Part shown: one piece after another, positions 1-64,000 of the stretch
Numbering within the stretch: the stretch's first letter is position 1
Layout: each line of letters begins with the position of its first letter
NCBI GenBank assembly: GCA_013204585.1
Contig: JABMNL010000038.1
Location: 21,498 to 85,497, forward strand
Direction of reading: 5' to 3'
Source of the DNA: SAR202 cluster bacterium
GTDB taxonomy: Bacteria; Chloroflexota; Dehalococcoidia; Lucifugimonadales; UBA3495
Length of the DNA: 64,000 bases
Notes under the pieces: model-generated
Told to the model about the DNA's origin: nothing
The model's input: the letters and a program-made list of their open reading frames with translations, nothing else
Database searches by the model: none
Translations under genes and position numbers: made by a program

Positions 1-439
1 AGGCCAGGATGGTTGCGCCGGAACGGATGCTGTTGCCGGTCCCTTCGGCGTTGGCGGTGCCCAAGGTTAGGCCTGGGGCTTCGTAGGTGTTTTGGGCGTC
101 GGGGGCGACTGGAATGATGAACCAGTTGGTGCCGTCGGAGTAGTAGGACTTGGACTCGTAATTTACGTTGATGACGTCGGTGGCGGCGCCGTCGATGGTC
201 TCTGCGCCTTCGGTGGCCACGGTGATGTTGTTGGTGGCGGCTGCGCCGGACTCGTCTTTGATGCTGTAGATGCGACCGGGTCTAACTTGGGTGGTGGGGA
301 GCGTGACGGTGACTATTCCAGCCCGGTTGACACCTATTAAGCTATCGCCACCTTTGGCCGTGTACGTGGCTCCTGTGACGGCGGTGTAGGTCTCACGGTT
401 GGAGTTGATGGGTGGGTGAGTTCTGGTTTTGGGAGGCAT
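1..439 (-). CDS. Partial CDS running off the left edge; phage-virion/tail-fibre-like protein (MPPKTRTHPPINSNRETYTAVTGATYTAKGGDSLIGVNRAGIVTVTLPTTQVRPGRIYSIKDESGAAATNNITVATEGAETIDGA...)
   Basis: Manual translation of the minus strand; ATG at 439..437 directly follows the TAA of the upstream ORF (440..712). Absent from the ORF track because it has no stop inside the window. Confidence 0.7.
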   Translation of the reverse strand, partial: MPPKTRTHPPINSNRETYTAVTGATYTAKGGDSLIGVNRAGIVTVTLPTTQVRPGRIYSIKDESGAAATNNITVATEGAETIDGAATDVINVNYESKSYYSDGTNWFIIPVAPDAQNTYEAPGLTLGTANAEGTGNSIRSGATILA

Positions 440-712
440 TTATTCCGTCCCAATGAAATCTACTTGGTCGTTGTTGTTGGCGGCATCAGCCCAAAATTGA
501 GATGTGGAAATAGCGTTCTTGAGCTCCAACTGAATGGACTCGCCAGGGACCAGAGACATCCCGTCAGTGGCAGAAACGTCGTCGCCTCCCAGATAACAAG
601 TTCCTGTGTTGTCGTTACGGGCTTTGAACACCAGCGACCTGGCATTGCCCTTGTTCACGGTCTGGACCGAAGTTCCTGCGGTTGTAACCTTGATGGTGCC
701 GGAGATAGCCAT
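440..712 (-). CDS. Small phage-structural-like hypothetical protein
   Basis: 90-aa ORF, start-to-stop abutting the next CDS; beta-rich sequence without recognised catalytic motif. Confidence 0.6.
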   Translation of the reverse strand: MAISGTIKVTTAGTSVQTVNKGNARSLVFKARNDNTGTCYLGGDDVSATDGMSLVPGESIQLELKNAISTSQFWADAANNNDQVDFIGTE

Positions 713-1205
713 GCAGTTCTCCTAATCGAAAATGACGAACTTCTACGCTATGAAGTTTGTCGATTCGCTTTCCGGGCCGTCAACGGACTGTTTTCATCCG
801 GAGCGAATTTTACGAAAATTAGGGAACGAAAATTGGCGTAGAAAATCCTATTGATGACTTCTGGGTCGGAGAAGGAAACAAAAAAGGCGCTACGGGGCTC
901 TCAGCGCGGCAAGTAGGATTAACAGCGGCCCCGCCGAGCGGGGGGAGACCTTGGGGAGTACAGAAATACGTAAGGAGGAAGAAGTAGAGCAGCCAACAAA
1001 AATAGACAGTGGTTCGCACAAGATACGTTATGTAGTGTTATCCACGCTGGCTGCGAGGTCTGTTTACATAATCACGTTGATGCCCTTATTTAAATTCGCG
1101 CCGGTCAGAGACGCGCATTATTAAGTTACACCAACGCGTTGAACAAATTTCTCGTTCACTCCATTGGTGTTATTCTAGTTAGGCATAAAATTCCGACTTT
1201 TTCGA

Positions 1206-4200
1206 GTGGTGGGAATGGTCTGTCCCAGTTGTAAAAACGAAAATCCAGACGGCGCCAAGTTCTGCATGTCCTGCGGAAGCGCTCTAGTCAATCGCTGCCC
1301 TGAATGCAACACCGAGTTGCCAGGTGCGGCGCGCTTCTGCTTAAACTGCGGCCACCAGTTGGCGCCAGCCGGGACTGAAGACACGGCTGCTGAAGCTTCT
1401 CGCGCAAATCTTGAGCGGTATATCCCAGCCGAACTACTGAACAAGCTGGAGGCTGCCAAGGCTGGCGGAAAGACCGAGGGCGAGCGCCGCATCGTCACCA
1501 TGCTCTTCTGCGATGTTAGTGGGTCTACCGCCGCCGCTGAGAAGCTAGACCCAGAAGAGTGGGCACAGATAATGAACGGGGCATTCGAGAACCTGATTGC
1601 CCCGGTGTACCGCTACGAAGGGACGTTGGCCCGCTTGATGGGAGACGCTATTTTGGCGTTCTTCGGTGCGCCAATCGGCCATGAAGACGACCCACAAAGG
1701 GCCGTTATGGCGGGGCTGGAGATTGTCCGGGATATTGCGCCTTACCGGGGAAAAGTGAAGGCTGAGTGGGACCTAGACATAGAAGTCCGGGTCGGCATTA
1801 ATACCGGTTTGGTGGTCGTGGGCGAGGTTGGGTCTGACCTCCGGGTGGAATACACCGCCCTAGGCGACGCCATCAACCTGGCGGCCAGAATGGAACAGTC
1901 TGCCCAGCCGGGAACGGTACAGGTATCATCGGAAACCCACCGTTTGGTTGAGCCACTGTTTGAATTCGAAGACCTAGGCTTAATCAAGGTCAAGGGCAAG
2001 TCACAACCCGTCCGTACCTACCGGGCCTTGGGCCCCAAGGCCGCACCAGGTAGTCTACGTGGTATCGCAGGAGTACGGGCGCCACTGATTGGCCGCGACA
2101 AAGAAATCAACACGTTACGTCAAGTGGCCGCCAATCTTCGTGAAGGACGCGGCGGTATTGTCTCGATTATTGGCGAAGCCGGACTTGGCAAAAGCAGGCT
2201 CGTCCATGAACTAAGGGACGAACTTTCGGCTGGGCCTGGGGAGAAACTCCAATGGCTAGGGGCCCAGGGTGTTTCCTATGACACCTCGCGGCCCTACGCG
2301 TTCTTCTCCCAGCAACTCCGTCAATCGTTTGGCATCGAAGAGAATGACACCGTCGTGGAGACGCGGCAAAGGGTTAACCAGTCGCTCGACGGCCAGTCCC
2401 AAGACGAGAAGGACAATGTTGCCGACGCCGTCGAGTTCGTCCTTTCCAACGGTAACAATTCCGGTGTAAACGCGGAAGGCGCGACCGCCAAGCGGAAAAT
2501 GTTCGAGGCTGTACTCCGGGTCTGGCGTCAGACAACCACTCCAACCGTAATATTCTCCGAGGATTTGCATTGGGCCGATCCGGCTTCGGTTGAACTGTTG
2601 ACGCACTTGTTCCAATTGGCCGAGCAGGCCCCAATTCTGTTCTTGTGCGCCTTCCGCCTGGATCGCCAAGCGCCTTCGTGGCAAGTAAAAAACACCGGCG
2701 AGACCGACTATCCCCATCTATATACCGAACTGGCGTTGGTCCCGCTTTCCAGCGAAGAAAGCGACCAGCTGTTTGGCACTTTGTTCGATGTCCCGGGGTC
2801 GCCGCCTCAGCTTCGCCAGATGGTACTGGACAAGACCGAGGGCAATCCGCTATTTGTGGAAGAATTCACTCGGACGCTAATGGACACCGGTGCAATCGTT
2901 CAAGATGAAAACGGGTCGCACTGGAACCCCGCAGTAAAGCTGGAAGAAACTCCAATCCCAGAGAACCTACAGGCCCTGCTGACTTCGAGAATAGACCGAC
3001 TTGAGGAAACTGCCCGGCGTACCTTGCAGTTGAGCTCGGTGATTGGTCGGTCTTTCTACCGGCGAGTTCTGGAGCGTATATCCGACCCTGCAACCGTCCT
3101 TGACCGGGAGATTAGCACTCTCCAACGTGCTGAACTAATAACAGAGGCCAGCCGGGTGCCGGAACTGGAATATAGTTTCCGCCACGACCTGACCCGCGAC
3201 GCAGCCTATAGTTCAATACTGCTCCGCGCCCGCAAGGATTTTCACCTGCGGGTCGGTGAGACCGTTGAGGAGTTGTTCGGCGACCGTCTAGAAGAGCAGG
3301 CCCACCGCCTGGCCTACCATTTCTATGAGGCTGGGGCAGATGAGCGGGCGCTGAAATATTCATTGATGGCCGGAAAAGCGGCGGCGCGGCTCCACGCCCA
3401 CCCGGAGGCCAACGCCCACTATGCCAGGGCGATGGATATCTTGGGACGGGTGGAGTCTAGCAACCAGCAACGAATCGACACTTATATTGCCCGTGGTCGC
3501 ACGCTGGAGCTGATTGGCGAATACGACGAGGCTTTAGCCAACTATCAGCAACTGGGCGACCTGGGCGGTTCTCGAGAATGCCCAGCCATGGAGTTGGCCG
3601 CTCTGGTGGCCCAAGCGACGATTCACGCCACGTCCAACCCCAAATTCGACGCCAAGCTGGGCCGCGAATTATCCAATAGTAGTCTGGTCCTAGCGCGGGA
3701 ATTGAACGACCACCAAGCGGAATCCAAGGTTCTTTGGAACCTGATGCTGGTTGAGTACTACGAAGGTCAGAATCGTGAATCGGCCGTAAGCTACGGAGAG
3801 CAGTCGCTGGCCATTGCCAGGGAGCACGGCCTTGAGGAGCAATTGGCCTACACCCTGAACGACATCGCCAAGGGCTACTTCACCCTGGGGAAGGGCGATG
3901 ATGCCTGGGCCGCCCAGCGTGAGTCCAGCGACTTGCTGCGTAAGCTGGGCAACTTACCGATGCTCATCGACAGTCTGATTACCTCCGCTGGCGGTCACTA
4001 TTTTCTGGGTGATTTTGCCGACGCCCTGGCATCGTTGGAAGAGTGCGACGAGGTGAGCAAGTCCATTGGCAGCGTCCGTGGCCAGGCGGTCAGCCTCTAC
4101 GTGTTGGGCGCGGTTTACATGGAGTTGGGCGAGACTGGCAAAGCCACCGCCGCCTTGCAAGAGGCCATCGTTCTCGCGAAGCAGATTGGTTTCTACCCGC

Positions 4201-4853
4201 CGGTGACGGCCCGGTTGCGATTGGCTCTATATTGCGGCATGGTCGGAGACACTAAGGGAGGCCTCGACCTAGCAACCAACGCTCTCGAAGATGGTGACAA
4301 CCGGCAATTCTCCCTGGCTGCTCAGGCTCAAGCCCATCTGTCCGCCGGGGACATTACTAAAGCCCAAGAACTGATTATCGAGGCCTGCAAAGAGTTCGAA
4401 ACTGGCGAGTCCGACCCTAAGGCTGGCTACTCCGTCTTCCAGGTCATTGAAGGCGACATCGCCCTGGCCAACCAGCGGTATGACGACGCCCTCGCCCTGG
4501 CGGAGCGTACCCTCGCGACGCTGGACGAAATGGGCCAGCGGGTTACCCTGCCGGACATTCTTCGTTGCAAAGCCGAGGCGTTGATTGGCCTGGGCCGACT
4601 CGAAGAAGCCCAGGCGGTGCTAGACCATGCATTGACCGAAGCCGATACTCAGGGCTCACTACGCGCCCTTTGCCATCTACTACCGGCGCAGGCGAAGTTG
4701 TCGGACCTGCGCCGACTGCCCGACAAAGCTAGCGAGTTCCGTCTGCGAGCGCGGAAAGTCGTGGAGTACATCGCCGACCGGACCGGGTCCGACGAGATGC
4801 GGGCCATGTTCCTGAACTCGGCCAAAATTAAGGAGTTGATGAGCGCGTCGTAA
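1206..4853 (+). CDS. Double zinc ribbon - class III adenylate/guanylate cyclase - AAA/NACHT-like ATPase - TPR protein
   Basis: CPSCKNENPDGAKFCMSCG / CPECNTELPGAARFCLNCG ribbons; cyclase motifs FCDVSGST, GDAILAFFGAP, GDAINLAARM; Walker A GEAGLGKSRL; C-terminal TPRs. Confidence 0.93.
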   Translation: MVGMVCPSCKNENPDGAKFCMSCGSALVNRCPECNTELPGAARFCLNCGHQLAPAGTEDTAAEASRANLERYIPAELLNKLEAAKAGGKTEGERRIVTMLFCDVSGSTAAAEKLDPEEWAQIMNGAFENLIAPVYRYEGTLARLMGDAILAFFGAPIGHEDDPQRAVMAGLEIVRDIAPYRGKVKAEWDLDIEVRVGINTGLVVVGEVGSDLRVEYTALGDAINLAARMEQSAQPGTVQVSSETHRLVEPLFEFEDLGLIKVKGKSQPVRTYRALGPKAAPGSLRGIAGVRAPLIGRDKEINTLRQVAANLREGRGGIVSIIGEAGLGKSRLVHELRDELSAGPGEKLQWLGAQGVSYDTSRPYAFFSQQLRQSFGIEENDTVVETRQRVNQSLDGQSQDEKDNVADAVEFVLSNGNNSGVNAEGATAKRKMFEAVLRVWRQTTTPTVIFSEDLHWADPASVELLTHLFQLAEQAPILFLCAFRLDRQAPSWQVKNTGETDYPHLYTELALVPLSSEESDQLFGTLFDVPGSPPQLRQMVLDKTEGNPLFVEEFTRTLMDTGAIVQDENGSHWNPAVKLEETPIPENLQALLTSRIDRLEETARRTLQLSSVIGRSFYRRVLERISDPATVLDREISTLQRAELITEASRVPELEYSFRHDLTRDAAYSSILLRARKDFHLRVGETVEELFGDRLEEQAHRLAYHFYEAGADERALKYSLMAGKAAARLHAHPEANAHYARAMDILGRVESSNQQRIDTYIARGRTLELIGEYDEALANYQQLGDLGGSRECPAMELAALVAQATIHATSNPKFDAKLGRELSNSSLVLARELNDHQAESKVLWNLMLVEYYEGQNRESAVSYGEQSLAIAREHGLEEQLAYTLNDIAKGYFTLGKGDDAWAAQRESSDLLRKLGNLPMLIDSLITSAGGHYFLGDFADALASLEECDEVSKSIGSVRGQAVSLYVLGAVYMELGETGKATAALQEAIVLAKQIGFYPPVTARLRLALYCGMVGDTKGGLDLATNALEDGDNRQFSLAAQAQAHLSAGDITKAQELIIEACKEFETGESDPKAGYSVFQVIEGDIALANQRYDDALALAERTLATLDEMGQRVTLPDILRCKAEALIGLGRLEEAQAVLDHALTEADTQGSLRALCHLLPAQAKLSDLRRLPDKASEFRLRARKVVEYIADRTGSDEMRAMFLNSAKIKELMSAS

Positions 4854-4910
4854 GCGCTTATGTAAACTGCATAGTTAGTCTGAAACATGTGGGCAGCTGG
4901 CTTTTAAATC

Positions 4911-4949
4911 CAGCGCCCCATCACAGCGCCCCATCACAGCGCCCCATCA
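4911..4949. repeat. Three perfect tandem copies of a 13-bp unit (CAGCGCCCCATCA)x3
   Basis: Read directly; immediately upstream of the aaggag RBS of the next gene. Confidence 0.95.
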
Positions 4950-4964
4950 CAAGGAGAGTCTCTC

Positions 4965-6239
4965 GTGGAATCCCCAGTCAGGATCGAAAACCGGGCCCAA
5001 CTTATCTACCTGCTAACCGAGGCTGCCGAGCTAGAGCACGGAGTCATGTGCTGCTACATGTTCGCCGCCTTCAGCATGAAGCAAAGCACCAGCGAGGGCA
5101 TCACCGAAGAACAGGTAGCCATGATTCGCCGGTGGCGGGGTGTCGTCATGCAGGTCGCCGTCCAAGAGATGGTCCACATGTGTCTGGCCTGCAACCTGCT
5201 GACGGCGGTGGGCGGGACTCCCCACGTGCGCCGACCCAATATGCCTTCCAGCCCCAAGGCCTATGGGCCGGGTTTTAGCTTGGAACTTACCCCGTTCAAC
5301 CGGGAGACCATGGCGACCTTTGTGTTCATCGAGCGGCCAGAGTCCCACGAGACCGAGTGGACGCAGGGCGAGAACACCAGTTTGCCTTCGCTATCGGCGG
5401 GAAACTTCAGCGATATTTTCTCCAGTGAACGGCGTTATCAGACCGTTGGCCACCTTTATCGGGGCATTGAGGACGGCCTTCGGTACCTCGCGCAGAAATA
5501 CGGTGAGAAGGAACTATTCATCGGCCCGCCCAACGCCCAAATAATCGACCGGTATTTCAGCCTGCCCGGACTAATTCCGGTTACCGGACTGGAATCAGCC
5601 GTTAGGGCCATTGAAAACATAGTCGAGCAGGGTGAAGGGGCGAGGGTTGAAGACGAGCACTCCCACTACAACCGGTTCGTTGCCCTACTGAATGAGTACG
5701 ACGAGGTACTGAAGGAAAACCCAGGCTTTGTGCCGGGTCGCCCAGTGTTGCGGAACCCTTATTCCATGTTCCCCAACGATGTCCATGACGCCGCCGGGGT
5801 GAGCCTGATTGAAGACCCGGTGACCATTGACGTGTGCAACCTGTTCGACGGTTGTTACGAGATTCTGATTCAAATGATGGGACGGCTGCTGATGAGCGGC
5901 GGGGAAACCGATGCCCAGCTAACCGAGGTCGCAGACATGACGGTGGCCTTCATGATTGATGTCATTGGGCCTTTGGGCGACGTTATCACCACTCTGCCAG
6001 CCGGGCCTTCGTATCCGGGCTTAACTGCGGGGCCAAGTTTCCGGTTCTCCCGCGACGGACAGCCACCGCCCCACATGGGCGCGGCCTGGGCACTGTTCAT
6101 CGAGCGGTTGAAGGAAATGTCGGCCTACTGCGGCCTGATACAGGGAGACGCCGAACTTAAGGCGGTTTTGACCCAGGTCAGGGGAACGTTGTCCCAGTAT
6201 GCCCAACAATTGAGCAAATGGGAGCTTCCGGTTAACTAA
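4965..6239 (+). CDS. Ferritin-like domain protein, iminophenyl-pyruvate dimer synthase (VioB/RebD-type) family
   Basis: N-terminal LIYLLTEAAELEHGVMCCYMFAAFSMK ... VQEMVHMCLACNLLTAVGGTPHVRRPNMP, typical of this ferritin-like family; GTG start with RBS aaggag. Confidence 0.8.
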   Translation: MESPVRIENRAQLIYLLTEAAELEHGVMCCYMFAAFSMKQSTSEGITEEQVAMIRRWRGVVMQVAVQEMVHMCLACNLLTAVGGTPHVRRPNMPSSPKAYGPGFSLELTPFNRETMATFVFIERPESHETEWTQGENTSLPSLSAGNFSDIFSSERRYQTVGHLYRGIEDGLRYLAQKYGEKELFIGPPNAQIIDRYFSLPGLIPVTGLESAVRAIENIVEQGEGARVEDEHSHYNRFVALLNEYDEVLKENPGFVPGRPVLRNPYSMFPNDVHDAAGVSLIEDPVTIDVCNLFDGCYEILIQMMGRLLMSGGETDAQLTEVADMTVAFMIDVIGPLGDVITTLPAGPSYPGLTAGPSFRFSRDGQPPPHMGAAWALFIERLKEMSAYCGLIQGDAELKAVLTQVRGTLSQYAQQLSKWELPVN

Positions 6240-6279
6240 GCGAGGGATGCGGACGTACTGCTGGTACGGTCATTCGACG

Positions 6280-6328
6280 GGCTGCCTGCGTAGGGGCACG
6301 GCACCGCCGTGCCCCTACGCAGGCAGCC
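6280..6328. terminator. Perfect 23-bp inverted repeat with 3-nt loop between convergent genes
   Basis: ggctgcctgcgtaggggcacggc-acc-gccgtgcccctacgcaggcagcc. Confidence 0.75.
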
Positions 6329-6342
6329 ATTAAGCCGGAGAC

Positions 6343-7125
6343 TTAGTTATTCTTGGCGAAGTCTCTTAGCTGGCCGAAGTCGGCTTTGAAGCCTTCGGTT
6401 AGTGCGCGGCGGTCGGTGCCGTGGAGGATGAACCGCGCGCCCTGGGAGATCCAGTATTCGGAGAGGTCCGGGGTCTGTTGGTGCACCAAGGTGGCGATGC
6501 CGTGGGCCTCGGCAGTGTCGATGACCTTCTTGACCGTATCCTGGTAAATCTTCTGGTCGTACTGGTCGGGAATGCCCAGGGATATACTCATGTCGTTGGG
6601 GCCGACGAAGATGCCGTCGATGCCCGGAACCTGCAGCATAGCCTCCAGGTTGTTCACCGCCGCCACGCTCTCGATGCCGATGATGGCGATGCTATTCTTG
6701 TTGCGCTCTTCCAGGTAAGCCCTGGTAGCGTCGCTGACGTGTTCGCCTTGCTCCACCACCCGGTCAGCGGCCTCGCCTTTCAGGGGACGCCACTTGGCCG
6801 CGGCCACCACTTCGCGAACCTGGTCAACGGTCTCGCAGTAGGGAGCCAAGATGCCCTGGGCCCCAGCGTCCATCGCCATGGTGACGTAGTGGGCATCGGG
6901 GATGGGTATGCGGACAATTGGCACCACTCCGCTGGTGTTCATCATAATCAAGAAGTCGCCCAACTCACCGCGGCTGCGGTAATTGTGCTCGGTGTCGATG
7001 ACCACGTAGTCCAGGCCCACCCCGTCCAGGATGGGAATCCACTTGGGGTTTCGGGCGATGGAAATCATGGTGCCGAACACCCGACCGCCTGATTTTAGTG
7101 TCGCTTTAAGTTCTGCTCCGTTCAT
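6343..7125 (-). CDS. HpcH/HpaI aldolase/citrate lyase family protein
   Basis: DYVVIDTEHNYR, GAQGILAPYCETVDQVREVV, GIDGIFVGPNDMSISLG. Confidence 0.92.
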   Translation of the reverse strand: MNGAELKATLKSGGRVFGTMISIARNPKWIPILDGVGLDYVVIDTEHNYRSRGELGDFLIMMNTSGVVPIVRIPIPDAHYVTMAMDAGAQGILAPYCETVDQVREVVAAAKWRPLKGEAADRVVEQGEHVSDATRAYLEERNKNSIAIIGIESVAAVNNLEAMLQVPGIDGIFVGPNDMSISLGIPDQYDQKIYQDTVKKVIDTAEAHGIATLVHQQTPDLSEYWISQGARFILHGTDRRALTEGFKADFGQLRDFAKNN

Positions 7126-7164
7126 ATTGTTCCTTCCTCGTAAATATACGTAGGGGCATCCCGA

Positions 7165-8247
7165 TTATTGGTTGGGGCTCATGACGCTTTGGCAAAGGCG
7201 GGCGGTGGCCATCAGGTCGGGTATCACCACGTGCTCGTTGACGGTGTGCATCTCGTTGGTGGCCATGCCGACCACGATGCAGTCGATGCCGTTCAGGCGC
7301 ATGGCGTTGGCGTCGGTGCCACCGCCCGAGGGCCGGATGTCGGGTATCAATTTCATGTTCTTCAACATGTCGGTGACCAACCTGACCACCGGCTCGTTGG
7401 GGTCTAGGGTGTACATCTGGAACATCATTTCCAGTTCTTCCTTGATGGTGGCTTCCTGGTACTTGGCCCTAGCCTTGTTCAACACCTCGGTTACTTGCAA
7501 GCCCAGCAGATCGACGGTCTCGGTGTTCCGGCTGCGGAACTCGCCGCCAAAGGTCACTTCCAATGGCACAGCGTTGCGGACGGTGCCGCCAGAGATTAGG
7601 CCCACGTTGAAGGTAGATTCTTCGTCTAACCGCCCGTTGGGTAGGTCGTTAATAATCTCGGTGGCGATGCGGATGGCGGAGATACCCTTCTCCGGTTCCA
7701 CTCCGGCGTGCGCGCCCCGGCCCGTCACCGTGACGTCGAACTTCATGTAGGTGGGGCTAGCTCCCGTGATGGTGTTCACCGGGCCGTTGCCGTCGAAGAC
7801 CACCGCCTCTTTGCAGTGAATCATGGAATAGTCCAGGTTGGCCGCGCCCACCAAACCGATCTCCTCGCCCCTGGTGAAAACCACCTGCACGGGTCGGCGG
7901 GGCGAATCGTCCTCTTTGGCCGACTCCAGGGCCTCCATGATGGCGGCCACTCCGGCTTTGCAGTCGCCGCCCAAGATGGTGGTGCCGTCGGAGCGAATGA
8001 TGTCGCCATCGACCTGGGGCTTAATGCTCCGCCCCGGCTCCACGGTGTCCATGTGGGCCGAAAGCATCAGCGGGTTGTCCCCGTCCTCGGACGCTATCAG
8101 GTTACCGTGGGCGTCGCGGGCGACGTTAAAGCCGAGCGCGGTTAGTCGGTCGGTCAGATACCGGGCCACGTCCTCTTCTTCATCGGACGGGCTGTCTATC
8201 TTTACCAGCTCACAGAATGCGTTGACCAAGCGTTCCTGATTAATCAT
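7165..8247 (-). CDS. M20/M28-family metallopeptidase (peptidase T-like)
   Basis: LSAHMDTVEPG, GGDCKAGVAAIMEAL, FTRGEEIGLVGA, RPSGGGTDANAM motifs. Confidence 0.9.
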   Translation of the reverse strand: MINQERLVNAFCELVKIDSPSDEEEDVARYLTDRLTALGFNVARDAHGNLIASEDGDNPLMLSAHMDTVEPGRSIKPQVDGDIIRSDGTTILGGDCKAGVAAIMEALESAKEDDSPRRPVQVVFTRGEEIGLVGAANLDYSMIHCKEAVVFDGNGPVNTITGASPTYMKFDVTVTGRGAHAGVEPEKGISAIRIATEIINDLPNGRLDEESTFNVGLISGGTVRNAVPLEVTFGGEFRSRNTETVDLLGLQVTEVLNKARAKYQEATIKEELEMMFQMYTLDPNEPVVRLVTDMLKNMKLIPDIRPSGGGTDANAMRLNGIDCIVVGMATNEMHTVNEHVVIPDLMATARLCQSVMSPNQ

Positions 8248-8367
8248 CAGTCCCCTCTGCCCTTCCGTTAATTCCTGACCATCTGTTAATTAATAACGAA
8301 CCGCGCTTGGCGGCCCGTTTTAGGCTCCGAGTATTATACATTATGTCCAGCACTAACAGGCTCGAAA

Positions 8368-9243
8368 TTAGTCCGATAAGGCAATCATCACTAGGCCGCC
8401 AACTATAAAGCTGGAGCCAAGCAGCCGCCCGCCGCCAAAGGGTTCCTTCAACAGGTAGACGCCCATCAGCACGCCGATGACGATGCCAACTTCCCGGGCT
8501 GGCGCGACGTAGCTGACCCGCGACAGGGAGAAGGCGGTCAACACCAGGCCGTAAGCGGCGAAGGCCAGCAGACCGGCCATCACGATGGGAAAGGCGTTGC
8601 TACGCCACTCTTTGCTGACGGCAACAGTGCCTTTGTGCATCAGGATGTAGGGAGCCAGCATGATGGTCGTTCCAAAATTCAATAAATACATGTAGAGCAA
8701 TGGCTGAATATGGCCGACTCCCTCTTTATCGATGACGGAATACGTGGCAATAACCAATCCAGTAAGGATTGCGTAACGCATTCCAGCCGACTTAAGGAAC
8801 AGTAAGGGGCTTCTCAGGACTTGATGAAAATTGCCCCACCATGAGATTGTATATATCCCGCCGATGATGGCGGCGATTCCAACGATGGCCAGCGGCTCGA
8901 TGGTCTCGTGCAAAAAGATTACGGCCAGCACCGGCACCAGCATTGGGCCGATGCCCCGCGCCACGGGATAGACCAGCGACAGGTCTCCTTGGGCGTAGCC
9001 CCGACCCAGCATGATGAAGTAAAAGACGTGCAGGACCATGGTGGCCAAGGAGAACCATAGGCCGGGGAATCCCACCGAGTTGAACAGCAGCAGAGCGATT
9101 CCCAAGGGGGCCAGCAGCGCGGTGGATACAGCCAACATGCACCAGGCGAAAACCTCGGGGTCGCCGGCACGTTTCAATAGCAGGTTCCACGATGCGTGGG
9201 CGACGGCGGACAGCAAAACTAGGGCCAGGGATAGGGCGGTCAT
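8368..9243 (-). CDS. EamA/DMT-superfamily transporter
   Basis: About 10 hydrophobic TM segments; VARGIGPMLVPVLAVIFLHETIEPLAIVGIAAIIGG. Confidence 0.85.
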   Translation of the reverse strand: MTALSLALVLLSAVAHASWNLLLKRAGDPEVFAWCMLAVSTALLAPLGIALLLFNSVGFPGLWFSLATMVLHVFYFIMLGRGYAQGDLSLVYPVARGIGPMLVPVLAVIFLHETIEPLAIVGIAAIIGGIYTISWWGNFHQVLRSPLLFLKSAGMRYAILTGLVIATYSVIDKEGVGHIQPLLYMYLLNFGTTIMLAPYILMHKGTVAVSKEWRSNAFPIVMAGLLAFAAYGLVLTAFSLSRVSYVAPAREVGIVIGVLMGVYLLKEPFGGGRLLGSSFIVGGLVMIALSD

Positions 9244-9276
9244 GGGCCGGAGTATAGCACCGGGTCTTGCTCAGGC

Positions 9277-10011
9277 TTGGCGACTCCCAAGAGAAATTAT
9301 TTTCCGGAGCAATTTGTGGTAAATAGTCATCGAACGCAGCTGGCGGCACTTACAGATGAGATTGTCGCCTGCCGCATGTGTACCCGCTTGGTCGATTGGC
9401 GGGAGAAGATTGGCGAACAAAAGCGGGCATCCTACCGGGACTGGGACTACTGGGCCAAACCCGTCCCCAGCTTCGGCGACCCCGACGCTTCCTTGGTGTT
9501 GCTGGGCCTGGCCCCGGCCGCCCACGGCGGCAATCGAACGGGCCGCGTGTTCACGGGCGATGCGTCAGCCACGTTCTTGACCTCGGCCATGCATCAGGCC
9601 GGTCTTGCCAACCAACCCAACTCTGACCACCGTGACGACGGCCTGGTCCTCTGCGGTGCCTACATTGGCGCGGCGGTGCGGTGCGTGCCCCCCGGCGACC
9701 GGCCCACCCCCGAAGAACAAAAGGCCTGCCTGCCCTACTTGGTGCGGGAGCTCAAGATTCTGCCCAATCTGAAAGTTATTATGGCCCTGGGCCATATTGC
9801 GTTCCGGGCCACGCTACAAACGTTGAGCGATATGGCCGGCGCAAAACTGCGCGGCAAGTTCCGGCACGGCGAGGTCTACCGTTTTGGTTCGTCGCTGCCG
9901 ATAATGGTCGCCTCGTACCACCCCAGCCCCCGCAACACCAACACCGGCGTGCTTTCTATGGAAGCGTTGGTGAAGGTGTTGAACCAGGCCAAGGAACTCA
10001 GCCAGAACTAA
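9277..10011 (+). CDS. Type-5 (UdgB-like) uracil-DNA glycosylase
   Basis: CRMCTRLVDWREK, LVLLGLAPAAHGGNRTGRVFTGD, YHPSPRNTNTG. Confidence 0.9.
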   Translation: MATPKRNYFPEQFVVNSHRTQLAALTDEIVACRMCTRLVDWREKIGEQKRASYRDWDYWAKPVPSFGDPDASLVLLGLAPAAHGGNRTGRVFTGDASATFLTSAMHQAGLANQPNSDHRDDGLVLCGAYIGAAVRCVPPGDRPTPEEQKACLPYLVRELKILPNLKVIMALGHIAFRATLQTLSDMAGAKLRGKFRHGEVYRFGSSLPIMVASYHPSPRNTNTGVLSMEALVKVLNQAKELSQN

Positions 10012-10058
10012 GCCAGAACTAATTCAGAGCTAATTCCAGGAACCGTCCCCGGAAGAAG

Positions 10059-10673
10059 ATGACCGACATGCCCTCTACCTTGGTCACCGTTTGGTTCGAT
10101 TACACCTGACCCCATTCCCATATCGGGCTAGGAATGCTCGAAGAACTGGCGTCCACAGTGGACTTTGAAATCGACCGCCGACCATTTCTGCTGCGACCAG
10201 ATGCCGTTGAAGACGGCATTGGTTCTATGGATTCGTCTATGGATTCGCAGGAACGCGAGAGCAACGGACGCCGACCGCCCCTCTACCGACCCGGCGAGGG
10301 CTTGTCGGATACTGAACCAGCATCCAACCGGGCGCTTAGCACCCTACTCGTCCATGCGGCAACGGCCTACGCCAAAGAGAGCGGTCTAGACGGCCAGTTC
10401 TACCGGTCAGCCGCCAAAGAGTACTGGGAGCAAGGCACTGACCTTGGGCTTTTGTACACCATACGCAGAATCACCGTTTTGGCTGGGTTGGACTGGGGGG
10501 ACCTGTGGCCCAAGCTACAGTCCGGCAGCTACCACAACCTGGTACTGGCCCAACACGCCGAGGCCAAAGCTGCGGGAGTTACCCAGACGCCTTCGTTTCA
10601 GGTAAACGGAAGGCTGCACTCCGGGGCCATAACCAAGGATGAACTTCGCGCGGCGGTTCAAACGACCAGATAA
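10059..10673 (+). CDS. Candidate selenoprotein: DsbA/FrnE-like thioredoxin-fold oxidoreductase with in-frame TGA (10107..10109) at the active-site Cys position
   Basis: Translation through the TGA: MTDMPSTLVTVWFDYT-U-PHSHIGLGMLEELASTVDFEIDRRPFLLRPDAVEDG...; the first half restores beta1 plus the CxxC motif of DsbA/FrnE; cis-Pro motif GVTQTPSFQVNG retained downstream; CATTCC/GGAATG hairpin right after the TGA. Confidence 0.8.
10113..10136 (+). promoter_or_regulatory. Putative bSECIS hairpin
   Basis: CATTCC-(CATATCGGGCTA)-GGAATG, perfect 6-bp stem starting 4 nt after the TGA, 12-nt loop containing GGG. Confidence 0.6.
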
Positions 10674-10829
10674 CCCGTCGCATAAATCTAATAGGCAACT
10701 GGAACTGGTACCTGCCAAGCTGGCTGGAATGGCTGCCAAGGGTGGCACCGCAGGAGGGCAAACTCGCTCCGGTTGCGGTTGACGACTAATCAGCGCATCA
10801 GGGTCGTAACCGGGACGTACAACAAGTTG

Positions 10830-11663
10830 TCAGCCGCCGACGAACCTACGGCCAAAACCCACGGCTAACGCGGGGTTGCCGTCGAAGGTCAAACGGCCCT
10901 CTGCCAAGGCGATATAGACCTTGAGCCTCCCGTACATCACCAACACGTAGGTCTCGCCGTCGCATTGGAAAGTCACGTCCGGCTCTCGATTGCCTGCCGG
11001 TCCCACTTTGGCCCCTTCCGCCGTTATGACAATGTCCCGTCTGGTGGCAACAGGACCGTCAACAACAAAGCGGTGAGAGAGTGGTTTCGCTAGGGCCGGG
11101 TCAGGCCGAAATGCCCGGCGCACAGCCCGGTCTACAGTGTCGATGAGCACCGCAACGCTATCACAGGAAAGATGGTATTGGTCGTCCAGTACGGAACCAA
11201 TGTCCCAAGCGTGCATGGTCAGTTCGGCGATGCGCATGTCCAGCAGAGTGCGCACCGGCTCCGGGCCGGGAGGCCAATAGCACAAGGTGTCCCATTGCGT
11301 AGGGCCGACGTTATTGAAGACCGCCACGGTCTCATCCAGCCGTTCGCTGAGAACTTCGACGAGCCGTTCGCCGTGTTGCTTGCGAGTGGTATGGGCGCGA
11401 TCAAAAATGTTTTTGGCGAACTGGTCTTCGTCGTGAACGGCTACTGCGGGAGCCCCTTCGGGCGGCGATATGTCACCCTGCAGGCCCCTAGTCACCCGTA
11501 GCGCAAAGTCTTGGCCAACCAAGTGACCAACAACGTCCATCACCGACCAACCTTCACAGGCGCTGGGCTTTTGAAAATCATCGGGAGACAACGAGCCAAG
11601 GTAATTCTTGACCGCGGTAACCTCGTCGACCAAGACCTTGGCGCGAAATTCTGGCGTGTCCAT
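10830..11663 (-). CDS. DinB/maleylpyruvate isomerase (mycothiol-dependent) family protein
   Basis: VTAVKNYLGSLSPDDFQKPSACEGWSVMDVVGHLVG; MDMRIAELTMHAWDIG. Confidence 0.82.
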   Translation of the reverse strand: MDTPEFRAKVLVDEVTAVKNYLGSLSPDDFQKPSACEGWSVMDVVGHLVGQDFALRVTRGLQGDISPPEGAPAVAVHDEDQFAKNIFDRAHTTRKQHGERLVEVLSERLDETVAVFNNVGPTQWDTLCYWPPGPEPVRTLLDMRIAELTMHAWDIGSVLDDQYHLSCDSVAVLIDTVDRAVRRAFRPDPALAKPLSHRFVVDGPVATRRDIVITAEGAKVGPAGNREPDVTFQCDGETYVLVMYGRLKVYIALAEGRLTFDGNPALAVGFGRRFVGG

Positions 11664-11755
11664 CTAATTCATCCAAGGGTCAATATGGATGTTCTTGGTA
11701 GCCGCCCGCGTGACCATGAGGCTAACCGAAACCATCATACAGGAAGGAAACGAGC

Positions 11756-11791
11756 GAAAGAAAAAGCCTCTAGCTATCCTAGAGGCCCTTT
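11756..11791 (-). terminator. Rho-independent terminator of the SulP gene
   Basis: GCCTCTAGGATAGCTAGAGGC followed by TTTTTCTTTC on the minus strand. Confidence 0.75.
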
Positions 11792-13340
11792 AATGCCCCT
11801 CGCCAGACCCGCCCAACCCTGAACCTGCTACTCGTTGGCTTGAGCCAGCTTCGGCTTTGGGGTCTCTTACTCCGAGGATGTTGGCTTTTTCGAGCATGTC
11901 TTGGCAGTTGTCACTCAGGTGCAGGAGGTCGAGATGCTTCCCGGCGCGTTCGTAGCGGCGGGCGAGGTCTACGATGGCTTCCATGCCCGAATGGTCCCAG
12001 ACACGGGCATTCTGAAAGTCGATTACCACTTCGGCGGGGTCGAGTCTCGGGTTGAACAGCTCTTTGAAGGTGCTGACCGAAGCGAAACAGAGCTGCCCAT
12101 GTAGGTTGTAGACCTTCCGGTGGAGCGTGGTTCCGACGCCAGCATCAACGTAGATGTAGCGCGCGGTCTTCCAGGCGAATACCAGGGCGGAGACGATTAC
12201 TCCGGCCACCACGGCAATCGCCAGGTCGGTGGCCACGGTGATTCCCGCCACCAAAACCATTACCAACGCGTCGGAGCGCGGAACTTTCCGGATGATGCGC
12301 AGGCTGGTCCAGGAGATGGTACCCACCACGACCACAAACATCACGCCAACTAGAGCGGCGATGGGAATCTGTTCTATCAGAGACGACGCGAACAGGATGT
12401 AGAGCAGCAAGAATAGCGATGCCGCCAAACCTGATATTCGCAACCGAGCGCCAGACTTCATGTTAATCATGCTCTGGCCAATCATGGCGCAACCGCCCAT
12501 GCCGCCAAAGAACCCCGTTATCACGTTCGCCAAACCCTGGGCTGCACACTCACGGTTTTTCTGACCCTTGGTCTCGGTCATGCCGTCAATCAATGTCATG
12601 GTGAGCAGCGATTCAATCAGGCCGATGCCAGCCAATATGAACGCGTACGGCAGGATGATGCGCAGGGTCTCGAAGGTGTAAGGCACGTCCGGCACCCCGA
12701 ATATTGGCAGCCCACCGGCGATGCTCGAGATGTCGCCAACCGTGGTGGTGGGTATGCCTCCGAGAATCACCACTGCCGAGACAACTACTATCCCGGCCAG
12801 CGCGGCGGGAAACCGCTTGGTGAGCCTGGGCAGCAGAAATATCACGGCCATCGTTAGGGCGATCAAGCCGAGCATGATTCCCAGGTCAGGAATTGGCAGC
12901 CAGGTCTTGATTCCGTCCGCGCCTTCGATTTTGAAACTTTCTAGCTGGGCCAGGAAGATGACGATGGCCAGTCCGTTAACGAAGCCGAACATCACCGGGT
13001 AGGACACCATGCGAATTAGGTTGCCCAGTTTCAGCGCGCCAATCCCCATCTGGATGATTCCCATCAGAATCACGGTCATGAACAGATAGTCAACGCCGTA
13101 GTCTTTCACCAGCGTGACCATCACCACGGCCAACGCCCCGGTGGCGCCGGAAATCATGCCGGGCCGTCCGCCGGTTAGGGCGGTGACAAACCCAACAATG
13201 AACGCGGCGTACAGGCCGACCAATGGGTCGACTCCCGCGACGAAAGCGAAGGCGACGGCCTCTGGCACCAATGCCAGCGAAACAGTGAGTCCGGCCAAGA
13301 TTTCAATCCGAAATCTCGCCACTCGAGAAATTTCTTGCAT
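11790..13340 (-). CDS. SulP family inorganic anion transporter with STAS domain
   Basis: EILAGLTVSLALVPEAVAFAFVAGVDPLVGLYAAF; C-terminal STAS VVIDFQNARVWDHSGMEAI. Confidence 0.93.
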   Translation of the reverse strand: MQEISRVARFRIEILAGLTVSLALVPEAVAFAFVAGVDPLVGLYAAFIVGFVTALTGGRPGMISGATGALAVVMVTLVKDYGVDYLFMTVILMGIIQMGIGALKLGNLIRMVSYPVMFGFVNGLAIVIFLAQLESFKIEGADGIKTWLPIPDLGIMLGLIALTMAVIFLLPRLTKRFPAALAGIVVVSAVVILGGIPTTTVGDISSIAGGLPIFGVPDVPYTFETLRIILPYAFILAGIGLIESLLTMTLIDGMTETKGQKNRECAAQGLANVITGFFGGMGGCAMIGQSMINMKSGARLRISGLAASLFLLLYILFASSLIEQIPIAALVGVMFVVVVGTISWTSLRIIRKVPRSDALVMVLVAGITVATDLAIAVVAGVIVSALVFAWKTARYIYVDAGVGTTLHRKVYNLHGQLCFASVSTFKELFNPRLDPAEVVIDFQNARVWDHSGMEAIVDLARRYERAGKHLDLLHLSDNCQDMLEKANILGVRDPKAEAGSSQRVAGSGLGGSGEGH

Positions 13341-13861
13341 TAACAGTCCTGCAGGAAGTGACTAATCTACTAGCCGAAGAGGATGGCAGCACGGTCACGG
13401 AGCATCCGGAACCGCAACAGGCCTGTTAAAGCAGCCGTTGGGGACGTAATCAGCGCCGACCAGTAACTGGCCGAGACTAATCCGGGTGAAGCCGGTCTTG
13501 ACGTGGTTTGCGGACCTTAGTGGGGGAGAAGCGAATCCCCGACACTACAACAACGATTATCAAACGCAGAATGCGCTTAATCTTGGTGGCAGTGTTCGCG
13601 GGTTATCTAATCCGGTGAAGGCCAGATAGGCCGATGGGCGTATCTGGCAAATCTACCAAGGGTCTCTTCTTTAAATTGTCACTAAACAATTACTCAATTA
13701 CGAGCCAACGTTTGGCCGCCCGGCCAGGTAGACAGCTGCGAGAGCCGACTGGTCCAAGGCGTTAAAACCGCAGTTGCCATTAACGCTAATTTTAGCATAC
13801 GGCGAGTCCTAGTCTCGGGTTGCGGCCTGATTCTGGAGCGAGGTCGCCGTATAATTTTATT

Positions 13862-14311
13862 ATGTCCAAGAACGAGATTTACTATAATCTGGCGCTGCAA
13901 ACCTTCGACGTGCAGTTCCGCAAGTATTCCCAGGTCAGGTTGATGGCTGCTGGGCTTGTTGGCGTCACCACCACGCTAGTCGGTTTGGCTGCGGTAGCGA
14001 GCAGGGACTGGTCTGGGGTTTACCTGATGGTCGGGTTTCTAATGATTGTTGCCTGGTTCGTCTCGTTGGGCTTTTGCGTTGCGATTCTACACAAGGATAC
14101 GTGGACTGCAGTCCGTATCCCTGCGTTCAAAAAACAGCTAGAAGATAAAGATGACGATGAGATTGCCCTGGCCGCTGGTGATGCCGTCATGGCTGCACTA
14201 AAAATCAATGTGCCCAAGGCGCGTGGGCATGCGGAAAAACTCAGTATTGCGGTCTATTTCTTTGCTGCGCAGGGAGTAATTCTAGGGTTCACATTCTTTA
14301 GCTCTAACTGA
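13862..14311 (+). CDS. Hypothetical membrane protein (2-3 TM segments)
   Basis: ORF with hydrophobic segments; start MSKNEIYYNLALQTFDVQFRKY. Confidence 0.6.
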   Translation: MSKNEIYYNLALQTFDVQFRKYSQVRLMAAGLVGVTTTLVGLAAVASRDWSGVYLMVGFLMIVAWFVSLGFCVAILHKDTWTAVRIPAFKKQLEDKDDDEIALAAGDAVMAALKINVPKARGHAEKLSIAVYFFAAQGVILGFTFFSSN

Positions 14312-14367
14312 ATCTCGTGCCCCACTCGCCCATCCTAAATAACGTCCCCTGGGTGTTTAATCGGTGG

Positions 14368-15633
14368 TTAATCGCTAACGGGGTTTCCAGAAAGGACCAC
14401 GCCTTCTCGGCTTAGGATTTCCTGCATCTCGGACGGCAACGCCGTCAGCGCATTATTCGAAAGATACAGACGCTCAAGACTGGTTAAGTTAGCCATGGTT
14501 TCCGGGATTTCAGTTAAACGATTATTCGATATATAGAAGTCGAGTAGTTCGACCAAATTCCCTATCTCCATGGGCAACGACGTCAGCCGGTTATCGTTCA
14601 GATGGAACTCGTTCAGGTCCTTCAATTGGCCAATCTCCGGGGGCAACGACCGCAACCGGTTCTCGGCCAAGTCCAAGAAGATTAGGCCGGTCAAACTTCC
14701 GATATCGGCGGACAATTCCGCCAGACGATTGCTGCGCAGGTTTAGCTGGACCAAGCGGTTCAGACGGTGGAACCCGTCTGGCAATGCCACCAACTGGTTG
14801 CCTTCCATATACAGCCAGGTCAAGCCCGTCAAATTGCAAATCTGGGGTGGCAATTCCGACAGCTTGTTACCCTCCCCGTACAGACCTGTCAAACCTTCTA
14901 GATCGCCGATTTCACGGGGCAATTCCGTTAGTTCGTTGGCACCAAGGTATAACCAAGCCAGGCCCTTCAGGTTGCCAATCTCGGGAGGCAATGCGGTCAG
15001 CTTGTTGCCCTGCAAGTAAAGTTTGGTCAGGCCAGCCAGGCGACCAATGTCCGGCGGCACTTCCGTCAGCTCGTTCGAGTTCATATGCAGTTCGGTCAGA
15101 CCGCTCATGTTGCCGATGTTCGAGGGCAATGACTGTAGCTGATTATCTTGGAGGTAAAGCTCGGCCAAGGCGGTCAGGTTGCCTATCTCTGGTGGCAGTT
15201 CCGTTAGCTGGTTGCTGGCAAGGTAGAGCCAGGTGAGGCCGGTCAGATTGCCGATTTCGGGCGGCAGTTTCGTTAGCTGGTTGCTGCCCGCGTTCAACCG
15301 GGTTAGCTGGGTCAACGGGGCAATCGCAGCGGGCAATTCCGTCAGTTGGTTCTCCTGGAGGAACAACCGAGTCAGGTTGACCAGATTGCCAATCTCGGGA
15401 GGCAGCGCCGTCAACTGGTTCTCACGCAGGTTCAGCCTGGTCAGCCCGGTCAGGTTGCAGACCTCAGGCGGCACCTCGGTTAGGTGGTTGCCGGTCAGGT
15501 CAAGGTCGAGCAAGTTGACGAGGCCGCCAATCTCCGGCGGTAGGGACTCCAACCCTTGCCTTGAGAGGTCCAAAGTTGTGGCTTCATCGCTGAGCGCATC
15601 GGCGATGATTTCAGAAAGTTCGTCCTGGTTCAT
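14368..15633 (-). CDS. Leucine-rich-repeat protein
   Basis: Many 23-aa repeats of LPPEIGNLxxLTxLYLxxNxLTE. Confidence 0.95.
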   Translation of the reverse strand: MNQDELSEIIADALSDEATTLDLSRQGLESLPPEIGGLVNLLDLDLTGNHLTEVPPEVCNLTGLTRLNLRENQLTALPPEIGNLVNLTRLFLQENQLTELPAAIAPLTQLTRLNAGSNQLTKLPPEIGNLTGLTWLYLASNQLTELPPEIGNLTALAELYLQDNQLQSLPSNIGNMSGLTELHMNSNELTEVPPDIGRLAGLTKLYLQGNKLTALPPEIGNLKGLAWLYLGANELTELPREIGDLEGLTGLYGEGNKLSELPPQICNLTGLTWLYMEGNQLVALPDGFHRLNRLVQLNLRSNRLAELSADIGSLTGLIFLDLAENRLRSLPPEIGQLKDLNEFHLNDNRLTSLPMEIGNLVELLDFYISNNRLTEIPETMANLTSLERLYLSNNALTALPSEMQEILSREGVVLSGNPVSD

Positions 15634-15760
15634 AAAGAAATCCTACTATTAAAAAAGCGACCGGCCAACAAACGCTAGTGGCCCAACTATTTTCCCCAAA
15701 CAATAATTCAAGCTTGGAAAACCAGACCAATCTACAACAACAACAAGGCACAAGTATATA

Positions 15761-15795
15761 AAAAAGCCTCTTAATTATTTTTAAGAGGCTTTTTT
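15761..15795 (-). terminator. Terminator-like hairpin attached to tRNA-Glu remnant C
   Basis: AAAAAGCCTCTTAA..TTAAGAGGCTTTTT. Confidence 0.7.
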
Positions 15796-15800
15796 GATTC

Positions 15801-15850
15801 TGGTGGGGGTGGGGGCGATTTGCCCCCCTGATCTCCACCTTGAGAGGGCG
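15801..15850 (-). repeat. Degenerate 3'-half copy of tRNA-Glu (attachment-site remnant)
   Basis: tggtgggggtgggggcgatttgcccccctgatctccaccttgagagggcg, aligns with the intact tRNA-Glu at 19263..19311. Confidence 0.8.
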
Positions 15851-16132
15851 AGGCGAAGTTAATTGGGCCATGTTGTCAGGCACGATATGAGGTTATCTTG
15901 TCCACGGTCAAAAATCTGGTTCGTGCCTGAACTGCTACTTGATGTTATCTAATGTTGCAGCGCTTGGTTGCAAATTGGTTGCAAAAACTCCCCTGCACCT
16001 AAATACCGGAGATTCGTGATTTGCACCCCTTTTCGCAAACCCTAATTAATATCGTTGCCCTGTGTCATCAGGTATTAGTTAGTCCAATGTTAAGATGATA
16101 GCATTCGGTAAGGTTCTTTCCCAAAAGAGGGT

Positions 16133-17326
16133 GTGATTATGTGGCCTGGACCCACATTCCAAACATATTATCTTCACATTTCAACATCGGTCCGCGAATA
16201 CCTTGATAAGCAGGATCCGTCATATCTTCTGTCGGTAGACTTCGAAGAATACCTAGATTACCTAGAGTCTGAATTTATTTGGGATACTCAGGATTGGTAC
16301 ATAGATCAGCTAACGGCAGACCCTTACGTTACCAAAGAGCGGCGGTTGGGCCGTGGTGGTCGTCAGATTAACACCGAAGAACATCGAATCAGGCTGCGTA
16401 TTCCCCTTGGTCCGCACCCTCAGCGGAAAGACTACTTTAATTTTGGTCCTTCCACGACACGTGGGGCTCAGCCGGATTTTAAATTTGACGGCGACACATT
16501 GATCTTAGATGTTGAAGCGACCGAAGCAGCCGTTCAACGTGGTCAAGAGGACGTTAACTTCTGGCTCGGCAACCGGAATAAGGATATTGAGAAAGGTAAC
16601 AAGAATTTACGTGCTCAGATTAAGGGAGTATGGGAGGTAAAAAGGAAGCAGATCGACGAAGGGTTCGGGACGACGAATGAAGTTCTGAAAAATCTAAATC
16701 TGCCAATCCACCAAGACCCCAACGCCAAAGCAAAGCCGGTGGAAATCAAAAGGCGCGTACTGCGGACTGTCCTGGAGAAGCCCAGTAGTTCGACACGGTC
16801 CGAACAAACATTAAGCAGGGAAGATGTTATCGGGCTGATTGACTTTGTCGAACAGTATGTCAGGCAATTTGAAACATCACCCAAAGCCTATTCAGAAATG
16901 GGCGAAGAGCACTTGCGAGATATTCTTGCGGGGATGATTAACGCTAATTACCCAGGTAGTACTACCGGCGAGACTTTTAGCAAACTGGGAAAAACCGACA
17001 TTTCGTTTAAGGTGGACTCAGGCCACGTACTCATCTGTGAGTGTAAGTTCTGGACGGGAGCACACGCTTATGGAGAAGCGATAGACCAATTGTTTAGATA
17101 TTTGACGTGGCGTCAAAATTACGGTGTCTTGATTCACTTCTCGAAATTGAAAGAACTGACCAGAGCAATTTCAGAGGCTTCTCGAGGAATTTCTGAACAG
17201 GAGACTTATTCGGCTGGATCATTGTCCAACCAAGGCGAAACCCGGCTAACCAGCCGACATGTTCACCCCCAGGATTCCGAAAAGACCGTTGAAATCTTCC
17301 ACCTTTTTGTGGACCTGAGCTTTTAA
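16133..17326 (+). CDS. Putative PD-(D/E)XK nuclease/restriction-like protein
   Basis: C-terminal KLGKTDISFKVDSGHVLICECKFWTGAHAYGEAIDQLFRYLTWRQNYGVLIHFSK: D...ExK core typical of PD-(D/E)XK nucleases. Confidence 0.7.
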   Translation: MIMWPGPTFQTYYLHISTSVREYLDKQDPSYLLSVDFEEYLDYLESEFIWDTQDWYIDQLTADPYVTKERRLGRGGRQINTEEHRIRLRIPLGPHPQRKDYFNFGPSTTRGAQPDFKFDGDTLILDVEATEAAVQRGQEDVNFWLGNRNKDIEKGNKNLRAQIKGVWEVKRKQIDEGFGTTNEVLKNLNLPIHQDPNAKAKPVEIKRRVLRTVLEKPSSSTRSEQTLSREDVIGLIDFVEQYVRQFETSPKAYSEMGEEHLRDILAGMINANYPGSTTGETFSKLGKTDISFKVDSGHVLICECKFWTGAHAYGEAIDQLFRYLTWRQNYGVLIHFSKLKELTRAISEASRGISEQETYSAGSLSNQGETRLTSRHVHPQDSEKTVEIFHLFVDLSF

Positions 17327-17559
17327 TATCTACGGTCACACCGCAGTTTCGGAGGACAGCTAAACGAGCGAGTCTCGCTGATGCCCGGCTCCACGATTTG
17401 AGGCACACACATGCATCTTTGATGCTTCAGCAAGGGATCTACGTCAAAACCATCAGTACGAGATTAGGGCACTCGAGTGTTGCATTCACGATGGACACCT
17501 ATACTCATTTAATGCCGGGCATGCAGAAGCTGGCTATAGAAAAGAATGAGGATGGATGA
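17293..17559 (+). pseudogene. C-terminal remnant of a tyrosine recombinase/integrase
   Basis: Frame gives ...STVTPQFRRTAKRASLADARLHDLRHTHASLMLQQGIYVKTISTRLGHSSVAFTMDTYTHLMPGMQKLAIEKNEDG*: HxLRHTH, LGHSS and Tyr motifs; no N-terminal or catalytic-Arg1 region. Confidence 0.85.
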
Positions 17560-18005
17560 TGGAAGAGAAAGAAGCAGTGCGGCAAACCATGGCGTTAGTT
17601 TTCACAGCGCAGACCATAATAATCGCGTTAGGATTGACCTTACTGCGATCTGTATATTCCAATTTTGTGGATAGATGTCGCCAATTTAATTTGGATCCAA
17701 ATCTTCTTTTTTGGAAGACTTTCCCGAGGCCCTCGGCGCGTTCCTTTTGGATCATGTCGATTTTCTCGATTTGGACGCTTGCGGCTTCTGTTGTGGCGAG
17801 TACATGGGGCATCATGACAACTGCTGGCATAATCTTTAACATCGACCCCTCATCCTGGCTCGCTCTTTTGATAGCGGGCGGATTGACCATTCGCACTGCG
17901 GAAGTAACAGCATATTTCGGGGCTATGTTTTTCGCCATTGGATTGTTCTTGACAGGTTTATCAGTGTTCTTTATAACCGACAAATTGGACGATTCAATTG
18001 GGTGA
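17556..18005 (+). CDS. Hypothetical membrane protein
   Basis: Starts overlapping the integrase stop (ATGA); 3-4 TM segments. Confidence 0.55.
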   Translation: MMEEKEAVRQTMALVFTAQTIIIALGLTLLRSVYSNFVDRCRQFNLDPNLLFWKTFPRPSARSFWIMSIFSIWTLAASVVASTWGIMTTAGIIFNIDPSSWLALLIAGGLTIRTAEVTAYFGAMFFAIGLFLTGLSVFFITDKLDDSIG

Positions 18006-18110
18006 CCGGTTCTTTGCGCTGGTTCGCCTTCTTTAGTATTTCCTCGGCATCGGCAACCCTCTCCCTTCCATAAGACAGTTCCAAATGCTTGGTTGCAAGA
18101 CCTAAAATAT

Positions 18111-18142
18111 AAATCCTCCTAAATTTTCTCAGGAGGATTTTT
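18111..18142 (-). terminator. Terminator-like hairpin attached to tRNA-Glu remnant B
   Basis: AAATCCTCCT..AGGAGGATTT. Confidence 0.7.
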
Positions 18143-18153
18143 GTGCCTAAATT

Positions 18154-18201
18154 TGGTAGGACGTAGGGAATTTGGACTCCTGTACTCCCCCTTGAGAAGG
18201 C
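18154..18201 (-). repeat. Degenerate 3'-half copy of tRNA-Glu (attachment-site remnant)
   Basis: tggtaggacgtagggaatttggactcctgtactcccccttgagaaggc; about 40/48 identical to the intact tRNA-Glu 3' half. Confidence 0.85.
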
Positions 18202-18257
18202 AAACCTGCATTTCGGTTGTCTCGAATAAGTCTGCAATCTTAGGCTCCCTCATTAAG

Positions 18258-18950
18258 CTACCGCTGGACAATTTCTCCAATATCCGAGAGTTCGTCTAAC
18301 CCTACGATGGGGAACCCGTTCTGTTCGGCGGCGGCGTGGAGTTTTTCCCTGGCCGCTCCCCTGATATAGATACCCGAGTCGACCAACAAAAACGGCATCC
18401 CCAGTTGTACCGCCGCCTCCATGTCGTGGCTAGAATCGCCGACATAGACGGTGCGGTTAACCTGCCCGCCCAGCCGGTCGACAGTCTTGGTTAAGATTTC
18501 TGGGTCTGGCTTACCTTGAGTCACGTCATCGACGGTCAAAATAGCGTCGAAATAGGCATTGATGCTGTGATAGCCCAAAACACTATCAACAACTACGCGG
18601 GTGCTCATCGTGGCCACGGCCAGCCGGTACTTACCATCCTGCAACAAGGCCAGAAGCTCTTTGACCCCCGACAGCAGCACCACTTCGCTGGTGAGGTCCA
18701 ACTGTAGACTGCTCCGCAACTGGACGGCATCTTCCAGTAGCTGGCCAGCCTGGTCTGAACCCAGGTCTCGATCCAAGAAATGGTGCAACAACTTCCTGGC
18801 CCCGCCGCCAAACACCTCCCTTAGCTCGGCGGCCGTCACCTGGACGCCGAACCGGGACAACGCCTCGATGGTTGCGCCCAGCGCCGCCGGTTGACTGTCC
18901 ACCAATGTCCCGTCCAAGTCGAAAATGACTGTGTCGATGTTGTTGGTCAT
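18258..18950 (-). CDS. HAD-superfamily hydrolase (phosphoglycolate phosphatase-like)
   Basis: TVIFDLDGTLVDSQP, QGKPDPEI, YVGDSSHDMEAA. Confidence 0.92.
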   Translation of the reverse strand: MTNNIDTVIFDLDGTLVDSQPAALGATIEALSRFGVQVTAAELREVFGGGARKLLHHFLDRDLGSDQAGQLLEDAVQLRSSLQLDLTSEVVLLSGVKELLALLQDGKYRLAVATMSTRVVVDSVLGYHSINAYFDAILTVDDVTQGKPDPEILTKTVDRLGGQVNRTVYVGDSSHDMEAAVQLGMPFLLVDSGIYIRGAAREKLHAAAEQNGFPIVGLDELSDIGEIVQR

Positions 18951-19057
18951 TACTCTCCAAATTCACTGTTGGGCCAGTATATTGCCACCTGACCATGAAA
19001 TGGGGCGTTGCCTAAATAGTAACGAAAGAACCTAGTTTTAGGTTCAAACAGCCCTAT

Positions 19058-19152
19058 CCGCATGTCACCCTGAGCGTAGCGAAGGGTCTGCCTAGGTGGT
19101 GCTTGGAAGATTCTTTCCCGATACGCCGGGACTTCACTCCTCAGAATGACAG
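19058..19152. repeat. Dispersed intergenic repeat, copy 1
   Basis: ccgcatgtcaccctgagcgtagcgaagggtctgcc...tgcttggaagattctt...tcagaatgacag; inverted copy at 63917..63994. Confidence 0.8.
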
Positions 19153-19216
19153 CTTTACCGCACCCCCCCCACGTAGGGGTTACACGACCGTATTGTAGAG
19201 TCAGCAAAACGCAAAA

Positions 19217-19250
19217 GAAAAGACCCTTGGAGTTTACCAAGGGTCTTTTT
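19217..19250 (-). terminator. Terminator of tRNA-Glu
   Basis: AAGACCCTTGG..CCAAGGGTCTTTT downstream of the tRNA on the minus strand. Confidence 0.8.
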
Positions 19251-19262
19251 CGTGCCTAAGTT

Positions 19263-19339
19263 TGGTAGGGCGTAGGGGATTTGAACCCCTGATCTCCGCC
19301 TTGAGAGGGCGGTGTCCTGGGCCGCTAGACGAACGCCCC
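19263..19339 (-). tRNA. tRNA-Glu (anticodon CTC), CCA encoded
   Basis: GGGGCGTTCGTCTAGCGGCCCAGGACACCGCCCTCTCAAGGCGGAGATCAGGGGTTCAAATCCCCTACGCCCTACCA; cloverleaf with CTCTCAA anticodon loop. Confidence 0.93.
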
Positions 19340-19493
19340 ACAGATAGAGAGCCGGACCCTTCGGCCCACGAACGAGTCCAGCCCAAATATGCTACCAAAC
19401 CCCGCCTGGGATGTAAATCACGGGTAACTAAAAGACCGGCCCAGAATTCGGGGCCGGTCTTAACTTTGGACGTTCGTTTTTGCCGCGCCTAAT

Positions 19494-20126
19494 TTAATTG
19501 ACTACGAAATCACCGAACATGGTGAAGTTGTGGCCGGGGAAGGTGCAGACGAACTGGTAGGTACCCGCCGCCGGAGCGGTGAAGGTGGCTTCTCCGGACT
19601 GACCGGGGCCGACCAGAACCGTCGCGCCGATTACGCGAGAGTCGTCCACCGGCAGCCAGTTGTTGGTGGGGCCAGCGCCGGTGCCGTCAGCGGCCACCGC
19701 GTCCTTGGTGCCCGCCTCGACCAACGCCCAGTTGTGGGTGTTGACGCTGGAGGAGTTGTGGAAGTTCACCACAACATCGGAGCCTGCCGTTGCCGACATG
19801 CTGCCAAGGCTGAACGCTAGGGCGTCGCCGTTCACATCGATATCCAGGGTGTCCGCTCCGCCCGGCACAACGGGGGCCTTGGTCGCGGGAATCGCCGTGG
19901 GCGCAGCGGTCGGCTCAGGAGCCCGATCCGCCGGGGCCACCGTGCTGGGGCCAGCGGGAGTTGCGGTAGCGTTGGGGTTTGCTTCATCGCTGCCGCAGGC
20001 AATCGCCAAGAGCATGATTGCGCTCAAAATTCCAAATAATATTACGAGTGGCTTTCTCACCAAATGTCCTCCGTTATTCGCTGATTTAACTTTGTTATTT
20101 TTATCACAAGCCCTATATAGTGTCAA
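19494..20126 (-). CDS. Azurin/plastocyanin-like cupredoxin lipoprotein
   Basis: Lipobox MLLAIACGS, Pro/Thr/Ala linker, copper ligands NTHNW...CTFPGHNFTMFG; likely start GTG (VRKPLVILFG). Confidence 0.85.
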   Translation of the reverse strand: MTLYRACDKNNKVKSANNGGHLVRKPLVILFGILSAIMLLAIACGSDEANPNATATPAGPSTVAPADRAPEPTAAPTAIPATKAPVVPGGADTLDIDVNGDALAFSLGSMSATAGSDVVVNFHNSSSVNTHNWALVEAGTKDAVAADGTGAGPTNNWLPVDDSRVIGATVLVGPGQSGEATFTAPAAGTYQFVCTFPGHNFTMFGDFVVN

Positions 20127-20321
20127 CGCATTTGAGCACGATTAATCAGGCTCGATTAGACACCAGCCGTTAAAGGGGTGCGAAAGGTTTAGGAAATCGC
20201 AATTAACCGGAACGCAGACCTGGATACCGGCTGTCCAAGTGGACTATCATAACTCCGGCCATGGAGCCAGGTTATGTAATTCCCTGTTATGTGATTAACG
20301 ATAGCCTGGCCAGGAGTTCGC

Positions 20322-21326
20322 GTGGACATCGGCAAGTTCCCTCCCTTATTACTAGAGAAGCTGCTGCAAAAGACAGGGGTATCTGACCCCCGGGTGCTGC
20401 TGGGCCCCGGCGTGGGCAAGGACGCGGCGGTAATCGACCTGGGCGACACGCTGTTGGTGGCCAAGAGCGACCCCATAACCTTCGCCACCGACCGCATCGG
20501 CTGGTACGCCGTGCAGGTGAACGCCAACGACGTTGCCTGCACCGGGGGAATACCGCGCTGGTTCCTGGCCACGCTGCTGGTACCGGAGCGCTTCACCGAA
20601 GACCAGGCCGAAGAGCTGTTTAATCAGGTGCTGGACGCCTGCAACGCCATTAATGTCACCTTAATCGGCGGCCACAGCGAGGTTACCCACGGAATCGACC
20701 GTCCCATCGTGTCCGGCACCATGCTGGGCGAGGTGGCGCGGGACCGCCTAATTAAGACTGGCGGCGCCCAGGAAGGCGACAGCATCGTCGTGACCAAAGG
20801 AATCGCCATCGAGGGCACCGCGCTCTTGGCCCTGGAACGGGCCGACGATCTGCGGAAGGCCGGAGTGCCCGACAGCATAATTACACAAAGCGCAGAACTA
20901 TTAAATGTACCAGGCATAAGTGTAATAGAAGACGCTCAAATCGCCTGCGCTACTGCACAAGTACATTCTATGCATGACGTGACAGAAGGTGGCTTGATAA
21001 CTGGACTGCGGGAAGTCGCCGCGGCCTCGGGCCTGGGGTTGGCCATTGAGGAAGGGAGCGTGCCGGTGTTGCCGACTACGAGCCAGGTGTGCGCGGCCTT
21101 GGAACTGGACCCGTTGGGACTGCTGGCATCGGGAGCGCTCATAATTACGCTTCCGCCAGAGGACGTTACCTCTTTACTCACTGCATTGGAGAAAAAGGGA
21201 ATAGATGGCTGGGAGATCGGAATAATGATGGCGAAAGAAGAGGGGCTGGTATCCATTGGCCGCCAGGGCGAGGTTGAGCTTCCCCAGTTCAGCCGCGACG
21301 AACTGGCCCGTTACTTCAGCCAATAG
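20322..21326 (+). CDS. AIR synthase-related/HypE-like protein
   Basis: GPGVGKDAAVIDLGD, NDVACTGGIPRWFLATLLVPE, GGHSEVTHGIDRPIVSGTMLG, SMHDVTEGGL. Confidence 0.85.
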   Translation: MDIGKFPPLLLEKLLQKTGVSDPRVLLGPGVGKDAAVIDLGDTLLVAKSDPITFATDRIGWYAVQVNANDVACTGGIPRWFLATLLVPERFTEDQAEELFNQVLDACNAINVTLIGGHSEVTHGIDRPIVSGTMLGEVARDRLIKTGGAQEGDSIVVTKGIAIEGTALLALERADDLRKAGVPDSIITQSAELLNVPGISVIEDAQIACATAQVHSMHDVTEGGLITGLREVAAASGLGLAIEEGSVPVLPTTSQVCAALELDPLGLLASGALIITLPPEDVTSLLTALEKKGIDGWEIGIMMAKEEGLVSIGRQGEVELPQFSRDELARYFSQ

Positions 21327-21793
21327 GATGCGCCGTTGGTATTACTGAGAGACTACATTGGTACATGAATCGTATAGTGCATACTACTACAAATCTACGC
21401 TTTTATTAACTAGACTTTCAAATATACCCTTAAACGCAAGGAGTGGTATATATCGTTCTGCACCAGTATCAATTAGAAAGGTCATTTATTAAGGGTTCGA
21501 TTAGCTAAGGTGTTCTCAAGTAAAGTTCCGTATTAATTTTAGGTTTCATTAGGTTCGATGAGAGTAAATAATAGATTATAGTTCATCTATACCTAGTAGA
21601 TAAACTTAGTGCTAGTTACGAATACCATGGTTAATAGGATGCTCTCCGTTCCGACCATCTATTAACCACACCCTTCGCTAGCACCATTATTGATTAATGC
21701 TAATGACATTAATCTACCCTTCTGCCGTACGAAGTCGCCATAAACTACAGGTTTGGCATACTCAGCTATAAGCGACAGGAGGGGACCTGTTGG

Positions 21794-22441
21794 TTATGAA
21801 GCCAGTTCCTTGATTGCGTTTGCGGCCCGTTGCTGGGCCGGCACGGTCAGGGACCACTCATTACCCTGGGAAATGAACATGTCCCGCTGTTTCTTCATGT
21901 GTGAGGCAAAGTTAGGCGCATCGTAGGCGCCATACTCGCGACAGGCCTCGATTAGCTTCTCTTTGGAGAACACCGGCTGCTCCCCAACCAGAAGTCCGCC
22001 AATTCCAAGCAACAATGCCAGTTTTACCTGTTTCTTGGAATTGGTCTTTTCTTTCAGATCCTTCACGATAATACGATATGAGCTGCCATCCAAATGATAG
22101 ACCCGTGATATGGATGCGCTCGGTATTTGGTGTTGGTCCAAAAATACGAAGCCGCGTTCGCTGGCCTTATATTGGCGGTCAGTGCTGCCGTTGGTGGGGG
22201 GTTCATTGATGTAAGACCCGCTTGAAGACGATGCGGAGGTCTCGTCATTCCCATTGGTAGTGTGGCCGTGGCCGTTTCCGACGCCGATGCCAATATCAGC
22301 AGGAAGGGCGTCCGACTGGGCTAGCACACCGATTAATGCCTGGAAACAGGGAATCTGGTACTTCTCGGGGCATCGCTCCGCCAGCTTTACAGCCTCGTCC
22401 AGATGCTCCGCCACGTTCTCGAACACTACCGCCTCCTCCAC
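21794..22441 (-). CDS. Hypothetical protein
   Basis: Long ORF, low-complexity Ser/Gly linker; no recognised domain. Confidence 0.55.
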   Translation of the reverse strand: MEEAVVFENVAEHLDEAVKLAERCPEKYQIPCFQALIGVLAQSDALPADIGIGVGNGHGHTTNGNDETSASSSSGSYINEPPTNGSTDRQYKASERGFVFLDQHQIPSASISRVYHLDGSSYRIIVKDLKEKTNSKKQVKLALLLGIGGLLVGEQPVFSKEKLIEACREYGAYDAPNFASHMKKQRDMFISQGNEWSLTVPAQQRAANAIKELAS

Positions 22442-22717
22442 CCATAAAGGTCTAGCTAATATATACCATTCAATTAACGGCCTGGTATATAAAGGCCGAC
22501 TTGTGGCGACCCTGACCTGGGCCCCTATCCATTGCTCAGTATAGCCCCGTTAAAAACGCTCTTCAATTATTAATGACCCGGCTATGGGCATAAATAACGA
22601 GTCCACGGAGGCGATTCTTTAATTTATTACAGGCCCGCGAACGTTACATTTATATCTCAATATAAACGATACCTAGATTTATAGTCCGATGGATTAATAT
22701 AAATTTATGCGGCAAGG

Positions 22718-23683
22718 TCAGGCTCGATACATTTCCAACGCCTGACGGAGTTGGTCCACGGTGGTGTTGGCACCGCTCACGGTAATCGCTACCTTTTTTC
22801 CTTTTACCTTTTCCGGGTACTTGATTGCGCCCGCCAAAGCCGTAGCTCCCGCGCCCTCGGCCAGGGTATGGGCCTTCTCCACCAGTGTGCCGATGGCCTG
22901 GCGGATCTCATCGTCGCTCACCAGTAGGAAGTCGTCCAGCAGTTCGCGCATTATCAACTGCGGCAGCTCGTATCCCGACCCGGTGGCCACGCCTTCGGCG
23001 AAGGTGGCCATCTCCGCCTCGACAATTTCACCCTGCTTCCACGACAGGTATCCGGCCGGCGCTTGCTCCGACTGAACCGCCAGAACTTCTATGGCAGGGT
23101 CAATACCCTTAGCCACGATGCAAGCGCCCGAGACGCCTGATCCACCACCCAGGGGCACCACCAGCACCTGGACATCGGGCAGGTCCTCGATAATCTCCAG
23201 AGCCGCAGTGGCAACTCCAGCAATGAGCAGCGGCTCGTTCACCGGATGCACGAACCGGTAGCCTTCTTCTCGGGCCAGACGCTCGCAGTGCAGCCGGGCG
23301 TCATCGAAGGCATCGCCGTGGAATATCAGCTCCGCGCCCAGGGCCTTCATGGCCGCCACCTTGTTGGGGTTGGCGTTCTTCGGCAGGCAAATCATGGCCC
23401 GGACGCCAAACATGCGGCAGGCGCTGGCCATCGACTGGCCGTGGTTGCCCGTGGACGCGGTAATCAACCCTCGCGCTCGCTCTTCGTCGGTCAGATTAGC
23501 CAGCAGATTAATGCCGCCCCGTTGCTTGAACGCGCCCAGAGGCAAGTGCTCCTCGTGCTTCAAGTACACTTCTGCGTTTAGCATCTCGCTGAGTCCAGCG
23601 GAATAATGTAATGGCGTACGGGGGAGATGCGGAGCGATGGTCTTCTTCGCTTGATAGACGTCGCGCAGCGTTGGGGCTTGCAT
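22718..23683 (-). CDS. Threonine/serine dehydratase (PLP fold II)
   Basis: LKHEEHLPLGAFKQRGG (PLP Lys), TASTGNHGQSMA, VPLGGGSGVSG. Confidence 0.93.
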   Translation of the reverse strand: MQAPTLRDVYQAKKTIAPHLPRTPLHYSAGLSEMLNAEVYLKHEEHLPLGAFKQRGGINLLANLTDEERARGLITASTGNHGQSMASACRMFGVRAMICLPKNANPNKVAAMKALGAELIFHGDAFDDARLHCERLAREEGYRFVHPVNEPLLIAGVATAALEIIEDLPDVQVLVVPLGGGSGVSGACIVAKGIDPAIEVLAVQSEQAPAGYLSWKQGEIVEAEMATFAEGVATGSGYELPQLIMRELLDDFLLVSDDEIRQAIGTLVEKAHTLAEGAGATALAGAIKYPEKVKGKKVAITVSGANTTVDQLRQALEMYRA

Positions 23684-23788
23684 TTGAACCCGCCTTATTA
23701 ATTAAATGAAGTTAGTTGATTTATAGTCAGCTTATGGTCCTGATATAAGAGAGTCAATGACACTCTTTATCACGACAAAGACCCCCTA

Positions 23789-24427
23789 TTAATGACTCCC
23801 TTCCTTCCGGATGGTCTTGATTCGGTGGTAGATGAACCAAATCACCACCACGACGATGATGCCAGCGATGGGGAAGTCGAAGGGCCGCATGACCGCACGC
23901 ATATCCTCCCAGTTCTCCCCCAGCTTGTAACCACCATAAGCCAAACCCAGGCTCCAGGGGTATGACCCGATAAAGGTATAGAAGCTGAACTTCCAGATGT
24001 TCATGCGGGCAATTCCGGCCGGGACACTAATAAAGGTACGGACCACCGGCAATAGGCGCGACGCAAAGACCGCCAGCTCGCCATATTTCTGAAACCATTC
24101 CTCGGCCCGTTCCACTTCATGCTGGGTCACCAGCACATATTTTCCATACTTCTTTAATAAAGGACGCCCGCCCTTGAGGCTGATCCAGTAGGCCACCCAC
24201 GATCCGATGAGATTCCCTAAGGCCCCATAGAAGCCCGCCATGGCCAGCATCCAGGCCGATTCACCCTTGGCCTCAATTAAGAGCCAGCCAGCCAACGGCA
24301 TGATTAATTCGCTGGGGAAGGGGATGGCGGCGCTCTCGATGCCCATTAAAAAGACCACGCCGGGCCAGCCCATAACGTCATAGACGTTCGTGATTATGTT
24401 TAAAAACCAGGTTTCTATGCCATGCAT
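23789..24427 (-). CDS. DedA family membrane protein
   Basis: GxPSELIMPLAG, ALGNLIGSWVAYWISLKGG, FASRLLPVVRTFISVPAGIARM. Confidence 0.93.
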   Translation of the reverse strand: MHGIETWFLNIITNVYDVMGWPGVVFLMGIESAAIPFPSELIMPLAGWLLIEAKGESAWMLAMAGFYGALGNLIGSWVAYWISLKGGRPLLKKYGKYVLVTQHEVERAEEWFQKYGELAVFASRLLPVVRTFISVPAGIARMNIWKFSFYTFIGSYPWSLGLAYGGYKLGENWEDMRAVMRPFDFPIAGIIVVVVIWFIYHRIKTIRKEGSH

Positions 24428-24563
24428 GTCTTAACTGTCCTTATAAACAACGGAGGAGATACGTGATAAATACGACCAATCGGAATAAACTTATGGACGG
24501 ACCAGATTATTTAATGTTCTAGTCATTTCTTATATTAATTTAAAATAATGTTTAGATAAAGTA

Positions 24564-24592
24564 TTGACGTTAGTCAAAACGGGTGTTAATCT
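24564..24592 (+). promoter_or_regulatory. Candidate sigma-70-type promoter
   Basis: TTGACG - 17 nt - TAATCT, about 70 nt upstream of the ATG at 24660. Confidence 0.5.
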
Positions 24593-24659
24593 AATGTTAA
24601 CCCGATGGCCCGGGCAGCAGTATAAAGCAGTACTAATACACCAAGATACGGAGGGAACC

Positions 24660-24884
24660 ATGGCTAGAAAGACAAAATTGATGCTACGAGTAGAAAAAGA
24701 ACACCAGCGCCCCCTAGAGCGCCTGTTGCCCGAGAAAGTTAATGAGGTCGGTCTTTCGGCCACCGCCGAGGAACTCGGAGTCAGCAAGGCCACTCTTGGC
24801 TACTGGCTGCTCAAGTTGGGTATAAATGTACGCCGCGTAGCGCTCGCCCCCGGCGAGACCTTGGAAGTTAAGCGGATTAGCTAA
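24660..24884 (+). CDS. Small HTH-like DNA-binding protein
   Basis: MARKTKLMLRVEKEHQRPLERLLPEKVNEVGLSATAEELGVSKATLGYWLLKLGINVRR. Confidence 0.7.
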   Translation: MARKTKLMLRVEKEHQRPLERLLPEKVNEVGLSATAEELGVSKATLGYWLLKLGINVRRVALAPGETLEVKRIS

Positions 24885-24917
24885 CCCAACAGTTACTAGA
24901 AAATCACGCTCCTATCG

Positions 24918-24947
24918 AAAAGCCCCGCGTTAACGCGGGGCTTTTTT
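24918..24947 (+). terminator. Rho-independent terminator
   Basis: aaaagccccgcgttaacgcggggctttttt. Confidence 0.9.
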
Positions 24948-25107
24948 GTTTTTGCCCAATCACAACCTCATTAGCGCCACTGCTAACCTTCCCAAATTCC
25001 CAGTGTCCTCTCGGCCTTTTTAAGGCCATTTTTATAACGCCGCCTGTCCCTGTCACCACCGCCGCTCTGAATCCCTTTGTTTTCTAACCACAATTTCCCG
25101 ACCAGTC

Positions 25108-26217
25108 TTAACCTTGGAAGATGTCCTCGGGCAAGAACGCCGAAACGGTGACGTTGGGCAGGTCGACCACGTTACTAATCTTGAGATCTACTGCGACGCT
25201 ACAGATAACGTAGGCCTGTTCCTTGGTCCAACCCCTTTCTTGCAGCAGGGCAATCATATTAATCAAAGCGTTGCGGGCCGCTAGGGTCAGGTGGTCCTCG
25301 CCTTCCTGGGTGCCGTCATCCCGGATGGGCATCCCCATGGTGGCGATGAAGTTTCGCGGCACCGCCCATTCCGGTGCAATGAAATATCCCGGATGGGAGA
25401 ACCGAGGGAAGGTTATGTTATTCCGGGCGGCCTCCCCCTTGCGCAGGTGAAACTTGACCACTGCGGTGGCCCCCATTTCGATGGCGGTGATGCAGCACTC
25501 GGAGTCCCCCTGGGCGAAGTGGCCGTCCCCCGCCGAGTAGAGGGCACCGGATACGTTAACGGGTATCAGTAACCGGGAACCCTTGGTCAGTTGCTTGGCA
25601 TCCACGTTGCCGCAGTTCTCCCGGGGCGGAATCGTGCGGAGTCCTTCGGCGGCTATCGGTCCTTCGGGCACCGCATCTTCGGCGTCGGGAGGAAAGGCCA
25701 CCCCGCCGCGTCGTACCAAGTCGGCTTCGCGTTCGGTCCAAGCCTCCATCTGCGCCCTGGAAGGCGCAATCCCTGCGGTACCCATGAACGAACCATTGGG
25801 TATCCTAACGCCGGGCAGGTCCTTGGATGTCGCCCAGCCGTCCTGCATATCCCAATGCACCACGAATGGCTCAGGAAACAGGTCGCGCAGAAACCCAGCG
25901 CCGGGTCGGTTGCGGGTCCATCCGTAGGACTGGGGAATTATGTCGACGTACTCAATTTCGAGCAAGTCGCCCGGCTCGGCACCCTTTATGTAAACCGGGC
26001 CGGTCAACGGGTGTCCCACCTTACCGGCAAAACCCGGAAAGTCGGCGACGGTCACGTTGGGCTGCATCTGCCCGTCCGAAGCGTCCCTGGTTTCCAACAA
26101 CACATCTTCGCCGGGGTCGGCCTCCAAAATCGGGGTGATGTCCGGGTGCCAGCGATTGTGCCCCTTGCCAGGGTCGTCCTTCAACCGTTTGCTGCGGTCT
26201 ATCTCAATGCTCTTCAT
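25108..26217 (-). CDS. Acetamidase/formamidase family protein
   Basis: PGDLLEIEYVDI, GYFIAPEWAVPRNFIATMGMPI, CSVAVDLKISNVVDLPN. Confidence 0.92.
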   Translation of the reverse strand: MKSIEIDRSKRLKDDPGKGHNRWHPDITPILEADPGEDVLLETRDASDGQMQPNVTVADFPGFAGKVGHPLTGPVYIKGAEPGDLLEIEYVDIIPQSYGWTRNRPGAGFLRDLFPEPFVVHWDMQDGWATSKDLPGVRIPNGSFMGTAGIAPSRAQMEAWTEREADLVRRGGVAFPPDAEDAVPEGPIAAEGLRTIPPRENCGNVDAKQLTKGSRLLIPVNVSGALYSAGDGHFAQGDSECCITAIEMGATAVVKFHLRKGEAARNNITFPRFSHPGYFIAPEWAVPRNFIATMGMPIRDDGTQEGEDHLTLAARNALINMIALLQERGWTKEQAYVICSVAVDLKISNVVDLPNVTVSAFLPEDIFQG

Positions 26218-26238
26218 GGAAACTCCAAGCTGCTAGGT

Positions 26239-27924
26239 TTAAATTGACCAGTCGTCAGGTACATTTGGCATGGCCATGGGCTTAATCATGACTTCTACCA
26301 GCGCAGCTTGGCCGTTTTCGGTAGCGGTGATGGCCCGCCGGAGAGCCGGGCCAACTTCTAACGGGTCTTCAACCCTTTCCGCATACGCGCCCAAACCTTC
26401 GGCCACTTTGCTCCAGTTGCCAGATAGTTTGGCCATAGCGGGCGGCGGGCCGTTGGGACCTTCCATGCCCATCAAGCCTCCGCCGGTGCCTTCATTGTTG
26501 ACAACTATGGTCAACGTCGGGAGTCCCATCCGCACGGCAGTCTCCAATTCCATGCCAACCATGCCGAACGACGCGTCGCCCAGCAAGTGAACCACCAACT
26601 TGTCAGGCTGCCCCAATTTAGCGCCGATGGCCCCGCCCAACGACCAACCCATGGCGGCCATACCGCCCATTCCCACATAGCTGCGGGGCTTAGTGGCAAT
26701 CCAGAAAGGCGACATATAGCCTCGACTTCCGCCAGCGTCGTGTAACGCGATGGTCTTGTCTAAGTCGACAATCTTGGCCAATTCGTTGACCACCCGGTAG
26801 CCGGTGGTGGGAGCAGACAAGTCGTTGAAAATAGGCTCCCATTCGCCTCGGAGCTTGTCCTTGGCCTGTTTAATCTCGGCGACCACTTCCTCTTTAAGAC
26901 CGCCCTTGCCCGGCCCAACTCGCTCTTTCACCGCATCCAAAATGGCCCGCAAGGCCAACTTTGCGTCCGCCAGGATGGGCACATCGGCCTGGTATTGCTT
27001 GTTCAGGTCATTCTCATCGGCGTTCACGTGAATCAGACTCACGCCTTCTGGGATAGGCCGTCCGTCGGTGCCGTTGGGCAGCCGGTAGGAATTGCCCACT
27101 GCCAGCACCACGTCGGCCTTGCGGTTAATATGCAATGAAGCCCCACTGGCATACCGGCTGCGCGGGTAACAACCCATGCCCATAGATAGGGGATGGTCCT
27201 CAGGAAATACGCCCTTGGCGACCAAGGTGGTCGCCACCGGCATGGACAGCAATTCGGCCAGTTCTTTAGCCTCGTCCCAGGCCTCGGCGGAAAGAACGCC
27301 GCCACCCAGGTTCAAAACAGGCATTTTGGCATTGACCAGCAGGTCGGCAGCCTTGGCGACTTCATCGGGCGCGGGGGCAGCCTTCCGTCCGGGGCCGACC
27401 GGCTCGTACTCCAACACGTCATCTGGAGCCTCGGTCATCAGCACGTCCTGGGGCATCTCCAACACCACCGGGCCAGGAGAGCCGGAGCGTAAGGCAGTGA
27501 AGGCACGCCGCATTATTGATGGGATGTCTTCGACTTTAGTCATGGTGCCCCGCCATTTGACCAGGGTGTCAAAGATGCTGGCGGAAACTTCTTGTTGCAC
27601 CTCTTTGCCCAGTTGCGCGAGCGGGTGTTGTCCCATCAATAGAAGCACGGGAATGTTGTCGGCGTAGGCACCGGCGATGCCGGTCAGAGTGTTGGTTGCG
27701 CCGGGTCCGGTGCCGGTCATGGCCACGCCCACCTTGCCGGTAGCGCGAGCATAACCGTCGGCAATCTCCACACCCAGCCGTTCGTTTCTGGCAGCGAAAA
27801 CCTTGATGGTCTCGGAGTTTCTCAGGCCGGTCCAAAGGGGGGCTAAACCGCCGCCTTGGAACCCGGCGATATACTCCACTCCTTCTTTTTCCAGGGCGCG
27901 AACTACAGCATCGGCACCACGCAT
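26239..27924 (-). CDS. Thiamine-pyrophosphate-dependent enzyme (acetolactate synthase-like)
   Basis: GVEIADGYARATGKVGVAMTGTGPGATNT; LLGDASFGMVGMELETAVRMGLPTLTIVVNN. Confidence 0.92.
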   Translation of the reverse strand: MRGADAVVRALEKEGVEYIAGFQGGGLAPLWTGLRNSETIKVFAARNERLGVEIADGYARATGKVGVAMTGTGPGATNTLTGIAGAYADNIPVLLLMGQHPLAQLGKEVQQEVSASIFDTLVKWRGTMTKVEDIPSIMRRAFTALRSGSPGPVVLEMPQDVLMTEAPDDVLEYEPVGPGRKAAPAPDEVAKAADLLVNAKMPVLNLGGGVLSAEAWDEAKELAELLSMPVATTLVAKGVFPEDHPLSMGMGCYPRSRYASGASLHINRKADVVLAVGNSYRLPNGTDGRPIPEGVSLIHVNADENDLNKQYQADVPILADAKLALRAILDAVKERVGPGKGGLKEEVVAEIKQAKDKLRGEWEPIFNDLSAPTTGYRVVNELAKIVDLDKTIALHDAGGSRGYMSPFWIATKPRSYVGMGGMAAMGWSLGGAIGAKLGQPDKLVVHLLGDASFGMVGMELETAVRMGLPTLTIVVNNEGTGGGLMGMEGPNGPPPAMAKLSGNWSKVAEGLGAYAERVEDPLEVGPALRRAITATENGQAALVEVMIKPMAMPNVPDDWSI

Positions 27925-28235
27925 GATTCCTCTCTTGCCTATTCAAATGGGACCGGGGGGTGAGTGATGGCCCAGCGGGGATACCCAAGCATGTTTCCGT
28001 GCCTGGCCCTTCTCAGGTTGAAGGGATGATACCCTGGCTCTCCATAGGGGTCAACCAGCAGTAATCAGTCGGCCCAGACCAACTCGCCCGACACAGTGTC
28101 GGGATACCTATAACTAGACTTAAACTAGGCGTGGAACCGCTTTCTTGACCGTGCTTTTTACGAAGGGTATCATCCCCCCAACATTCGCCGGGCCGAACTG
28201 CCCGCCGACCCCAAAACTACCAAGCGAGGACACCC

Positions 28236-29954
28236 ATGCCATCAGCCAGTGAAATGATTGTCCAGACCCTGGAGGAAGCCGGCATCGAGTACGTGTTCGG
28301 TATCCCCGGCGGCGCAACCGGCCAGATATTCAACATCTTGGAAGCAAGACAAGACCGCATCAAGACCGTGTTGGTCCGCCACGAACAGGTGGCCGCAATC
28401 ATGGCCGATGCCTACGGTCGGGCCAGCGGGAAACCGGCGGCAATCATGGGGCAAGGCTTGTTCATGGGCTCCAACGCCGCTTTTGGCATCATGGAGGCCA
28501 TGCTGAGCAGTTCTCCCATGGTGGTAATCACCGACACCTCCGACGGTGGCGCGGCCCAGCGTCCCGCCAACCAGTCTGGGGCTGGCGAATATGGCAGCAT
28601 CGACCTTCAATCCATCTTCAAGTCCATGACCAAGTACACAACCCTGGCCACCAATCCCAAAGAAGCCGTTTTGGGCACCCAGTTGGCCATAAAACACGCC
28701 GTCAGCGGCCGTCCCGGTCCCGCAACTGTGCTCATGCGCTCGGCAGCCGTCAGTGGGCAGGTGGACTTGGAATCCCCGCCCTTCATCCACAACGCCTCGG
28801 GGTTCTTGAACACGGTAAAACCCGCCAGCGCGGCGGTGGACATTGAACGAGCAATCCAGATATTAAACGAGTCTAGTAAGCCGGTAATCATCGCTGGTAA
28901 TGGCGTGCATGTCGCCAGGGCCCACTCCCAACTCCAGGAGTTTGCCGAGCAGTGGGGCATGCCGGTGGCCACCAGTTATAAAGGAAAGAGCGCCATCGCC
29001 GAAGACCATCCCCTTTCTTTGGGCATGGTGGGCACCTACGGCCAGGAGACCGCCAACAAGGCGGTGGGCGATGCCGACACCGTGGTCATAATCGGCGCTC
29101 TGCTCCGCTCCCAGGAGACCGTGGGCGAGCGTCCCGACATCTTCGACCCCAACCGCCAGCGCATCATCCAGATTGACATCGACGAGCGCAACGCCGGTTG
29201 GTCGTTCCCAGTGGAACTGGGCCTTATTGGAGATGCCGGGTCGATTCTTGACCAATTGGTGGAAGCATCCAAAGCCGCCGCGCCGGGCAACTCCGCCAAC
29301 CGCAAAGATTGGACCGATAGCATTCCTAGCCGACGTGACGCCGGTTCCTATTACGAGCTGCCGGGTATGCAAGAGGACAGCTCGCCGGTGACGCCTCAGC
29401 GGCTGGTGGCCCAGTTACAAGCAACAATGAGCCCGGATACCATCTTTGCCCTGGACGCCGGGAACAACCGCACCTGGATGGCCCATCTCTACAAGGCCCG
29501 CCAGGCCAATACCTTCTACAGTCCCGGCGGCACCGCCGGCATGGGTTGGGCGCTGCCAGCCGCAGTGGGCCTCAAGCTGGTCTATCCCAACCAACCGGTG
29601 GTCTGCGTGACTGGCGATGGCGGTTACATGATGACCGTTAACGCCATATCCACGGCAGTGCAGTATGACCTGCCCATCATTTGCGTGGTGTTCAACGACA
29701 ACGTGCTGGGCATGGTCCACGACCACCAACCAGAAGGCCACAAGATTGCCTCCGAGTTCTTCCCCACCAACAACGCAGCCGTGGCCGAGGCCATGGGCGC
29801 CTTCGGAATCCAAGTCAGCCACTCCAAAGACCTACCCGACGCGCTAATGGCAGCCCAAGCGTCCGGCAGGCCAGCGGTGGTTGATGTTCTAGTAGACCGT
29901 GGCCCCAGCCCCGACGACTGGCGTGCCAGCGCCCACAAGGCCGGTGAGACATAG
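28236..29954 (+). CDS. Thiamine-pyrophosphate-dependent enzyme (acetolactate synthase-like)
   Basis: TLEEAGIEYVFGIPGGATGQIFNILEA; CVTGDGGYMMTVNAISTAVQYDLPIICVVFNDN. Confidence 0.92.
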   Translation: MPSASEMIVQTLEEAGIEYVFGIPGGATGQIFNILEARQDRIKTVLVRHEQVAAIMADAYGRASGKPAAIMGQGLFMGSNAAFGIMEAMLSSSPMVVITDTSDGGAAQRPANQSGAGEYGSIDLQSIFKSMTKYTTLATNPKEAVLGTQLAIKHAVSGRPGPATVLMRSAAVSGQVDLESPPFIHNASGFLNTVKPASAAVDIERAIQILNESSKPVIIAGNGVHVARAHSQLQEFAEQWGMPVATSYKGKSAIAEDHPLSLGMVGTYGQETANKAVGDADTVVIIGALLRSQETVGERPDIFDPNRQRIIQIDIDERNAGWSFPVELGLIGDAGSILDQLVEASKAAAPGNSANRKDWTDSIPSRRDAGSYYELPGMQEDSSPVTPQRLVAQLQATMSPDTIFALDAGNNRTWMAHLYKARQANTFYSPGGTAGMGWALPAAVGLKLVYPNQPVVCVTGDGGYMMTVNAISTAVQYDLPIICVVFNDNVLGMVHDHQPEGHKIASEFFPTNNAAVAEAMGAFGIQVSHSKDLPDALMAAQASGRPAVVDVLVDRGPSPDDWRASAHKAGET

Positions 29955-30037
29955 GCGGTGGCAAAACGCCCCGCAAAACACAGGTGCGTCACATCTTTGC
30001 CGGGTCTCATAATGTGGGAAACCGTCCACCACCGTAG

Positions 30038-30058
30038 GGGCGGGTTTCTAACCCGCCC
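30038..30058. repeat. Hairpin repeat GGGCGGGTT-TCT-AACCCGCCC
   Basis: Read directly. Confidence 0.8.
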
Positions 30059-30144
30059 TGGCACTCGTATTCCACGCTCCTACCGGCCAATATCCTTGCG
30101 GGACGATATTTCTTCGTTTCGTTAAGCGCCGTTGAAAGACAACA

Positions 30145-30170
30145 GGGCACCCCGATGCATCGGGGTGCCC
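30145..30170. repeat. 26-bp perfect palindrome GGGCACCCCGATGCATCGGGGTGCCC
   Basis: Read directly. Confidence 0.9.
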
Positions 30171-30371
30171 CTAAGATGTTCGACTGTCATACCCGAGCCA
30201 CCACCCCTAAAGTTTGTTATAACTCAGGTTTAATTGGACGCGGTATTTGGCCGGTGATAGTATGATTCGGAGATTAAATCTCAGGCTGAAATTAAGCTTT
30301 TTCCCGACCTGTTAGCCATCGAGAGTTGGCCACGGGCCGGTCTCACCCCTCGATACCACCCGGAGGCCCCT

Positions 30372-33300
30372 TTGTCTGACTTACTGCAAATAGTGGACCT
30401 GGCCGATTCGGGCCAGGTGCAACTTTCTTTATTAAGCGACTCCAACCAGGAGACCGCCCCACCCACCAGCTTCCCGTTGCCCCTCACCAACGCCGAACTG
30501 GCAGAGATTCGTTGGTACCTGACCGAATACCCAGAAAACACCTTCGGCGAGGCTAAAACCCGCGCCGAGAAGGTGGAAGCCGGTCTGAAGGATTTGGGCC
30601 GTCTGCTGCACGAAGCTGTGTTTAACTCCGGTGACGAGGCCAAAGCACTGCTGACCAAAGCTACCGGAACAGGTTCGGCCCAGCTTTCCATCGTCTCCAC
30701 CCGGCCCGAATTCCTGGGCCTGCCGTGGGAACTGCTGAACCACGACGACACCGGCTACCTGGCATCCCAACTGGGCGGCATCTCGCGCCGGCTATTCGCC
30801 AAGCCTCTAGCAGCGTTCTCCGGGCAGTTGCCCACGGACCAACTCAATGTGCTGCTGCTCTTGCCGACCTCCGGTAAGGGCTCCGGGAGCATCGCCACCG
30901 AAGCATTGACCGCGCTTGAATCTCTGACCGTGGAAGCCGAATTGGACTGCTTGCGTCCCTCTTCATTAACTAAGCTGCAAGAGCAACTAACCGCGAAGTC
31001 GGGGCACTACCACCTGGTTCACTTCGACGGCTTTACCATCGACAGCCAAGGCATATTAATGGAAGACGGCTCTGGCGGGGCAAGCTCCGTTGACGCCGCT
31101 ACATTGGCCAAGTCATTGACCGATGCCCAGACCCCCGTTGTATTAATCAATGCCTCATCCTCCAGCGCTCTGAACGACGTTATGTCATTCTGCGCCGGAC
31201 TGACCCAAGCTGGTGTTGCTCAAGTGGTAGTCACGCCGCTCCCCATCGCCGGAGCGGGCCGAGTGCTGTTCTGCGAGAATTTCTTTAAAGGCCTAGGCGC
31301 AGGCACGCCCATCGCCCAAGCCGTGGCCACTGTGCGGCAGGCCATGATGGACCATCCCCAGCGTCCCTCAGCCACCGGCCCCTTGGTCTCCTGGGATTGG
31401 ATCCTACCGGCAGTATTCGAGTCCCGTGAGTATGCACCGGCCGCCATAGTGGTGGAAGAACCAGCCGCGCCTGTTCCCGGACAGCCCCAACCCGCGCCGG
31501 AGTCGATGGGAACCGACCTACCTAGGGGTGGGCCTTACGGTCTGATTGGCCGACACGCTGAGCTGTTGGATTTGGAACGCCAATTTCAGCAATCGACCGT
31601 GGTCATGCTCTCTGGAGACGTTGGCATCGGGAAATCCGAATTGGCCTTGGGACTGGCCGCGTGGCTGCGCAAGACCGGAGCGCGACCCGGCGGCGTATTC
31701 TATTCAGCATTTGAAGTGGGCGCAGGGCTGGAGCGGGTGCTCCACGAAATTGGCACCGCCCTGGCCGGACTGGACTTCGCCGATTTGAGATCTGACGAAC
31801 GCCGCGCCTGGGTCGTGGAATACCTAACAGAACACCCAGCATTGCTCGTCTTAGACAGCCTCCAGAACCTGGCCGGGTTCCCCACCGGCGCGCCGGGCCT
31901 GCTCGACGAACATGAAATGGCCGACCTGGACGCCTTCTTAAAGGAAGTCGCGGAGGGTGGTCAAACTTGGTCGCTGCTGGTCAACCGCCGTGACCACGAG
32001 CAGTGGCTAACCGTGCCCCACAGCGTCTACCAATTGGGCGGACTGGTTGGACAGGACCGCATCGTGCTCGGCACCCGTCTTTTGGAAGAGGCCGGGGCCG
32101 ACCCCATACGCCTTGGCCCAGAATACCTGGAAGTATTGGAATTGGTGAACGGCCACCCGCTGGCTATGGAAATTGCGCTGCCCATGTTAAAAGACATCCC
32201 TGCATCCATCTTGGTGGGGGAATTGCGGTCCCAACTGGAACAGTACCAGCCGGGAACCGACGAAGAGGGCCGCCCCGACTACCTAACCGTGGTCATGGAC
32301 CACGCATTTAGCCGAATGACCCACCGCAGCCGAACGCACTTGCCCTTCATGTCCATGTTCCGCAGCCGGGTGATGATGGACATCTTGACCCACATCACTC
32401 AGGAAGGTCAGGCCTACCGGTCGGTGACCGGCGAACAGCTTGGCTATGGCGCTTGCCGCACTTTGCTCCGCACCGCCCGTAACAGCGGGTTCTTGGAGCC
32501 AATCACCCCCAGCGTCTACCAGATACACCCGGCGCTGCCCTGGTTCTACGGACGCAGCCTCTACCGCCAGTTTTCCCCGAGTGCCATCCAACAACTGGAA
32601 CAGGAGGTGGTCCGGGTCTACGCCGACACCGCCGACTATTTCATGGAGACCCTCTACGAGAACCAAGACGCCGGAACCAACGCCATCTTGGCCGAGGAGG
32701 GCAACCTCACCCAGGCGTTGGCCCTGGCGCTGGAAGCAGGCCAGTGGGAGAACGCCCAATTGCTGGTGCAGCCCTTAGCCCAGGTCTTCCGCATGCAAAA
32801 ACGCTATCCAGAGTTGCGCCGTCTGCGCCGTCAGTTATTGGAGACTGCGGGGACAACTGCCGCTGAGGCCGAAAAGAGCGGTGGCATCCAACTGTGGCTG
32901 TACCTGATGGGCACTGAGGCCAGTGAGTACATCGAGACCAAGGAGTTCGACCGCGCCGATGAGCTAAACAAGCAACTCTTAGAGTATCTGAGTACTAAAG
33001 AAGACGGCGAGACCGACCCCCGCACCGCCGCAGTCTTTCATCAGATGGGCATGGTGGCCCAGAACCGCTGGCAGTTGGAAGAGGCTGAAGAGCTCTTCAC
33101 CAAATCGCTGGCCATCATCGAGGGCGGCGACGACGACGAAACGGTGGCCGACGACTACTACGGTCTGGGCCTAGTCTGCCAATACCGCCGCCGCTACACC
33201 GAAGCCAAAGAATGGTTCAGCAAAGCCCTGGAGATACACCAGCGGATTGGCGATGCCGAAGAGATGGTCAAGGACTATCGGTCTTTGGGCGTCTGCGCCC

Positions 33301-33998
33301 AGTACAAGTTCGAATACGACGAAGCCGCTAGCTGGTACCAACGGGCCAGGGAGATTCTAGAAGAGAACCGAGACGAGGAAACAGCAGTACTGGTCTACCA
33401 CTCGCTGGGCACCGTCTGTCACGCCCAATATCAGTTCGACGAAGCCCAGAACTGGTACGAGCAGGCACTGACCCTCAGCGACCGGATGGGGAACGACACC
33501 CAAATGGCCATCGAGTTCCATCACCTGGGCTTGGTTGAACAGGCCCGCGACATGTTTGTCCAAGACGCCGAGCACTGGTACCTGATGGCTATGGAGAAGT
33601 GGCAGAAGCTGGGCGACCGGCGTTCTGAGGGCGACGAGTGCCGTCAACTGGGCGTACTGTTCCACGAGCATAAAGACTTGGAAAAGGCTGAAGAGTGGTA
33701 CAGCCGGGCCCGTGATGCCTTCGAAGAAATCCAAGACGTCAGCCGCATCTGCCGCACCTACGGCCAACTGGGCATGGTGGCCGAGCAGCGGGACGACATT
33801 CCCGGCGCGTTGCTGTGGGCCGGGCGCACCTACCAACAGGCCCTGGGCAACAACCTTCCGGTGCTGATACAAGCCAAAGCCCACCTGGCCCGGCTGCGGG
33901 ACAAGCAGGGCGAGGAAAATTTTGCCACCTGGTGGCGCGAGTTTGCCGGAGAAGACCCGCCCACCGACCTGAACGTGGACGCCGAAACCGTTCTGTAG
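30372..33998 (+). CDS. CHAT-like domain - NB-ARC-type NTPase - TPR protein
   Basis: TRPEFLGLPWELLNHDDTGYLASQ (CHAT N-region), Walker A GDVGIGKSELAL, Walker B ALLVLDSL, C-terminal TPRs; TTG start. Confidence 0.85.
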   Translation: MSDLLQIVDLADSGQVQLSLLSDSNQETAPPTSFPLPLTNAELAEIRWYLTEYPENTFGEAKTRAEKVEAGLKDLGRLLHEAVFNSGDEAKALLTKATGTGSAQLSIVSTRPEFLGLPWELLNHDDTGYLASQLGGISRRLFAKPLAAFSGQLPTDQLNVLLLLPTSGKGSGSIATEALTALESLTVEAELDCLRPSSLTKLQEQLTAKSGHYHLVHFDGFTIDSQGILMEDGSGGASSVDAATLAKSLTDAQTPVVLINASSSSALNDVMSFCAGLTQAGVAQVVVTPLPIAGAGRVLFCENFFKGLGAGTPIAQAVATVRQAMMDHPQRPSATGPLVSWDWILPAVFESREYAPAAIVVEEPAAPVPGQPQPAPESMGTDLPRGGPYGLIGRHAELLDLERQFQQSTVVMLSGDVGIGKSELALGLAAWLRKTGARPGGVFYSAFEVGAGLERVLHEIGTALAGLDFADLRSDERRAWVVEYLTEHPALLVLDSLQNLAGFPTGAPGLLDEHEMADLDAFLKEVAEGGQTWSLLVNRRDHEQWLTVPHSVYQLGGLVGQDRIVLGTRLLEEAGADPIRLGPEYLEVLELVNGHPLAMEIALPMLKDIPASILVGELRSQLEQYQPGTDEEGRPDYLTVVMDHAFSRMTHRSRTHLPFMSMFRSRVMMDILTHITQEGQAYRSVTGEQLGYGACRTLLRTARNSGFLEPITPSVYQIHPALPWFYGRSLYRQFSPSAIQQLEQEVVRVYADTADYFMETLYENQDAGTNAILAEEGNLTQALALALEAGQWENAQLLVQPLAQVFRMQKRYPELRRLRRQLLETAGTTAAEAEKSGGIQLWLYLMGTEASEYIETKEFDRADELNKQLLEYLSTKEDGETDPRTAAVFHQMGMVAQNRWQLEEAEELFTKSLAIIEGGDDDETVADDYYGLGLVCQYRRRYTEAKEWFSKALEIHQRIGDAEEMVKDYRSLGVCAQYKFEYDEAASWYQRAREILEENRDEETAVLVYHSLGTVCHAQYQFDEAQNWYEQALTLSDRMGNDTQMAIEFHHLGLVEQARDMFVQDAEHWYLMAMEKWQKLGDRRSEGDECRQLGVLFHEHKDLEKAEEWYSRARDAFEEIQDVSRICRTYGQLGMVAEQRDDIPGALLWAGRTYQQALGNNLPVLIQAKAHLARLRDKQGEENFATWWREFAGEDPPTDLNVDAETVL

Positions 33999-34026
33999 AA
34001 CGACCCAATCTCGCGGGAGGCAATCA

Positions 34027-35979
34027 ATGGCCGTAACATCTATTGAAATCAAAGAGCGTGGCCCCTATGCCGAAGGCATGACCTTCGGCAACACCGGAGC
34101 CTACGAGCAATTGGACGGCACAGTTCACTTCGCCGTTGATTCTTCCAATCCCGCGAACGGCCTGATTACCGACCTGGGGCTGGCCCCCAAAAACCCGACG
34201 GGCCTGGTCGAGTTTTCAGCCGACTTCCGAATCTTAAAACCGGTTGACCAACAGAAGGGCAGCCACAAGTTATTCTTCGACGTGGTAAACCGGGGCAACG
34301 TCCTGGCTCTGGGCCGCATCAACAGCTCATCCGAAGGTATGGAACCGGGGAACGGCTTCCTGATGCGCCGTGGCTACACCCTTGCCTGGTGCGGTTGGCA
34401 GCACGATGTGCCCCAAAAGCCAGAATTGCTCAGGGTCAACGTTCCCAACGCCACCGGCGTAGAGGGTCGAATCGCCGTCACATTCCAACCCAACGGGCCA
34501 GTGACGACCCAGATGCTGTCCGACCGCGATCACATGCCATACTCGGCCAGCAGCCTAGACCAACCCAACGCCGAACTCACCGTCCGCGATCACGACACCG
34601 GCCCGATCACGGTCATACCTCGCTCCGATTGGACATTCGGACGCCTGGAACAGGGCAACATCGTCACCGACTCGAACCGCATCTGCATGGCCTCAGGATT
34701 TGAGGCGGGTAAAATCTACCAGTGCCTCTACACCACAGACGTTGCGCCCGTAGTAGGTCTGGGTTTCGCGGCAGTCAGGGACTTCGTCTCCCACCTCAGA
34801 TACTCCACCAGCCAAGACAACCCCTGCGCCGGGGACATCCAGCACACCCTGGCCTTCGGTTCGTCCCAGAGCGGACGGTTCCTCCGCCAAATGCTCTACC
34901 TGGCCATGAACCAGGATGAAGACGAGCGGATGGTCTTCGACGGCATAATCGCCAACATCGCCGGTGGCCGTCGCGGTGAGTTCAACCAACGGTTCGGACA
35001 GCCGTCCAGCACCATTGAGTCCAGCACTGCAAGCGTCTTTCCATTCGCCGACATCGAACAGACCGACCCCGAGACCGGCAAGACGGACGGACTGCTGTCA
35101 CGGCTCACGGCCATGGGCAAACTCCCCAAGCTGTTCTTGACCAATACCTCCAGTGAGTACTGGGGTGGTCATGCCTCCTTGACCCATATCGACTCCTCCG
35201 GTGTTAAAGACATCACACCGTCGGACAACGTCCGCATCTACCACTTCTCAGGCACCCAACATCAGGCCGGTGTTTTACCATTGGGGCACGTACAGGCCAC
35301 GGGCAACAAGGGTCTCCACCCATTCAACTGGGTCGACTGGCGCCCTCTGATGCGCGCCGCGGTCTCGCATCTGGACAACTGGGTCACCAATGGCATCACA
35401 CCACCGGCCAGCAAACACGCCCGCTTGGACGACGGCACCGCCGTGACTTACGAGTCGTTACACTCCGTGTTCAAGGACAACCCAAAAATCAAGTTCCCCT
35501 CCTACTTCCGGCACCTGTCGCGGCTCGACTTCGGGCCTGACGACGGCGTTACTGAAATCCTGCCTCCGGTAACAGGCAAAGCATATCCGGCGCTGGTATC
35601 AAAATTAGACTCCGACGGCAACGAATTGGCCGGCATTCGCCTCCCCGACGTAGCAGTGCCTCTGGCCACGGTAATGGGCTGGAACTTACGACACCCCGAC
35701 ACTGGTGGCCCAGGGCAGACCCATAGAATCATGGGTTCGACTGTGCCCTTTCCGTTCACCCAACAAGAACGGGAAGACACTGGCGACCCCCGGCCATCTG
35801 TTGAAGAGCGCTACTCCTCTCGCGAGGACTTCCTACAGCGGGTGGAAACCTCGGCCCAAGAACTGGTCTCCCAAGGCTACATGCTGGAAGAAGACATTCA
35901 AACAGTCGCCCAACAGGCGGGCAACCGCTACGACCTGCTTGAATCTCAGGTGAAACAGGTACAGCCCGCCGGAGACTAA
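34027..35979 (+). CDS. Alpha/beta hydrolase-domain (Abhydrolase_10-like) protein
   Basis: LFFDVVNRGNVLAL, GYTLAWCGWQHDVP, LAFGSSQSGRFLRQMLYLAMNQDE. Confidence 0.85.
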   Translation: MAVTSIEIKERGPYAEGMTFGNTGAYEQLDGTVHFAVDSSNPANGLITDLGLAPKNPTGLVEFSADFRILKPVDQQKGSHKLFFDVVNRGNVLALGRINSSSEGMEPGNGFLMRRGYTLAWCGWQHDVPQKPELLRVNVPNATGVEGRIAVTFQPNGPVTTQMLSDRDHMPYSASSLDQPNAELTVRDHDTGPITVIPRSDWTFGRLEQGNIVTDSNRICMASGFEAGKIYQCLYTTDVAPVVGLGFAAVRDFVSHLRYSTSQDNPCAGDIQHTLAFGSSQSGRFLRQMLYLAMNQDEDERMVFDGIIANIAGGRRGEFNQRFGQPSSTIESSTASVFPFADIEQTDPETGKTDGLLSRLTAMGKLPKLFLTNTSSEYWGGHASLTHIDSSGVKDITPSDNVRIYHFSGTQHQAGVLPLGHVQATGNKGLHPFNWVDWRPLMRAAVSHLDNWVTNGITPPASKHARLDDGTAVTYESLHSVFKDNPKIKFPSYFRHLSRLDFGPDDGVTEILPPVTGKAYPALVSKLDSDGNELAGIRLPDVAVPLATVMGWNLRHPDTGGPGQTHRIMGSTVPFPFTQQEREDTGDPRPSVEERYSSREDFLQRVETSAQELVSQGYMLEEDIQTVAQQAGNRYDLLESQVKQVQPAGD

Positions 35980-36147
35980 CGCCCCCATCCTAGCCTTCCC
36001 CCGCGCCGGGGAAAGGGACAGTCCCCTCTCCCTCCGGGAGAGGGGTTAGGGTGAGGGGAAATCACGATAGCCAACCTCGCTCAAATACGGTAGCCAAATA
36101 TCAAGACCAGAGCACCAGGAACCAAAATCGACACTGGAGAAACTAAG

Positions 36148-36993
36148 ATGAACGTTGGAACATCAGTACCACTGCCGGCCTATACCATCGACCCTGCATT
36201 CATGGCCAAGAAGGCCGAGGACCTGGGCTTCGAGTCCATCTGGTACGCCGAGCACGCAGCGGTGCCGGTTCACAGCGACAGCCCCTTCCCCGCCACCGGC
36301 GGCGAGATTCCCTGGACCTACTCCCACTTCACCGACCCTTACATCGCCCTGGCGCGTGCCTCCGGTGCCACCACCAAAATCAGGCTGGGTACTGGCATCA
36401 CATTGATTCCAGAGCGGAACCCACTCCTGTTGGCAAAGGAAATTTCCACCCTCGACCTGTTCAGCGGCGGACGGTTCATGCTTGGCGTCGGCACTGGCTG
36501 GCTCAAGGAAGAAACTGAATTGATGGGCGGCGATTTTGAACACCGCTGGACACAGACCCGCGAAGCCATCGAAGTGATGAAGGAACTTTGGACCAAGGAA
36601 GAGGCCGAGTACCACGGTCGGTACTTCGACTTCCCCTTGGTAAAGTCCTACCCCAAGCCCGCCCAAAAGCCTTACCCGCCCATCATCCTAGGGGGCATGG
36701 CTAAGAACGTGCTGCGCCGGGTTATAGCACACGCCGACGGCTGGATGCCCAACCGCATCACTCCGGCAGAGGTTGACGTGAGCCGCAAGAAGCTGGACGC
36801 CATGGCCGCCGAAGCGGGTCGCGACCCCAAGTCCATCACCATCACGGTTTACGGCCAGGCCCCAGATGGAGACATCGTGAAGTCCCTGCTCAACGCGGGC
36901 GCCGACCGGGTGGTGGTTCGCCCCGAACATGTGGACACCGAAAAAGAAATGGGAGACCAACTAGAGCGCATGGCCGAATCAGTAGGGCTCTAG
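36148..36993 (+). CDS. LLM class F420-dependent oxidoreductase
   Basis: LGFESIWYAEHAAVPV, IRLGTGITLIPERNPLLLAKEISTLDLFSGGRFMLGVGTGW. Confidence 0.94.
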   Translation: MNVGTSVPLPAYTIDPAFMAKKAEDLGFESIWYAEHAAVPVHSDSPFPATGGEIPWTYSHFTDPYIALARASGATTKIRLGTGITLIPERNPLLLAKEISTLDLFSGGRFMLGVGTGWLKEETELMGGDFEHRWTQTREAIEVMKELWTKEEAEYHGRYFDFPLVKSYPKPAQKPYPPIILGGMAKNVLRRVIAHADGWMPNRITPAEVDVSRKKLDAMAAEAGRDPKSITITVYGQAPDGDIVKSLLNAGADRVVVRPEHVDTEKEMGDQLERMAESVGL

Positions 36994-37027
36994 GCCTTAC
37001 AAGCCCGGCTTAAAGAGGAAATAAGCA

Positions 37028-38401
37028 ATGGACCAGACAACCGAAATGCTGGCGTCTTACGCCTGTAAGCTCAGCTACGAAGACCTGGGGCCCAAGACTG
37101 TGCACCAGGTCAAACGTACTCTGATAGATACGATGGGCTGCGCCATGGGCGGCTATGTCTCAGAACCGGCCAAAATAGCCCGAGGCATGGCCGCGTCGAT
37201 TACCAGCACCGCTCCGGCGCGGGTGTTGGGCACCACTGACTACACCTCGCCAGACATAGCCGGATTCGCCAACGGCGTAATGGTGCGGTACCTGGACTGC
37301 AACGATTCCTACTTTTCACCCGGCGGCGGTCACCCCAGCGACATGATTACCGCCGTGCTCGCCATGGCCGACCCAATGGTTGCCGACGGCCGCACGGTTA
37401 TAACAGCCATCGCCCTGGCCTACGAGGTCTTCTGCCGCCTCTCCGACGAAGTGGTCGCCGGTGACCTGGGCTGGGACCAAGGCATGTTCGGCGTCATCGG
37501 CGCGGCCTGTGGCGCAGGTAAGGTTCTCGGTCTAGACCAAGCACAAATGGGCCACGCCATCTCCCTGGCCGTTGCTCCGTCACTGCCGTTAGGGGTCACG
37601 CGCAGCGGCGAGCTCTCCATGTGGAAGGGCTGCGCCACCGCCGCGGCCACTCGGTCCGCCGTATTCGCCGCCATGCTGGCTGCCGAGGGTATGACCGGGC
37701 CCAACGAGCCCTTTGACGGCAAACGGGGGCTTTGGGAGCAAGCAGTTGGCAAGCCAGTAGAAATTCCAGCGTTTCCTCTAGGCGGCAGCCGAAGCGATGA
37801 CGACCCCTTCCGAATCACCCAAACCATCGTGAAAAGCTACCCATCCCAGATTCACACCCAGTCCCCCATCGGTCTGGCCATCGAACTGCGAAGAGAAGTG
37901 GCGTTGTCTGACATTAAGTCGATTCACATCGACACTTACAAGTCCGCGGCAAGCAGCGCCGCCAGCGAACCTGAGAAATGGGACCCGAAAACTAGGGAGA
38001 CCGCCGACCACTCCATACCTTTCCTGGTGGCAACTGCCCTTCAAGAGGGCGCGGTTGTTCCAGGTACCTTCACTCCCCAAGGGATTGCCGACCCCACCAA
38101 GCGCGAAACCTTGTCCAAGATGACGTTGGTGGAAGACCCAGAATTTACCGCCAAATACCCTGCCCAATACAATTGCCGAATTACCATCACCGACCGGTCT
38201 GGCGGCGTCCACACCGCCCACACGGCCTACTCTAAAGGCCACAATAACAACCCTCTGGACGACCGCGAATTGGAAGGTAAGTTCCGCAATTTCTCCGCTG
38301 GGGTTCTCTCGGACATGCAGTGCGACCAGGTGTTGGACACAATCTGGACGATAGACGAGGCCACCGACATGGATGACCTATTCGACGCCTTGGTGGTGTA
38401 G
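37028..38401 (+). CDS. MmgE/PrpD family protein
   Basis: RTLIDTMGCAMGG, FANGVMVRYLDCNDSYFSPGGGHPSDMI. Confidence 0.93.
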   Translation: MDQTTEMLASYACKLSYEDLGPKTVHQVKRTLIDTMGCAMGGYVSEPAKIARGMAASITSTAPARVLGTTDYTSPDIAGFANGVMVRYLDCNDSYFSPGGGHPSDMITAVLAMADPMVADGRTVITAIALAYEVFCRLSDEVVAGDLGWDQGMFGVIGAACGAGKVLGLDQAQMGHAISLAVAPSLPLGVTRSGELSMWKGCATAAATRSAVFAAMLAAEGMTGPNEPFDGKRGLWEQAVGKPVEIPAFPLGGSRSDDDPFRITQTIVKSYPSQIHTQSPIGLAIELRREVALSDIKSIHIDTYKSAASSAASEPEKWDPKTRETADHSIPFLVATALQEGAVVPGTFTPQGIADPTKRETLSKMTLVEDPEFTAKYPAQYNCRITITDRSGGVHTAHTAYSKGHNNNPLDDRELEGKFRNFSAGVLSDMQCDQVLDTIWTIDEATDMDDLFDALVV

Positions 38402-38423
38402 ACCGCGTCCAAACGGAGACCAG

Positions 38424-38462
38424 AACGCCCGGCGGAGAAACTAATCATCCGCCGGGCGTTTT
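38424..38462 (+). terminator. Rho-independent terminator
   Basis: aacgcccggcgga..tccgccgggcgtttt. Confidence 0.85.
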
Positions 38463-38489
38463 GTCGTCCAAACTTGCCGTCTAGCCAGA

Positions 38490-38768
38490 TTACGGGGTCA
38501 GGTCCAATGCTTCCACGATTCCGTTGAAGGGCAGACCGGCAGTCTCATTCACGTCCTTCACCAGTCCCTGACTGTCGGACTCGAATAGGCACATGCACCG
38601 GGAGTCGCCGGGAACGAAGGTGCTCCGGATATAGCGGACCGGCTTTCCTTCAGCGGTGAATCTCTGCGACGTCTCGATTGCGGCTTTCTGCGCTCCGGCC
38701 AATTGGTCCATGGTCAGCCCCGTTAGGTCTCTCTCCACCATATAAACAGCCATCTCAGTTCCTCCCAT
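38490..38768 (-). CDS. DUF4242-like small protein (paralog 1)
   Basis: MAVYMVERDLTGLTMDQLAGAQKAAIETSQRFTAEGKPVRYIRSTFVPGDSRCMCLFES. Confidence 0.85.
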   Translation of the reverse strand: MGGTEMAVYMVERDLTGLTMDQLAGAQKAAIETSQRFTAEGKPVRYIRSTFVPGDSRCMCLFESDSQGLVKDVNETAGLPFNGIVEALDLTP

Positions 38769-38870
38769 CTAGTTTGTAATTCCGCCGTATCGGCGGTGTA
38801 GATGGATAGTAACCGGGCTGGAAACCCGCGCCATCGGCAGATGTTCCCCTCTTTTGGCTACAGCGGCTTT

Positions 38871-38902
38871 TCCTGACATGGGAATATGTTCCCATGTCAG
38901 GA
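38871..38902. promoter_or_regulatory. Perfect 14-bp inverted repeat TCCTGACATGGGAA-TATG-TTCCCATGTCAGGA
   Basis: Read directly; lies between the LuxR-type regulator stop and the DUF4242 gene it may control. Confidence 0.6.
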
Positions 38903-38946
38903 GTGGACCTAAACGACCAGATGCAGGTGAAGTGGAAACCGGTGAT

Positions 38947-40584
38947 TCACGAGACCAGACCGTTGCGGTTGGCGTAGGCAGCGGCCTCGGTGCGGTTTCC
39001 TGATTTGGTTTTGGTCAAGATGCTGGTTACGTGGTGGGCGACGGTCCGGAGGCTGATAAATAGCTCGTCCGCCACGTCCTGGTTGCTCCGGCCTTGGGCC
39101 ACCAGCCTCAGGACCTCTATCTCTCGCGGAGTTAGTCCGTCCGTCTGCCGTAACGAGGCATCCCCTGAGTCTGCCTCACCCTGCCGCGCGGACAGCCACT
39201 CGGTTGGGGCCAGTTCTTGCGCAGTGGTGAGGTGTTCGTCTGCTTCGGATTCCCGTCCTTGGGCCCTAAGCAACAGGCTGAGATTGTAATGGGTCGCTGG
39301 GTCGCCGGGTTGCAACCGCAGCACCTCCAGGTAATGCCCTTTAGCAGCCGCAAGGTCGCCACGGGTCTGCAACAAGACCGCCAGGTTGTTATGGGCTTCG
39401 GGATACTGGAGCCTGAGGCGAATCGCCTCCTGGTAAGACGCCTCGGCTTCATCCATCCGACCAGCAACCTCGAGGGCGAGGGCAAAGTTGTAATGGGCCT
39501 CGGGGTAGTCGGGACGGATGCGCAGGGCTTCCCGGTAGTGGTCTTGGGCCCGCTCCGCCTGGCCAATATCGTCCAGAAGAATGGCGAAATTGTTGTGCAC
39601 CTCGGCATACTCCGGTCTCAGCCGGAGCGCCTCGGCGAAGTGTTCTTCCGACCGGCTGGCCGCGCCCGCAGCGCGCAGTAAGTTGCCCAAGCCATAATGA
39701 GCGTCCACGTAATCTGGCCGCAGCCGCAACGCCTCCTGATAATGGTCGGCGGCCCCTTTGAGATTCCCTCGGGAGTGCAAGAGCACAGCGTAGTTGTAGT
39801 GCGCCTCTGGATACCATGGTCGAATCTTGATTGCCTGGAGATAATGGTCGGCGGCGCGGCCTTCCTCTCCCTTGGCCCGCATCACCACACCAAGATTATT
39901 GTGGGCTTCCGCGTAGTCGGACCTCATCTCTAGGGCCCGAAGGTAGCAGCCCGTTTCTTCGTCCCCGTTTTCTTGGGCCGTCCCGATGTAACCAACGCCA
40001 GCCAGGAACAGGGTCTCTGCGGTATGCCGTTCTCCGATGATGCCAGGCGCGTTCTGGGCCGAGGGAGTGACACTATAGAGGGTCCTTTGGGGCAGGTGGT
40101 CTCCTTCTAACGTGTGGAGACCGGACTGTTGAAATTCGTACATCGCCAAGTCCGAGGCGTCAAGGACATTCTCTGTGACCAAGAATGTTCCCGCATCCGC
40201 AGCGCCAGCGATGTGCCGGGCCAGATCTATGGAGCGTCCAATCCAGGCGTCGCCGCCGTCCATGCGGGTTGCATCGCCGAAGTGGCAACCAAGGTGTAAT
40301 GGCAGGTCGGGCGGTTGTCCTTGACCGGTAGTCCGGGGTTTCTCGGAGTCCCACCGCTCAATCAGTTTCAAGCTGAACTGCATGGCGGCATCGGCGCTCT
40401 CAAAGATAAAAAGATGCCCGTCGCCCTGAAAATTCCGGTGCAGGCAACCGTGTTGGGACGCCAGCGATTCCGCCAAATACCGGTACTCCGCAATCAGACT
40501 CACTACCACGTCGCGCGGAATTCGGCCCCAGGGAGATGTCTGTCGTCCTAGGTCAGAAAATACAGAGGCGAAATATGAGGCCAT
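38947..40584 (-). CDS. Cyclase-like domain - TPR - LuxR-type HTH regulator
   Basis: Degenerate class III cyclase segment ([32 protein letters not shown]); about 8 TPRs; C-terminal [41 protein letters not shown]. Confidence 0.9.
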
Positions 40585-40723
40585 ATGTTGCCCCTTGAAT
40601 GGCTAGTAAGCAGGACTGGCAGGGGAGTTCCCGAGGGTTTTAGACAGGAGTCCTAGACGGGTATTTCAAACGGGTGTTTCAATAGGGACTGTCTATCGGC
40701 GCGATTCGGCCCCTTGCGGGGAC

Positions 40724-40999
40724 CTAAGTAATCTCTTCCGTGGTGATGGACAGCGCCTCGGAAATGCTTTCGACGGGCAACTCGGCCCTCTGGTTGGCCA
40801 GCAATACCGAGTCCGGGTTCTCGCCCTCGAAAAGACAGTAGCACTTGTCTTCACCTGGGATAAAGATTGAGCGCATATACCGGACAGGCGTGCCCTCCCG
40901 GGTCATCTCGAACGTGGTCTGTTTAGCCCGCTTGGCCGCGGCCGCGACCTGTTCGCCGGTGAAGTTGGGCAGATGCCGTTCCACTACATATTGGGGCAT
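40724..40999 (-). CDS. DUF4242-like small protein (paralog 2)
   Basis: MPQYVVERHLPNFTGEQVAAAAKRAKQTTFEMTREGTPVRYMRSIFIPGEDKCYCLFEG. Confidence 0.85.
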   Translation of the reverse strand: MPQYVVERHLPNFTGEQVAAAAKRAKQTTFEMTREGTPVRYMRSIFIPGEDKCYCLFEGENPDSVLLANQRAELPVESISEALSITTEEIT

Positions 41000-41233
41000 T
41001 CCGGGCCTCGCTTACCGAATCCGCTGTACAAGTCTAGAGTCTGTGGAGTATAGATGGGCCGATTGCGCCAGTCAATCAAGGAAACCGGCCCGGATGCCCA
41101 ACTGGCCATGCTATAATCCGGGCGGCTTCAAACAACTGTTTCAGGTAGTTTTCACGCCTAGATTCCCGATATTAACGTAAATACTATCCGGCCTGATGGA
41201 CAGCCTCCGCGATGGCCGGACTTTTGGACTTCA

Positions 41234-42073
41234 ATGAGCACCTACGGCAGCGCTGATTTCCGAACCCTGTTCACCCAGACCATCCACAAACCCGAAGAGG
41301 ACCTACAACTGGACTTGGCGGCCCTGTACATTGCCGGAGAAGAGTATCCAGAGATTGACGTCGCCTCACACCTGGCGGAGCTGGACTCATTTGCCGCGCA
41401 GATATCCCAATCGGTGGGGGAGGAAACCGCTCCCGCCGACCTGGCACGAGCCATTGCCGCTTATCTATTCGACGAAGTTAGGTTCCACGGCAACTCCGAC
41501 GATTACTACAACCCCGATAACAGCTTTCTCAACCGCGTCCTAGCAACGCGCACGGGGATACCCATTGCCCTATCTCTGGTTTTTCTCGAGGTGGCACGCC
41601 GCCTGGGCCTCCGCTGCTCCGGTGTAGGTTTGCCGGGTCACTTCATCGTCGGACTAGACGACTTGGGAGAGTACTTGGACCCCTTCAATGCAGGTACGAT
41701 TCTTTCGATTTCAGACTGCCACAACCTGGTACGGAGAATGTCGGCAGGGGAAATGGAATGGACTGACGAATTTCTAACCCCGTGCACCAAATACGACATT
41801 CTGTTCCGCATGCTGAACAACCTGAAAGCTATCCACATGCAGGCCAAGGAGTTCGCCAAGGCCGTAGGCGACATCCAGCGAATGACAATCATCAGTCCGG
41901 GCCTGCCGTCGCTGTACCAAGAGCAGGCATGGTGCCACGCCGAGCAGCAGGAGTTCCGGCTGGCCATCGCAACCCTGGAAACCTACCTGGACACGGCCAA
42001 CAATCCTAATGACGCCCAGCGGGTCAAATCGCAGATTGACGGACTCTGGGCCTCCCTCAGTAAACTCAACTAA
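41234..42073 (+). CDS. SirB1-like transglutaminase-fold/TPR protein
   Basis: DDYYNPDNSFLNRVLATRTGIPIALSLVFLEVARRLGLRCSGVGLPGHFIVG. Confidence 0.9.
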   Translation: MSTYGSADFRTLFTQTIHKPEEDLQLDLAALYIAGEEYPEIDVASHLAELDSFAAQISQSVGEETAPADLARAIAAYLFDEVRFHGNSDDYYNPDNSFLNRVLATRTGIPIALSLVFLEVARRLGLRCSGVGLPGHFIVGLDDLGEYLDPFNAGTILSISDCHNLVRRMSAGEMEWTDEFLTPCTKYDILFRMLNNLKAIHMQAKEFAKAVGDIQRMTIISPGLPSLYQEQAWCHAEQQEFRLAIATLETYLDTANNPNDAQRVKSQIDGLWASLSKLN

Positions 42074-42184
42074 CTGCCCCATGACCAAATCCAACTGGGC
42101 ATTCCCACCGTATATAATTATGGACATGAAATTCATGTCTACCGATTGTCTTGGACTCGGTTGCCTTAAAGTCGGGAGAGCCCT

Positions 42185-42760
42185 GTGGTCGACTACGAGT
42201 CATTAGACGACCACCAAATAATGCAGCGGGTCTCCCAGGCGGACAAGGACGCTCTTGAGGCCCTGTACACCAGGTATCGCACTCAGGTGTACTCCCTGGC
42301 TATGTTTATGCTAAAACAACCGGCTTTGGCGGAAGAGGCCACCCAGGATATATTCCTGAACGTCTGGTTAAAGGCCTCGAGTTTCAACGCGGAGCGCGGT
42401 CAGCCGAAGGCCTGGATTATGAGCGTGGCCCACCACAAGGTTGTGGACGTAATCCGGTCACGGCGGCGGACAATAGTTAATACGGACCCAGCCGACTACG
42501 AGACATTAGACCTGCTGCCCGCTGACGGCGCTTCCACCGAGCAACAGGTAGAGCAGACCTTGGAGCGCGAACGAATCATGCGGGCGTTGAAAACCGTGCC
42601 GGAGTCACAGCGTGAGGTAATCATGCTGGCTTACTTCGAGGGATATACACAATCTGAAATGGCCGAGAAATTAGACCAACCTTTGGGTACGATAAAGACC
42701 CGAGTGCGGCTGGCGATGCAAAAGCTGCGGACAGCATTGGAAAACGATGGCGACGAATAA
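42185..42760 (+). CDS. RNA polymerase ECF sigma factor
   Basis: ALYTRYRTQVYSLAMFMLKQPALAEEATQDIFLNVW; VPESQREVIMLAYFEGYTQSEMAEKLDQPLGTIKTRVRLAMQKLR. Confidence 0.95.
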   Translation: MVDYESLDDHQIMQRVSQADKDALEALYTRYRTQVYSLAMFMLKQPALAEEATQDIFLNVWLKASSFNAERGQPKAWIMSVAHHKVVDVIRSRRRTIVNTDPADYETLDLLPADGASTEQQVEQTLERERIMRALKTVPESQREVIMLAYFEGYTQSEMAEKLDQPLGTIKTRVRLAMQKLRTALENDGDE

Positions 42761-43691
42761 TCAAATAGACCGACCTGGGGACTCCGTCCATCCAGAAGAT
42801 ATGCTCGAAGCGTTCGCCCTGGACGCCCTGAACATGGACGAGGAAGAACTTGTCATAGACCATTTGGACGGCTGCGACCAGTGCAGCGACGTAGTCCATC
42901 AATACCAAGCAGCTGTCGTCCTATTGGCCCAGTCCGTGCCTACAGAAGAGCCGCCATCGGCCTTACGGGCGCGGCTTATGCAGGCTGTCTCGCGGGCGGA
43001 ACCTAAGGCCCCAGCACCTCCCAAACCGCAATTGGTACCATCATTTGGTGATCGGCTGGCCGACAGTCGGCTAATTCGGGTAATGATTCCGGTGGTCGCT
43101 TCAACCGCCATGGTGTTAGTAGTCATGGCAGTTGCTATGAATGTGCGCATCTCTAGCCAAGTTGGCGACCTACAACAGGAAAACGCCACGCTACGAGCAA
43201 ACCTGGATGCCAACGTCGCCACTGTCACTGCCCAGATGAACGACGCCGCCAATGTCGGGTCGGAAGTCATGGACACCGTGTCTAGTCTCCAACAGGCCAG
43301 TTTTGAAATGGCCCAACCGAACAATATGTCCCTTGAACTGCGGTCTCCCTTCGCAGAAAGCCGCTCCCAAGGTATCTTGTTGGTGAGCAGCGACGGCAAC
43401 CGCGGGGTAATCATGGTGGCAGGCATGGACTCGCCCAGCCTCTCGACCGATTACCAAGTGTGGCTGATGCGCGGTGAAGACAAGATGTGGGCCGGGCAAG
43501 TCAGTGTCGACTCCCAGGGTCGGGGCACAGTCTCATTGCAGCTACCGGAACCGATTATGCATTTTGAAAAAGTGGAACTGACCACCAGCGCCGACCCAAA
43601 TGCTTCTCAAGCCAAGACCGACATGGTGCTGCAAGGAAACCTGGTGTCGATGAACACGCCTCGACTGGTGTCTTACGCCCCCTGGCGGTAA
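42747..43691 (+). CDS. Anti-sigma factor (RskA-like) with zinc-finger-like N-terminus
   Basis: Overlaps the sigma gene; single TM; DSPSLSTDYQVWLMRGEDKMWAGQVSVDSQGRGTVSL (anti-sigma-K C-domain). Confidence 0.9.
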   Translation: MATNNQIDRPGDSVHPEDMLEAFALDALNMDEEELVIDHLDGCDQCSDVVHQYQAAVVLLAQSVPTEEPPSALRARLMQAVSRAEPKAPAPPKPQLVPSFGDRLADSRLIRVMIPVVASTAMVLVVMAVAMNVRISSQVGDLQQENATLRANLDANVATVTAQMNDAANVGSEVMDTVSSLQQASFEMAQPNNMSLELRSPFAESRSQGILLVSSDGNRGVIMVAGMDSPSLSTDYQVWLMRGEDKMWAGQVSVDSQGRGTVSLQLPEPIMHFEKVELTTSADPNASQAKTDMVLQGNLVSMNTPRLVSYAPWR

Positions 43692-43788
43692 CACCCTCAA
43701 CACTTTAGTCCAAAATCCTCAGGCTAGCCTTCTTGGGTACCGATTCAACGGGCTGGTATACTCCGCGCAACCTCTAGTGGATGATGTG

Positions 43789-43944
43789 GTGCGCGTGTTG
43801 ATTAAACCAACTTCGGATAAGTCCTACGAACTGAACTGTGAAATCTGCGGCTTTACGATGATTGAGCACAGTTGCAAGATAAAATGCCCCAACTGCGGGT
43901 TCACCCGCGACTGCTCAGACCCTTATCGCCAGTCTGCGTCCTAG
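43789..43944 (+). CDS. 51-aa zinc-ribbon microprotein
   Basis: GTG start; VRVLIKPTSDKSYELNCEICGFTMIEHSCKIKCPNCGFTRDCSDPYRQSAS*; two CxxC pairs; below the ORF-track length cutoff. Confidence 0.75.
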   Translation: MRVLIKPTSDKSYELNCEICGFTMIEHSCKIKCPNCGFTRDCSDPYRQSAS

Positions 43945-45410
43945 TCTTCGGTCGAGTGGGGCCACCACTCTGGATAATTCCGAAGCTTCAAATGGCGGAA
44001 CAACTGGGGCTGGACCTCCACCGCTAGACGCAACGCTTCGCTTATCGGCTCCCTAATCGAGAAGTGGGCTTCCTCTGAGGTCCGCATCTTGAACAGATGG
44101 TAGCACTCCCGCAGGTTGAACTTACTGACCACCCGCCGGTTATGGGCGTGGGTCACCAGGTATTGGGCCGCCAGGGGCGAAACTTCTTGCACCTTCCAGT
44201 AGGCTTCTTCCGCCGGGCGCACCGTCGCTTCGAACTCTGCCGCCAATCCCGCGTCGGCCACCACGGAAGGAATGCGATAGCCGTGAACCACCGTCAAAGG
44301 CTGAGGCAGGTAGGACATCATCCGGTGCCGCTTGAACTCACGGTAAGCGCCGTAATCCATCATGAACTCGAAGCTGTAGTCCATAACCTCAAACTCCCGC
44401 AACGGAGCGTCGTGTGGGCCTAGGCCAGCCGTGCACTCGGCAATTATCGCCTGCCTAGACTCTGGCCCCAAATTATTCACCCGCTCCCAGACCTGGTCAT
44501 AAGACAGGTTCGAATGGCGATAAAGCAGCGCCGTCGCCAATTTCTCCTCGCCCTTCCGGTCCCAATGCACCAGCCTTACTTCAGGCGCGTTGTCCCCTGA
44601 CACTGCCGCCGCTACAGCCGGTTCTTCGGGCGGGAAACCATACTTGCGGGACAAATCTAGTTGCTGCCCAGACGCGCCCGCCAGATATTCATTCTTGTCG
44701 GCGTATTTGATGAGCGTCGGAATGATTTTCCGGCCCTCATTTCTCACTTCGTCGCCCAAGAGCCGTTCCTCAATCAGTGCCGAGGACACCAGCTTGGAGA
44801 TGGCGTGTTCCAGGGTGCGTGCGTTGGCTGTGACTCCCACGTTGGTCAGGGTCGCCGCCGGCAAAACTGCCCGGCAATGGTCGGTGGCAACCCGTCGCAG
44901 CCGCATGTTGTAAGCCCCATCGCGTTCACTCACGATTCGGGGTGTTGTTTCTTTCAGGTGCTCGATGCAGCCGTCCATCAGCTTCATGTAGCCTTGGAAT
45001 AGACCCTGACAGGCAGCGTCGTATTCTTTCTTGAGGGCTGGATGATTTGCCAGTTCCTCGGGGACGTAGTAATAGTCTTCCGGCATCACCTGGTAGCGGG
45101 ACGACTTTTCGGTGTAGGAGGCCAGCCGGTTGTCTTCCAAGGTGTCGCAGGCCAACCGAGACACGTTCTCCACTGCCATGTGCACCACCGCATGCTCGGC
45201 AACCGAGGCGTGGCCGTAGCCAAGCACCCAACGCTCGTTGAAGGCAGCGGCCTTCTCCAGGCTCACCTGCTCGGCGATCTCGTCGAAAGCCTCTGGGCGA
45301 CGGGAGGTCATGGCGAAGGCCACGGCAATCTGCTCTTCGCTCAATTCGTGGGCGTCCATGGGGTAAACGCGTCTGGGGTAAAGCTGTTCGGATGTCTCGC
45401 TATCGGTCAT
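43941..45410 (-). CDS. thyX: FAD-dependent thymidylate synthase (ThyX), long two-module form
   Basis: REFKRHRMMSYLPQP (RHRxxS-like), NLRECYHLFKMRTSEEAHFSIREP; N-terminal GHASVAEHAVVHMAVENVSR. Confidence 0.9.
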   Translation of the reverse strand: MTDSETSEQLYPRRVYPMDAHELSEEQIAVAFAMTSRRPEAFDEIAEQVSLEKAAAFNERWVLGYGHASVAEHAVVHMAVENVSRLACDTLEDNRLASYTEKSSRYQVMPEDYYYVPEELANHPALKKEYDAACQGLFQGYMKLMDGCIEHLKETTPRIVSERDGAYNMRLRRVATDHCRAVLPAATLTNVGVTANARTLEHAISKLVSSALIEERLLGDEVRNEGRKIIPTLIKYADKNEYLAGASGQQLDLSRKYGFPPEEPAVAAAVSGDNAPEVRLVHWDRKGEEKLATALLYRHSNLSYDQVWERVNNLGPESRQAIIAECTAGLGPHDAPLREFEVMDYSFEFMMDYGAYREFKRHRMMSYLPQPLTVVHGYRIPSVVADAGLAAEFEATVRPAEEAYWKVQEVSPLAAQYLVTHAHNRRVVSKFNLRECYHLFKMRTSEEAHFSIREPISEALRLAVEVQPQLFRHLKLRNYPEWWPHSTED

Positions 45411-45847
45411 CGAGCGGTGAAAACTCCAAAGAATCTCGCCAGTGAATATTCCAGCAAATATTTCGAGGTAAAGTTGCCTAAGCCATTAGCCTGGAATCCA
45501 CTACGGTGTGTCAAGGATTCTCACTCCCAGCTTTATGTCAATTGTGTCTGCCCACTGGGCAATACACAAGGGCCGTGCCAACTTATTCCAAAAGACCTAC
45601 GAAAGGAGAACCCGAGAGAATCGTCAGCGCGCATTCGTCATTCCGGCGCGGGCCAGAATCCAGGAACACTGAAGTCCGGGCAATTTCTCTTAAACCGCTC
45701 ATCCTGAGATCCGACCGGGGTCGAGAGTCTCGATAGGACATGCACTAGCCATATCCTTGGTTTGTCCAATAGCAGTGGTTCGACAAGCTCACCATGAGCG
45801 GAGAATAGTTGCCGTGATGCCAGAAAGTTAAAGGCAAGTTTGGTTTC

Positions 45848-45873
45848 TGGGTTCCGGCGGAAGCCGGAACCCA
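45848..45873. repeat. Hairpin TGGGTTCCGGC-GGAA-GCCGGAACCCA within a repeat-rich intergenic stretch (45637-45873)
   Basis: Read directly. Confidence 0.8.
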
Positions 45874-45894
45874 TAGGTAAGTCTTAACGTATGG

Positions 45895-47535
45895 CTAAAC
45901 CAAGGACCCGAACCCGTCTGGCGTTTGTACCTCTACCAAGTGGGTCTTGCCCGAGGCTATCGCGGTCTCGAGGGCCTTGCCCAACTCGGCGACGGTGGAC
46001 ACTTTGGTGCCTCCGAAGCCATAGGACTCGAAGAGCTTCACAAAATCAGGGTTCACCAATCCAGTGGCGAACTGACGGGCTTCGCCAAAGCGGTCGCTTT
46101 GGTACTTCTTCAGCACGCCCCAGGAGCTATCGTTGAACATCAGCACCACCGGGTTGATGCCGTACTGGGCGCAGGTGGCTAGTTCCTGAAGGTTGTACTG
46201 GAACCCACCGTCGCCAGTGACACAGACCACCGGGCTGTCTGGCTTTCCCACTTTGGCACCCATACCCGCAGGGAAGGCGAACCCAAGGCCAGCCCAACCG
46301 TGGGGGTGCATGAAGGTACGTGGCTCGTAGATGTCCAAGCAGCGGCTGGCGCGGCTGGTGGCCACCGTCGGGTCCAGCGAGAAGATGGTGTTCCTGGGCG
46401 TAACTTCCCGCACGGTCTCGAAGACCTTTAGTTCGTTACCCCAGGTTTCTTGCAGCTTTTGGTGAATCTCACCCTTCATCGACGTGATTTCGTTCTTGAA
46501 GGTATCGCCCTTGTAGACGTCCTGGTCGCCGATGACGCTCAGCCACTGTTGCACCACGGCTTGGGAGTTGGCCACTATGGGAACGGTGGCATCATAGTTC
46601 TTGCCGATGGCATCGCCGTCCAGCAACACGTGAACCAGGTCTTTGGGAAGCTGCAATTGCACGCCGGTGGTGGAGCGCTGGGGCAAAATTGCGCCCAACA
46701 CAATTACCAAATCACAGGTGCCCAGCCATTCCTGAACTGGGTTCTCGCCCCAGATGCGCCGCCCCAGAGTCTGACCCAGGGAGAGGGGATGGTCTTCGGG
46801 GAAGGCCCCTTTGGCCCCGTCGCTGGTAACCACCGCTGCGCCCAGTTTCTCGGCCAGTTCGATGATTTGTTGGGTGCCGCCCTGCATTTGGACTTCTTCC
46901 CCCACCAAGATGGCCGGACGCTTGGCCTTGAGCAGCATCTGCAAAGCCTGCTCAACCTTGTTCGGGTCACCCTTGGGGATGTCCGGCTGTCGAGCGGTTA
47001 GAACCTCAACGTCCGCCTCTTCGCCCAGCAGATTGGTCGGTATCTCCAACGCCACTGGCCGGGGTCGGCGGGTCTGAAATCGATTGAAAGCCTCCATAAC
47101 GTTGTCCGGAATGGACTCTACCTGGTTAATCGCGGCGCTCCAGTCGGTTACCGCTTCGAGCATCCCAAGTTGGTCTTTGGTCTCGTGGGTCGAATTCTTC
47201 CCGCTACCGATGAACTCCTGCTCCACGTTGGTCGTAATCTCCAGAATCGGAGTTCCAGAGAAGTACGCCTCACCAAGAGCGCCTACCGAGTCTGCAGCGC
47301 CGGGACCAGTGCTGGTTATCAGCACCCCAGGCTTCCCGGTGGCCCTGGCGTAGCCGTCGGCCATGAACCCGCAGCCCAATTCCAGGCGACCCCCAATGAA
47401 TCGCATACTGTCTTGGCTCGCGAATAGGGAATCAAAAAGATCCAGGTTATGAATCGATATGATGCCGAATACGGTATCCACGCCCTGGGCTTTGAGCGAC
47501 TCGATTACGGTCTGTCCGCCGGTTAGTTTAGGCAA
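45895..47535 (-). CDS. Thiamine-pyrophosphate-dependent enzyme (acetolactate synthase-like)
   Basis: GADGYARATGKPGVLITSTGPGAADSVG-type motif; VCVTGDGGFQYNLQELATCAQYGINPVVLMFNDSSWG. Confidence 0.92.
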   Translation of the reverse strand: MPKLTGGQTVIESLKAQGVDTVFGIISIHNLDLFDSLFASQDSMRFIGGRLELGCGFMADGYARATGKPGVLITSTGPGAADSVGALGEAYFSGTPILEITTNVEQEFIGSGKNSTHETKDQLGMLEAVTDWSAAINQVESIPDNVMEAFNRFQTRRPRPVALEIPTNLLGEEADVEVLTARQPDIPKGDPNKVEQALQMLLKAKRPAILVGEEVQMQGGTQQIIELAEKLGAAVVTSDGAKGAFPEDHPLSLGQTLGRRIWGENPVQEWLGTCDLVIVLGAILPQRSTTGVQLQLPKDLVHVLLDGDAIGKNYDATVPIVANSQAVVQQWLSVIGDQDVYKGDTFKNEITSMKGEIHQKLQETWGNELKVFETVREVTPRNTIFSLDPTVATSRASRCLDIYEPRTFMHPHGWAGLGFAFPAGMGAKVGKPDSPVVCVTGDGGFQYNLQELATCAQYGINPVVLMFNDSSWGVLKKYQSDRFGEARQFATGLVNPDFVKLFESYGFGGTKVSTVAELGKALETAIASGKTHLVEVQTPDGFGSLV

Positions 47536-47628
47536 TGTTTACTCCTTAAAATTTGGCCATCAGAAATCAGCTTTCAGTCGTCAGAATATCGTCTCGGCAG
47601 AAAGCTGACTGCTGATGGCTGTTCGCTT

Positions 47629-48864
47629 TTAAATCACCAGGCTTACTGGGTTCTCCAGCAGTTTTTTAATCTCTACCAGGAATTGGGCCGCTTCCGCTCC
47701 GTCGGCCACACGGTGGTCAGTAGAGAGGGTGGCTTTCATTATCCGGGCCACGGCCAATTCGCCGTCCCGCACCACCGGCTGTTCTTTCACCGTTCCCACC
47801 GCCAGCACTGCGGCGTGGGGCGGGAAGATGATGGCGGTGAAACTGTCGATGTCGAACATGCCAAGGTTGCTCACGCTAAAGGTTGTGCCGCTGTATTCCT
47901 CGTTGCGCAGGGTGCCGCTGTTGGCCCTGGACACCAAGTCGCGGCTGGCGGTGGCGATTTCCACCAAACTCATGTTCCCACAGTCGCTAATGCCCGGCAC
48001 GATTAGTCCTGACTTCAGGGCAATGGCGATGCCAACGTTGATGGACGCGTTCATCTGGAGATGGTCGTCCTTGAAGAAGGAATTGAATTTGGGGTGTCGC
48101 CCGATGGCGATGGCCGACGCTTTCACAATCAGGTCGTTTACGCTGACCCGTTGCTCGGTGTCCACTTCTTCATTGATGTCATGCCGGAAAGACATGGCCT
48201 TGGTCATGTCAACATCGACCGCGACGTAGAAGTGGGGGGCTTCCCGCTTGCTGTCCACGGTGACCCTGGCGATGGCCTGGCGCATCCGAGACAGTTCAAC
48301 GTTTTCGGACGCCATGGTCGTCGAAGCGGCTGATGCAACCGGGGAAGAGGCCGTTGGCGGCGCACCCTGTTCCGGTATGTCTGACTCGACGATGCGGCCA
48401 CCAGGGCCGGTGCCCGTGATGGTGGTCAAGTCAACTCCGCGCTCCCGGGCCAAGCGGCGGGCCAATGGCGACGCCCGTACTTCTCCGGAATTGACCATTG
48501 GAGCCGAGGTTGGCACCGGAACCTGGACTTCCGCTGGGACCGATGCAGTTGATTCAACGGTCGGTGCCGCACCGATATGATCTGGAACGGCCTCACCTGG
48601 CTCGGTAATCACGGCAATCAGTTCGCCGACCGGGATGGCCACACCCTCGCTAGCCACAATCTTTCCCAGGACGCCGCCGGTGTAGGCCTCGAATTCAACT
48701 GTCGCCTTATCAGTCTCAATCTCGGCGATGACCTCGCCACGGGCTATATTATCGCCCTCTTTCTTGAGCCAGCGGACCACCTTACCCTCGTGCATGTCGT
48801 AACCCATCTGGGGCATGACTATCGATGTGGCCAACTCTGCCTCCTGGCGAGACTCGCAGTTCAA
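47629..48864 (-). CDS. Dihydrolipoamide acyltransferase (E2): lipoyl, peripheral subunit-binding and catalytic domains
   Basis: MPQMGYDMHEGKVVRWLKKEGDNIARGEVIAEIETDKATVEFEAY; RASPLARRLARERGVDLTTITGTGPGGRIVESD; LSTDHRVADGAEAAQFL. Confidence 0.95.
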   Translation of the reverse strand: MNCESRQEAELATSIVMPQMGYDMHEGKVVRWLKKEGDNIARGEVIAEIETDKATVEFEAYTGGVLGKIVASEGVAIPVGELIAVITEPGEAVPDHIGAAPTVESTASVPAEVQVPVPTSAPMVNSGEVRASPLARRLARERGVDLTTITGTGPGGRIVESDIPEQGAPPTASSPVASAASTTMASENVELSRMRQAIARVTVDSKREAPHFYVAVDVDMTKAMSFRHDINEEVDTEQRVSVNDLIVKASAIAIGRHPKFNSFFKDDHLQMNASINVGIAIALKSGLIVPGISDCGNMSLVEIATASRDLVSRANSGTLRNEEYSGTTFSVSNLGMFDIDSFTAIIFPPHAAVLAVGTVKEQPVVRDGELAVARIMKATLSTDHRVADGAEAAQFLVEIKKLLENPVSLVI

Positions 48865-48950
48865 TTTACCTGGCGAACCTTACGCTCCATAGATATTAAT
48901 GCACCTCCAGTAGCGGGGCAACCTCCGGGGCGTCCTTCCGGCCAGTCCTA

Positions 48951-48986
48951 AAAGAACAAGGGAGCGGACATAGTCTCGCTCCCTTG
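48951..48986 (-). terminator. Terminator downstream of the KorB-like gene
   Basis: CAAGGGAGCG..CGCTCCCTTG followed by TTCTTTT on the minus strand. Confidence 0.7.
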
Positions 48987-49019
48987 AAAATGTACCTGTA
49001 ATCTGACCGGTTCGCCGGG

Positions 49020-49922
49020 CTACATTATCCGGTCGATAATCTTTTTGGCCTGTTCTTTGTCCAGTCCTAACTCCCGCATGGACAATGCTCCCCCGGTCTT
49101 CAAGACTGGCTCGACATCCTCCAAGGAAGGCCGGTTGCTTTCGAAGAACAGCCCGGTGTAAATCGTGTCTCCAAACAGCATTGCCTTCTCGCAGGCGGTC
49201 TTCCAGTCGCTGGTGTCATGGTTATCGTCTTCCAGCTTCTTAATCCGCTCCTTGAAGAAGTCGTGGGTGTTGTCCAAGTTAAAGGTAACGCAGGGGCTGA
49301 ACACATCAATGATGGCGAATCCCTTGTGTCTAATGCCCTGCTGTATCAGGTTGGTCAAGTGCACGACATCTCCGCTGTAAGCGCGGGCGACGAACGTAGC
49401 CCCGTTCATGATTGCCGAGGTTATTGGGTTGATTGGCTGTTCGACGTTGCCAAAGGGCGTGCTCTTGGTGGTCATCCCCAGGCTGCTGGTCGGCGATACC
49501 TGGCCGGTGGTCAGCCCGTAAATCTGGTTGTTCATCACTATGTAGGTCAGGTCGGTGTTCCGCCGGGCGGTGTGGGTGAAATGGTTGCCACCAATACCGT
49601 ACCCGTCACCGTCTCCGCCGGTCACAATCACTGTCATTTCGTGATTGGCCATCTTGGCTCCGGTGGCCACCGCCAGAGAACGGCCATGCAGAGTGTGCAT
49701 GCCATAGGCGTTGAAATACCCGGGCAGGTTGGAAGAGCAGCCAATGCCGCTAATCGCCATGATTTCATGGGGACGCAGCCCCAGTCCAGCGACGGCCCGC
49801 TGCAGAGCTGCCAGCACGCCGAAGTCGCCGCACCCAGGACACCAGTCCGGGTCTGATTTGCCCTTAAAATCCCTGGGCGTAAGGTTTATTGCTGTAGTTG
49901 CCATGGTTTCACCTCGCTGCAC
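49020..49922 (-). CDS. korB: 2-oxoacid:ferredoxin oxidoreductase, beta (ThDP) subunit
   Basis: DWCPGCGDFGVLAALQRAVAGLG; VIVTGGDGDGYGIGGNHFTHTARRN. Confidence 0.93.
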   Translation of the reverse strand: MQRGETMATTAINLTPRDFKGKSDPDWCPGCGDFGVLAALQRAVAGLGLRPHEIMAISGIGCSSNLPGYFNAYGMHTLHGRSLAVATGAKMANHEMTVIVTGGDGDGYGIGGNHFTHTARRNTDLTYIVMNNQIYGLTTGQVSPTSSLGMTTKSTPFGNVEQPINPITSAIMNGATFVARAYSGDVVHLTNLIQQGIRHKGFAIIDVFSPCVTFNLDNTHDFFKERIKKLEDDNHDTSDWKTACEKAMLFGDTIYTGLFFESNRPSLEDVEPVLKTGGALSMRELGLDKEQAKKIIDRIM

Positions 49923-49945
49923 ACCAGTCTCAGAATAGTTACCGG

Positions 49946-51724
49946 CTAGACAGTTATTTCCTGGTAGGGGATGTACTTATCGGTCTCCCCGCTGACCTGG
50001 GCCTTCACCCCATCGACTATGTGATGGGGCATGAAGGGTTCGCCGTCATATTTACGAATGTGGCCGTTGGCCGAGAACCCGGTCTCGCTCCGCATGTAGC
50101 GGGCAAACTGGCCTGAGAAATTGTTCTCTACAATTATTGTACGTTTAGCTTTCGTTAAAATCTCCATAATCTGTGCACCATGGAATGGGACCATCCATTT
50201 AATCTGTAAATAGTTGGTGGATGTTCCAGCGGCGTTCAATGCAGCTGCCGCTTCGGCAATTATATCGAGGGTAGAACCCCAGCCAATCAGGGTTACGTCG
50301 GCGTTGGCTGGCCCTTCCAGAACGGGCGGCGCAATATCTGCCAAGATTGTATCGAACTTCCTAGCGCGTTTCTCCACCATCGCGCGCCGTTTGTGCGGGT
50401 TGGTGAACTCATCGCTCAAAAGGGTCGAATCCTCGTCATGTTCGTCAGTGGCAGCCAGGTGGACGTACCCCTCCAGCCCCGGTAATGCCCTGGGCGAGAT
50501 GCCGCTTTCGGTGTCCTTGTAACGTAGGAACCCCTCGGTATCGGACGATTCGGTAATCAGTGCGCCCCGATCAATCTTGGGGTGCATGTTTATCTTATCG
50601 GGATCAACGCTGAACCGGCCCTCGGATATATAGAGGTCCGAGATAACTATGGCCGGGCATTGATATTTGTCGGTCAGGTTGAACACCTCGGCCATGGTGT
50701 TGAAGGCATCCAAGCAATCGGTGGGTGCGACTATGATTCGCTCAAAATCGCCTTGACTGGCTCCCAGTGCTTGCCAGAGGTCACCCTGCTCCGTCTTGGT
50801 CGGCACACCGGTGGACGGGCCAGCCCGCTGTACATCAATGAACACGCAGGGAATTTCCATCATGGCCGCCGCGCCCACGGCCTCGGTCATCAGGGCAAAA
50901 CCGCCGCCGGACGTGGCACACAAGGAACGGGTACCGGCTTGGCCTGCGCCGAGCACCATATTGGCGACACCAATCTCATCCTCTACCTGCCGAACCATTA
51001 TCCCCAGGTTACGAGCGTTGGCGGCCATCCAGTGCAAAACTCCGGTCGCCGGGCTCATGGGGTAAGCAGCGTAGAACTTGACTCCCGCAGCGGCCCCGCC
51101 CATGGCCAAGGCCTCGTTGCCCGACCAAACAGCTAGGGGCTTCCCGCCGGTGGGGGGAGACTGCTCGAAAGGCTTGAAATGTTCCTGGGAGTAGTCGTAA
51201 CCGGCTTTGGCGACGCTAATGTTCTGGTCTACCATCGCCTGGCCTTGCCGTTGGAAACGATGGGCCAAGCTTTCTTCCAGAACCGCGAAATCGATGCCCA
51301 TCAGGGACGCCGATGCCCCCATGGCGATTGTGTTCTGAACGAGTCGATTTCGGCTATCGGTCAGTTCTGACACTGGCAGACCGCAGAGGTCTGCCCCATT
51401 GTCTTCAGTACCTGGTTTAATCAAGTCGCTGTTGTAAACGATTCGAGTGCCCGGCCCCATAAGTCGTTGGTGGCGGTTCATGGTGTCTTGATTCAGGCAG
51501 ATGAGCAGGTCCAACTTGTCGCCGTGGTTCTGGACCTCGACGTCGCTAATGCGCATAGTCAAAAAGATGTGCCCGCCCCGGACGATGGACTGATAGGAGT
51601 TGTAGGTGCTCAGGTGCAGCCCGCGGCGGACGATTATCCGTGCCAGAATGTCCCCCGGCGTAGCGATACCCTGACCCGCTTCGCCACCTATCGCTAGTGC
51701 GAAATCATACGTTCCCAACCCCAT
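49946..51724 (-). CDS. korA: 2-oxoacid:acceptor oxidoreductase, fused gamma-alpha subunit
   Basis: GGEAGQGIATPGDILARIIVRRGLH; GNEALAMGGAAAGVKFYAAYPMSPATGVLHWM; GAGQAGTRSLCATSGGGFALMTEAVG. Confidence 0.93.
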   Translation of the reverse strand: MGLGTYDFALAIGGEAGQGIATPGDILARIIVRRGLHLSTYNSYQSIVRGGHIFLTMRISDVEVQNHGDKLDLLICLNQDTMNRHQRLMGPGTRIVYNSDLIKPGTEDNGADLCGLPVSELTDSRNRLVQNTIAMGASASLMGIDFAVLEESLAHRFQRQGQAMVDQNISVAKAGYDYSQEHFKPFEQSPPTGGKPLAVWSGNEALAMGGAAAGVKFYAAYPMSPATGVLHWMAANARNLGIMVRQVEDEIGVANMVLGAGQAGTRSLCATSGGGFALMTEAVGAAAMMEIPCVFIDVQRAGPSTGVPTKTEQGDLWQALGASQGDFERIIVAPTDCLDAFNTMAEVFNLTDKYQCPAIVISDLYISEGRFSVDPDKINMHPKIDRGALITESSDTEGFLRYKDTESGISPRALPGLEGYVHLAATDEHDEDSTLLSDEFTNPHKRRAMVEKRARKFDTILADIAPPVLEGPANADVTLIGWGSTLDIIAEAAAALNAAGTSTNYLQIKWMVPFHGAQIMEILTKAKRTIIVENNFSGQFARYMRSETGFSANGHIRKYDGEPFMPHHIVDGVKAQVSGETDKYIPYQEITV

Positions 51725-51852
51725 TTGGTCCGCTCCTTCCCGTCAGTATTCTTTCGATCCCGGATAATACCGAGGGCTAATCATATTATTAAATCATCTG
51801 AATGCCCAACTTGGCCTGTGTCCAGGGGTCGGGCCTTGCGAAGTTTACAATT

Positions 51853-51878
51853 AAAAAGCGCCGCTTGTGAAAGGCGCT
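51853..51878 (-). terminator. Terminator of the lpd gene
   Basis: AGCGCC..GGCGCTTTTT on the minus strand. Confidence 0.65.
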
Positions 51879-53268
51879 ACATGTGAATCGTCCTGCCCTG
51901 GGCGCTAAGCGCCGCCTCTTTTATCATTTCGGAGAGCGAAGGATGGACATGGACCGCCCAGCCTAGTTCCAGGGTCGTCCCCTCCAGTATCCGGGTCATG
52001 GACAGTTCGCCCAGTAACTCCGTAACCTCAGGGCCAATCATATGGCCGCCAAGGAGTTCTCCGTACTTGGCGTCCACCACCAGCTTAACCAGTCCGGCGG
52101 TTTCGCCCATGGCCAGGGCCTTGCCGTTGGCCTGGACGTTGAACGTCCCCACTTTAATATCTTTGCCCTGCTCCCTAGCCTGGGCCTCGGTCAGACCGAA
52201 GCTGGCTATCTGGGGCATGCAGTAGGTGGCGCGGGGCATGTAAGTGTAGTCCAACGGCTGGGTTTCTAGCCCGGCAATGGTCTCCACCGCCACGGTAGCC
52301 TGGGCCGACGCCACGTGGGCCAGCGGCATCTTGCCGTTCACGTCCCCAATCGCGTAGATGCCCGCCACGTTGGTGGCCATTTTCTCATTTACTATGATGC
52401 CGGTCCGGTCGGTGGCGATGCCTACGGTCTCTAGGCCCAGGTCTTCCACGTTGGGCTGAACCCCGATGGCCACCAGAACTTTGTCGCACTCCAATGTCTG
52501 GGCTGCGCCGTCTTTGTCCACCGTGACCGTCACGCCTGAGCCTGAAGTATCCACGCCGGTGACCCCAACGCCGGTCAATAACTCGATCCGGTGGCGCTTA
52601 AAAGCCCGCTCCAGTTGGGCGCTAATATCCTCGTCTTCGTTGGGCACCAACCGTGGCAGCATCTCGACAATGGTGACTTTGACGCCGTACATCTTATAGA
52701 TGTACGCGAACTCGACCCCAATTGCCCCACCGCCGACAATCACAATTGAGGACGGCAGGTCGCGGAGAACTATGGACTCCCGGCTGGTGATAACTTTGTC
52801 GCCGTCAATGGGCAGAGGCGGGATGCTACGGGGGCGGGCCCCGGTGGCAATGATAATGTTCTTCGCCTCGATTACGTTGCCTTCGGGCGCGACTTCCACC
52901 TTGCCAACCCCGACTATCTTGCCAGTGCCCTGGATGTGGTCGCCCTTGTTCTTGTCCAGCAGGAAGGCCACGCCCTTGGTGTTGCGGTCAACTACCTTTC
53001 GGCTCCGGTCGATGGCGACTGAGTAGTCGGCGTGAAAGTTGTCCATCTTCAGGCCAAACTCTTCGGCCCGGTTCAGGTAGGACAGAATCTCGGCGTTCTT
53101 GAGCAACGACTTGCTGGGTATGCAACCCCAGTTCAGGCACACACCGCCCAGGGCTTCCTTCTCAATAATGGCGGTTTTCAGGCCAAGTTGGCCCGCCCGG
53201 ATTGCGGCCACATAACCGCCCGGCCCCGAGCCAATCACCACCAAGTCGTAATTCGATTCCATTTCCAC
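51877..53268 (-). CDS. lpdA: Dihydrolipoamide dehydrogenase (E3)
   Basis: VVIGSGPGGYVAAIRAGQLGLKTAIIEKEALGGVCLNWGCIPSKSLL; C-terminal HVHPSLSEMIKEAAL. Confidence 0.97.
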   Translation of the reverse strand: MEMESNYDLVVIGSGPGGYVAAIRAGQLGLKTAIIEKEALGGVCLNWGCIPSKSLLKNAEILSYLNRAEEFGLKMDNFHADYSVAIDRSRKVVDRNTKGVAFLLDKNKGDHIQGTGKIVGVGKVEVAPEGNVIEAKNIIIATGARPRSIPPLPIDGDKVITSRESIVLRDLPSSIVIVGGGAIGVEFAYIYKMYGVKVTIVEMLPRLVPNEDEDISAQLERAFKRHRIELLTGVGVTGVDTSGSGVTVTVDKDGAAQTLECDKVLVAIGVQPNVEDLGLETVGIATDRTGIIVNEKMATNVAGIYAIGDVNGKMPLAHVASAQATVAVETIAGLETQPLDYTYMPRATYCMPQIASFGLTEAQAREQGKDIKVGTFNVQANGKALAMGETAGLVKLVVDAKYGELLGGHMIGPEVTELLGELSMTRILEGTTLELGWAVHVHPSLSEMIKEAALSAQGRTIHM

Positions 53269-53607
53269 CTTATGGTTATGTTACCTAAAGACGACCCAGA
53301 CCCCATGAATTACCGGAGCCCGGTGTTTAACATAAAAAGGGATTATAGCGGCGGCCCTTTATCGTTACAACATATTTTGAGCGTGTTCAATCACGCCTGG
53401 AAAACCGGTTGCAATCCTGGTTATGTTGACTGACCCAGTTCACCGGGTCAAGTGTGGCTATAGGCGCGGGTCGATATACCTGAACGTCAGGCGTGGGCTG
53501 TAGGCGTGATTCATTGTTGTGCTAGCCCGTTTCTGCTAACATTTAATCGACTAAACGCTCTGGCCCGGCAGAAGGGCCACCGAGTCGCCATTGGCGCGAG
53601 GAGAGAC

Positions 53608-53814
53608 ATGAGAGTAGGACCTTTGGGCATGCCTGAACTAATTGCAATACTTCTCGTCGTACTCCTGGTCTTCGGAGCCCGCCGCCTGCCTGAAATTGGC
53701 TCTTCCATGGGCAAGGGTATCCGCACCTTTAAGACCGCACTCATGGGCGAAGACGACCCAGAAGAAGCAGAAAAGCAACCGACAGCCGGCGGTAAAGACG
53801 ACAGTAGCGCCTAG
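53608..53814 (+). CDS. tatA: Twin-arginine translocase TatA/E
   Basis: MPELIAILLVVLLVFGARRLPEIGSSMGKGIRTFKTAL. Confidence 0.93.
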   Translation: MRVGPLGMPELIAILLVVLLVFGARRLPEIGSSMGKGIRTFKTALMGEDDPEEAEKQPTAGGKDDSSA

Positions 53815-53838
53815 ACCTCTGTATTAGTTAGTAGCTAG

Positions 53839-53873
53839 AAAAAGGACCGGAGTAAATCTCCGGTCCTTTTTTA
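53839..53873. terminator. Bidirectional terminator between tatA and tatC
   Basis: aaaaggaccggagtaaatctccggtcctttttt. Confidence 0.9.
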
Positions 53874-53905
53874 TTGTCCTGGCTTCTCGCCTAGATTATC
53901 TGGGG

Positions 53906-54658
53906 TTATGCAGACGTTATGGCTTGGGACTTTCTCCGGCCGCGCGCGGCGATGCGGGCCAAAAGGATACCCACCTCGTAGAGCACCAATAACGGTCCGG
54001 CCACGAGGCCCTGGTTGACCGGGTCAACCGTCGGCGTAATGATGGCCGCCATTACGAAAGCCACAACCACCCAATAGCGTCGGAACCGTGACAACGACCC
54101 GACGGTAACAATCCCCAACGTGGCCAGCAGATACATCACCAACGGGGTTTCAAATGCCAATCCCATCCAGAACAGCAGCCTAATCATCAAGTTGATGATG
54201 TTGCTCACTCGGATTAATGGCACGGCCACGTCACCGCCGAAGGTGAGCAGAAAGTGCAGCGCAGGAGGAGTCAAAATGTAGTAGCCGAAGGCCACTCCGC
54301 CGGAGAAGGTAAGGATTACAGCGGGCATGAAACCGAATAGGTACCGCTTTTCGCGTCCGGTCAGACCAGGGGCAATGAACATCACCACTTGCCAAAGGAT
54401 TACCGGCGAGGCCAGCACAAACCCGCCCACGAATGAAACCTTTATGGCGGTGGTCAACAGTTCGGTGACTTCGGTGTAGATCAGCTCCCCGCCGGTCCCT
54501 AGTCCTAGGTCGCGGGCGGGACGCACCAATATTTCGATGATTTGCTCAAAGAAAACGAAGGCAACGGCGCTGCCCACCAAAACGGCCAAAACGCAGATGA
54601 AAACCCGCTTCCGCAGCTCGCCGATGTGCTGCAGCATGGTCTGTTCCCGAGACCTCAT
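53906..54658 (-). CDS. tatC: Twin-arginine translocase TatC
   Basis: HIGELRKRVFICVLAVLVGSAVAF; multi-TM; FETPLVMYLLATLGIV. Confidence 0.95.
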   Translation of the reverse strand: MRSREQTMLQHIGELRKRVFICVLAVLVGSAVAFVFFEQIIEILVRPARDLGLGTGGELIYTEVTELLTTAIKVSFVGGFVLASPVILWQVVMFIAPGLTGREKRYLFGFMPAVILTFSGGVAFGYYILTPPALHFLLTFGGDVAVPLIRVSNIINLMIRLLFWMGLAFETPLVMYLLATLGIVTVGSLSRFRRYWVVVAFVMAAIITPTVDPVNQGLVAGPLLVLYEVGILLARIAARGRRKSQAITSA

Positions 54659-54987
54659 CCTTTGTTCTCCGAACTGGCGGCCGTATCAACGGGCTCGTCG
54701 GGCTCGTCGGCGTCTTCTGGCGGCGTTTCCGGCCGCATGGGTACTCCAGGGGCCGTGTCCGATGAGGCCGTATCCACCGAAGCTTCTTGTCTCCGGGTTG
54801 GTGTCGTGCCTAATTGCTCCGCCTCAACGGAAACGGCTTTGGTCACGTCGTCCATTGTCCGGCGCAAATCACCCAGCAATTTCCCAGCGCTGCGGGCCAT
54901 GTCGATGGAACGGCTAGGGCCGAGAACCAAGAACGCCACCAGCATGATTACGCCAATCTCGGGGACGCCCATGCCCATAAAGTTCAT
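54655..54987 (-). CDS. tatB: Twin-arginine translocase TatB-like
   Basis: MNFMGMGVPEIGVIMLVAFLVLGPSRSIDMARSAGKLLGDLRRT; 4-nt ATGA overlap with the upstream gene. Confidence 0.88.
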   Translation of the reverse strand: MNFMGMGVPEIGVIMLVAFLVLGPSRSIDMARSAGKLLGDLRRTMDDVTKAVSVEAEQLGTTPTRRQEASVDTASSDTAPGVPMRPETPPEDADEPDEPVDTAASSENKG

Positions 54988-57005
54988 CGGCTTTTTTCTC
55001 CGGTACCAATACCCGTCCCGCTGCCAGTCCCGCTCCCCGTACCGCTGATTAAACAGTCTTCGCCGCATCCTAAATCGCTGGGCACGGTCCAAACCTGGGG
55101 AGGTTGGTAGCCGAGTTCCTCCAGCATCTCCAGCAGGCGGCAGACCGGCAGGCCGACGATGTTGTTGTAGCAGCCTTGCCAGTCGCTGGCAGGCCGGAGT
55201 TCGGGGTCCTGAACGGCGTAGGCCCCGGCTTTGTCCCTGGGGACGCCCGAGGCGATGGACGCCTCGATTTCCTGGTCGGTTAGGTCACGTAGGGTAATCT
55301 CGCTGGTCATGGTGTCGCTAACAGTGCGGCCCGACGCCGCGTCCACCACCGTAAGTCCGGTTGAAACATGGTGGGTGGTGCCGCTCAACATCCGCAGCAT
55401 TCGGCGCGCATCGTCGTCGTCCACGGGCTTGCCGACGGCTTGGCCATCGAATACCACCGTGCTGTCGGCCCCGATGACCAATCCCGAATCCATGCCCTCG
55501 GCAACGGCCTGGGCCTTCTCCTTGGAGAGCCGCTGGACCATTTCCTGGGGAGTTTCGCCAGCTATCGGCTCTTCGGGTAGGTCGGCTGGCTTAATGCTGT
55601 ATTTCAGTCCCAAAGCGTCCATCAGTTCGCGCCTGCGGGGGGACGCCGATGCCAACGTCAGACTTTTGAAATCAGTGTTGAGCGAAAGTAGGGCCACGCA
55701 TTCGACATGGTGGGTCTGGGGGAACATGTCCAGCGGCACAACCTCCTCTAGCCGGTAGCCACCTTGGCACAGAATTTTCAGGTCGCGCCCCAGGGTTTCG
55801 GCGTCACAGGAAACGTAGGCCAGTCTCGGCGGGGCCATTTCAACCAGGCTTTCTAGGGCGCGAGGCTGGCAGCCGGAGCGGGGCGGGTCCAACACCACCA
55901 CGTCGGGCTTCTGATTTAGGTTTTTCAGGACGTCTTCGGTACGACCGAGCACAAAGTCCAGGTTCTTTAGCCCAGCGGCGTTCTGCTTGGCGTCGGCCAC
56001 CGCTGCGGAAGACTCCTCCACCGCGATGACCTGCTTAACCGATGGAGCCAGCAGGATGGCAAAGGTGCCGACGCCGGTGTAGGCGTCTAGCAGCACGTCA
56101 TCGGGGCCAAGTTGCAGGCGGTCGCGCATCACATGGGCGGCGGCGGCGGCCTGTTCCACGTTTACTTGGAAGAAAGAGGGCGACGACACCAAGAAGTCAT
56201 GGCCGTCCACCGACTCGGTGTACCGCTTTTGTCCCGTGGTGACGGTAATTTCGGGGTGCACAAGATAGGGCTGGATTAGGTAATCGCCAGTAATTCCGCC
56301 AGAAATCTCGTCTGTTATAGCCACGTTTTTTGCGGCCCTAATGGAAAGCTGAGTAGTCTCGGCGCAATGGCCTTGCAGGTCGTCCAGCAGTGTGTTGACG
56401 CCGTCGTGCATTATCAGGCATTTGTCGATGCGCACAAACTGTCGTGTCTCGCGGTTAACGAACCCCAGCGCACCCTCTCGTTTGATGGTAAAACGGGCGT
56501 GGTTGCGGTAACCGTATTGATTGGGAGAAGGTCGTACTTCAGAAACTGGCGGATTTTGGAATCCGCCAACACGCTCGAGGGCGTCGATTACTTTCTCGCG
56601 CTTGGTCTTGATCTGGACATCGTAGGAAAGGTGCTGCCATTGGCACCCGCTGCACTCGCCGTAGTAGGGACAGGGAGGCTCAACACGGTCGGGAGACGCC
56701 TCTAGCACCGCCACCACCTTGGCGGAGACGTACTTGCGGTGGACCTTCACGACCTCGGCCACCACGGTTTCGCCGGGGATGCCGCCAGACACGAACACGT
56801 TTTGTCCGTCAAAGTCGGCCATAGCCTCGCCTAGTCGCCCCCACGACGTTAACGAAAGGGTGACCCGGTCGCCTTGCTGGGTAATGCGTTCGGCTATTTC
56901 CATTGGTTCGTGACTACTATAATTCCCCGCTAAAAATCCCCGGTAAATATCGGGCCGAGTAATGGACTCGGCTACCGCTATAGACTGGTAACTACTATAA
57001 TTCAA
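54984..57005 (-). CDS. Fusion: TRAM - RlmD/TrmA-like tRNA/rRNA uracil-C5 methyltransferase - Maf nucleotide pyrophosphatase
   Basis: N: CPYYGECSGCQWQHLSYDVQIKTKREKVIDALERVGG, VVLDPPRSGCQPRALESL, YVSCDAETLGRDL; C: LTLASASPRRRELMDALGL, GLVIGADSTVVFDG, GAYAVQDPE; start may be the internal ATG at 56903. Confidence 0.93.
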   Translation of the reverse strand: MNYSSYQSIAVAESITRPDIYRGFLAGNYSSHEPMEIAERITQQGDRVTLSLTSWGRLGEAMADFDGQNVFVSGGIPGETVVAEVVKVHRKYVSAKVVAVLEASPDRVEPPCPYYGECSGCQWQHLSYDVQIKTKREKVIDALERVGGFQNPPVSEVRPSPNQYGYRNHARFTIKREGALGFVNRETRQFVRIDKCLIMHDGVNTLLDDLQGHCAETTQLSIRAAKNVAITDEISGGITGDYLIQPYLVHPEITVTTGQKRYTESVDGHDFLVSSPSFFQVNVEQAAAAAHVMRDRLQLGPDDVLLDAYTGVGTFAILLAPSVKQVIAVEESSAAVADAKQNAAGLKNLDFVLGRTEDVLKNLNQKPDVVVLDPPRSGCQPRALESLVEMAPPRLAYVSCDAETLGRDLKILCQGGYRLEEVVPLDMFPQTHHVECVALLSLNTDFKSLTLASASPRRRELMDALGLKYSIKPADLPEEPIAGETPQEMVQRLSKEKAQAVAEGMDSGLVIGADSTVVFDGQAVGKPVDDDDARRMLRMLSGTTHHVSTGLTVVDAASGRTVSDTMTSEITLRDLTDQEIEASIASGVPRDKAGAYAVQDPELRPASDWQGCYNNIVGLPVCRLLEMLEELGYQPPQVWTVPSDLGCGEDCLISGTGSGTGSGTGIGTGEKSR

Positions 57006-57296
57006 GCTAGGTGATAAACCAAGAAGGGACGGCCTTTACACAGGCTCGTACCACGCCTAGCATCGCCAGCGTAAGGCTACCCGCATAAATTCGTAGCTGG
57101 CCAATTTAGTATCAGGTGTAATCGGGACTTCGGACGGTTGACCTTGCCGTATGCGCCCATTAAACTGATTCGGAGCCAACACCCGCGCCTGAACCTTTGG
57201 ACCAGGGTTTAAAGCGCCTCGGAAGAACCCCAAAGTTACCAACCGCATCTAAGTTATTGCGCAACCAAAATTGCGTGAAAATTCCGGAGGATTAAC

Positions 57297-57626
57297 ATGG
57301 CAGAACCAATAGAAGTAAACGACGATACTTGGGAAGAACTGGTACTAAACTCGAAGACACCGGTCATGGTGGACTTTTGGGCCGAGTGGTGTGGTCCCTG
57401 CAAAATGATTGCCCCTGCGGTCCACGATATGGCCGTAGATTATGACGGTAAGATGGTTGTCGCCAAGCTAGACGTGGACGCTAGCCCCAAAGTGGCCATG
57501 CAATACAGCGTACGCAGCATCCCGGCCTTGATCTTCTTCAAGGGCGGACAGCCCGTCGACCAAATCATCGGCGCAGTGCCCAAGGGCGCGCTGAAGAAAA
57601 AGGTCGACTCCGTACTAGAAAGCTAG
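57297..57626 (+). CDS. trxA: Thioredoxin
   Basis: PVMVDFWAEWCGPCKMIAP, SIPALIFFKGGQPVDQIIG. Confidence 0.97.
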   Translation: MAEPIEVNDDTWEELVLNSKTPVMVDFWAEWCGPCKMIAPAVHDMAVDYDGKMVVAKLDVDASPKVAMQYSVRSIPALIFFKGGQPVDQIIGAVPKGALKKKVDSVLES

Positions 57627-57650
57627 TCCCGTCGGGGAACAGGTGTTAAT

Positions 57651-57680
57651 AAAGACGCCGCCGCCCGGCGGCGTCTTTTA
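57651..57680 (+). terminator. Terminator of trxA
   Basis: AAAGACGCCGCC-GCCC-GGCGGCGTCTTT. Confidence 0.9.
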
Positions 57681-57717
57681 TTTGCGATAATCCCGTGTCG
57701 CTAAAGCGGACGCACAT

Positions 57718-57814
57718 GGGAGTGGATGGGGCCCGGTGGCTCTTGCGGACTTCAAATCCGTTATGCCTCGTGACGAGCGGGGTAGGTGGGTTCGACTCCC
57801 TCGCACTCCCGCCA
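57718..57814 (+). tRNA. selC: tRNA-Sec (anticodon TCA), CCA encoded
   Basis: GGGAGTGG...TGCGGACTTCAAATCCG...long variable arm GCCTCGTGACGAGCGGGG...GGTTCGACTCCC..CACTCCC-G-CCA; 97 nt, 6-bp D stem with 4-nt loop, discriminator G: hallmarks of bacterial tRNA-Sec. Confidence 0.93.
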
Positions 57815-57827
57815 GACAAAATCTAGG

Positions 57828-57870
57828 CATAAAACAAGGCCCTGGAACTCTTCCAGGGCCTTGTTTTATG
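57828..57870 (+). terminator. Long hairpin (20-bp perfect arms, 3-nt loop) after selC
   Basis: cataaaacaaggccctggaa-ctc-ttccagggccttgttttatg. Confidence 0.85.
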
Positions 57871-58115
57871 CGGGTGGCCGGAGTGGTGATTTGGGGCCGA
57901 TGTGCACAGGGCGTGCCAAGACCCAAAAACAGGTGGTAAGCTAGAATTTAATGCATTCGAGTCTTGCTGAAGGCATAGCGTCAGCCGAAATGGAGAATCT
58001 CGGATAATATGTCATCCCTGACTATAGTGGCAGTCCGCTTCCGGTAACCCCATCCGGCTTAAACCTGGGGATGCCTGGGGGCGTTAGAACATTCACATTC
58101 AAAGGAGCAAAAGTA

Positions 58116-58223
58116 ATGGGTGAAAAGAATGGTAAAAAAAATAAATCCCAAAAAGAAAAACAGACCGCTGCAACGCATACGCTAAAGGAAAAACGTAAAT
58201 TGAAAAAAGAGAAGTCGCTCTAA
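58116..58223 (+). CDS. 35-aa lysine-rich basic microprotein
   Basis: MGEKNGKKNKSQKEKQTAATHTLKEKRKLKKEKSL*; RBS aaaggag 8-10 nt upstream. Confidence 0.65.
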   Translation: MGEKNGKKNKSQKEKQTAATHTLKEKRKLKKEKSL

Positions 58224-58306
58224 GGAGCTTTCACTACGCGGACGAGGGAACGAGTCTGTTGTTCGGTGGGGCCAAGTGGTGTCGCTGGGAATGCCGTCGG
58301 TATGGC

Positions 58307-58888
58307 TTAAGACGTACCCGCTTTCTCCAGCAACGCCAGGGCCAACTCTGCCGTTTTAGTGGTGTCATAAAGGGCATCGTGGGCCAGGCCACGATCAAAT
58401 GGTACTCCGTAATAATCACACGCTTCACCTAAACCCAGGTATTCCGTGAGACCCAACCTCGCTCGCGGAAGATGGCCCAGGCTACGCACGTCAATCACCT
58501 TGAAGGTGAACGGTACAACTCTGTCAATACGCCTGAATGCATCTTGGAGAAACTTGGTCTCGAAGTCCGCACCCCAAGCGGCGAGTACTGTTTCGTTCCA
58601 ATTCACCCCACGGCCAAAGTCTTCCAATGCCAGCTTGGCCGAAATCCCCTCGGCTTGAAGCTTTTCAATGGTTAGCCCGTTCACTTTCATTGCCGCCTGA
58701 TCTCGCTGATCCCACCGCGTGGGTAGGATGTACTCGGACATCGTCAGGCCGGGAATTATGGTTTTCTCTACGGTGTCTATTACTACCCGGGCAATCTGGA
58801 TGATTTCATGCCTCTCAGGTTCAAGACCGGTGCACTCTAAGTCAGTAACACACCAATATCTAGCATTTGTCGGTTTATATGTGACCAC
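58307..58888 (-). CDS. 3'-5' exonuclease (DnaQ/RNase T-like, DEDD)
   Basis: WCVTDLECTGLEPERHEIIQIARVVID; AWGADFETKFLQ; HDALYDTTKTAELALALL. Confidence 0.9.
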   Translation of the reverse strand: MVTYKPTNARYWCVTDLECTGLEPERHEIIQIARVVIDTVEKTIIPGLTMSEYILPTRWDQRDQAAMKVNGLTIEKLQAEGISAKLALEDFGRGVNWNETVLAAWGADFETKFLQDAFRRIDRVVPFTFKVIDVRSLGHLPRARLGLTEYLGLGEACDYYGVPFDRGLAHDALYDTTKTAELALALLEKAGTS

Positions 58889-59169
58889 GCGTTAAAGTCC
58901 CTCAAGGCCGAGTCAAAGGCTCCAATCGATTTATAACACACTTAGCTTTGATTGTTCTCAGTTAATTTCATATATATCGTCAGTGCCGCCTGATCTTTCC
59001 TGTTGGCCGGTCCCTCGAGTTCGACCTTTTATTGGGCCGTGGGCAACTATTTTTTCTGGCTCCAGAATGTGCACGTTCGTTGCAACTTCGATTGTGTTGG
59101 CGGGTGCTTTTAGCTTCAACCAGAGAACGGTACAACATCGTCCGCCACTCCTAAACACGGTTTATAAGT

Positions 59170-59236
59170 GACTTCGAATCCGTCATACCTCGTGACGAGC
59201 GGGGTCGGTCGGTTCGACTCCCTCGCACTCCCGCCA
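59170..59236 (+). repeat. 67-nt copy of the selC 3' half (anticodon loop to CCA), integration-site duplication
   Basis: gacttcgaatccgtcatacctcgtgacgagcggggtcggtcggttcgactccctcgcactcccgcca; 62/67 identical to 57748..57814. Confidence 0.92.
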
Positions 59237-59602
59237 GCATTTTTTAGGCACGAAAAGGTGTTTTTGAGACCCCTGCTCTGGAAACAGATGTTGGGGTCTT
59301 TTGGTTTTTGCCAATATGCCCACGGATTGTCCACCAACTATTTCTGAGGCCGGTTCGCTCGGCACAAAAATCCAATCGGTATGATTCGGCAGGTATTTAT
59401 ATTATCCCAAGTCACCTGTCGTACCGTATCAAACCGCGTGACGCATAATTTCGCTTTGATTTAGTTAGTCTGTAGTCATTGACTGATGCATCTTAGTATC
59501 CAGTGGCATTCCGAAGCTGTAAGATTCGGGCTAGAAATCAAACTGCCGATACGAGTATACTTCCTAACTAAATTGATAATTGCGCGAGGGTGCTCAGAAT
59601 AA

Positions 59603-60037
59603 ATGACAACTTTCTTGGTTCTATCTCGACGATATTGGTTTATCGCTCTTGCTTCCCTGTTAGTCATCAGTTTCGGGGCCTGTGCTGCTCAAAATACTGG
59701 GAATTCTAATAATTCGTCGTCTTCATCTAAGCAGGGGTCTGCTGAGACCTCGGTTTCAGTTAATTGGTACGAGGGTGGAACCTTGCACCGGGCCACGGTA
59801 TCTTCATGGAGAAGCGCAACCTATGGTAACAAATTGGCAACTGCAGCAGACTTTTTGACGGCTACCCTTTGGAAGGGACAACTTAAATCTCCTGACGATT
59901 TCGATAGGTTGAAATTAAAAGCAACAATGCTAGTTGCAGCGATTGATGATGTGGCAACGGTAGAACTAACCGCTTCGTTAGACGTCGCCGAAATCGCGTC
60001 GGGCATATTTCTATTAGGAAATGACCTCGGACCATAA
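59603..60037 (+). CDS. Small lipoprotein, unknown function
   Basis: Signal plus lipobox SFGACAAQ; Ser/Asn-rich linker. Confidence 0.6.
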   Translation: MTTFLVLSRRYWFIALASLLVISFGACAAQNTGNSNNSSSSSKQGSAETSVSVNWYEGGTLHRATVSSWRSATYGNKLATAADFLTATLWKGQLKSPDDFDRLKLKATMLVAAIDDVATVELTASLDVAEIASGIFLLGNDLGP

Positions 60038-60138
60038 CACTTGTCGATGAATATCGGTGAGCCAGATTGGTCTCCTCTCGGATTGCACGTTAAATAAACG
60101 CGTCAGAAGGCCTTTAGTGTAAACATGGGGTAGGGGAG

Positions 60139-60528
60139 TTGGTTTTCGATTTGTTCGGTCCGGTCCGGGGAAGTTCTAGGCCCAGTAAAGCTGAAAAGGA
60201 CGCTCTCAGCGCGAAACAAAAGGACCGCTGCAATTACTGCGGGAAACGCGGGTTGGCGTACTTGGAAGTCGACCACAAGAATCCTGTGGAGAGAGGTGGT
60301 TCGAATGGAATCGCCAACAAACAGTTGCTATACGGTCCGTGTAACAAAAGGAAAGGGGCCATGACAGATGGGGAGTTTCGCCGACGGTACAAGCTACCAG
60401 GTGTACGAAGTGTAGGCGGCCCCCCGGCCAGAACCATTCCGCAGTCGTACTTTGAAGAAATCAGCAAGGCCGTTGGCAAACGGAAAGCTACAGCTCGGAA
60501 GAAAGCAGCAGATGATTGGTGGTGGTGA
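60139..60528 (+). CDS. HNH endonuclease
   Basis: RCNYCGKRGLAYLEVDHKNPVERGGSNGIANKQLLYGPCNKRKG. Confidence 0.88.
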   Translation: MVFDLFGPVRGSSRPSKAEKDALSAKQKDRCNYCGKRGLAYLEVDHKNPVERGGSNGIANKQLLYGPCNKRKGAMTDGEFRRRYKLPGVRSVGGPPARTIPQSYFEEISKAVGKRKATARKKAADDWWW

Positions 60529-60608
60529 TGTTTACCGTGTGGCCTTGAGAGACGGTATTCCGAGCCAGACCCGCACAAAATTGACTAGTGTGACGTTAGG
60601 TGTGAACG

Positions 60609-61190
60609 ATGAGACGATTCCACACTAGGGTTCCAGTAAATTTCAATATGGCGGCCTCGGTCGCTGTTACCACGCTCCTTGTTCTCCTTTCCATTGTGTT
60701 GATTTGGCTAATCAAATGGGGTGACTGCAACCTCCACGAATCGGGCCATTACGTAGTAGGCCGTTTACTCGGAATCCCTATCGCCGATATTGATTGGTGC
60801 GGCCCAAGGTCGTTGAAAGGTGAGGTCATCCCGAAAATCAGCGAGAATTCGGTCCGATTTAGTTTGTTCTATTTTTCTGGGGGCTTGATTTCGGGTGCAG
60901 GATTACTAGCCATCAATTTATTTATATTCGCTAATGTGAACAAGGAGACCCGGAGTCTAATCTGGCTCTTCTTCGGACTTCTCATTACTATCATTGCGAC
61001 GACCGAGCTCTTCTTAGGGCTCTTTGAAGGCATTGACCATGTTGCCTACCAACAAAGTGGAGGCAAGCCCGCTCTCTGGGCGATTCCCATAATTGTCGGC
61101 ATTGCGCTCCACGGGTTGACCATAAGGAATACGACATGGGGTAGGTACTTCAAGTACTTGTTCAGGAAACGTAATACCTCCGAGCCATGA
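60609..61190 (+). CDS. Membrane protein with HExxH-like (HESGH) motif, possible site-2-protease/M50-like
   Basis: CNLHESGHYVVGRLLGIPIADIDW; 4-5 TM segments. Confidence 0.55.
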   Translation: MRRFHTRVPVNFNMAASVAVTTLLVLLSIVLIWLIKWGDCNLHESGHYVVGRLLGIPIADIDWCGPRSLKGEVIPKISENSVRFSLFYFSGGLISGAGLLAINLFIFANVNKETRSLIWLFFGLLITIIATTELFLGLFEGIDHVAYQQSGGKPALWAIPIIVGIALHGLTIRNTTWGRYFKYLFRKRNTSEP

Positions 61191-61217
61191 ACAGCCAGGA
61201 CACCAGAAGAGGAGAAT

Positions 61218-61778
61218 TTGGAGATGGTTGAAGAGTCTCATTGCGCTAAAATCCATTGCGATAAACCGGGTACCTACGCCAAACCCCTCTGCTACGAGCA
61301 TTGGAGAGACTTCGACCGCTTCTACATCCACGAATGCGACCGGTGTCATCGGTTCCACGAGATGGTAGGAGAATTCAACGAAGAGGACGAACCCCAGTTG
61401 TGTTTCGACTGTAACCGGGGAGATGCCGTTGAGGTCGTAGCGCATGGTCCGGTAGAACACGAAACGCGTTACCTATACATTCTTAGGCTCAATAATGGCA
61501 AATTCTACGCGGGTCAAACCGATGACTTGGAAATGCGCCTACGAGAACACCAAGATGGTTCGAGTAGGTCGACTGCCGGGAAAGCTGGCAAGCTTGTATG
61601 GTTTGAGCGTTGGTATGGCAACAAGAAAGAATTAGACGCCGAAGAACGAGAGTTAAATAGGGACGCGGTCAGAGCACCATGGTCGATTAGCCGGATGGTG
61701 ATTGAGTGGCAGCGACCATTGCGTCTAGTGGACTTGAATGAGCTATCCGTCGCGCCGCCTGGTCCAACCACAAATTAG
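61218..61778 (+). CDS. Zinc-binding N-terminus plus GIY-YIG nuclease domain
   Basis: CDRCHRFHE...CFDCNRG; YLYILRLNNGKFYAGQTDDLEMRLREHQDG. Confidence 0.88.
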   Translation: MEMVEESHCAKIHCDKPGTYAKPLCYEHWRDFDRFYIHECDRCHRFHEMVGEFNEEDEPQLCFDCNRGDAVEVVAHGPVEHETRYLYILRLNNGKFYAGQTDDLEMRLREHQDGSSRSTAGKAGKLVWFERWYGNKKELDAEERELNRDAVRAPWSISRMVIEWQRPLRLVDLNELSVAPPGPTTN

Positions 61779-61800
61779 TTATCCGCCCCTCCACTTTTGG

Positions 61801-62208
61801 CTAAATACCCATTTCAATCGTCGGCAACCCCGCTGCTTTCCAGCCGCGCATGCCGCCGTCCATGTAGGTTACGTTGGTGAATCCCATTTGTTTGAGCACT
61901 TGAGCCCCAAGCGCGGCCATTTGGCCGCCCCCTCAAGTGACGATGACCTGTCGCGAACGGTCCGCCAAGCGCGGGTCACGCAAGCGCTCGGCTATCTCCA
62001 GGTCGGCACGCATCGGCAGCGAGCCCAAAGAAATCATCGCCACGCCAGGGGCCCTATCTTGCTGCGGTACAGACTCGGCGTCTCGCACCTCAATCAGCAT
62101 CGCTTCCTGGTCGTCCTGAAGCCGCTGTTGCGCCTCGGCGGGGGAAACTCCCACCACTTCGGCCTTTGCCTCGTTCACCATATCGGTCCAGCTCTTGGCC
62201 ATGGTCAT
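61801..62208 (-). CDS. Candidate selenoprotein: rhodanese-domain protein with in-frame TGA (61933..61935) at the catalytic Cys position
   Basis: Translation through the TGA: ...AEAQQRLQDDQEAMLIEVRDAESVPQQDRAPGVAMISLGSLPMRADLEIAERLRDPRLADRSRQVIVT-U-GGGQMAALGAQVLKQMGFTNVTYMDGGMRGWKAAGLPTIEMGI*; read-through completes the canonical rhodanese fold. Confidence 0.87.
61913..61928 (-). promoter_or_regulatory. Putative bSECIS hairpin
   Basis: GCGGCC-AAAT-GGCCGC starting 5 nt after the TGA; alternative CCAA/TTGG stem places a GG-containing loop further downstream. Confidence 0.5.
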
Positions 62209-62260
62209 ACTCCTGAATCAAACTTTGCCTGAGTATTTAAGTACCTGAGTATAAGACGTA

Positions 62261-63394
62261 TTACCGGGGCGGCTCATCCTTGAGGCCAAAGCCAGTGACC
62301 GGGACGAGTACCGTATCGCTTTCCTGGATGACACCTTGGCTGGCCAGTTCCTCGAGTCCCGCGAACGCCGCCGCCGACGTCGGTTCGGCGAAAATGCCTT
62401 CCTGCTCGGCCAAGTCGCGCTGCATGCGCAGGATGCTCGATTCGTCCACCGCCACCGCAGACCCGGCGGTCAGTCGCAGTATCTCTAGAATCTGCCACTG
62501 ACGGGACGGCGCGGCCACCGAAATTCCCCCGGCAACCGTTTTGGTGGCGTCGGCCAGACTCCATGTCTCATTGTTAAAGGCAGCGACCAACGGCATGACG
62601 TTGCGGGCCTGCACGGCGTGGAGCCGGGGGATCTTGTCAATTATTCCCGACGCTTGTAGCTCCCTAAACCCCTGGAACGCCCCAATCAAAAGGGAGCCGT
62701 TGCCCACCGGGAAAACAACGTGGTCGGGCATCGCTCCATTTAACTGCTGCACGACAAACTGCTGGACAACCTCGTAGCCGAAGGCCTTGGTGCCCTCGGC
62801 GAAGTAGGGGCTCAACATATGGGACGCGTAGACCAGACCGTGCTGCTGGTGGAATGCCACGGCCGCGGAGGTAACGGCCTCCCGTGTGCCTGCGATGGGA
62901 TGTATCTCGGTGCCATAGGCCCTAATCTGCCGGAGCTTCGCCTCAGGGGCGTCGGCGGGCACGAAGATGTGCGACTTGATGCCAGCGCGGGCGGCGTAGG
63001 CCGACACCGACGCCCCAGCATTGCCCGACGAGTCTTCAACCAACTCGGTGACGCCGTGTTCCCTGGCGACGGAAACCATGGTGGCAGTACCCCGGTCCTT
63101 GAATGACCCGGTCGGATTAAGAAATTCTAGCTTGGCAAATAGCTGACTGAGCGGCAGGCGTCCGCCAATGGTCAGCAGCTTGACGCAAGGCGTGTTGCCC
63201 TCCCCCAGGGATACCATCGAACCTGGCTCGTGTATCGGCGAGGGAATCGCATTAACGTCCGCCGCCAACCCTGTTTCGTCGTGAGTAATGTACGCAACAT
63301 CCAATGGCAATCCACAATCCAGGCAGACCTCCGCCGACATGTCCGCCGGGCGGGACTTGCCGCACCTCGGGCAGCGTAACTCGATGTGTGACAC
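62261..63394 (-). CDS. thrC: Threonine synthase
   Basis: CPRCGKSRPADMSAEVCLDCG; FLNPTGSFKDRGTATMVSVARE; EDSSGNAGASVSAYAARAG. Confidence 0.92.
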   Translation of the reverse strand: MSHIELRCPRCGKSRPADMSAEVCLDCGLPLDVAYITHDETGLAADVNAIPSPIHEPGSMVSLGEGNTPCVKLLTIGGRLPLSQLFAKLEFLNPTGSFKDRGTATMVSVAREHGVTELVEDSSGNAGASVSAYAARAGIKSHIFVPADAPEAKLRQIRAYGTEIHPIAGTREAVTSAAVAFHQQHGLVYASHMLSPYFAEGTKAFGYEVVQQFVVQQLNGAMPDHVVFPVGNGSLLIGAFQGFRELQASGIIDKIPRLHAVQARNVMPLVAAFNNETWSLADATKTVAGGISVAAPSRQWQILEILRLTAGSAVAVDESSILRMQRDLAEQEGIFAEPTSAAAFAGLEELASQGVIQESDTVLVPVTGFGLKDEPPR

Positions 63395-63607
63395 TCAACC
63401 GCCTCCGTATTGAAATTGCTGGGCCATGCTCATTCGCAATTGCCCATAGCATACCCCGCCATTGCCGATGCCCGAAATGGCCTATAATCTGTGATGCCTC
63501 GACAAGATAAGGCGCGGTGTCTAGGATTCGCAGACCCGCCCTTTAATTGCTCGAAAATCCTCGGGCGCGCCGCCGGTGCGACCCGTTAAATATACCAAGG
63601 GGAAACT

Positions 63608-63856
63608 TTGACTTACGTAGTTACCAAAGCCTGCATTGGCGTTAAGGACGCATCCTGTGTAGAGGTTTGTCCGGTACGCTGCATCGCCACCACCGAAAAG
63701 GAGGAAATGTATTTCATCGACTCGGAATCGTGCATCAACTGCTCTTACTGCGAGCCGGTCTGTCCGGTGAACGCCATCTTCGACGAATACAAGATGCCTT
63801 CCGACCAGCGTGAGTTCCTCCGCAGGAACCGCGAGTTCTTCAAAAATAATCCCTAG
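63608..63856 (+). CDS. 7Fe/8Fe-type ferredoxin
   Basis: CIGVKDASCVEVCPVRCI...CINCSYCEPVCPVNAI. Confidence 0.95.
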   Translation: MTYVVTKACIGVKDASCVEVCPVRCIATTEKEEMYFIDSESCINCSYCEPVCPVNAIFDEYKMPSDQREFLRRNREFFKNNP

Positions 63857-63857
63857 C

Positions 63858-63904
63858 GTCATCTCATCGGGCAACATGATTCTCATGTTGCCCGATGAGA
63901 TGAC
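63858..63904. repeat. Perfect 22-bp inverted repeat with 3-nt loop downstream of ferredoxin
   Basis: gtcatctcatcgggcaacatga-ttc-tcatgttgcccgatgagatgac. Confidence 0.95.
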
Positions 63905-63916
63905 ATTGCCTCAAAA

Positions 63917-63994
63917 CTGTCATTCTGAGCGTAGTGAAGAATCTTCCAAGCACCGCCTTGGCAGACCCTTCGCTACGCTCAGGGTGCCATGCGG
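63917..63994. repeat. Dispersed intergenic repeat, copy 2 (inverted relative to 19058..19152)
   Basis: ctgtcattctgagcgtagtgaagaatcttccaagcaccgccttggcagacccttcgctacgctcagggtgccatgcgg. Confidence 0.8.
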
Positions 63995-64000
63995 CTAGGG

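Follow-up and report, generated by a model that had tools for sequence, protein, structure and literature searches.

A tRNA-Sec gene and probable selenoprotein genes in a SAR202 cluster bacterium of the Dehalococcoidia

Results

The selC locus

The window, a stretch of 64,000 nucleotides from contig JABMNL010000038.1 of a SAR202 cluster bacterium (assembly GCA_013204585.1), contains a gene for tRNA-Sec, selC, with a thioredoxin gene on its 5' side and a small islet on its 3' side:

57297..57626, plus strand: trxA, thioredoxin, the conserved upstream neighbour of selC (Pfam PF00085, 111 bits)
57718..57814, plus strand: selC, tRNA-Sec, anticodon UCA (ARAGORN; Rfam RF01852, 66.4 bits; identical copies in relatives)
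57815..59169, no strand assigned: islet between selC and the partial copy, ~1.4 kb, with an RNase_T exonuclease ORF
57827..57871, plus strand: strong hairpin just 3' of selC, possible terminator (21-nt perfect inverted repeat)
58307-58888, minus strand: RNase_T exonuclease ORF of the islet (Pfam PF00929, 64.7 bits)
59170..59237, plus strand: partial copy of the 3' half of tRNA-Sec, putative att-like integration scar (93% over 68 nt; repeat search, blastn)

ARAGORN reported a tRNA-SeC with anticodon tca at 57718-57814. As a test of the fold we used Infernal with the Rfam model RF01852; the match (57718-57810) covered the full model, and its score lies above the gathering score of 47 (E 2.4e-11). 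The anatomy read from the sequence comprises the UCA anticodon in the loop CTTCAAA, a D stem of 6 bp with a D loop of 4 nt, a long variable arm and a discriminator G followed by an encoded CCA, 97 nt in total. An earlier sequence-only reading of this DNA had given these coordinates and this anatomy, and had placed trxA immediately 5' of the tRNA; it was right on each count. A trxA homologue also stands 5' of selC in 18 of 20 relatives' loci. A terminator scan listed the hairpin at 57827..57871, with a T tail for the minus strand alone. The window's tRNA-Sec gene is genuine and of an already known kind, and it is detectable by standard tRNA finders; in calling it 'previously unannotated' the sequence-only reading went too far.

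Conserved mismatches in the acceptor/T arm

The acceptor/T arm of selC has the length of 13 bp (8+5), and 2 of these 13 positions are conserved mismatches: a G-G at the eighth acceptor pair and a U-U at the second pair of the T stem. We asked whether these mismatches could mark a degenerate or non-functional copy of the tRNA. The sequence-only reading had suspected both of them and had raised a broken fold as grounds for refutation; the mismatches are indeed present, yet the Rfam match stands above the gathering score and the two pairs are conserved among relatives. The identical 97-nt tRNA occurs in 8 of the 20 relatives' loci that were fetched around selC (genera g1 and g2), and among 41 distinct alleles from the whole order the G-G is found in 23 and the U-U in 30. 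Moreover, no better selC of this genome appeared among the matches listed. A degenerate copy is thus very improbable: with the G-G and the U-U conserved throughout the order, neither points to a broken selC, and, judged from the alleles compared, both are lineage features rather than decay.

The tRNA-Sec family was matched in all 118 genomes of the order that were searched and in 107 of them above the cut-off; the latter count is the meaningful one, because at the loose threshold control genomes gave tRNA-Sec matches as well. One relative (G006) has two full tRNA-Sec genes, on contigs C87 and C33, each with trxA, which may reflect a strain mixture in the assembly. The relatives include Dehalococcoidia/Chloroflexi MAGs, for example UBA2158, and an ALOHA isolate, and these names suggest that the lineage is marine.

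Selenium machinery

The source genome assembly is fragmented (3.13 Mb in 76 contigs). It contains selA (TIGR00474, 570.9 bits, cut-off 267.9), selB (TIGR00475, 261.8 bits, with the winged-helix domains SelB-wing_2 and SelB-wing_3) and selD (TIGR00476, 371 bits), all above the NCBIfam cut-offs. The sequence-only reading had allowed that a genome lacking selB or selD would speak against it; both genes were found. selB is broken at two contig ends, C49, which holds the N-terminal part, and C12, and the two pieces are most likely one gene split between these contigs. Further matches of ~395-450 aa were rejected as additional SelB copies because they are EF-Tu. selD has one in-frame TGA, in the motif CAGU. 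An AIR-synthase-like gene in the window (20322-21326) was rejected as selD, as it scored 84 bits against a cut-off of 125 and has no in-frame TGA. The word 'module', which had been applied to selC and two candidate selenoprotein genes of the window, did not hold: as much as 52 kb separates these loci, the contigs with selA, selB and selD are different ones, and there is no gene cluster.

UGA-containing genes of the window

Two genes of the window carry an in-frame TGA at a redox-active position, each followed by a hairpin:

10059..10673, plus strand: DsbA/FrnE-like probable selenoprotein, FDYT-U-PHS, TGA 10107-10109 (Pfam PF01323, 77.1 bits)
10123..10141, plus strand: candidate SECIS hairpin of the DsbA/FrnE-like gene (6-bp stem, loop UAGGAAU, not the classical loop)
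61801..62202, minus strand: rhodanese-like selenoprotein, VIVT-U-GGG (UxxG), TGA 61935-61933 (Pfam PF00581, 57.0 bits)
61896..61914, minus strand: SECIS-like hairpin in the rhodanese gene (stem of 7 bp; loop GGGCU, starting at the 26th base after the UGA)

Both had been proposed as Sec genes; the rhodanese is secure as such, with its conserved TGA, while the DsbA is probable only. In the rhodanese gene the UGA, which is conserved in homologues, falls at the catalytic Cys position of the domain. Eight closely related species-level genomes (that of the window included) retain the TGA, and Cys replaces it in 3 other close homologues as well as in more distant ones; over all homologues aligned at this site we counted 22 TGA and 16 Cys and no other state. 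The hairpin is 94.6% paired (share of alignment cells) over 8 distinct TGA homologues, with the loop GGGCN, compared with 37% for the same region in Cys homologues. On this comparative evidence we regard the assignment of the rhodanese as a selenoprotein as secure. In the same part of the window, a perfect 22-nt inverted repeat with a 3-nt loop (63858-63904) lies 3' of a ferredoxin-like gene, and another long inverted repeat follows at 63918-63989.

For the DsbA/FrnE-like gene, FrnE is the nearest solved structure to the product (E 2.2e-10), and DsbA homologues aligned at the U site have 20 TGA and 10 Cys, again with no other state. UGA is not conserved in the gene's own subfamily, in which all 10 close orthologues fetched have Cys. 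In the tree, eight Cys genes form the sister group of the window gene, and the outgroup has Cys too. A paralogous UxxC DsbA subfamily has Sec across the order, and only there is the UGA conserved. With a lone Sec among Cys orthologues, the window gene could represent a recent gain, retention accompanied by two losses, or else a nonsense mutation or an error in sequencing. The last of these, a recent change of TGC or TGT to TGA with the remainder of the Sec system as described above, would account directly for the Cys orthologues and for the position in the tree, and it agrees with a candidate SECIS loop that is non-classical, with no G in its first two positions. On the other hand, the frame is intact on both sides of TGA 10107 and the Pfam match is full, and the DxxUP motif fits a described Sec family (PMC13188914). 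In addition, the hairpin of the window gene has all 6 of its 6 pairs, while the Cys orthologues average 60% and none is complete, and the Sec paralogues carry a hairpin with a GG loop at the same place (86% paired with the window gene included). We therefore consider a mutation or error unlikely, though it keeps an appreciable share of the probability, and the DsbA/FrnE-like gene a probable selenoprotein on its sequence features. Covariation in the hairpins was weak in both the rhodanese set, where it lay within the shuffles, and the DsbA set, as shuffled alignments often equalled the observed value; the conserved SECIS-like hairpins are supporting evidence, not proof.

Codon-usage scans of the window gave further in-frame TGAs, for example at 51745, 9273 and 61188. 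These were rejected: they have no redox motif, and such candidates resemble upstream extensions or joined neighbouring genes.

We also considered whether UGA might have been reassigned throughout the genome, giving a variant code, or might be decoded through leaky suppression, as might be supposed from the many genes with an in-frame TGA. However, TGA ends 7 of the 37 open frames in the window that span 230 codons or more, and the four gene ends that had been cited as TGA stops (14311, 54984, 60528 and 61190) are all TGA. Furthermore, the in-frame TGAs coincide with redox-active Cys sites, and selA, selB, selD and tRNA-Sec are all there, so that general reassignment or suppression has a negligible probability. 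The parts of the Sec system are present, and TGA and Cys exchange at the U sites of the two window genes, with only these two states seen there. The claim of a working UGA recoding system that is site-specific, with TGA a normal stop elsewhere, is thereby supported as far as gene content and alignments can speak.

Selenoproteins elsewhere in the genome

A codon-based scan, which covered 442 kb (the window and 20 stretches, many of them picked around known matches), together with a search for the peroxiredoxin family gave at least 14 convincing selenoprotein genes; counts obtained from such searches and sampled stretches are lower bounds. These genes encode SelD, three DsbA-like proteins, two rhodanese-like proteins, one UGSC protein (NCBIfam NF041046, above the cut-off) and seven peroxiredoxin-like proteins with U at the active site, in UxxC motifs and in one case UxxU. 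Three further TGA-bearing peroxiredoxin matches were left out of the 14. On contig C40 (22974-24673), three consecutive peroxiredoxin-like genes each have a TGA at the active-site Cys position (UxxC), and on contig C20 (35506-35805) a peroxiredoxin-like gene has two in-frame TGAs in the motif UVPU and is probably a double selenoprotein. No TGA was present in the CMD/AhpD genes, the molybdopterin oxidoreductases or the classical thioredoxins of this genome, and there is therefore no Sec formate dehydrogenase among the molybdopterin oxidoreductases. Genomes with at least six selenoprotein genes have been defined as selenoprotein-rich (PMC5029168); with at least 14, the present genome is selenoprotein-rich.

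The islet and the partial tRNA copy

The 25-nt core of the tRNA-Sec repeat occurs only twice in the window, where none would be expected. Partial 3' copies of tRNA-Sec are also present in 3 relatives (L044, L050 and L053), at 1.1 to 6.3 kb from selC, and the cargo enclosed differs among the four genomes (that of the window included): in the relatives it consists of an alpha/beta hydrolase, of lanthipeptide synthesis genes, and of isocitrate dehydrogenase with DUF520. Most loci have conserved genes 5' of selC. On the 3' side no gene is common to the loci within the window's genus, while shared downstream genes do occur in six loci that belong to other genera of this family.

Could the copy at 59170-59237 be a tandem duplication of the 3' end of selC rather than a scar of integration? 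The window gave no integrase match close to selC, and weak similarity partly extends past the CCA, as a duplication would allow. Nevertheless, the copy begins in the anticodon region and the strong similarity stops just after the CCA, the downstream flanks diverge shortly after GCCA, and the three relatives' copies enclose differing cargo. We consider a duplication rather unlikely. Most likely, the repeated 3' half is a trace of small elements that once inserted at selC without damage to the tRNA, and by analogy with E. coli, selC is probably an integration hotspot. With no integrase gene close to selC in the window, the islet is a remnant at best.

Two observations concern other mobile DNA in the window. 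HNH endonuclease and GIY-YIG genes occupy 60139-61778, between the partial tRNA copy and the rhodanese gene, which suggests more mobile DNA there. A fragment of a tyrosine integrase (17329-17511) lies ~1.8 kb from a tRNA-Glu gene (19263-19339) and is possibly a second tRNA-linked remnant.

Discussion

Taken together, the data make it highly probable that the genome has a functional tRNA-Sec with SelA, SelD and SelB, which would serve the rhodanese, probably the DsbA/FrnE-like protein, and other selenoproteins; the 3'-half repeat at selC most likely marks past insertions. In the pathway that we propose, the selC tRNA would be charged with serine, and SelA would turn the seryl-tRNA into Sec-tRNA with selenophosphate supplied by SelD, itself a probable selenoprotein. 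SelB would then carry the Sec-tRNA to UGA codons that have a SECIS hairpin on their 3' side. Clients in the window would be the rhodanese-like selenoprotein and probably the DsbA/FrnE-like one, and elsewhere in the genome many peroxiredoxin-like and other selenoproteins. The enzymology of these steps is established knowledge of SelA, SelB and SelD. In bacterial tRNA-Sec the acceptor/T arm also serves to keep EF-Tu away, and the conserved mismatches could possibly affect the discrimination between SelB and EF-Tu. They are a natural experiment on which pairs of the acceptor/T arm are required by SelB and by EF-Tu.

Sec use in Chloroflexi was already known (PMC4959059, PMC5330540). The phyla named as selenoprotein-rich are Deltaproteobacteria, Clostridia and Synergistetes in one survey, the main text of which does not mention Chloroflexi (PMC5029168), and Thermodesulfobacteriota, Synergistota and Clostridia in a 2026 review (PMC13188914). 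In the literature searched, we found no description for this group of selenoprotein richness, of the tRNA-Sec mismatches or of selC islets. We tentatively propose, with slightly less than even confidence, that a marine Dehalococcoidia order is selenoprotein-rich, that its tRNA-Sec is functional with two non-standard pairs that are conserved and that its selC is a hotspot for islets with small cargo. This would widen the list of selenoprotein-rich lineages to an order in which tRNA-Sec is essentially universal. It would also matter for annotation, as standard gene callers truncate or miss TGA-containing redox genes of this kind.

Compared with known systems, the tRNA resembles bacterial tRNA-Sec (RF01852) in its anticodon, its 6-bp D stem and 4-nt loop, its long variable arm, its G-CCA end and its 8+5 arm, but differs from the standard form in the two arm mismatches that are common in the order. 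The authors of Secmarker reported 12-bp (7+5) variants, one of them in Dehalogenimonas (PMC5330540); the mismatched 8+5 form is a different variation. We found no difference from the bacterial SelA/SelB/SelD system except that the genes here are dispersed and form no single operon.

Genomic islands insert at selC in E. coli (PMC6174562). As there, insertion would have used the 3' half of a tRNA-Sec that remains whole, and a direct repeat of its 3' end flanks foreign genes; unlike there, the islets are about 1-6 kb, no integrase was found and the phylum is different.

DsbA and rhodanese-type selenoproteins have been reported from ocean metagenomes (PMC2398784), and the 2026 review lists rhodanese UxxG and DsbA-like DxxUP families (PMC13188914). 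The window's rhodanese is like the UxxG selenoproteins (PF00581; forms 2 and 4) in having U at the catalytic Cys, and it falls below every cut-off of the NCBIfam rhodanese models, which makes it a separate subfamily by that library. The DsbA/FrnE-like protein shares the DSBA domain and DYT-U-P with form 2 of the DsbA-like selenoproteins (PF01323, DxxUP) and with FrnE; in contrast to both it has U-P-H-S, with Ser for the second active-site Cys, and in contrast to form 2 its close orthologues have Cys in place of Sec. Both Sec proteins belong to listed families, and we therefore regard the finding as a genuine, new representative of a system already known.
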